This document shows positions 1 through 29,840 of a DNA stretch of 29,840 bases, piece by piece. Position 1 is the first letter of the stretch, and each line of letters begins with the position of its first letter. Both the position numbers and the translations under genes were made by a program. Source of the stretch: a virus; the IMG/VR virus record IMGVR_UViG_3300046718_000600, positions 1 to 29,840 of that record; one strand, 5' to 3'. A model generated the notes under the pieces. The model worked only from the letters and a program-made list of their open reading frames with translations, ran no database searches and was not told where the DNA came from.

Positions 1-2
1 AG

Positions 3-449
3 CCGACCCGAGTCCGCGACATCCTGAACGCCTCGAAAGAGGGGCAGATGGATGACGCCTTCCTCAAGGCGCAGATGGGCAACATGCTTTGCCCGTTCAA
101 GTTCACCGTCACCGGCCTCGTGGCCGCGACGACGATCGACATCACCACGGCGGCAGTCGCTGCCGCGGCTGTTCCCGGCCCGTTCACTCCGGCGCTGACG
201 ACCCCGGACGACATCACCCGTCTTCCGGCCGCGCTCGGGCCCGGCTCGATGGCCGTCCGCGTCACCGCTGGTGCGGCGGCTGCGGGCGCCCGCCTCATGA
301 CCGATGCTGGCGGCACGGCGTCGGCCACGGTCGCCGTCCTGTCGGATGACGGCAAGAGCATCACGTTCGAGGCCACGGTCTCGGCCTTCGTCATCTACTA
401 CGTCCCTCGCTCGGCGACGGACTTGCTCGCGCTGTTCGCGGCGGACTAA
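3..449 (+). CDS. Virion-associated protein, 5' end outside window (partial)
   Basis: The reading frame is open to the left edge, so the gene probably begins upstream. An ATG at 48 follows AGAGGGG by only 3 bases, which is too close for a good ribosome site, and 13 of the 15 codons before it end in G or C, as in real coding sequence here. The visible part has a helical start (residues DDAFLKAQMGNM) and then about 115 residues rich in Ala, Thr, Val and Gly that look like a beta-sandwich, ending in DLLALFAAD. Its place before the scaffold and capsid genes fits a head-associated or decoration protein, but I do not recognise the family. Certain as a coding region, unknown in function. Confidence 0.7.
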   Translation, partial: PTRVRDILNASKEGQMDDAFLKAQMGNMLCPFKFTVTGLVAATTIDITTAAVAAAAVPGPFTPALTTPDDITRLPAALGPGSMAVRVTAGAAAAGARLMTDAGGTASATVAVLSDDGKSITFEATVSAFVIYYVPRSATDLLALFAAD

Positions 450-548
450 CGCCGGCTGGTAGTGCTTTAAACTGTGGGCACAACCCCTCGACCACAACGC
501 CTACGATGGGCGGTTAACCATCGGTGAAACCAAGGAGCGAGGAACCAC

Positions 549-1451
549 ATGGGCGACGATAGCAGCACGGATGGGAGCACCGGAACGAATGGCAGCGCCG
601 CAGCCGAGGCGCCCCCGACGCAGGTAGTCGGTGGCGGCAAGAACGTGGTGATGCCCACCTCAGCCCTCGGGCGTCTGAAGCAGGAGGCCAGGGAGCGAGG
701 CAAGAAGGAGGCGATGGCGGAGTTGGAGAAGCAGGCCAAAGCGGTTGGGTTCGAGTCGCTTCAGTCGATGTTCGCGACGACGGCGGCTCTCGTCAAGGGC
801 GGGCAGAACCATGTCAGCGCCAAGACGAACGGTGCCCAGAAGCAACCGCAGCGGCAGCAACCGCCGACCCAGCACCACCAGGAAGCCTCCGAGGAGCAGC
901 AGCCCGTACAGCAGCAGCGGCCCAACACGAACGGCAACGGCCAGAGCAATGGCAACCGTTCGTGGAAGGAGCAGCGGCGGCACGAGCAGCTTCTTGAGCG
1001 TGAGCGGAAGGCCCGTGATGAGGAGCGTCGATTCCGTCTTCAGGAGGAGAAGCGCCGCAAGCGGGCTGAGCAGCATACCGAGGCTCTGGAAGCCGAGATG
1101 TACCTGCGCGAGCAGGCCATCATGTCGGGCGTCAAGGACGTGGACTACGCGGTCACGCTTTTGCGCCGGAGCATCGAGGGCAAGACCGAGAGGGAACTCC
1201 AGTCGTACGACGAGCAGAAGTTCTTCTCGGAGTTGCGCGAAAAGCAGCCGTACCTGTTCGGGGAGATTTCGCGCCCCGCGACGACGGGGACGGGGGCTGG
1301 CAACGCACCGACGGCACCGACGCCCGGCAAGGTGACGCAGCAGGCGGCGAATAGCGCGCAGGTCGACGCGGCGAAGATGAACGACAAGGAGTACAAGGAG
1401 CACCTGCGCAAGCGGGGGCTCAACTTGGACCCCAACAGCTTCCCCGCGTAA
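549..1451 (+). CDS. Capsid scaffolding protein
   Basis: Predicted internal scaffold that directs capsid assembly and leaves or is degraded before DNA packaging. The 300 residues have no globular domain pattern: a Ser/Gly/Ala-rich disordered N-terminus (about 1-30), a charged helix (about 38-70), a Gln-rich linker (about 98-130), a Glu/Arg/Lys-rich predicted coiled coil (about 133-200), another low-complexity linker, and a basic C-terminal helix (KEYKEHLRKRG), the usual place for coat binding in scaffolds. It ends 106 bases before the major capsid gene, the normal position. The ATG at 549 follows AAGGAG. The 99-base gap upstream contains one modest stem-loop (CGATGG at 504-509 pairing with CCATCG at 518-523). 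No protease motif was seen, so a fused protease is not supported. Confidence 0.82.
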   Translation: MGDDSSTDGSTGTNGSAAAEAPPTQVVGGGKNVVMPTSALGRLKQEARERGKKEAMAELEKQAKAVGFESLQSMFATTAALVKGGQNHVSAKTNGAQKQPQRQQPPTQHHQEASEEQQPVQQQRPNTNGNGQSNGNRSWKEQRRHEQLLERERKARDEERRFRLQEEKRRKRAEQHTEALEAEMYLREQAIMSGVKDVDYAVTLLRRSIEGKTERELQSYDEQKFFSELREKQPYLFGEISRPATTGTGAGNAPTAPTPGKVTQQAANSAQVDAAKMNDKEYKEHLRKRGLNLDPNSFPA

Positions 1452-1460
1452 AGGGTTGTC

Positions 1461-1536
1461 CGGCCGCGCGTACGTACTAGTCAGTGAAGTAGTGGTGGCG
1501 TAGAGTACAACCAACCGGCTCGCTTACGCGCGGCCG
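1461..1536 (+). promoter_or_regulatory. 12-bp perfect inverted repeat before the capsid gene
   Basis: CGGCCGCGCGTA at 1461-1472 is the exact reverse complement of TACGCGCGGCCG at 1525-1536, with 52 bases between. After one mismatch, two more pairs (GT 1458-1459 with AC 1538-1539) could form. In a read-through transcript this would be a stable long-range stem ending 21 bases before the capsid start and just before the ribosome site (GAAGGGG). It could be an RNA processing or stability element, or a DNA-level operator. The function is inferred. Confidence 0.6.
1478..1506 (+). promoter_or_regulatory. Candidate sigma-70-like promoter for the capsid gene
   Basis: TAGTCA (1478-1483, 4 of 6 matches to TTGACA) lies 17 bases before TAGAGT (1501-1506). 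The same AGTCA-17-TAGRRT pattern occurs before the sheath gene. It lies in the loop of the inverted repeat, so a transcript started here would lack the left arm. Weak consensus, read by eye only. Confidence 0.25.
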
Positions 1537-1557
1537 TACAGAGAAGGGGTTGAGCCG

Positions 1558-2958
1558 ATGGCCGACTTCAGTACGATCCTCCAGTCGCCCGACATCCGGG
1601 CAATCGTCCAAGAGAACATCCTTGAGCGTGCGTTCCACGATGCGCTCTTCCCCCGCCTGCTGTTCCGCGGCGACGCGAGCCCGCAGGTGTGGCCGGCGAA
1701 CATCGGTGACACGATGGCCTTCACGGGCGTCGGCCTGATGAGCCCCACGCTCCAGCCGCTCACCCCGGGTGTCGACCCGCCTCTGGCGACGTACCAGAAG
1801 GAGCAGTGGACGGCGCAGCTTCAGCAGTACGCCTCCACCATCGACACCCACATGCCGACGAGCATCGTGGCCATCGCGAACCTGTTCCTTCGCAATGCCC
1901 ATCAGCTCGGCATGGCGTCGGGCCAGACGCTGAACCGCCTGGTCCGCAACCGCCTGTACAACGCGGCGCTGTCGGGCTCGACGGTCGCCACGGGCGCTCA
2001 GGTCGGTGTCACCTCGCTTCTGGTGGCCCGCCTCAACGGCTTCACCACCGCGCGCCGCCCGGACCTTCCGTCGGGCTCGGCGGTCCAGTTCACCACGGTG
2101 TCGGGCACCAACCCGCTCCCGGTCCTCATCGGGCCGGCGCTGGCCGCCCGCAACGTCATCGGCTTCACGTCGCTGAACCCTGGCGACACGACCGGCCCGG
2201 GCAACCTCATCCTCGACGCGGCAGTGACCGTCGCCGACCGTGATGGCGTGTTCGCGGTCGACAAGAGCTTCATCGTCAACGTCGGCGGCGCCACGACCAT
2301 CGACGGCATCACGACGGCGAACCAGCTCCGCCTGACGGACATCCGCACGGCGGTGGCCGACTTCTGGCAGAACAACGTGCCGGAGCACCCGGACGCGCGG
2401 TTCCACTGCCACCTGGACCCGACGTCGCAGGCCGAGGTCTTCAACGACCCCGAGTGGCAGCGCCTCCTGACCGCGCTGCCCGACTACTTCATGTACCAGC
2501 AGTTCGCCATCGGCCAGCTCCTCGGTTGCGCGTTCTTCCGCAACTCGGAGTGCCCGATTCCGCAGACGGTGGTCGGTGGCAACACGACCTTCGTCAGCGG
2601 CTCCCTGAGCTACTCCCTCCAGGACCCGTTCGCGGGCGAGTTGGTGAACTCCAGCGGCGTGGTCATCCACCGTCCGCTGTTCACCGCGCAGGGCGGCATC
2701 ATGGAGTATTGGCAGGACCTGTCGGGCCTCATCACCGAGGCCGGCGTCACGGGCAAGGTCGGCGAGCCGCGCATCAGCAACAACGGCATCGAGGTCTTCA
2801 CCGACCGCATCCAGCTCATCCTCCGGTCTCCGCTGAACCGCCTTCAGGACACGGTGGCGGCTTCGTGGAAGTTCATCGGCGACTGGCCGGTGCGCACCGA
2901 CGCGACCACGGGCGACGCCTCGCGCTACAAGCGTGAGATCGTCATCCAGCACGGCTGA
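1558..2958 (+). CDS. Major capsid protein
   Basis: Predicted main shell subunit of the head. The call rests on position right after the scaffold, length (466 residues, normal for an unprocessed coat protein), and a coat-like layout: a helical N-terminal arm (about 1-40) with LERAFHDALFPRLLFRG, an extended loop region (about 45-75), a long helix-rich section with LFLRNAHQLGMASGQTLNRLVRNRLYNAAL (quoted here only as a landmark: LFLRNAHQLG at about 105-114 and LVRNRLYNAAL at about 125-135), and a beta-rich C-terminal half. This agrees with an HK97-type or P22 gp5-like fold, but I cannot assign a named family by eye. The ATG at 1558 follows GAAGGGG. The gene is bracketed by a long inverted repeat upstream and a chain of stem-loops downstream, suggesting separate control of this highly needed product. 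Confidence 0.85.
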   Translation: MADFSTILQSPDIRAIVQENILERAFHDALFPRLLFRGDASPQVWPANIGDTMAFTGVGLMSPTLQPLTPGVDPPLATYQKEQWTAQLQQYASTIDTHMPTSIVAIANLFLRNAHQLGMASGQTLNRLVRNRLYNAALSGSTVATGAQVGVTSLLVARLNGFTTARRPDLPSGSAVQFTTVSGTNPLPVLIGPALAARNVIGFTSLNPGDTTGPGNLILDAAVTVADRDGVFAVDKSFIVNVGGATTIDGITTANQLRLTDIRTAVADFWQNNVPEHPDARFHCHLDPTSQAEVFNDPEWQRLLTALPDYFMYQQFAIGQLLGCAFFRNSECPIPQTVVGGNTTFVSGSLSYSLQDPFAGELVNSSGVVIHRPLFTAQGGIMEYWQDLSGLITEAGVTGKVGEPRISNNGIEVFTDRIQLILRSPLNRLQDTVAASWKFIGDWPVRTDATTGDASRYKREIVIQHG

Positions 2959-3412
2959 TTCCTTTCACAGACTCCCCCAGAGCGGTCCGCTGGGGGAGTC
3001 GATGAAGAGATGGCAGCCGCCATTCATAGCTGTGCCCCTTCGGGGGCATTCGGACCGAATCACCCCACTTCCATGGGGTCTCGCGTCCACCGACACGACC
3101 CTGGTTCTAGGACTGGGATGGAAGTCGAGTCGGCACTGTGCTCCCTTGATCGGGAGCCTTCGGAGTCTGCAAACCCTGGGCTTTGCCCATGGAACCGCCG
3201 ACTCCACTCGGGGCATCTGCTCACGCAGATTGGGTTGGTTTCGGCAACTGCACCTCACGGTGCTACATCGCCGAACTACACGTGGCCACACGTTGTTTTG
3301 GGGGACACTCCCTTACGGGTTGGGTCAAACTCGGTTCGTCCCCCTCTACTGTGCGTTGCTACGCCCCACCTTCAACGCGAGGCAGAGATGCCTCTGAACG
3401 CATAGGTGTCCG
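2959..3412 (+). ncRNA. Candidate large structured RNA (chain of stem-loops) between capsid and neck genes
   Basis: This is the only long gene-free stretch of the window and it is filled with perfect local stems. Arms and loops seen: 2970-3000 (11 bp); 3033-3048 (6 bp, closed by a C-UUCG-G tetraloop); 3048-3060 (5 bp); 3062-3079 (6 bp); 3090-3133 (5 bp outer, 4 bp inner); 3140-3157 (6 bp); 3177-3189 (5 bp); 3198-3211 (4 bp); 3215-3230 (6 bp, loop TCAC); 3240-3275 (6 bp outer stem around a 5-bp hairpin with loop TCAC); 3280-3293 (5 bp); 3300-3344 (7 bp around smaller stems); 3353-3378 (6 bp); 3379-3394 (5 bp). The sequence around loop 3068-3073, ACTTCCAT (3067-3074), is complementary over 8 bases to ATGGAAGT (3118-3125), a possible pseudoknot. 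Open frames across it lack good ribosome sites and protein-like composition. No Rfam family was recognised; strand is taken from the flanking genes. Confidence 0.6.
2970..3000 (+). terminator. Strong GC-rich stem-loop just after the capsid stop
   Basis: GACTCCCCCAG (2970-2980) pairs perfectly with CTGGGGGAGTC (2990-3000) around a 9-base loop, starting 12 bases after the capsid stop codon. There is no T run after it, so it is not a classical intrinsic terminator. A 3' stability or processing hairpin for capsid mRNA, or the first helix of the structured RNA, is as likely. Confidence 0.45.
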
Positions 3413-3742
3413 ATGGCTGACAAGGAGACGGTCAAGTTCGACCCGGTGGAAGCGGCCAAGATGAAGGCGCCTTCGACTCTGTTCGAGAAGAAGAAGCCTG
3501 AAGAGAAGCCCGCGCCGCCCCCCGCCAAGGTCGAGCTTGTCCGTCCGCCAGCGTCGGACGCCGAAGTCGAAGCGGTGCTCGGCAAGCGCAAGCGATACCG
3601 GGTGAAGGACGACGTCGCTGTTCACGTCAACGGCTGCCTCACGAATCTGATGAAGGGGCAGGTCGTTTCCGAGCAGCACTGGGGCGTCGCTGCGATTCCC
3701 CTCCTCCGGGACCAGGGTGCTGTTCTGGAGGAAATCGAGTAG
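3413..3742 (+). CDS. Small Lys/Pro-rich virion-associated protein, unknown
   Basis: 109 residues in two parts. Residues 1-45 are charged and Pro-rich with a disordered look (EKKKPEEKPAPPPAK). Residues 50-109 look folded and beta-rich (KRYRVKDDVAVHVNGCLTNL, then a short acidic tail ending EEIE). The ATG at 3413 is preceded by TAGGTG. It lies right after the structured RNA region and before the head-tail adaptor, where phages often encode a head fibre, decoration or head completion protein. I do not recognise the family. The coding call is firm because the frame is open, starts well and matches the third-position bias of its neighbours. Confidence 0.7.
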   Translation: MADKETVKFDPVEAAKMKAPSTLFEKKKPEEKPAPPPAKVELVRPPASDAEVEAVLGKRKRYRVKDDVAVHVNGCLTNLMKGQVVSEQHWGVAAIPLLRDQGAVLEEIE

Positions 3743-3764
3743 CCTCAAGAGGGGAGGACCGTTC

Positions 3765-4184
3765 ATGCCGTTGGACCAGTCAGAGCGTGAGCGCGTCCGG
3801 TACCACCTTGGCTACCTGAACGTCGCCATCGGGCCGAGCATTCAGTTCGGCCTACCCCGCCCGGTGCAGACGCTGTTCATCGTCGAGATGGCGATGGACA
3901 ACCTCATGGAGATTGCCCTCCCGCGCATCCGGCGGATGCTCCAGATTCTCGACAACATCGAGTGCCGCCTGGTCGACTCCCAGGGCCGCCTCGTCGCGTC
4001 GAAGCTCGGTGAAATCACCATCGAGCGACAGCAGATGCAAGAGCCCGACTTGCTGGAGAAGGAATACTACCGGTGGGGCGGGCGCCTCGCGGACGACCTC
4101 GGCGTTCCGTTCTACGCCTACTCGAACCGCTACAAGAGCCAGTTGACGGGTGCGACCGGGAACATCCCCGTCAGGAATGGATAG
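3765..4184 (+). CDS. Probable head-tail connector (adaptor) protein
   Basis: 139 residues, predicted mostly helical, with a conserved-looking start (ERERVRYHLGYLNV), a long amphipathic middle (ALPRIRRMLQILDNIECRLVDS in part: RRMLQILDNIECRL at about 49-62), and an ending with EYYRWGGRLADDLGVP. I chose ATG 3765 because GGGGAGGA lies 8 bases before it. The longer frame from 3717 adds an unlikely basic leader that overlaps the previous gene. A short helical protein between the capsid gene and the HK97 gp10-like gene is the usual head-tail adaptor (gp6/YqbG-type role at the portal). That role is an inference from position and helix content. Confidence 0.6.
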   Translation: MPLDQSERERVRYHLGYLNVAIGPSIQFGLPRPVQTLFIVEMAMDNLMEIALPRIRRMLQILDNIECRLVDSQGRLVASKLGEITIERQQMQEPDLLEKEYYRWGGRLADDLGVPFYAYSNRYKSQLTGATGNIPVRNG

Positions 4185-4190
4185 CCGCTC

Positions 4191-4820
4191 GTGTCTTGCG
4201 GCTGCTGTGGCTCGGCCTCCTGCGGCGGGTGCGGACCTCCGTACCACGTAGTCACCGGGGGGCTCGGCGTCCACGAGAACCCGCTCAACCGGCAGAACAT
4301 CGCCGGCGTCACCGAGTTGTGTGGTTCGCTCGCGTTCACCCTGCGCCCCGTCGTTGACATGATTCGCGACCTGTACACCACGTTCGGGCTGCGCCCGTAC
4401 AAGGTGAGCCTGGTTCGCACCTCGTGGTCAGGCGGTAGGCGCGGCCTCGGCGTGGAGCTGGTGGTGTCGTCGCGCGTCATCTTGCCGACCCCGCTCATCT
4501 CGGACATGACCAGCCTGGCGGAGATTGTCACGCCGGTCGGGCTGGACGAGTTCGGCTCGGTGCTGTTGTCCCAGGTGTCGGGCACCTTCACCGAGGACCA
4601 GCTTCGCGGGCACATCTTCGATGGCGACCCCGTCCCGTTCGACCAGCAGTTTTACTACGAGGTCGAGTTCCCGCCGGCGTGCGAGGGCGATGAGGGTGAG
4701 CGCCGCCGCTTCACCATCAAGGGTGCCCCGATGTATTTCGCTGACCGCTTCCAGTGGAACATCACGTTGGAGCGTCAGCGCAGCGACCGGACTCGCCAGG
4801 GGGTGCCTCGTGGCCCGTAA
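4191..4820 (+). CDS. Probable head-closure/neck protein with Cys-rich N-terminus
   Basis: 209 residues starting at GTG 4191, six bases after the previous stop; no other good start precedes residue 42. The first 17 residues hold five cysteines (positions 3, 5, 6, 11 and 14) among Gly and Ser, then a mainly beta protein follows. The position between the adaptor and the tail completion gene matches a stopper or neck protein (XkdH-like place in PBSX order). The Cys cluster could bind metal or form disulfides; this is inferred. The ribosome site is weak (AGGAA about 14 bases upstream), so translation may be coupled. The 3' end overlaps the next gene by 11 bases. Confidence 0.55.
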   Translation: MSCGCCGSASCGGCGPPYHVVTGGLGVHENPLNRQNIAGVTELCGSLAFTLRPVVDMIRDLYTTFGLRPYKVSLVRTSWSGGRRGLGVELVVSSRVILPTPLISDMTSLAEIVTPVGLDEFGSVLLSQVSGTFTEDQLRGHIFDGDPVPFDQQFYYEVEFPPACEGDEGERRRFTIKGAPMYFADRFQWNITLERQRSDRTRQGVPRGP

Positions 4821-5295
4821 GCTGTCGCTCAAGGACTGGACGAAGTGGGCGAAGAAGCTGCCGGCCAGCTTTGAAGGTGCTGTCGCGCGCGGCTTGGCCG
4901 TTGGCGGCCAGCGCGCGGTGCTGCTCCTTCAGACGGCGACCTCGGTGGCCGATGCGGTCGACACGGGCAACTACCGCCGCGGCTGGAAGTACGAACTGTC
5001 GGCGAAGCCGCCTGGGGTGAGGTTCTTCAACTCGACGCCGTACTCCGGCATCATCGAGGAGGGGCGCCGGCCGGGCGCCCGCCAGCCGCCGGTCAAGGCT
5101 ATCGAGCCGTGGGTGCGCCGGCGGTTGGGGGTGTCGGGAGACGAGGTCAGGAGCGTGGCGTTCGCCGTCGCGCGCGCCATCGGCATCAAGGGCACCAAGG
5201 GCAAGTTCATTCTCAAGAAGAACGAGCCTGAGATCGCTCGCATCCTCACTGCTGAGGTGGAGTTGTCGCTTCAGAAGGAGTTGGCGCGTGTCTGA
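4810..5295 (+). CDS. HK97 gp10-like tail completion protein
   Basis: 161 residues. It resembles the HK97 gp10 / XkdI-type group: an N-terminal amphipathic helix (SFEGAVARGLAVGGQRAVLL), then a beta section with TGNYRRGWKYEL, then the hallmark FFNSTPYSGIIEEGRRPG followed by Pro-rich KAIEPWVRRRLG, where family members carry a Tyr-x-x-x-hydrophobic-Glu-x-Gly patch before a basic helix. These proteins act at the head-proximal end of the tail during joining. GTG 4810 is chosen because CCAGGGGGTG lies just before it; the frame is open further upstream only as out-of-frame reading of the previous gene. It overlaps the next gene by 8 bases, which suggests coupling. Confidence 0.72.
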   Translation: MARKLSLKDWTKWAKKLPASFEGAVARGLAVGGQRAVLLLQTATSVADAVDTGNYRRGWKYELSAKPPGVRFFNSTPYSGIIEEGRRPGARQPPVKAIEPWVRRRLGVSGDEVRSVAFAVARAIGIKGTKGKFILKKNEPEIARILTAEVELSLQKELARV

Positions 5296-5998
5296 GCCAC
5301 TGCTGCCGGACTCGACGACCACCCGGCTCATCACCGAGCCCGACGAGCCGCAGCATTACACGGTGACGCAGCAGACCGACGCGCGCACCGCGCTGACGCG
5401 CGGCTTGGCCGAGTACGCCAGCACGCTCGAAATCGATGGCGCGAGCGGGCGCCAGTTCATCTTCAATCGGGCCTACCAGACGTGGGCCGAGCCCGAGGAT
5501 GAGGCGGCCTACCCGATGGCCGCCGTCTATGCGGAAACCCCGGGAGACTACGAAGCGTCCAAGCTGACGCCGGCTCTCCAGACCGCCGTCGCTGTTCAAG
5601 CGGGTGGCGACCCCATCAACACCGTCTACCTCATCCAGCCCTGCGAGTTGATGCTCGACATGGTGCTCGACATCTGGGCGACCGACCCTCTGATGCGTCA
5701 GAACCTCGTCGCCATGATGGAAGAAGCTCTCAACCCGGTGGACTGGCGATATGGCATGCTGTTGGAGCTGCCGTTCTATTTCAATGAACGGGGCACCTAC
5801 GAGATGATTCGCATGGCGTACATCGACAGTGAGGACGTCGCACAGCAGCGCGTTCGCCGCGCGCGCGTCACTGTCCGTGGCCGCGTTTCTGTTACGCGCC
5901 TCGCGAAGGCTCCGCCGGCCAATTTCCGCTCGCGCTTGGGGCCGGACTTGGCGGTTGGCGAGCAGAAGAAACCGGGAGTCATCCGAGGCAGGGGGTAG
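5288..5998 (+). CDS. Probable tail terminator protein
   Basis: 236 residues, GTG start overlapping the previous stop by 8 bases. A leader of about 30 residues is followed by an alpha/beta core: a helix (ARTALTRGLAEYASTL), central strands (YPMAAVYAE), a long helix (DPLMRQNLVAMMEEAL), strands with WRYGMLLELPFYFNERGTYEM (landmark WRYGMLLELPFYF), and a final strand with basic residues (RVRRARVTVRGRVSV). This alpha/beta layout and its position directly before the sheath match the tail terminator (XkdJ/Mu gp37-like role), which caps tube and sheath growth and joins tail to head. The family match is not certain by eye. Confidence 0.6.
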   Translation: MSEPLLPDSTTTRLITEPDEPQHYTVTQQTDARTALTRGLAEYASTLEIDGASGRQFIFNRAYQTWAEPEDEAAYPMAAVYAETPGDYEASKLTPALQTAVAVQAGGDPINTVYLIQPCELMLDMVLDIWATDPLMRQNLVAMMEEALNPVDWRYGMLLELPFYFNERGTYEMIRMAYIDSEDVAQQRVRRARVTVRGRVSVTRLAKAPPANFRSRLGPDLAVGEQKKPGVIRGRG

Positions 5999-6004
5999 TA
6001 GGAT
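5976..6004 (+). promoter_or_regulatory. Candidate promoter before the sheath gene
   Basis: GAGTCA (5976-5981) lies 17 bases before TAGGAT (5999-6004), right at the stop of the upstream gene and 34 bases before the sheath start. It shares AGTCA and the 17-base spacing with the candidate before the capsid gene. The -35 match to TTGACA is poor (3 of 6), so this rests mainly on the shared pattern. Confidence 0.22.
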
Positions 6005-6037
6005 GCCGACGCTGTCCAACGAGGGAGAGGTCTAGCC

Positions 6038-8248
6038 ATGGCTGGGTTCATTCGACGGTACACGTCCTTCCCAGGGGTGGAGACCATCACCCTCATCGAA
6101 GGCGTCATCATCATCGATCTTCCGCCCCCCGGAAACATCACGGGCGTCGGCACGGGTGTGGTCGCCATCGTTGGCGAGTTCGCTGACATGACGTACGCCG
6201 CGATGGCAGACGCCAACGGCGGCATCGTCACCAACCCGCGCCCGGTCGAACTGTTCTCCGCGCAGGACATGCAGGACAAGCTCGGTGGGTTCGACCCCAC
6301 CATCGGCGACTTCGGCAACTCCTGCGGCAATGGGTTTGTAGCCGTCAGAAACAAGCAATACAGCCGCCTCATCGGTGTCCCGGTAAACCTGTCTTCGCCG
6401 GAAGCGGTGCGCTTGTGGCGGCAGCTACCGACGAATACGAGCGCCACCAACACGACCCCCGCTGTGCCGATGCAGGCGGCCGGCGTCGCCCCGGGCACCG
6501 AGTTCAAGCTGGGCGACAACCGGGTCGACCTGAGCGCGCGCGTCTCGTTCAACGACTTCGCGGCCTACGAGACCGGCATCGACGGCTCTATCGTTCCGGC
6601 GGGCTTGCCCGTAGCGATTCAGCCCTTCGCATCGCTGGGCGCGGACTTCATCAAGTTTCAGGTGAAGGTCGGCGACGCACTCGTCCTCGACGTCATCCCG
6701 AGCGAGAGCACGACTCTGTTCTCGGACATCGACGCGGTCGTGACCATCATCCCGGTGGTCTCGACGGCCGGCTTCCCCGCGTCGGGCGTCATCGAAATTG
6801 AGACGGAGTTCATTACGTACACGGCTGTCACGTCGACCAGCTTCACGGGCGCCACTCGTGGTGCTCTCGGCTCAGTCGCGACCGCGCACACGGCCGGCGC
6901 GACGGTGTCGGCGGTCAACGATGCGGGAACGTACCGCGTGGCGTCGGTCGTCGATGCGAACAACCTGACTATCGAGCGTCAGGACGGGTCGAACTTCACG
7001 GACTCGAACTGGCTCGCCTCCGCGCTTTTCCCCAGTACGTTCGTTCCGTGGCGCCTGCATCTGGCCTCGACGGCGGACACCGGGGCCAACACCATCCTGG
7101 CGCAGGCTCCGGGCTACACCATCCCGGCGCGGCCGCTTGATGCTTCCATCGCAGCGTCCACGGTCATCAACCCGACCATCGCCGCGCCGGCTGCCACGGC
7201 GCTGTCGTGGAACCCGCTGTCGGGGCTCCAGATGACGTCGGGGCTCACGGGCCTCGCGTTCGACCCGGCCACCCAGGCGCCCAACGCCCCGGCGTCGTCG
7301 TTCATGGACGTGCTGTACCTGACCGCCATCGATTCGCTGCTCGGTGAGAACGCGCCGGCTCGCGATGTGAACCTGCTCGACGTGGCGCGCACCTCGAACA
7401 ACATCCGCGTCAAGCAGAAGTCCCACGTCGAGCAGTCGTCAGCGGTCGGTGTCGGGCGCACCACCACGGTTTGGCCGGAGCTTTCGGTCACCAACACGTC
7501 GGCGGTGCTTGGTGATGTGAGCCCCGGCGTCGGCGCGTACCGCGACGAGCGCGTGAACTACTCCTGGCCGGGCGCCAAGACGTTCGTGCCCGAGGCCGTC
7601 CCGTTCCTCATCCCGACGTCGGACGGTCATCTGGCCGGCGGAGACCAGAACCACCCGGCGGGAATCATCGAAGTGCCTGCCGCCGGGTGGCTCATCTCCG
7701 TCGAGTCGAACCTTCCGCCGGAGAACAACCCGGGCCAGTCCGCGCCGCCGGTTCCCGGCATCATGGCTCCGGTCATCGGGTTCCAGTACGGGGCTCCGGT
7801 GCTCGGCATGTCCGAGTACATCCAGTTCCGGCACTCGGGTATCGCCGCGCTCCGCATCGACCGGACGGTGGGCGCCATCTTCCAGTCGGGCATCACGACG
7901 GACCTCGTCCCCGGCCAGAAGAACATCAACCGCCGCCGCATGGCGGACTTCATCGAGGACAGCATCGCGGAGGCGCTCAACCCGCTGTCGAAGCTGCCGC
8001 TGACGCAGAACCTGCGGGACGCAGCCACGGCGGAGTGCGTGGCCTTCCTCGACTCGTTGCTCTCGCCGAACAACCCGGCGGCTCAGCGCATCGACGATTA
8101 CGAGGTCGACACCAAGAGCGGCAACACGCCGACCTTGGAAGCGCAGGGCGTCTTCGTCATCATCATCCGCGTTCGCACTCTCGCCACGGCCGACTTCATC
8201 GTGCTTCAGGCCGAGATCGGTGAAGGCGTCACCATCACTCGGGCGTAA
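6038..8248 (+). CDS. Tail sheath protein with inserted beta module
   Basis: Predicted contractile sheath subunit that wraps the tube and shortens on infection. The C-terminal third carries sheath signs: IRFRHSGIAALRIDRTVGA-like region (here RHSGIAALRIDRTVGAIFQS, about 598-617), then NINRRRMADFIEDSIAEAL (about 630-648), then a beta strand with VIIIRVRTLATADFIVL near the end; conserved Arg-Arg followed by a helix is typical of sheath domain I. At 736 residues it is longer than common sheaths (about 400-660). Part of the excess is a 60-residue module (about 231-293) with GFPASG, TEFITYT and SFTGATRG that also occurs twice in the baseplate protein at 17218-19035. The ATG follows GGGAGAGG. Confidence 0.9.
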   Translation: MAGFIRRYTSFPGVETITLIEGVIIIDLPPPGNITGVGTGVVAIVGEFADMTYAAMADANGGIVTNPRPVELFSAQDMQDKLGGFDPTIGDFGNSCGNGFVAVRNKQYSRLIGVPVNLSSPEAVRLWRQLPTNTSATNTTPAVPMQAAGVAPGTEFKLGDNRVDLSARVSFNDFAAYETGIDGSIVPAGLPVAIQPFASLGADFIKFQVKVGDALVLDVIPSESTTLFSDIDAVVTIIPVVSTAGFPASGVIEIETEFITYTAVTSTSFTGATRGALGSVATAHTAGATVSAVNDAGTYRVASVVDANNLTIERQDGSNFTDSNWLASALFPSTFVPWRLHLASTADTGANTILAQAPGYTIPARPLDASIAASTVINPTIAAPAATALSWNPLSGLQMTSGLTGLAFDPATQAPNAPASSFMDVLYLTAIDSLLGENAPARDVNLLDVARTSNNIRVKQKSHVEQSSAVGVGRTTTVWPELSVTNTSAVLGDVSPGVGAYRDERVNYSWPGAKTFVPEAVPFLIPTSDGHLAGGDQNHPAGIIEVPAAGWLISVESNLPPENNPGQSAPPVPGIMAPVIGFQYGAPVLGMSEYIQFRHSGIAALRIDRTVGAIFQSGITTDLVPGQKNINRRRMADFIEDSIAEALNPLSKLPLTQNLRDAATAECVAFLDSLLSPNNPAAQRIDDYEVDTKSGNTPTLEAQGVFVIIIRVRTLATADFIVLQAEIGEGVTITRA

Positions 8249-8260
8249 TAGGAGAGACCA

Positions 8261-8797
8261 ATGGCCATCGCTAACACTCAGGTCACGAACCAGACCGCCA
8301 ACCCGCTCCCCCTGCCCTATCCGTACAAGGGCTTGGTCTTCGGTGACGCCGTCCAGGTCGCGCTGCTCGTCGACTCGCCAGCCACTGTCATCGCCAACAT
8401 GGGCGGAGCGGCAGCCGTCCGGGGCATCTGGAGCATCGGGCCGACGCCGCCGGGCAGCTCGTTCCAGGCCAGCTACCACGACCAGTCGTCGGGCACCCTC
8501 ACGGGCGGTCCGGTCTCGAACGTCGAGACGCTCTCGTTGGGCGCCGTCCTCGCTTCAGCAGCCACCCTCGCGCCGACGCAGAACGTCTTCCACGTCTCGG
8601 GCGCGGTGGCCATCGTGAACATCACGCCGCCCATCGGCCTCACGTCGGGGCTCGCCGCGCAAATCACCATCATCCCCGACGGCGCTTTCACGTGGACCGC
8701 CGCCGGCAACATCGGCTTGGCGGGGGCCGCGGTCATCGGCAAGGCGCTGACGATGACGTACGACGGCACCAAGTGGTGGCCGAGCTACATCGCGTAA
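8261..8797 (+). CDS. Virion surface/adhesion-like protein between sheath and tube
   Basis: 178 residues of beta-rich, Thr/Ala/Gly-rich sequence. The C-terminus (about 128-178) has the form AFTWTAAGNIGLAGAAVIGKA followed by TMTYDGTKWWPSYIA (landmarks TWTAAGNIGLAG and TYDGTKWWPSY), a pattern that recurs at the ends of many phage fibre and decoration proteins. The sheath and tube genes are usually adjacent, so this is an extra gene in the module. It could decorate the sheath or be a fibre-like protein. The ATG follows TAGGAGAG, and the gene is followed by a terminator, so it may be the last gene of a transcript that starts before the sheath. Confidence 0.6.
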   Translation: MAIANTQVTNQTANPLPLPYPYKGLVFGDAVQVALLVDSPATVIANMGGAAAVRGIWSIGPTPPGSSFQASYHDQSSGTLTGGPVSNVETLSLGAVLASAATLAPTQNVFHVSGAVAIVNITPPIGLTSGLAAQITIIPDGAFTWTAAGNIGLAGAAVIGKALTMTYDGTKWWPSYIA

Positions 8798-8805
8798 CCT
8801 TGACA

Positions 8806-8830
8806 CTGCCAGGCTGGTGATGGCAGCCTG
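8806..8830 (+). promoter_or_regulatory. Two mutually exclusive hairpins after the 178-residue gene
   Basis: CTGCCA (8806-8811) can pair with TGGCAG (8821-8826), or CAGGCTG (8810-8816) can pair with CAGCCTG (8824-8830). The two stems share bases and cannot form together. Lying 46 bases before an intrinsic terminator, this is an attenuator-like arrangement, though no trigger is visible. Confidence 0.35.
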
Positions 8831-8875
8831 AAGACTACGTACCGCACCACTTCCTCTCGTCCGGGGGTGGGATAG

Positions 8876-8921
8876 GGCACGTTCGGGGCTTCATCCACCC
8901 TGAACGTGCCTTTTCATTTTT
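8876..8921 (+). terminator. Intrinsic (Rho-independent) terminator before the tube gene
   Basis: GGCACGTTC (8876-8884) pairs perfectly with GAACGTGCC (8902-8910); the loop can form an inner GGG/CCC stem (8886-8888 with 8898-8900). TTTTCATTTTT follows at 8911-8921. This is the clearest terminator of the window and lies only 12 bases before the tail tube start, so the T run almost touches the ribosome site. Confidence 0.85.
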
Positions 8922-8932
8922 GGAGGTGAGCT

Positions 8933-9367
8933 GTGGCTCAGAGAATCAAAGGCCAGGAAGTCTCGGTCCTTATCATCGTCGACAGTGTCCAGCAGGACAC
9001 CATCACGGACGTGAAGTCGTTCGAGGTGGCCTTCCAGACTGAGGTTCTCACCGAGGGCTACCTCGGGGAGACGACCAACCGGAAGGACGAAATCTTCAAC
9101 GGCGTCAAGGGCAAGATGACGTTGAACTTTGAGAACCAGGCCATCTTCACACTGTTCCAGTCCATCATCGACCGGGCGCAGCGCCGCACCGCCGGCACCC
9201 AGATCAACATCAAGGCGGCGCTCAACTTCCCCAACGGCGAGCGCCCCAAGATTTTCATCAACGATGTGTTCTTCGGAGAACTGCCGATGACGTTCGGCGG
9301 TCGCTCGGAGTACGGCGAGGTGACGCTCGATTTCGAGTCCGCCAACGCGCGCATCGTCACCACGTAG
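8933..9367 (+). CDS. Tail tube protein
   Basis: Predicted inner tube subunit of the contractile tail (XkdM / T4 gp19-like role). The 144 residues show the usual tube features: a short N-terminal strand with KGQEVSVLI, a helix-poor beta barrel, the segment DVKSFEVAFQTEVLTEGYLGE, which in this family precedes the long inter-subunit loop, and a closing strand pair (SEYGEVTLDFESANARI). Its length is typical. GTG 8933 has a very strong ribosome site (GGAGGTGAG). It lies after a terminator, so either termination is partial or antiterminated, or tube expression is set separately from the sheath. Confidence 0.88.
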   Translation: MAQRIKGQEVSVLIIVDSVQQDTITDVKSFEVAFQTEVLTEGYLGETTNRKDEIFNGVKGKMTLNFENQAIFTLFQSIIDRAQRRTAGTQINIKAALNFPNGERPKIFINDVFFGELPMTFGGRSEYGEVTLDFESANARIVTT

Positions 9368-9380
9368 CGAGGAGCCCTGA

Positions 9381-9731
9381 ATGGCGAAGGCAATTCACAC
9401 GTACACCATCCCCGAGTCGCTGCGGAGCGCGCCCAATGGGTCGCCGAGCCCGACGAAGATTGGGATGCAGCAGCTCAACGCGGACCAGGAGTTGATGGCG
9501 TCCAAGACCGGGCGCTTCGACTACATGAAGGCGCAGTACGCAGCGGCCAAGCTCTCCATCGTGGAGTTCGACGGCCGGAAGGTGGACCCGGATGGGACGG
9601 TAGACATCTGGTGGGACAAGGCGGACCCGAAACTGCGGTCGCTCGTTCTCCAGGCGTACAACAAGCTCTCGTCTCCCTCGACGGAGGAGGACGAAAGTTT
9701 TTTCGGGAGCGAGGAGATGAAGGTGGTCTGA
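9381..9731 (+). CDS. Tail assembly chaperone, short (unshifted) product
   Basis: 116 residues, between tube and tape measure, where long-tailed phages encode a chaperone pair made by frameshifting (lambda gpG/gpGT; XkdN place in PBSX). The start has AIHTYTIPESLR, then a compact core with FDYMKAQYAAAKLSIVEFDGRKV and KLRSLVLQAYNKL, and an acidic tail. It ends 27 bases after a TTTTTTC slippery heptamer whose 0-frame reading is T TTT TTC. The chaperone is thought to coat the tape measure and recruit tube subunits. The ATG follows GAGGAGCC. Confidence 0.82.
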   Translation: MAKAIHTYTIPESLRSAPNGSPSPTKIGMQQLNADQELMASKTGRFDYMKAQYAAAKLSIVEFDGRKVDPDGTVDIWWDKADPKLRSLVLQAYNKLSSPSTEEDESFFGSEEMKVV

Positions 9732-9934
9732 CCAGCCTGGCGGTCGGTATCTCTCTCGCTGAAGTGCGAAAGGGACTCGACCGTCGGCTGTGGGAGCTGC
9801 TCGCGTATGCAGCCCGATACGGCAAGCAGCCGCTGTCTGAGGCCCGCGCGCTTCCACTCACGGAGCTAGCCCGGTTCGTGACGGCGATATCGAACATCGT
9901 CTTGGAAGAGCGGAAAGAGACGGAGGAGGACTGA
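9381..9934 (+). CDS. Tail assembly chaperone, -1 frameshift fusion product
   Basis: Reading 9381-9704 in frame 0 and then stepping back one base at 9704 continues without a stop to TGA 9932-9934, giving a fusion of about 184 residues (108 + 76). The second part (LTSLAVGISLAEVRKGLDRRL, then ELLAYAARYGKQPL and LTELARFVTAISNIVLEE) is helical, as in gpT-type extensions, and has no convincing start of its own: the first ATG in that frame (9611) is buried in the first cistron. The heptamer TTTTTTC is canonical, and GGAGGAGG lies 7 bases before it. The fusion ends one base before the tape measure ATG, as expected. Confidence 0.82.
9683..9704 (+). promoter_or_regulatory. Programmed -1 frameshift signal (internal SD plus slippery heptamer)
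   Basis: The SD-like GGAGGAGG is at 9683-9690, with a 7-base spacer, then the TTTTTTC heptamer at 9698-9704 in the X XXY YYZ phase. This resembles the upstream Shine-Dalgarno stimulator of E. coli dnaX. The only nearby downstream stem (GACC 9730-9733 with GGTC 9742-9745) is weak and about 25 bases away, so no standard downstream pseudoknot is evident. Confidence 0.8.
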
Positions 9935-9935
9935 G

Positions 9936-11459
9936 ATGGCGACGGAGTACGAGGCGAAAACAACCATCGTCGTCGCTGACGAAGCCAGCGGTCCTCTCAA
10001 GCAGATTGCCAAGAACGCCGAGCTTGCCGAGTCCACGACGGAAGGCGCGCGTCGCGCTGCAAGTGCCATGACCCCTGCGAATGCGGCCGGCGCCGGCGGC
10101 GGTGGTGGTGGAGGTGGCGGTGGGGAGGGCGGCGGTGGCGGAGGCGATGAGGACTTCGCGCTGCTGGTGAAGGAGCGCAAGGAGCGCAAGAAGCGCCTGT
10201 TCGCTCACCGCGTCGAGGACCAGCGGGCCAGTGCCTTGACCAAGGCGGCCGAGGTCTCTCTCGGGTTGCTCGTCTCGACCCAGAACCAGTGGGCGGCCAA
10301 GATTGCCAAGGTGGCCGGCACCAGCGAGTCCGTCGGTCTCAGCCTGCTTCAGTTCGGCGGCAAGGTCGGCGGCGTCGGTTCGGTGCTGTCGAGCCTAGGC
10401 AGCTACGGCGCCATCGCGTCGGTCGCCCTGGAAGCGACGTCCTACGTCCTTGAGAAGTTCGGCGTGAACGTCGAGGAGTTGCAGGAGCACGCCATGCAGG
10501 CGTCGGCTTCGTTCCTCGGCATCTCCACGGCGCTCGACAAGGCCAAGTCGGAAGGGTTTGCCACGGCCGAGGCGAAGAAGGCGCAAGAGGAGTGGGACAA
10601 GCAGTTCTACGCCCAGCGAATCTACACCGAGGCCATCCGGGGGCACGCGCAGGAGATTGAATCCATCGGCGCCCGTGAGCGCGGGTCGGTTGACGAGCAC
10701 CTCGCCACCCAGAAGCTGGTCAACGCGCTGATGGTGGAGAACGCCGAGTACACCAAGCTCGGCTATGACAAGGTGCGCGACATGGTCTCGGAGGCTGCCA
10801 GCAAGACGGTGTCGGCCCAAGACCAGGAAGCGACTGCGCATCTGGAGATGGCTCAGATGGCGAAGAAGCACATCGCCGCACTAGAGCAGTCGTTCGAGAA
10901 GGGTGAGGAGGGAGCACTCGCGCGCAGCATTGCAGTGATGACGGAAGTCAACGAGATGAAGGCGCAGGGCAAGATTCGCGAGGACCAGGCGCAGATGTAC
11001 GCCTCTCTCACTGAGGCGGAGATCGACAAGCGCACGTCGATTGAGTCGGAGACGGTCGCTTACTACAAGATGGCGAAGACCAAAGAGGACGAGGAGTTGG
11101 CCGTCGCCGCCGTGATGAAGGCGCACAAGCACCTCTACCCGAAGGTGCTGAAGACTGCTGAGGATTACGACAAGCTGCGGCGGGCCATCGCCACGAGCGG
11201 CCAGGCGGTGCTTACCGCGCTCAAGTTGACGACGGGCGAACGGCTGCCGGAAATCCTCTCTGACATCGAGGGGAAGGCGCTCAACAAAATCAGCCACGTG
11301 AATGACTTCCGTGGGAGCCACTTCGATATCAAGCAGGCGTTCGCTGAGGGCTTCGACCCTGACCGTATCGCCGTCGCGTTCTCCAATGACCTCGCCGTGC
11401 TCGGCGAGCGGCAGCGCCAGGCCAACTCGGGCATCGTCTCCCCGCTGGGCGTGCGGTAG
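9936..11459 (+). CDS. Tape measure protein (short)
   Basis: Predicted tail-length ruler, placed directly after the chaperone fusion. The 507 residues are mainly helical, rich in Ala, Glu and Lys. Order: N-terminal helix (DEASGPLKQIAKNAELAEST), a Gly run at about 53-70 broken by one Glu, a basic helix (VKERKERKKRLFAHRVED), a hydrophobic membrane-compatible stretch at about 132-172 (GLSLLQFGGKVGGVGSVLSS as landmark), then a long helical repeat-poor region to about 430. By the rule of about 1.5 A per residue it predicts a tail near 75 nm, short for a myovirus. The glycine run is an oddity in this family. Confidence 0.75.
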   Translation: MATEYEAKTTIVVADEASGPLKQIAKNAELAESTTEGARRAASAMTPANAAGAGGGGGGGGGGEGGGGGGDEDFALLVKERKERKKRLFAHRVEDQRASALTKAAEVSLGLLVSTQNQWAAKIAKVAGTSESVGLSLLQFGGKVGGVGSVLSSLGSYGAIASVALEATSYVLEKFGVNVEELQEHAMQASASFLGISTALDKAKSEGFATAEAKKAQEEWDKQFYAQRIYTEAIRGHAQEIESIGARERGSVDEHLATQKLVNALMVENAEYTKLGYDKVRDMVSEAASKTVSAQDQEATAHLEMAQMAKKHIAALEQSFEKGEEGALARSIAVMTEVNEMKAQGKIREDQAQMYASLTEAEIDKRTSIESETVAYYKMAKTKEDEELAVAAVMKAHKHLYPKVLKTAEDYDKLRRAIATSGQAVLTALKLTTGERLPEILSDIEGKALNKISHVNDFRGSHFDIKQAFAEGFDPDRIAVAFSNDLAVLGERQRQANSGIVSPLGVR

Positions 11460-11462
11460 TCC

Positions 11463-12566
11463 ATGCCCGAGGTCTTCGGCGAAGGTACAGCACTCAGAAT
11501 CACCGAGTTGAGCGGTGAGGGGCGCACGCTGTCGCTCGCCGGCCGCGCGCTGCCGTACCGTCCCATCGGGTTCTCGGGGACCATGCGCGCGGAGTTCACG
11601 TGGTACCCGGGCAACCCGACGGCGACCGTCCAGGTGCTCGGCGCGTCCGAGGACACGACGTCCATCAACGGGATGTGGAAGACCAAGTTCCTCACTCCGA
11701 TTGACGGCACCGCCCCGGCCATTGCTACGCTTGCAGGCGTCAACATCGGCAACTCGATGGACCTTGTCCTGGCTGTCGACGACATCCGACGGAAGGGTCA
11801 GCTTCTGGAGTTCCAGTGGGACGTCATCATCCGCTGGGGCATCCTCACCAAGTTCACGTACAAGTTCAACAACCGGTTGGACGTCACGTGGGAGATGACG
11901 TTCACCTGGATCAACCAGGGTGAACCCGAAGTCCCCGCCGTTCTTTCCAACCAAATCAATTTGGCGTCCATCTCGGGCGCCTGGGCCTCGCTCCAGGTGC
12001 GCCTCCAGGGGGCGTTGGAGTTCCCGCCCAACGAGGAGACGGGTGGGCTGACGGCCTTGAACGACACCGCAGACAAGGTGCTCCAGAACATCTCGGCTAT
12101 CGGAGACACGGTCACCTCGACGGTGAGTTCAGCCACGGACGCCGTCGACGCGGCACAGCGGTTCTCGGGAGTGTTCGACACGACTATCGATGCTGCGGCG
12201 TCGGTGAAGGCCGACCTCGACTCGCAGTGGGAGTCTCTCCAGTTCGTCAGTCCCGACACGAACCCGAACCTGGCCTTCTACCAGCGCCTGGTGAACCTGA
12301 CCTGGAAGCGCGAGGTGTACGAGACGATGTCCGCGTCGGAGTCGCAAGCTGCGCTCCAGAAGTCGGACGCCCTGAAACAGATCACCCCGGATGTCATCAA
12401 GACGTTCCTGGGCCGCGAAGGGCAGGACCTGCGCGATATCTCGACCCAGGTCTACGGGACGCCCAACGAGTGGCGCACGCTGGCGGACTACAACGGCCTG
12501 ACGTCTTCTGAGCTGACTGCTGGCCAGGTCATCTTGGCCCCGCAGTTGGCGACGGCGCAAAGCTGA
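11463..12566 (+). CDS. Baseplate/tail hub protein with C-terminal LysM-like domain
   Basis: 367 residues. The N-terminal 140 resemble the tail hub group: LSGEGRTLSLAGRALPYRP, then FTWYPGNPTATVQVLG, a small beta domain. The middle (about 190-260) is helical and Ala/Thr-rich. The C-terminus (about 318-360) reads as a LysM-like fold: GQDLRDISTQVYGTPNEWRT followed by ADYNGL and GQVILAPQ. This layout matches XkdP or T4 gp53, which joins baseplate parts at the tube tip. It follows the tape measure, as in PBSX, and overlaps the next gene by one base (TGATG). Confidence 0.8.
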   Translation: MPEVFGEGTALRITELSGEGRTLSLAGRALPYRPIGFSGTMRAEFTWYPGNPTATVQVLGASEDTTSINGMWKTKFLTPIDGTAPAIATLAGVNIGNSMDLVLAVDDIRRKGQLLEFQWDVIIRWGILTKFTYKFNNRLDVTWEMTFTWINQGEPEVPAVLSNQINLASISGAWASLQVRLQGALEFPPNEETGGLTALNDTADKVLQNISAIGDTVTSTVSSATDAVDAAQRFSGVFDTTIDAAASVKADLDSQWESLQFVSPDTNPNLAFYQRLVNLTWKREVYETMSASESQAALQKSDALKQITPDVIKTFLGREGQDLRDISTQVYGTPNEWRTLADYNGLTSSELTAGQVILAPQLATAQS

Positions 12567-14413
12567 TGTCGTCGGTCTACTACCCCAGCGTTGTGGTCAA
12601 CATGACCCTCCGGTTCGACGAGGCGTTCCACGTCTTCGACGTGGCCTCGGTGTCGCCCGATGACCTGGCGACGAAGGCGTTGAACCCGGTCAGCTTCATC
12701 CAGAAGCTGACGCCGCAGCCCTTGCTGTCGGAGGCGGGCGCCACTCCGCCGGGCACCCCGTTCGGGCCGCAGACGGAGAACGAGTCGCAGCGCCTGACGA
12801 CACTGCTCAACCGCATCCCCAAGACGGCCAACATCGAGTTGCCTGGCTACCGGCAGGCGGGGAAGTTCAGCCTGACCTTCGACTACCGCGACCTGCCGGT
12901 CGACCCGCGGCTGCTCCGGTCTGTGGCGATTCACATCTACATCGGCGCGGTCCCGGCGAAGAATTTCTCGGACGGCATGGTTGGCTTCAACTCCGATGGC
13001 GGCCGCAGCAGCATTCTCACGCCGAGCATCAATAACCTGATGCTGGCCGGCATCGTCGACACGTGGAGCGTGACCCACACGGGGACGGTCAGCGAGATTC
13101 ACATGGAGGGGCGCGACCACCGTGGGTGGTTGCTCGACACGGTCATTGACCCGACCTTGCAGAAGAGCCTCGTCCTCACCAAGCCCATCGACGATGTGGT
13201 GCGCCAGATTCTCGGCAAGCACCCGCAGGGCAAGAACATCAACGTGTCGGTCTACCCCGAGGACTGGGGGCTCGTGGCTAACCCGCGGTTCGGCTTCCTG
13301 CCACTGCCCAGCCCCGGTGACCCGACGGTGCAGACGCGTTCGCGCAAGGGCGCCAACGGGCAGCAGTCGAAGGCGGGGCCGCCCGGCGACACCAACAAGA
13401 TTTCGTACTGGCTGCTCATCACCCAGTATTGCCAGTTGGTTGGCGCGACGCCCGTGTTCAGGAACGATGAGTTGATCATCCGCCCCGCCCGCGCGCTGTG
13501 GGACCAACAGGACGGCGGGCTGAGCCCGGAGTTCAAGACGCCGTTCGTGAACGGTGAGCCGCGCAACGTGACGCTCGGCGAGGCGGGGCAGCAGACGGTA
13601 CAGCCCATCAAGATTCGCCGGCTCGTCTATGGCCGCGACATTTCATCGATGACGTTCGAGCGCAAGTACACGTCGGGCCTGCCGTCGTCGGTGCTGTGCT
13701 TCTCGGTCAACCCGGACAAGGGCCGCGGGTCCAAGAAGCTGGTGTTCGGGCAGTGGCCCACGGTCGTGGCGCAGGCACAGCGTGCATTCCAGCTCGGGCT
13801 CATCACGGCGAAGCGGTTCGCCGAGATTCAGGCCAGCAAGAAGGGGCCAGTCTCCCCGTCGGGCAAGCAGGTGTCGGACGACCCGCTGCGCATTCCCATC
13901 CCCGGCATCAAGGATGCGACCCGTCTTCAGGAGGTGGCCAAGGCCATTTTCGAGGAGGTGAAGCGTGGTGAGATGGGCGGCTCGGTGCAGACGAAGAACC
14001 TGGCCAGCCTGGGCGGCGACAACGCCGACCCGGACCTTCTGACTCTGCGCCCTGGCGACGCGGTGGAGTTGCTGGTGGATGCCCGCTCGCTGTCGTCAAA
14101 CTCGCCGCTCGTGTCGGTGCTCAACAACCAGCAGCGGATGAGTTCGGCAGAGCTTCAGAAGGAGATGGACAAGCGTTTCGGCGCCGGGCAGCCGCTGTCC
14201 GAGGACATCACCCGGGTCATCATCGCGTCGGCCAAGGGGAACGTCGTCGAGCTTCAGACGTTCTTCCGTGTCGGCAACGTGAAGTACGACTGGAATGCAA
14301 GCAGCGGGCTCGGCGTTGCGTTCGATTTCCAGAACTACATTGAGGCACGCAGTCTGACCGAGGCGCCGTCGACTGGAGCGCCGCGCACCAAGACGACAAA
14401 GGCGTCTACCTGA
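12566..14413 (+). CDS. Baseplate hub protein (gp27 / gpD / XkdQ-like)
   Basis: 615 residues, larger than many hubs (about 330-400). It forms the trimeric ring that carries tube and spike. Supporting signs: EGRDHRGWLLDTVI (about 181-194), a pattern common in the first hub beta domain, followed by KPIDDVVRQILGKHP (about 208-222); then a linker rich in Pro, Gly and Ser (about 240-275); then ISYWLLITQYCQLVGATPVF and ELIIRPA (about 279-308), the usual helix-strand segment of the second domain. Several insertions and a Lys-rich end explain the extra length. It is translationally coupled on both sides by TGATG overlaps. Confidence 0.8.
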   Translation: MSSVYYPSVVVNMTLRFDEAFHVFDVASVSPDDLATKALNPVSFIQKLTPQPLLSEAGATPPGTPFGPQTENESQRLTTLLNRIPKTANIELPGYRQAGKFSLTFDYRDLPVDPRLLRSVAIHIYIGAVPAKNFSDGMVGFNSDGGRSSILTPSINNLMLAGIVDTWSVTHTGTVSEIHMEGRDHRGWLLDTVIDPTLQKSLVLTKPIDDVVRQILGKHPQGKNINVSVYPEDWGLVANPRFGFLPLPSPGDPTVQTRSRKGANGQQSKAGPPGDTNKISYWLLITQYCQLVGATPVFRNDELIIRPARALWDQQDGGLSPEFKTPFVNGEPRNVTLGEAGQQTVQPIKIRRLVYGRDISSMTFERKYTSGLPSSVLCFSVNPDKGRGSKKLVFGQWPTVVAQAQRAFQLGLITAKRFAEIQASKKGPVSPSGKQVSDDPLRIPIPGIKDATRLQEVAKAIFEEVKRGEMGGSVQTKNLASLGGDNADPDLLTLRPGDAVELLVDARSLSSNSPLVSVLNNQQRMSSAELQKEMDKRFGAGQPLSEDITRVIIASAKGNVVELQTFFRVGNVKYDWNASSGLGVAFDFQNYIEARSLTEAPSTGAPRTKTTKAST

Positions 14414-15153
14414 TGCTGAAGAAATCTCGTGTCTCCGGGACGATGGACGTCGGGCGGCTGGCGAACGCTCTGTCGCGGCCGGGCATCGACCCGCGCACCT
14501 GGGTCACGCTGGCGACGGTGACGGCGTTCCACCTCGACGCGAACGACGGGCCGTATGTCGACGTGTCCATTCTGACCGACATGATGATCGACAATGACGG
14601 CAACCCGGTGCCCCACATCGAGACGGCTCGGGTGGGCTCGTTCTACGCGGGCAACGGCTTCGGTTTCTACGCGCCGTTGGCGGTGGATGACGAGGTGGTC
14701 GTCGGGTACCCGAACGGCGACCCGGACCACGGGCTGGTGGTGATGGCGCGCGTCTGGTCGAACCCTGACCCGCCGCCCACTCTTGCCAACGACCACCCGG
14801 CCGACCTGTGCCTCCAGGTCCAGAAGGACGTGACCCTCCGCATCCAGGTGTTCGGCGCCGGCAACGTCGTGCTCGGCAGCGAGAACGGGAAGGTGCTGCT
14901 GGGTGAGGAAGGCGCTGACCGGGGCGTGGCCCGCGGGCCGGCGCAGCTTGGCAACGGGGATGCGGTTGGGATTGTCACTGTCCCGAACCCTGCTGGCGTT
15001 CCTCCGACGATTGCTGTGGCAGGCGTGCTGACGTTCGTTGGTACGGGGTCGCTGCTGTTCACACCGACGGACCCAACGGTCCCTCCGGTCTCTGGGGCCA
15101 TTCCGTTGGCCGGTGAGATTCGCACTGCGTCGGACAAGGTGAAATCGGTATGA
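14413..15153 (+). CDS. Baseplate spike protein (gpV / gp5-like, OB fold)
   Basis: 246 residues. After a short N-terminus comes an OB-fold region (about 27-118) with WVTLATVTAFHLDANDGPYV, FYAPLAVDDEVVVGYPNGDP and GLVVMARVW, the order expected for gpV and Mu gp45. A repetitive beta region follows with LRIQVFGAGNVVLGSENGKV and LLGEEGADRGVARG, as in spike and VgrG proteins, where the piercing beta-helix follows the OB domain. No lysozyme domain and no His-rich iron tip were seen, so a separate tip or a short spike is possible. It starts by a TGATG overlap with the hub gene and ends with an ATGA overlap into the next gene. Confidence 0.8.
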   Translation: MLKKSRVSGTMDVGRLANALSRPGIDPRTWVTLATVTAFHLDANDGPYVDVSILTDMMIDNDGNPVPHIETARVGSFYAGNGFGFYAPLAVDDEVVVGYPNGDPDHGLVVMARVWSNPDPPPTLANDHPADLCLQVQKDVTLRIQVFGAGNVVLGSENGKVLLGEEGADRGVARGPAQLGNGDAVGIVTVPNPAGVPPTIAVAGVLTFVGTGSLLFTPTDPTVPPVSGAIPLAGEIRTASDKVKSV

Positions 15154-16019
15154 GCCTCGGCTGGGGCACAGGCGGCTGGGGGCACGACCGGTGGGGCTTT
15201 GGTACGCCCTTCACCGAAGGCCCTGAGCTTTTCATCCAGAGCGCGTTCGCGGTCACGACACACTCGGTGCGGGTACTGTTCAGTACGGAGCCGCTGACGA
15301 CCTCGACGACCACGCTGGGCAGCGCGACTAACCCGAATGAGTGGACGGTCACCCGGTTGAACGACGGGTTCCAGTTCACTGTCCAGGCCATCATCGAGCA
15401 GCCCTCGGTCATTTTCGAGGGGTCGAACACCCCCGTGTTCGACGTGTACGTGCTGGAACCGCTCGGCTCTCTGGCCATCGCGCTGAACGTCTCGGCGCCG
15501 AACCTACTCCGTGCGGATGACCAGCCGATGATTCCGCCGACGGACTTCGGCTTCGTCGGGCTCGCGGGGCTGGCGACGGAGCGCCCGGAAGTCCCGATTC
15601 AGCGGCAGATCAACACGGTCGATGTCGCCAACCCACCGTTCCCGCCGACCGGGCAGTCCATCGGCGGCACACTCGTCATCAATCCGTCAGGGGACTACCA
15701 GTCGACTGCCGGGGCGGAACTGGTGCGGAAGCTCATCATCCGGCGGCTGACCACGCCCACCGGAGGCTTCTTCCACCTCCCTGACTACGGCTTCGGCGTG
15801 GGCGTGAAGGAGAAGTTCTCGACGACGGCGCTCATCCTGCTCAAGGCGCAGCTTGAGAAACAGATTCTGCTGGAGACGGAGGTCGAGGCTGCGTCGGTCA
15901 CGCCCGTGTTCCAGCCGACCAACAACTTGTTGCTGATTCAGATTCAGGCCAAGCTGCGGCCGTCGGGCGATACGTTGAAGACAACCGTTTCAGTCTCACA
16001 GGGCGGCATCGTTTTCTGA
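15150..16019 (+). CDS. gp25-like baseplate wedge protein with N-terminal extension
   Basis: 289 residues, while gp25/gpW proteins are near 110-140. The C-terminal part (about 185-285) fits the family: ELVRKLIIRRLTTPTGGFF, HLPDYGFGVGVKEK, a helix with LLKAQLEKQILLETEVEAA and a closing strand (LLLIQIQAKLRP). The N-terminal 170 residues are a separate beta-rich region that opens with a Trp/Gly motif (GWGTGGWGHDRWGFG, residues 4-18). gp25 is the sheath-initiating wedge protein, so the extension may anchor an extra baseplate or fibre part. ATG 15150 overlaps the spike stop (ATGA). Confidence 0.82.
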   Translation: MSLGWGTGGWGHDRWGFGTPFTEGPELFIQSAFAVTTHSVRVLFSTEPLTTSTTTLGSATNPNEWTVTRLNDGFQFTVQAIIEQPSVIFEGSNTPVFDVYVLEPLGSLAIALNVSAPNLLRADDQPMIPPTDFGFVGLAGLATERPEVPIQRQINTVDVANPPFPPTGQSIGGTLVINPSGDYQSTAGAELVRKLIIRRLTTPTGGFFHLPDYGFGVGVKEKFSTTALILLKAQLEKQILLETEVEAASVTPVFQPTNNLLLIQIQAKLRPSGDTLKTTVSVSQGGIVF

Positions 16020-16027
16020 GGTGATGC

Positions 16028-17221
16028 GTGGCTGACTTCCCATCGTTCAACGACCTGTTCCGCGCCGCCCGAGATGAGATTCTCATCCGCAACGGGCAGC
16101 TTTCCCGTGAGGCAGTGGAGCGCCCGGGAACGGATGCCAACGTGCTCATCGCGGGGGCGACGGCGTGCGGTGACGACGTCGTCACCCAGCTCATCCAGGT
16201 GCAGGCGGGGCTCTTCCTCGACTCGGCCACGGGCCAGGCGCTCGACCGCCTGGTGTTCGACCGCTACGGGCTCTTGCGCAAGCCGGCCGCCGCCGCGCTC
16301 GGGGAGGTTCGGTTCGACACGGTCAACCCCAGCCCGTCGAATTTCGCCATTCCGGTGAACACCATCGTCGCGACGGCGGACGGCCGTCAGTACGTCACCA
16401 CGGACTCGGCGTCATTCGGTCTCGGCTCGGAAGGCCCGGTGCGGGTGCCGATTCGCAGCGTGCTCGCCGGCTCGGACCAGCAGGCGCAAATCGCGACCAT
16501 CATCAACATCGTCTCGTCGATTCCGAACTCGGCGCCCGACCTCCAGGTGGACAACGAGCTTGCGACGGCCGGCGCCGATGACGCGGAGACCGATGCCAGC
16601 CTCCGTGGCCGCGCTCGCGCCTTCTTCACCACGGCGCGGAAGGGCACGCTGGACGCCATCGTTCAGGGCGCCCTGGCGTTCCCGGGGGTGAGAACGGCTG
16701 AGGGGTTCGAGGTGCTGGACGCCGGCGGGCACCCCAACCGGCTCGTGCAGCTTGTTGTCGCGGACCAGTTCACCCAGACGCTGGTGGACTACAACCCGAC
16801 GCCGCCCGGGTACCAGGAGCAGTCTCAGATACTCGCGCAGGCGGTGTCCGACTCCCTGTCGGATGTCCGCGCGGCGGGCATCTTCGTTGAGGTCACCGTT
16901 GCGGTGCCGACCATTCAGGCCATTGTTCTGGCGCTGACCTTCACGACGGGGGCGGACACGGTCGCCCTCACTCAGTCAGCCAAGGGCGTCGCGGTCAACT
17001 ACACGAACTCCTTGAACCCGGGGGAGCCCTTCGTGGTGGCGGACCTGAACGCGGAGATTGACGCCATCCCCGGTCTCGTTCCGACGGGGTCGTCCGTCGT
17101 CACGCCGGCCGGTGACGTGGTGCCGCAGACCCTGGAGGTCATCCGCACGTCGTTGGCGGCGGTCAACATCGGCTCGTGCGACTGCACGGTCACCGATAGC
17201 GGTAGGAAGTCGACCGGATGA
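16028..17221 (+). CDS. Baseplate J-like wedge protein (gpJ / Mu gp47 / XkdT)
   Basis: 397 residues, typical length. N-terminal helix (FPSFNDLFRAARDEILIRNG), a helix-loop with DSATGQALDRLVFDRYGLLR, a strand-rich insert with DTVNPSPSNFAIPVNTIV, then the hallmark helix around TDASLRGRARAFFTTARKG (about 193-211; J proteins have an acidic start, R and a following Tyr/Phe), a segment with PGVRTAEGFEV, and a C-terminal domain (SDSLSDVRAAGIFVEVTV). It connects the gp25 wedge to the fibre-bearing periphery. The GTG start follows GAGGTGATGC. It overlaps the next gene by 4 bases (ATGA). Confidence 0.87.
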   Translation: MADFPSFNDLFRAARDEILIRNGQLSREAVERPGTDANVLIAGATACGDDVVTQLIQVQAGLFLDSATGQALDRLVFDRYGLLRKPAAAALGEVRFDTVNPSPSNFAIPVNTIVATADGRQYVTTDSASFGLGSEGPVRVPIRSVLAGSDQQAQIATIINIVSSIPNSAPDLQVDNELATAGADDAETDASLRGRARAFFTTARKGTLDAIVQGALAFPGVRTAEGFEVLDAGGHPNRLVQLVVADQFTQTLVDYNPTPPGYQEQSQILAQAVSDSLSDVRAAGIFVEVTVAVPTIQAIVLALTFTTGADTVALTQSAKGVAVNYTNSLNPGEPFVVADLNAEIDAIPGLVPTGSSVVTPAGDVVPQTLEVIRTSLAAVNIGSCDCTVTDSGRKSTG

Positions 17222-19035
17222 CCGCGCCGCTTCCACCGTGCGAGCAGCCCTGCTCCCTGGCTGTCTTTCACAACCAGGCGTACTTCCTGTCGCTGTTCGA
17301 CCGGTTGTACCCGCCCGGATACCTCGACCCGCTCAAGAGCCCTGGGCCGGGCTACGAGTTGCTTCAGGCGTACGCCGCGCTGTTCGAGCGGCTGTCGCTC
17401 GCGGTCGCGCGTATCGACTGCGGCGACCACATCCTCCAGAGCTTCGGCGCGGTCTTCTCGACGGCCACGGTCACGTTCACGACCACGGGGGACTTCTCGA
17501 CCTCGCCAGATTGGGGCGGGGACGGCAGCGTTCAGATTCTCGCCGGCACCGTAGTCACGACGTCGAGAGGTGACCGCCGGTTCACGACGCTGGCTAGCAT
17601 GTCGTTCCTCAATTCGGACCCGGGAACGGTTGGAGCCATCGCGCTCCAGACGACGACGAGCGCCGCGGTGGACGCGGTTCAGACGACCATCCCGGTCATC
17701 AACAACGGCACGGACGGCTTTCCGACCAACATCCGCCCTGACTCGTTCAGCGTTATCAAGATCGAGAACGAGTACATCGCGTATCTCAGTCTCACGACGG
17801 GTGTCGGCGCCAGCTTCACGAGTTGCATCCGTGGGTGGCGCCCACTGACCAACCCCGCCGCTGCGCATCCTGCCGGTGTCCCGGTCACGCTGTACTTCAC
17901 GCAGGACCTGGGCTTCGATGTCATCCCGGTCCTCGCGACGCAGCCGGCGTTCGAGTTCAATGTGCCGGGACCGGTCACCATCAAGAATGGTGATGTGCTA
18001 CCGGGCGAGATCGACACCATCCAGCAGCTCATCGCCAACCCCATCTTCCCCGTTGCCGGCTTCCCGAACTTCATCACGGCGCAGGTCACCACGGCGACGT
18101 GTGGGCGGGCGCCGCTGCTCGATGCGCTGGGCGCCGACCGCGGGCTGCCACGACACGACGGTGAGACCGACGACTCCTACAAGAACCGCATCCGCACGCT
18201 GCCCGATGTCGTCACGCCGGATGCTATCGAGGCTGCGATTGGCCGGGTGCTCGGCCCCATCGGGACGGTCACCACCTGGCCGCCTGACTTCCCGTCGCAG
18301 GCGCTGTTCTTCGACTTCATCGAGACGTGGGAGATTGATTACCAGACGGCGTGGGATTGCCCGAGCCCAACGTATCCGACGACCACTCTTCAGGTCGCAC
18401 TGACCAATGTCGCGACGACAGCAACGGTTCTGAACACCGTCGGCTACCCGGCGACCGGCGTCATCCAAATCGACAACGAGCGGATGACGTACACGGGCAT
18501 CACGAGCATCAGCTTCACCGGGCTCACCCGCGGCGCGGGCGGGACGGTGGCGGTCGCTCACGCTATCAACGCATCTGTCAACATGGCGGGGACGCCGACG
18601 ACCGCTGTCGGCATCTCGCCGAAGATTCCGACGGACCTGTTCGTCTACGACCCGGACGCTATCCCCGGCCACGACATCTACCCGTTCAACAACCGGTGGC
18701 TCTCGGAGGAGGACTTCCGCGGCGCGTTCATCGTGGTCGTCCCGAACTACCCGGCCATCACGGACGTGGGGATGGTCTATGACGACACGGCCAGTTTCCC
18801 GTTCGACTTCCTGACGTACAACGATGCGGCGGTGAACATCGGGCAACGGTCATACAGCGCCTACGACCTCGACGTGTTCTTCTCCATCGAGGGGCCGAAC
18901 AACCGCACGCTGACGGGCGGCGGGTACGACGGCTTCGACTTGGGCAAGCAGGCAGTGTACAAGGGGCTGGCCTCTCAGCTTCAACGTGTCAAGGCGGGCG
19001 GCGTCCTGGCCGTCATCGAATTGCAGGGAGAGTAG
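17218..19035 (+). CDS. Baseplate I-like protein with two inserted beta modules
   Basis: 605 residues, much longer than gpI (about 170-200). The N-terminus (SLFDRLYPPGYLDPLKSPGPGYE, landmark LFDRLYPPGYLDPL) and a helix (LLQAYAALFERLSLAVARID) fit the start of gpI/XkdU-type proteins. A conserved-looking section at about 302-345 (GADRGLPRHDGETDDSYKNR and VVTPDAIEAAIGRVLGP) resembles J/I-like wedge domains. Between and after these lie two copies of the GFP/GYP...SFTG module at about 150-227 and 389-457, the same module as in the sheath. The C-terminus (about 460-605) has no assigned role. It follows J directly, as expected for I. Confidence 0.7.
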   Translation: MTAPLPPCEQPCSLAVFHNQAYFLSLFDRLYPPGYLDPLKSPGPGYELLQAYAALFERLSLAVARIDCGDHILQSFGAVFSTATVTFTTTGDFSTSPDWGGDGSVQILAGTVVTTSRGDRRFTTLASMSFLNSDPGTVGAIALQTTTSAAVDAVQTTIPVINNGTDGFPTNIRPDSFSVIKIENEYIAYLSLTTGVGASFTSCIRGWRPLTNPAAAHPAGVPVTLYFTQDLGFDVIPVLATQPAFEFNVPGPVTIKNGDVLPGEIDTIQQLIANPIFPVAGFPNFITAQVTTATCGRAPLLDALGADRGLPRHDGETDDSYKNRIRTLPDVVTPDAIEAAIGRVLGPIGTVTTWPPDFPSQALFFDFIETWEIDYQTAWDCPSPTYPTTTLQVALTNVATTATVLNTVGYPATGVIQIDNERMTYTGITSISFTGLTRGAGGTVAVAHAINASVNMAGTPTTAVGISPKIPTDLFVYDPDAIPGHDIYPFNNRWLSEEDFRGAFIVVVPNYPAITDVGMVYDDTASFPFDFLTYNDAAVNIGQRSYSAYDLDVFFSIEGPNNRTLTGGGYDGFDLGKQAVYKGLASQLQRVKAGGVLAVIELQGE

Positions 19036-19038
19036 AGA

Positions 19039-20232
19039 ATGGCCAACGCCCCTTGGGATAGAGAAGTCATCAACACCCGCGAACGCCCGCTGTCGAGCGA
19101 CATCAATATGGTCGAGTCGTACAGCGACCAGGAGGTTCGCAACTTCGTTCAGGCGGTCTATGCGACGCGCAGCCCGGCGTTCAGCAACAACCACGCGGTC
19201 GACAACCCGCCCACGGGGACGTCGGCAGTTCCGACTATCGGCTGCATTGGCTCTGCTCTCCAGGTGCGCAATCCGGCGCTGCCCGTCATGGACGTGCAGA
19301 TGGACTCGGGGCTCGCATTCATGAACGACGGGACGCCGACCACCTCTGTCGGCGGCGTCTCGGGGCTGAATGATGTTTCCCCTATCAAGCCGGTCGTGCT
19401 GGTGCTTCCACTTCCTCAGTCGGCGCCGCTGTTCACGGGAATCAACCCGGGCGGCGGTACAGCTCGCGTCGACCTCGTTGAGATCAAGCTGCCGCGCCGG
19501 TTCTTGGACCCGACGTCACGCGACATCCTCAACCCCACGTCGGGCGCGTTCACCCCGCAGCTTGTGAACAAGACGCTGTCGTACGTCCTTGACCAGAGTC
19601 AGGCGACGACGGGCGGTTCCGGCGTCCTGAACTACAAGATGGGCGTGCCGACGGTGGGCGCCATCTATCCGACGCTCGGTGTCCCGACGCCTGACCCGGG
19701 GTACGTCGCACTCGCGTACATCAACGTCGGGCCGGCAGACACCCAGATTGGGGCGCTCAACATCGTCGATGTGCGCCGGCAGTTGTACGCGGGCGGCGTG
19801 ATGACGTGCGCCTTCTCGGCCAACATCCAGAGCACAGGCCCGACCACGGCGACGGCGACGATGACTTCTGTCGTTGGTCCTCCTGGCGTTCTCATCAACG
19901 TGTCTGCCCCGACCCGGCCGACGACGGGTGTGAACGGGTCCACGTCGTTCAACATCAACGTGGTGGCTGCTTGTGCGTTCACGACTCGCGCCGTCATCGA
20001 ATTGTCGTTCGCCTCTAACATCGCCATTCTCACGGACACACTCAGAAACAATTACGGCGTGAACCAAGTCGCGGTGACGTCTGGTATTCAGACGGAGTTG
20101 AACGCCGTCACCTCAAGCCCGCAGATTGCCGTCGGGCAGGGAACCACGATCTGGCGAGCGAACGTCACGGTGCAGTGCGGTGACGCCGCTCTCGTCGGTG
20201 TCGGCGGAACAATCTCTATCCTCCAGGGGTGA
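19039..20232 (+). CDS. Probable fibre/baseplate-attached structural protein
   Basis: 397 residues of mostly beta sequence. Near the start is INTRERPLSSDINMVESY (residues about 9-26): an Arg-x-x-Ser-Ser-Asp-x-Asn segment followed by acidic residues, a pattern seen near the N-termini of phage proteins that attach to the baseplate. The middle has an extended stretch (FLDPTSRDILNPTSGAFTPQ), then an immunoglobulin-like C-terminal half (AFSANIQSTGPTTATATM and similar strands, about 250-397). It follows the I-like gene, and the ATG follows GGGAGAG. I do not recognise a named family; a tail fibre adaptor is the best guess. Confidence 0.6.
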   Translation: MANAPWDREVINTRERPLSSDINMVESYSDQEVRNFVQAVYATRSPAFSNNHAVDNPPTGTSAVPTIGCIGSALQVRNPALPVMDVQMDSGLAFMNDGTPTTSVGGVSGLNDVSPIKPVVLVLPLPQSAPLFTGINPGGGTARVDLVEIKLPRRFLDPTSRDILNPTSGAFTPQLVNKTLSYVLDQSQATTGGSGVLNYKMGVPTVGAIYPTLGVPTPDPGYVALAYINVGPADTQIGALNIVDVRRQLYAGGVMTCAFSANIQSTGPTTATATMTSVVGPPGVLINVSAPTRPTTGVNGSTSFNINVVAACAFTTRAVIELSFASNIAILTDTLRNNYGVNQVAVTSGIQTELNAVTSSPQIAVGQGTTIWRANVTVQCGDAALVGVGGTISILQG

Positions 20233-20238
20233 GCTTAG

Positions 20239-22002
20239 ATGGCTCAGGCAGACATCACCATCAACGGCATCGACGAGTCGGACGATGACATGGTCATCGA
20301 CGATGTCGTCCTGCTCAACAACGTCAACAACGGCGGGGAGACGACGTTCTTCTGGCAGATCGTTGACCAGCCGCCTGGGCCTGACGATGTCCTATCCTCG
20401 ACGAACACACAGGCGTCTTCCTTCACCCCGCAGAAGGAAGGCACGTACCTCATCCAGCTCACGGTCAACACGACGCTCGTCGACCGGAAGATTGTCGGCA
20501 TTCGCCAAATCAAGAGTGGTATCCGCATCCCGGCTGCGCAGGAGACGGTGCAGGCGGGTACTCGTGGATGGGCGCAGTCTGCCGGCATCCTGCTCCAGCT
20601 TCTCGATGACCGCGCGGCTGACTCTGGCCTCTTCATCGCTCCGGTGGCTACAGCGGCTCCGCCGCTGTCTGTCGGGCAAGTGTGCCGTGCTGTCTCGACG
20701 GAGGTTCTCAAGGCGGGGCTCCCCGGACAGGAGTTCATCACCGGCTGGTCAGGCACGAACGCGACCATTGGGACGAACATCGACCAGCAGTTGGCCGTCG
20801 CCATCTCCGCGCTCGATGGCTCAGCGCCGCCGTTCGCCCCTGGAGAGATGGTCATCTTCCGCCTCTACGGTCCCTACGATGGGCTGACCGGAGCGCCGGC
20901 TTCAGGTGACTCTGTCTTCGTCAGCAACACCGGCTTCATCAGTACGGTTCCAGGCACGGTGCCTCGCAAGATTGGCAACGTGACCCGTTCCAGTGCCGGC
21001 ACCTACGACGTCTGGGTGGACGGCTCCGGTGGCCCGGACGGCGCGGTGCTGACGCTGCTTCCGCCTGTCAACGTCGACAAGTCCCCGGCGGTCATCGGTG
21101 CCGGGCTCACGGCCGCCCGGTTTGACCACAAGCACGACATCAACACGGCGGTGGTCGGGTCCATCACCATCGGCGCCGTTGCAGCCGAAGGTGTAGCAAC
21201 CACGCTCGCTCGTTCTGACCACACGCACGGCTTCGCATCGCCGGCTGTTCCAGTGAACGTGGACAAGTCCGCCGCGTCTGCGGGTGTGGCTGCGACGGTG
21301 GCGAGGTCAGACCACAAGCATGACATCACGACGGCGACCCCAGGCGGCATCCTGGTCGGTGACGTGGCGGCGGAGGGCGTAGCCACGTTCCTCACCCGCT
21401 CTGACCACAAGCATTCTCTGGCTGCGCCTGCCGCCCCGGTCAACGTGGACAAGTCGGCGGCTTCAGCCGGCGTCTCGACCAACGTCGCGCGTCAAGACCA
21501 CAAGCACGACATCAGCACTGCCACGCCAGTGTCTGTCAGCAACATCAACACTGAGGGTGTCGCCTCCACCCTTGCGCGGTCAGACCATACTCACCTGGGG
21601 ATGTTCCTCCAGACGGTGTTTGCTGAGATCACCGTCGACACCACTACGCTATCGAGTACATTCGTGTCCCTGCTGTCGCAGGTCATCACTACTCAGACTG
21701 GAACGAACCTGCTCATCTACCTCACCTCGGGGGTGTCGAACAACACGAACGATAGGGACGTTTTCTTCCGCGTCCAGGTCGACGGCGTGACCAAGCGCGG
21801 TGTCGGCGTGGAATGTCACGCAAATGGTGAAGCTGTTTCGGCGGCTATGGTTCTCAAGGTGACCGGGTTATTGGCGGGCGCGCACACGGTGCTTGTTCAG
21901 TGGCGCGCGTCGACCGGTGGCGCGAACACGGCTCAGATTCGTCCGGTGACTGCGCCTGATGCTGAGCACTTCTCGCTGCTGTTGGAAGAGGTGACGGTGT
22001 AG
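20239..22002 (+). CDS. Tail fibre protein with 31-residue HxH repeats
   Basis: 587 residues in four parts: an Ig/PKD-like N-terminal domain (about 1-85: TFFWQIVDQPPGPDD, then KEGTYLIQLTV); a mixed domain (about 85-285) with IRIPAAQETVQAGTRGW; a repeat shaft (about 285-455) with six D-H-x-H motifs at His 297, 328, 359, 390, 421 and 450; and a C-terminal beta-sandwich (about 460-587) with DVFFRVQVDGVTKRGVGVEC and LLAGAHTVLVQWRAS, resembling a TNF/C1q-like jelly roll. HxH motifs bind iron in T4 gp37-type fibres. The protein is probably a trimeric fibre whose C-terminal head touches the host. Confidence 0.8.
   Translation: MAQADITINGIDESDDDMVIDDVVLLNNVNNGGETTFFWQIVDQPPGPDDVLSSTNTQASSFTPQKEGTYLIQLTVNTTLVDRKIVGIRQIKSGIRIPAAQETVQAGTRGWAQSAGILLQLLDDRAADSGLFIAPVATAAPPLSVGQVCRAVSTEVLKAGLPGQEFITGWSGTNATIGTNIDQQLAVAISALDGSAPPFAPGEMVIFRLYGPYDGLTGAPASGDSVFVSNTGFISTVPGTVPRKIGNVTRSSAGTYDVWVDGSGGPDGAVLTLLPPVNVDKSPAVIGAGLTAARFDHKHDINTAVVGSITIGAVAAEGVATTLARSDHTHGFASPAVPVNVDKSAASAGVAATVARSDHKHDITTATPGGILVGDVAAEGVATFLTRSDHKHSLAAPAAPVNVDKSAASAGVSTNVARQDHKHDISTATPVSVSNINTEGVASTLARSDHTHLGMFLQTVFAEITVDTTTLSSTFVSLLSQVITTQTGTNLLIYLTSGVSNNTNDRDVFFRVQVDGVTKRGVGVECHANGEAVSAAMVLKVTGLLAGAHTVLVQWRASTGGANTAQIRPVTAPDAEHFSLLLEEVTV
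21121..21597 (+). repeat. Tandem 93-base repeats encoding D-H-x-H motifs
   Basis: Six units, spaced 31, 31, 31, 31 and 29 codons, each ending in an R-S/Q/F-D-H-K/T-H motif after a GVA/GVS-type stretch. Pairs of units alternate between a VNVDKSAASAGV form and an AEGVAT form, which suggests a two-unit (62-codon) duplication. Confidence 0.85.
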
Positions 22003-22004
22003 CG

Positions 22005-22295
22005 GTGTCGGACTATTTCAACAGGCGGGACATCCAGGGCGTGTCGTCATTCGACGACCCCAACGCTCTGTTCGACTTCAAGTTCGAGGCGCCCCAACAG
22101 GTCATCCAGAACGAGTCGACGGTGGCCATCGAGCTGTCCTGGGATGGCATCTTCGTCCATGCGCGCCTTCCGCCCACAGGTCCGTCGTCGGTCATCGCAT
22201 GGTCGGACCACTCCCGGGCGAAGTGCTACATTCGGCGGGAGTCAGGCGTCGGAGGCGGAGCTAAGATGGTCACAGTCATGGCAGCCACCCGATGA
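22005..22295 (+). CDS. Small unknown protein, probable fibre accessory
   Basis: 96 residues starting at GTG 22005, two bases after the fibre stop; GAGGTGA lies about 14 bases upstream. The sequence opens with DYFNRRDIQGVSSFDDPNAL and then shows strands (STVAIELSWDGIFVHARL) and IRRESGVGGG. It looks like a compact beta protein. I do not recognise it. Its coupling to the fibre gene suggests a fibre-associated or chaperone-like job, which is inferred. Confidence 0.6.
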   Translation: MSDYFNRRDIQGVSSFDDPNALFDFKFEAPQQVIQNESTVAIELSWDGIFVHARLPPTGPSSVIAWSDHSRAKCYIRRESGVGGGAKMVTVMAATR

Positions 22296-22408
22296 TTCAC
22301 CTCATTGGACCCAAGCAGAATGAGGGCGTCCCGACGTGGGTGCTGTGGGCGGGCTGTGTCATCTCCGCTGGCCTTGGCTGGCTGGTCGAGATGTGGGTGG
22401 GGTGGTAG
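22292..22408 (+). CDS. 38-residue predicted membrane protein
   Basis: The ATG at 22292 overlaps the upstream stop (ATGA) and the stop codon at 22406-22408 touches the next ATG, so the frame fits exactly between two genes. The product starts MIHLIGPKQNEGVPTW and continues with one hydrophobic segment (about residues 13-38) holding five Trp. Short polar N-terminus, one membrane span, Trp at both ends. Without this frame the 113 bases would be an unusual gap in the operon. A role in membrane insertion, host lysis or superinfection is possible; none is shown by the sequence. Confidence 0.6.
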   Translation: MIHLIGPKQNEGVPTWVLWAGCVISAGLGWLVEMWVGW

Positions 22409-22633
22409 ATGCCTCCTGATTTTGAAGGCACAGACGGCACCGGAGGCGTCGTCCCACCAGCGGACAATGCGTGGCCGGGTGAGGTCGTCGATGGCACGCC
22501 GAACGGCGTCATCACGATGCAGATGCTGGGCGCGCTCAATGAGATCACCGCCAGCCTGCGGCGCATCGAGATACACCTCCAACTCATCACGGGTGCGGAG
22601 TTGGCAACCGGACCGAAAACTGAGGTGAAGTGA
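22409..22633 (+). CDS. Small unknown acidic protein
   Basis: 74 residues: a Gly/Pro-rich acidic first half (FEGTDGTGGVVPPADN) and a helical second half (MQMLGALNEITASLRRIEIHL) that looks like a short coiled coil. The ATG directly follows the stop of the 38-residue gene, and the stop overlaps the next ATG. A coiled-coil trimerisation or linking peptide is possible. No family recognised. Confidence 0.6.
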   Translation: MPPDFEGTDGTGGVVPPADNAWPGEVVDGTPNGVITMQMLGALNEITASLRRIEIHLQLITGAELATGPKTEVK

Positions 22634-23226
22634 TGTTCATCGAAGACGGCAAAGGCGGCGGCTTTCAGGCACACGTAGATGGCGAGAACCGGCTGTCGAC
22701 TCTCGCCCAGACGCTTCCCTCACGAGCAGTCGCCTCCATCCAGGGGGACTCTGGGTACTTCTTCACGACGTCCGTCATCACGCTCACCTCGGCGAATGAG
22801 TCGGGGCTGCTCTACATCAAGAATCTGAGCCAGAACCGAGTGTTCGTCATCGAGACTGTCCAGGTTTCCCTCGGTCTGTCGACGGGTGGAACGGCGAAGG
22901 ACGTCATCCTCAAGGTCTACCCGAACCCGACGGCGGGCACGCTGCTCACTGCCGGCACGTCGGTGGCGGCTGTCAACTCCAACTTCGGCTCGACGGTCCC
23001 GGCGCAGGCTCAGGTACTCGTGGGGACGGAGGGTTCGACCATCGTCCCGACGGCGACCAACATCCAGTTCATCCTTCGTGACCAGCTCTACACCAATCTC
23101 AATGTGGTGGCATGCTTGCCCATCGGCACGGCCTCGGCACTCTCCATCACCCCCGGTACTGCTAACACGAGCATGAAGGTCGTCCTCGCAGTCGCCGGCT
23201 TCTACATCCCTGACGACTTCTCGTAA
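22633..23226 (+). CDS. Virion adaptor/decoration-like protein with AHV N-terminal motif
   Basis: 197 residues. I chose ATG 22633, which has GAGGTGA 5 bases upstream, over GTG 22630. The N-terminus contains GGGFQAHVDGENRLST (residues 8-23); the next gene has a close counterpart, GKQAHVTDDNALLVS. The rest is a beta-rich domain (LLYIKNLSQNRVFVIETVQ, then KDVILKVYPNPTAG) with an ordered alternation of hydrophobic residues and a conserved-looking end (VVLAVAGFYIPDD). The N-terminal motif is common in phage virion proteins and may be a docking element. The partner is unknown. Confidence 0.65.
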   Translation: MFIEDGKGGGFQAHVDGENRLSTLAQTLPSRAVASIQGDSGYFFTTSVITLTSANESGLLYIKNLSQNRVFVIETVQVSLGLSTGGTAKDVILKVYPNPTAGTLLTAGTSVAAVNSNFGSTVPAQAQVLVGTEGSTIVPTATNIQFILRDQLYTNLNVVACLPIGTASALSITPGTANTSMKVVLAVAGFYIPDDFS

Positions 23227-23229
23227 GCC

Positions 23230-24066
23230 ATGGTGAACGTCGGGGTAGCCAGCGGCATCAGTGGGAAGCAAGCGCATGTCACCGACGACAACGCGCTGCT
23301 CGTCTCCGTTTTCGAGCCGGTGGTTGTCCAGTCGAACAGCTTCGGCAAGATTCAGTTGGGTGGTGGCACGCAAGGCACCGTGAATGCTATCCGACTCACG
23401 CCCTATTTCGAGCAGCCAGATCAAGCACAGCGCGCGCTGAAGTCGACCAGTGCCAACGACTCAGGTACCGGCACGGGCGCTCGTCGGGTCCGCATCACGT
23501 ACTTCGACGCCTTGATGCACGGTCCTCTGGTGACCGACGTCATCATGAACGGGCTCAATCCTGCTCCGACGTCGGTGATGGACATGCGCTTCATCGAGAA
23601 GATGGAGGTCATCGAGGTCGGCTCTGGCGGCACGAACTCCGGCCCCATCACGCTCACGGTCACTGCGGCCGGTACGGGCGTCATCGGCAGCATCTCAGTG
23701 GGGACCGCGTTCGACATACGGACGTACTGGGCTCACCACTACATCGCCAACAACACGAAGCTGACCATCGGCGTCATCGATGCCGGGACGACCAGCGGTG
23801 TTAACGCTGAGGCGTTCATGGAGTACGTCAACCCGCTGAAGTCTGGTTCGCCCGAGGAGCAAATCTTCGGGTCGCTGTGCGTCGGCGGCGGCAACTCTTC
23901 GACCGTGCGCCCCGTTGCTCCGGCCTTCCTCGTCGTCGGCCCAGCCCGGCTCACGATGTACGTCATCCCGGCGGGCAACACCTCGAACTATTTCGCGTCC
24001 TTCGACTGGAAGGAAGAGCCCATCACCACACAGGAAAGCATCGGGCTCATCGGTGGTGCAGGATAG
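23230..24066 (+). CDS. Virion adaptor/decoration-like protein, second copy of the N-terminal motif
   Basis: 278 residues. The ATG at 23230 follows the upstream stop by 3 bases with no clear ribosome site, so coupling is likely. The start (SGKQAHVTDDNALLVSV, residues 11-27) matches the previous gene's motif. The body is beta-rich: IRTYWAHHYIANNTKL and LTMYVIPAGNTSNYF, then a short C-terminal tail (ESIGLIGGAG). Together with the previous gene it probably builds a shared surface. The function is not known. Confidence 0.65.
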   Translation: MVNVGVASGISGKQAHVTDDNALLVSVFEPVVVQSNSFGKIQLGGGTQGTVNAIRLTPYFEQPDQAQRALKSTSANDSGTGTGARRVRITYFDALMHGPLVTDVIMNGLNPAPTSVMDMRFIEKMEVIEVGSGGTNSGPITLTVTAAGTGVIGSISVGTAFDIRTYWAHHYIANNTKLTIGVIDAGTTSGVNAEAFMEYVNPLKSGSPEEQIFGSLCVGGGNSSTVRPVAPAFLVVGPARLTMYVIPAGNTSNYFASFDWKEEPITTQESIGLIGGAG

Positions 24067-24095
24067 CGACAAGCGGAGGCTATCCAGAGTAGAAT
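24066..24095 (+). promoter_or_regulatory. Candidate promoter before the 115-residue gene
   Basis: GCGACA (24066-24071) lies 18 bases before TAGAAT (24090-24095), in a 52-base gap that is long for this part of the operon. AGGAGG follows 9 bases later as the ribosome site. Weak evidence. Confidence 0.22.
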
Positions 24096-24118
24096 CCGTG
24101 AACTAGGAGGCAGCACCG

Positions 24119-24466
24119 ATGGGAATGCCCTTCTTCAACGACGCGGTCACGGTGCCTGTGGATGTGCCCGCATCCAGGGCGACCGTCACGGCCATGCGCT
24201 TGGTCAACACGACGGCTGCCAACGCCTACCTCCAGTTCTTCAATCGCCCGGCAGCTCAGGTCGTGTTGGGGACGACGCCTCCCATCTGGGTCGTGCGCTT
24301 GAGCGCCAATGAGGAAATCGTCTGGGGTCTGGACGAGGGTGTCGAACTCGGCGTGCTCCCCTCGACCGGCGTCCCGGCTCCGCCGGCTCGCATGTCTGTC
24401 GCGGGAACGACCACCCCGACGGGCGCAGCGACGGCTGCCATCTCGGCTTCGTTGGTGACGAAGTAG
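24119..24466 (+). CDS. Small beta-sandwich virion protein
   Basis: 115 residues with a recognisable pattern of phage structural beta domains: TVTAMRLVNTTAANAYLQFF, then VVLGTTPPIWVVRL, then GTTTPTGAATAAIS (TAANAYLQFFNRPAAQVVLG-type core). It has a strong ribosome site (GGAGG) before the ATG and its own candidate promoter. Similar short domains occur near fibre genes of large phages and are usually listed as hypothetical. I cannot name a function. Confidence 0.62.
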   Translation: MGMPFFNDAVTVPVDVPASRATVTAMRLVNTTAANAYLQFFNRPAAQVVLGTTPPIWVVRLSANEEIVWGLDEGVELGVLPSTGVPAPPARMSVAGTTTPTGAATAAISASLVTK

Positions 24467-24472
24467 CCGACG

Positions 24473-25546
24473 ATGCCGGCAGCAATCGACATCATCGGGA
24501 TTCTAGCGGACGGGACGAACCCGTCGCCGGCTCTCCCGCAGAACACCCGCCGCACCATCGGGTTGCAGCGGTCGACCGACATGCTCATCCGCATGACGGT
24601 GCTCTACCCTAATGGGGCTCCCGTTGACCTGACCAACGTCATCGTCATGTTCACGATGAAGCTGGTGCCCGAGCAGCCGCCGCTCATCTCACGGCTCGGG
24701 CTCCCGCCTTCCATCCCGGCGCCCACCAACCGGGTGGACTTCACGCTGGCGCCTATCGACACCATCTACCTGCCGGCGGGGCGCTACACCTGGGACGTCC
24801 GTGCGAAGTTCGGGCAGAAGTGGGAGACGCTGGTCGGGCTCTCGGTCTTCCTCATCGAGCCGAACGATGGAGACCCTGACCAGCCGCTGACGGTGGTCAG
24901 CCCGGTCGTGTTCTACGTCTGCAACCCTCCGCTCATCGCCAACCAGTCATTCGATGAGGGCATCTTCTCCATCCTCGAAATCGGCAACTCGTCCATCAAC
25001 CCGAGCGCGTCAGTTGTGTACAACCGCCCGCCAGATTCCGCTCAGGTGGTGGATGGGCTTCACGTTCCGCTCGATCTGGTCACGCCGTTCACGAACTGGC
25101 AGGAACCGTTCGTCTACACCCAGACCATCATCAACGCGGAGCAGGACTTCATCCTGACGGCGCTCAAGGCTGGTGAACCGCCGGCCACCTCGACCCTGTC
25201 GCTGTTCTGGCAGCCTCTGGTGTACTGGGGCTCGGCACCCATCCCCGGCGTCTACGATGCGAGCTTCATCACCGGGCTCTCGGACAGCAAGCTCCTGCCG
25301 TCGCAGGTCTACTCGCCTGGGTACAGTGCCGGCCCGACGGAGCACCTGTACTACGCGGTCCCGTCAGTGTACGAGGCGCAGCCCGGGAACTTCATCGACA
25401 CCCAGACGGGCATCGTGGCGGGGATGCACTTGGCGGAGTCGGGCGTCTCGGTGCTCAACGCCTTCTCGGTCCTCATCCCGTACGACATCTGGGAGTCGGA
25501 CGTAGCGGGCCTCGGTCCCATCACCCTGTCGGTTACTGGTGGCTGA
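24473..25546 (+). CDS. Baseplate-attached receptor-binding-type protein with BppU-like N-terminus
   Basis: 357 residues. The first 125 resemble an upper-baseplate (BppU-type) N-terminal domain: LQRSTDMLIRMTVLYPNG, PVDLTNVIVMFTMKL and LPAGRYTWDVRAKFG, followed by GLSVFLIEP. The C-terminal 110 residues (GSAPIPGVYDASFITGL, then LYYAVPSVYEAQPG, then NAFSVLIPYD) are homologous to the C-terminus of the next gene (GSAVPAAFTEAFIEALTGSG, LYIAYPTAFGTPAS, NAFSVLVPGG). I infer an N-terminal attachment domain and a C-terminal surface head. The ATG has no strong ribosome site; it follows the upstream stop by 6 bases. Confidence 0.68.
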   Translation: MPAAIDIIGILADGTNPSPALPQNTRRTIGLQRSTDMLIRMTVLYPNGAPVDLTNVIVMFTMKLVPEQPPLISRLGLPPSIPAPTNRVDFTLAPIDTIYLPAGRYTWDVRAKFGQKWETLVGLSVFLIEPNDGDPDQPLTVVSPVVFYVCNPPLIANQSFDEGIFSILEIGNSSINPSASVVYNRPPDSAQVVDGLHVPLDLVTPFTNWQEPFVYTQTIINAEQDFILTALKAGEPPATSTLSLFWQPLVYWGSAPIPGVYDASFITGLSDSKLLPSQVYSPGYSAGPTEHLYYAVPSVYEAQPGNFIDTQTGIVAGMHLAESGVSVLNAFSVLIPYDIWESDVAGLGPITLSVTGG

Positions 25547-26517
25547 TGCCTAACTCGAACATCCCCATCGATTCGCAGCTCGTCCGCCGCAACGATGCGG
25601 ACTTCGTCCTGGTTGATGACACCAACCTGGGCGGCTCGCTGCGTGTCGTGCCTGACCTCGTCGCACGCGCCAACATCCCGTCGAGCATGCTCAAGGTGGG
25701 GATGGTCGTGTTCGTCCAGTCGGACAGCACGTACTTCACGCTGACGGTTGTCTCGCCGCCCACGTACATCCCGCTCGTGTTCCCGGGCGGCCTGCCTCCG
25801 TTCAGCGGGACCGATGGCGCGGTGGTCGTTGAGGAGGGCAATCCGACGCCCTTCGCCGAGTTCCGGCAGCTCACCGAGGATGACATTCAGCCGGCTTTCG
25901 CGGACTCGCTCTTCTCGACGCTGGTTCAGGTGCAGGAGCTTGGCGCGTCCATCTCGGGTCCGCAGTTCACGGCGACCTACGTCGGTACGCCCATCGTTGC
26001 AACGCTGGCGGATGGCGTCGACTCGCAGTTCATCCCATCGCCGTTCCTGTCGTTCGGCTACGGGCCGCCGGGCACGTTCCCGGCTCGCAGCTACTCCAAG
26101 TCGACCATCAACGCGACGGTCACGTGGGTGCTCAATGCGAACGCCGCCAACAGCCCGAACCGCACGTCATCCATCACGGCGGTGTGGGAGGCTCGTCGGT
26201 TCTTCGGCAGCGCGGTGCCGGCGGCATTCACTGAGGCGTTCATCGAGGCGCTGACCGGCTCAGGGCTCGCGCCCAATGAGCTTGGCGTCTTCCCCTTCGC
26301 CGCGCCGACGGCTGGCAAGAAGCTCTACATCGCGTACCCGACCGCCTTCGGGACGCCGGCCAGCATCAAGGACCAGAACGGTATCCTGTTCCCGATGGTC
26401 GTGGCTGCTACTGCGGTTCCGGTCACGAACGCCTTCTCGGTCCTAGTTCCTGGCGGCTACACCGTGTTGGAGAGCTTCAATTTTATTACCCAACCTTTCA
26501 CGCTGACGGTGACCTGA
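25546..26517 (+). CDS. Receptor-binding-type fibre protein, C-terminus shared with upstream gene
   Basis: 323 residues, start coupled by TGATG. The N-terminus (GSLRVVPDLVARANIPSS, then KVGMVVFVQSDSTYF, about 29-65) matches that of the next gene (GGYRVVATLADRDAIPAS, KFGMIVFVQANGFAY). The C-terminus (about 225-323) is homologous to that of the previous gene. It is thus a chimera of both neighbours' modules. Probable role: surface fibre with an exchangeable binding head. The residues needed for ligand contact cannot be told. Confidence 0.68.
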   Translation: MPNSNIPIDSQLVRRNDADFVLVDDTNLGGSLRVVPDLVARANIPSSMLKVGMVVFVQSDSTYFTLTVVSPPTYIPLVFPGGLPPFSGTDGAVVVEEGNPTPFAEFRQLTEDDIQPAFADSLFSTLVQVQELGASISGPQFTATYVGTPIVATLADGVDSQFIPSPFLSFGYGPPGTFPARSYSKSTINATVTWVLNANAANSPNRTSSITAVWEARRFFGSAVPAAFTEAFIEALTGSGLAPNELGVFPFAAPTAGKKLYIAYPTAFGTPASIKDQNGILFPMVVAATAVPVTNAFSVLVPGGYTVLESFNFITQPFTLTVT

Positions 26518-27116
26518 TGGCTGCTGGAGACATCTTCGTCGGCGGTACCTTCCGACCCGGCGGCCCGTTCGGCATCACCGAGGACTCGCAGACCATCGGC
26601 GGCTACCGCGTGGTCGCGACGCTGGCAGACCGTGATGCCATCCCCGCGAGCATGCGGAAGTTCGGCATGATCGTGTTCGTCCAGGCCAACGGGTTCGCGT
26701 ACAAGCTGAATGCTGACCTGACGACGTACATCCAGACGGGCGCTGACTCTGTCCTGTCGAACACGGATTATGCGTGCGCGCCCACGGTCGCCATCGGCGA
26801 CATCATCTACCTGAGCGGTGTCGACACCATCGCCAAGGCATCGGCGTTCTCGCTGGCCACGATGCCGTCCATCGGGCTCGTCTACGCCAAGCCGACGTCG
26901 ACCAGCGCGGTGGTCATCTACGAGGGGGAGTTGGCGGTGTTCACTGGGCTCGTTCCAGGTACCCGGTACTACGCCTCGGTCGTGGCTGGCCAGATTGTGC
27001 CGCCCGGTGACGTCAACTTCCCGTCAGTGACTGGCAACGTGCTTCAGGATATCGGCCTCGCGCGGAACTCGACCACGCTGGTCATCGAAGGCACGTTCGC
27101 GACGATTGTTCTGTGA
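26517..27116 (+). CDS. Fibre-associated protein sharing the N-terminal module
   Basis: 199 residues, start coupled by TGATG. After a Gly-rich opening (FVGGTFRPGGPFGITED), residues about 26-60 hold the module shared with the previous gene. The rest is beta-rich: YACAPTVAIGDIIYLSG and GLVYAKPTSTSAVVIYEGEL, then GLVPGTRYYASVVAGQIVPP, a pattern found in the short repeats near the tips of phage fibres. Probably part of the fibre network; the exact role is unknown. Confidence 0.65.
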   Translation: MAAGDIFVGGTFRPGGPFGITEDSQTIGGYRVVATLADRDAIPASMRKFGMIVFVQANGFAYKLNADLTTYIQTGADSVLSNTDYACAPTVAIGDIIYLSGVDTIAKASAFSLATMPSIGLVYAKPTSTSAVVIYEGELAVFTGLVPGTRYYASVVAGQIVPPGDVNFPSVTGNVLQDIGLARNSTTLVIEGTFATIVL

Positions 27117-27134
27117 TGCCCGAGGAGACCTGAG

Positions 27135-29840
27135 ATGTCTGACTTTCGCGCGATCATTGGGAACCTCGCCATCGGGTCGTTGCAGCGCATTCAGGACACC
27201 GACGCGCTGCTCGTCGGCACGGGTATCAAGTCGAACACGGGCGACCTGAACCTCACCCCGGCGGGCTCCAACGTCGTCATCCCGGCTGCGAAGACTCTCC
27301 AGGTCGAGACGGTCACCGTCAGCGGGCTCCTGGCCACGACGGGCTCGGGCAACATCAACCTGCCCAACAACGGCTCGGCTCGGTTCCAGATTGGCAGCAT
27401 CTCGGTCGGCGCCACGGTCATCTCGGCGAACCTGAACACGCTGACCAACGGGTCGAACGCCGACGCGCTCCATACCCACAACTCGCTCGTCCCGGCTACG
27501 CGCACCATCACGGCGGGTCCTGGCCTCACGGGCGGCGGAGACCTCTCGGCGAACCGGACCATCTCGACCGGCGGCGTCGCCGATGCGACCTACTCCACGG
27601 GCTCGTTCACGTGGGCTGGTGCGAGCGGCAAGAACCTCTCCCTGGCCTCGACCGGTGCAGGGACGATTGGTGTCTCCTCGGCAGCAGCTCTCTCGTTGTC
27701 GGGCGGCGCTGCGTCCAGCCTCACCACGTCTGCCGGCGCTCTGACCATCACGGCAGCGGCAGCTTCGACGTGGGACTCCAAGGACGGCACGGTCAGAGCT
27801 GGCGTTTACGACCGTACGACCGCGGGCATCCTCAACTTGGGCGGCGTCGCGACCAGCGCCGTCATGAGCTTTGCGAGCGTTCAGGTCTGGAACTTCACGT
27901 CGGCGCGCATCGCGCCCATCACGGACAACACGGGGACGCTCGGTGCCCCGGCTGCCCGCTTCGCCAACACGTACTCGCTCATCCTCAAGAGTGGCGACAC
28001 CGCGGCGAACGACACGACGGGCTCGGCGCTTCAGATTCTGGCTCAGCTTGGCGGCCCCGCATCGGCAACTGCTGGCGGCGTCGGCGGGCAGATTTCAATT
28101 ACGGCTGGAGCCGGCGGTGCCTCGAACGGCACGCTCGTGGCTGGAGCCGGTGGCGCCACGACTGTTGTTGGCGGAATTGGCGGCGTTGGCTCGGCCAACA
28201 TCCAGGGCGCGACTGGTGGAACGGGCCAGTTCCAGGGTGGTCAGGGCGGCGACGGCACGGTGACGGTGTCCGCTGGTATCGGCGGCACGGCCAACCTCCG
28301 AGGTGGTCAGGGCGGAACCAACCTCGGCGGCGGAGCCGGGACTGGCGGCGCTGCTACGGTGCTCGGCGGTACCGGCGCGGCAGCGAGCGGGAGCAGCTCG
28401 GGCGGAACGGGCGGTGCCGCGAACCTGACCGGCGGTACTCCTGGCGCGTCCTCTGCGGGAGCCTCTGGCGGAGCCGGCGGCGCTGTCGTCATCACCTCTG
28501 GCAACGGCATCGCGAGCCCCGGTGTCGGCTTCACGGGCACGAATGCGGGCGGCTTCACGCTTCAGGGCGGCATTCCAGGCGCTCCTTCTGCGGGCACCAA
28601 CGGGACGACGGGGACCCTCGGAACGGCTGGCGGCGCTGCGACCGTTCTGACCATCTCTTCGGGTAACGGTTCGGCTGGGGCGGCCGGCGGCTCAGGTACG
28701 ACCGGGACCGGCGCGGCTGGTGGTACTGGCACTGGGTCAGGCACGACTCAGTTCAATCAGGGTACCGCTGGCGTCGGCGGAGCGGGCGGCGCTACGAGCG
28801 GCGGCGGTAATGCTGGGAACGGCGGTAACGGCGGCTCTGGTGGCACCTGGAGCATCATGGCTGGTGGCTCGTCCCGCTCTGGTGCGGGCGGCGTCGGCGG
28901 CAATACGACGGCCGGCGGAGCCGCTGGCGTCGGAGGCCAGGGTGGCTTGGGCACGGCCCTCAACCTCGCGACCGGGAACGCGGCCAACGGTGGAGCGGGC
29001 GGCAACGGTGGTGTCGCGACCGGTGGCGGCACGAACGGGAACGGTGGTCCTGGCGGCGCTGGTTCGACCATCACCATCGGCACGTTCTCCTCTCTGGTCG
29101 GCGGTACGGGTGGAACGGCTGGTGGTGTTGCCGCTTCGGGTGGAACCGGAGGAGCCGGCGGCGGCGTCACCATCCAGGCTGGCAACGGCGGGCTCGGTGG
29201 TGCCCCGAACGGCGGCACGACTGGAGCCGGTGGCGCGGCTGGAACCGCTAACCTTTCGAGCGGCAACGGCGCGGCAGCTCAGACGGTGGCTGGGACGGCG
29301 GGTGGGCAGACCATCATCGGTTGCGGAACTGGCGGCGCTTCGGATGGTGTCGGCAACGCGGGCACGGGCGGCGCCCTTCTTCTTCGTGCCGGCGTTGGTG
29401 GTGCGGGCTCGGGCAACATCTTCGGTGGCTCGGGTGGAACCGCGACCTTCCAGGGAAACCTCGGTGGAGCGGGAACTGCCACGGCGGTCGCGGGCAACGG
29501 TGGCGGTGTCACGATTTCTGGCGGTACTGCCGGTGCGAACAACGGCGGAGGCGGAGGCAACGGCGGTACGGTCACCGTCAACGGCGGCCTCGCGACGGGC
29601 GCGGGCATCAATGGTTCTATCATCTTTCAGATCGGTGGCATCACCAAGTGGACCATCGCGGGGACGGGCAACGGCAACCTGTTCCCGGCTGTCGACAACT
29701 CGGTCACCCTCGGAGACCCGACCCACCGTCTGAACGCGGTCTTCTCGTTCCTGGTTTCGACTGGCGGAACGACCGCCGCAGCTAACGACACGAACGGCGG
29801 TGGGCTCGTCCTGAACAGCCAGCAAGGCGGCGCGGCTCTC
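27135..29840 (+). CDS. Very glycine-rich tail fibre, 3' end outside window (partial)
   Basis: ATG 27135 follows GAGGAGACCTGAG and the frame has no stop in all 902 codons to the right edge. Order: N-terminal domain with LQVETVTVSGLLATTG and a DALHTHNSL motif (about 1-120); the common fibre sequence TITAGPGLTGGGDLSANRT (about 124-142); a beta region; a W-x-F...P-x-x-DN-x-x-TLG-x-P module (about 255-285); a glycine-rich block (about 306-824) with roughly two in five residues Gly; then a second copy of the TLG module (about 849-885: FPAVDNSVTLGDPTHRLN). The block is over 20 short strand-plus-Gly repeats. Similar glycine-rich regions form polyglycine II bundles or beta-solenoids in known adhesins. 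The second module copy suggests that the whole unit repeats further on. Confidence 0.8.
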   Translation, partial: MSDFRAIIGNLAIGSLQRIQDTDALLVGTGIKSNTGDLNLTPAGSNVVIPAAKTLQVETVTVSGLLATTGSGNINLPNNGSARFQIGSISVGATVISANLNTLTNGSNADALHTHNSLVPATRTITAGPGLTGGGDLSANRTISTGGVADATYSTGSFTWAGASGKNLSLASTGAGTIGVSSAAALSLSGGAASSLTTSAGALTITAAAASTWDSKDGTVRAGVYDRTTAGILNLGGVATSAVMSFASVQVWNFTSARIAPITDNTGTLGAPAARFANTYSLILKSGDTAANDTTGSALQILAQLGGPASATAGGVGGQISITAGAGGASNGTLVAGAGGATTVVGGIGGVGSANIQGATGGTGQFQGGQGGDGTVTVSAGIGGTANLRGGQGGTNLGGGAGTGGAATVLGGTGAAASGSSSGGTGGAANLTGGTPGASSAGASGGAGGAVVITSGNGIASPGVGFTGTNAGGFTLQGGIPGAPSAGTNGTTGTLGTAGGAATVLTISSGNGSAGAAGGSGTTGTGAAGGTGTGSGTTQFNQGTAGVGGAGGATSGGGNAGNGGNGGSGGTWSIMAGGSSRSGAGGVGGNTTAGGAAGVGGQGGLGTALNLATGNAANGGAGGNGGVATGGGTNGNGGPGGAGSTITIGTFSSLVGGTGGTAGGVAASGGTGGAGGGVTIQAGNGGLGGAPNGGTTGAGGAAGTANLSSGNGAAAQTVAGTAGGQTIIGCGTGGASDGVGNAGTGGALLLRAGVGGAGSGNIFGGSGGTATFQGNLGGAGTATAVAGNGGGVTISGGTAGANNGGGGGNGGTVTVNGGLATGAGINGSIIFQIGGITKWTIAGTGNGNLFPAVDNSVTLGDPTHRLNAVFSFLVSTGGTTAAANDTNGGGLVLNSQQGGAAL
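28050..29605 (+). repeat. Degenerate glycine-rich coding repeats
   Basis: Within the last gene, over 20 imperfect units of a short alternating strand followed by Gly-x-Gly-Gly, for example ISITAGAGG, ANIQGATGG, VTVSAGIGG, VTIQAGNGG, LLLRAGVGG and VTISGGTAG. Spacing varies (about 12-35 codons) and the DNA is not identical, so these are ancient or selected repeats and not recent tandem copies. Confidence 0.8.

Follow-up and report, generated by a model that had tools for sequence, protein, structure and literature searches.

What is encoded by a long glycine-rich reading frame at the very end of a phage contig, and what does its repetitive interior build? We followed this question for P0001, a gene on the linear IMG/VR virus record IMGVR_UViG_3300046718_000600, the whole of which (29,840 bases) was analysed and is called the window below. 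In both the ORF list and the record, P0001 was open for 902 codons without a stop and ran off the contig end, as the initial annotation had stated, and the Gly-rich block of about 520 residues described there was also found (38% Gly over residues 301–840). In our judgement, P0001 rather likely serves a tailed phage as a surface fibre, or an appendage resembling one, built of modules: an N-terminal docking part, TLG joints and an elongated beta shaft or spacer. The phage probably has a contractile tail.

Modules and gene neighbourhood of P0001

The features of P0001 and the adjoining genes are listed in Table 1. At the limits used, neither P0001 nor its block had a Pfam, PHROG, NCBIfam or PDB match. 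The N-terminal segment was 34% identical to the N-terminus of L019, and residues 1–55 were 36% identical to L011; both of these proteins carry Gly-rich blocks of the same kind, hereafter Gly-strand blocks. Over residues 98–115, identity to relatives reached up to 89%. The phrase TRTITAGPGLTGGGDLSANRTIS is often met in phage tail fibres. The W..P..DN..TLG module (TLG module) that had been seen before and after the block was real, its two copies (residues 241–309 and 828–901) being 32% identical over 74 columns in an alignment whose E-value is that of a two-sequence comparison. This alignment also confirmed the presumed super-repeat, in the form module–block–module. The block (about residues 317–827) is internal, between the two TLG modules, and the contig stops where a second Gly-strand block would start. 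In the part of P0001 that precedes this cut, which lacks the C-terminus, neither a receptor-binding nor a chaperone domain was observed.

Table 1. Features of P0001 and of the genes before it (positions in the window).
Feature	Position	Strand	Basis or remark
P0001 gene, fibre-like virion protein, 902 codons	27135..29840	+	3' end cut by contig end
N-terminal segment, residues 1–96, likely attachment end	27135..27422	+	identity to L019, L011
NADALHTH (HxH) motif, residues 108–115	27456..27479	+	within best-conserved stretch of P0001
TRTITAGPGLTGGGDLSANRTIS segment of P0001	27498..27566	+	sequence
TLG module 1, residues 241–309	27855..28061	+	module alignment
Gly-strand block part A, residues 317–459, 22-residue period	28083..28511	+	unit score, autocorrelation
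Gly-strand block part B, residues 460–660, 37-residue period, GGX (lag-3) character	28512..29114	+	autocorrelation, lag analysis
Gly-strand block part C, residues 661–827, spacing of about 22 residues	29115..29615	+	unit score, autocorrelation
TLG module 2, residues 828–901, and start of possible second block	29616..29837	+	module alignment
Virion protein of 199 aa adjoining P0001	26517..27116	+	L080 homologue also precedes Gly-strand gene
Two more tail-region genes, 357 and 323 aa	24473..26517	+	matches in L080

P0001 lies in a tail gene module and carries shared fibre modules. Upstream, the genes at 1558–2955 and 15150–16016 matched a major head protein and a baseplate protein, respectively. 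The C-terminus of the ORF at 6038–8248 (736 aa) matched tail sheath (E 1.5e-7), and its residues 223–302 matched baseplate, fibre and virion families with E-values lower than that of the sheath; the sheath-like and baseplate-protein matches upstream of P0001 are weak. On a 245-kb contig (L080), matches to the genes starting at 24473, 25546 and 26517 were located directly before a Gly-strand ORF. The fibre motifs, the tail gene context and this conserved neighbourhood support the earlier reading of P0001 as a fibre-like virion protein.

The ORF at 6038–8248 may be a sheath-like protein bearing an inserted domain. The genes starting at 25546 and 26517 both contained a phrog_23630-like segment, weak in the former, and shared a 46-base stretch with 83% DNA identity (within 25546–27116); both findings suggest a shared or duplicated domain. 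A 587-aa protein at 20239–22002 carried repeated DHxH motifs (DHKHD, SDHTHG) in units of about 35 residues. It had no PHROG match at E 0.001, and its repeats resemble the metal-binding HxH motifs of fibre needles.

Periodicity and predicted fold of the block

To score the repeat, a position-specific score of 15 columns was built from 627 units of relatives, with GG-x-h-x-h-x-(G/A)-G as the canonical unit. At a score threshold of 5, P0001 contained 12 units, compared with means of 2.9 and 3.1 and maxima of 8 and 7 in residue shuffles and dipeptide-preserving shuffles, respectively. At a threshold of 8, it contained 10 units against shuffle means of about 1 and a maximum of 4. The initial annotation had counted over 20 repeats; this figure holds by eye and as length over period (about 24 × 22 aa), but the canonical units number only 10–12. 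The Gly autocorrelation peaked at lag 22 in residues 300–460 (z 4.6) and at lag 37 in residues 460–660 (z 7.2). The block, with a Gly content of 38–39%, was also high in Ala, Ser and Thr.

Comparison of the block profile with the PDB gave two matches under strong composition bias: 9gtr, a Gp5/VgrG-type spike, at E 1.7e-4, and 4kh3, antigen 43, at E 0.004. We take both to be beta-helical proteins. Hydrophobic alternation at lag 2 rose above z 2 in 20 of the 33 relatives' blocks. Together, the weak profile matches and the alternating hydrophobics of the relatives favour a reading of the block as predicted Gly-turned beta strands. For P0001 overall the hydrophobic lag-2 signal was weak (z 1.1), which counts against this reading. 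The likeness to the spike extends to the putative short strands ending in A-G-G turns. In known Gp5/VgrG spikes the repeats are regular octads and the head is an OB fold, whereas the units here are of 16, 22 or 37 residues with loops.

AlphaFold2 gave a pLDDT of 31 for P0001 as a single sequence, and this model is uninformative, speaking neither for nor against disorder. The block of the relative L052, modelled with a 29-row alignment, reached a pLDDT of 56 with almost no strands assigned; without a deep alignment or an oligomer, pLDDT is uninformative here. Foldseek with the L052 block model found no PDB match. Its BFVD matches, three uncharacterised Caudovirales proteins with query TM-scores of at most 0.18, were discarded as fold evidence.

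An alternative that deserves weight, though we consider it unlikely, is that the block forms a polyglycine II lattice like those of S16 gp38 and Pam3 gp24 and is itself the receptor-binding tip, with inter-motif loops giving host range. The Gly-rich domains of S16 gp38 and Pam3 gp24 are distal, comprise 73 and 125 residues, respectively, and have long Gly runs (PMC6851490, PMC9608196); PP01 gp38 resembles S16 gp38 (PMC12892980). Like these phage fibres, P0001 has repeated Gly-rich motifs, and its 38% Gly is near the 39% given for Pam3 gp24 (PMC9608196). Gly periodicity at lag 3 and lag 6 was found in the middle third of the P0001 block, and the near lack of strands in the AlphaFold model of the relative's block agrees with such a lattice. 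Against it, the Gly runs of P0001 reach at most 5 (at most 3 in parts A and B), compared with the motifs GGGGGGGG and GGGGxGG of S16 and Pam3. Neither GGGGxGG or longer nor GGX throughout was found in P0001. Alternating hydrophobic strands recur, and lag-3 periodicity above z 2 was seen in 1 of the relatives' 33 blocks and absent in 32. The P0001 block of about 520 residues, with its predicted short alternating strands, is internal rather than distal, and it is at least four times as long as the known domains. The polyglycine II bundles cited in the initial annotation agree with the lag-3 signal of the middle third but are not the simplest reading, lag 3 standing at 1/33 against 20/33 for lag 2. 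A mixed structure of beta strands and polyglycine II is possible in P0001, because lag 3 in the middle third occurs together with a weak overall lag-2 signal. Collagen-like GXY triplets (PF01391) were not found in P0001, and parts A and C had no lag-3 periodicity.

A flexible or elastic linker, rich in Gly and for the most part disordered, is an improbable reading of the block. The low pLDDT values (31 and 56) and the high content of Gly, Ala, Ser and Thr would fit such a linker, but pLDDT says little under the conditions given above, and the significant periodicity, the strand-like pattern and a spacing of mostly 14–24 aa across many loci argue against it.

The preferred reading of P0001 is the modular fibre. 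Its N-terminal part, which bears fibre motifs, would dock to the virion, and the TLG modules would be folded joints. Between them, the units of 22 and 37 residues would consist of short strands, with hydrophobic and polar residues in alternation, that end in Gly-rich turns. Together these units would form a long shaft or spacer of beta structure, probably a trimer, which sets the reach and may expose variable loops.

Gly-strand blocks on tail and head proteins of other phages

IMG/VR was scanned with a DNA pattern that encodes two units in a row, and at least 120 stretches were found. Among the matches listed, the best ORF had at least 4 units in 89 of 120 stretches and at least 10 in 28 of 120. 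The same pattern gave less pure matches in prokaryote genomes (at least 4 units in 45/116), where other Gly-rich proteins were included. Gly-strand ORFs were also present in prokaryote records of Bdellovibrio, Azospirillum and a deltaproteobacterial MAG (L196, L156 and L212, respectively). Across many loci, the units of relatives were mostly 14–19 aa apart, with a shoulder at 20–24. Proteins with comparable blocks had lengths of roughly 400–2400 aa. One locus (L120:1427-12951) had three adjoining ORFs, all with Gly-strand repeats, the middle one of 1835 aa. Among uncultured phages the Gly-strand block is widespread, yet none of the libraries searched here has a curated entry for it. The shaft claimed in the initial annotation stands, as a shaft or spacer, as the role we favour, but P0001 is large rather than giant in view of its relatives, and the scan shows that its pattern, once thought unlike common fibres, is common in uncultured phages. 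None of the titles listed from the open-access literature described the repeat; subscription journals lie mostly outside this scope, and an earlier description is possible.

With the full P0001 ORF back-translated, no whole-protein relatives were found, while its back-translated N-terminal 300 residues did find relatives. A tblastn search of P0001, L020 and L019 against annotated phages, with the low-complexity filter on, gave no match. The IMG/VR loci L020, L021, L019 and L080 combine Gly-strand blocks with fibre modules and share with P0001 the N-terminus and TLG plan (L019), the 22-residue period (L020) or the gene neighbourhood (L080). L019 has the order N-terminus, block, TLG module, block, module. 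These loci differ from P0001 in module order, and the common segments are short and diverged. In whole-block alignments with phmmer, the scores of P0001 against relatives were inside the range of shuffled P0001, and such block-to-block scores were rejected as homology evidence. Common descent of the blocks is thus our presumption, and convergence of composition and pattern would also agree with these scores.

Among 63 relatives' ORFs, Pfam identified Phage_cement_2 in 5, Collagen in 3, and Peptidase_S74, a depolymerase C-terminus and BppL_N in 1 each; Peptidase_S74 was fused to the same block type in L149. PHROGs assigned relatives' ORFs to head-decoration, tail-fibre and baseplate-connector families, and the N-terminus of L134 matched cyanophage baseplate wedge-fibre connectors. 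In L089, L122, L138 and L145 the block was fused to Phage_cement_2 (PF09956), each ORF adjoining a major head/protease gene; a portal gene was also present at three of the four loci. These cement-fused blocks had 7–14 units, compared with 0.2–0.8 in shuffles, mostly 16–17 residues apart. As judged from such matches, one pattern is borne by both predicted capsid and predicted tail proteins.

These four head-module loci raise the question of whether P0001, instead of belonging to the tail, sits elsewhere on the virion, for example as a decoration of the cement type or a fibre of the head. We regard this as improbable: P0001 had no PF09956 match above the cut-off and carries fibre motifs, and some 24 kb separate it from the major head gene, with the baseplate-like gene in between.

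Where a repeat is used at the head as well as the tail, the nearest analogues would be the Ig-like domains and collagen-like repeats of phages. Such repeats (T4 Hoc, SPP1 gp12; PMC7602432) occur on tail fibres, baseplate and head decoration and add reach or adhesion. Many phages may use the Gly-strand block likewise, on proteins of the tail-fibre, baseplate-connector-like and capsid-cement kinds. P0001 differs in its predicted Gly-turned short strands and had no Pfam Ig-like or Collagen match. Comparisons with gp38, Pam3, an archaeal adhesin and decoration proteins were drawn from PMC6851490, PMC12892980, PMC7602432, PMC9608196 and PMC8651126.

We tentatively put forward a wider proposal, which may well fail: a single undescribed fold of Gly-turned short strands (16-, 22- or 37-residue units) could serve tailed phages as a mobile module for display. 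It would pass between tail fibres, baseplate connectors and capsid-cement proteins and do the same job as the Ig-like domain of phages. Modules found on heads and tails alike, among them Ig-like domains and collagen-like repeats, are thought to control how phages adhere to surfaces and how far they reach. The Gly-strand block would be one more such module. It is frequent in uncultured phages, contigs of more than 200 kb included, but our searches of Pfam, PHROGs and NCBIfam did not contain it, and it had no confident PDB relative. If the proposal is true, it would account for many uncharacterised virion proteins, and it gives concrete targets for structure determination.

Reading frame of the block and contigs of the same population

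Relatives matched residues 1–237 of P0001, and TLG module 2 continues this frame on the far side of the block; translation therefore passes through the block. Run at its lowest score, Tandem Repeats Finder reported for P0001 no DNA array that was long or high in copy number (none exceeded 3.7 copies of 9 bases), so the protein repeat reflects no recent DNA expansion, and this argues against a collapsed or expanded assembly of the block. Although other frames are also open for about 340–370 codons in this GC-rich stretch, an assembly artefact or non-coding low-complexity DNA is barely credible, given the frame confirmed on both sides of the block, the lack of a long array and the same block type in many independent contigs.

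G001 and G002, two contigs from this virus population, match the first part of the window at 99–100% identity and add sequence on the head side of the genome; the fibre region downstream was sought in both and was in neither. G001 had matches to terminase, portal, DNA polymerase and queuine tRNA-ribosyltransferase, the last at L270:17732-18640.
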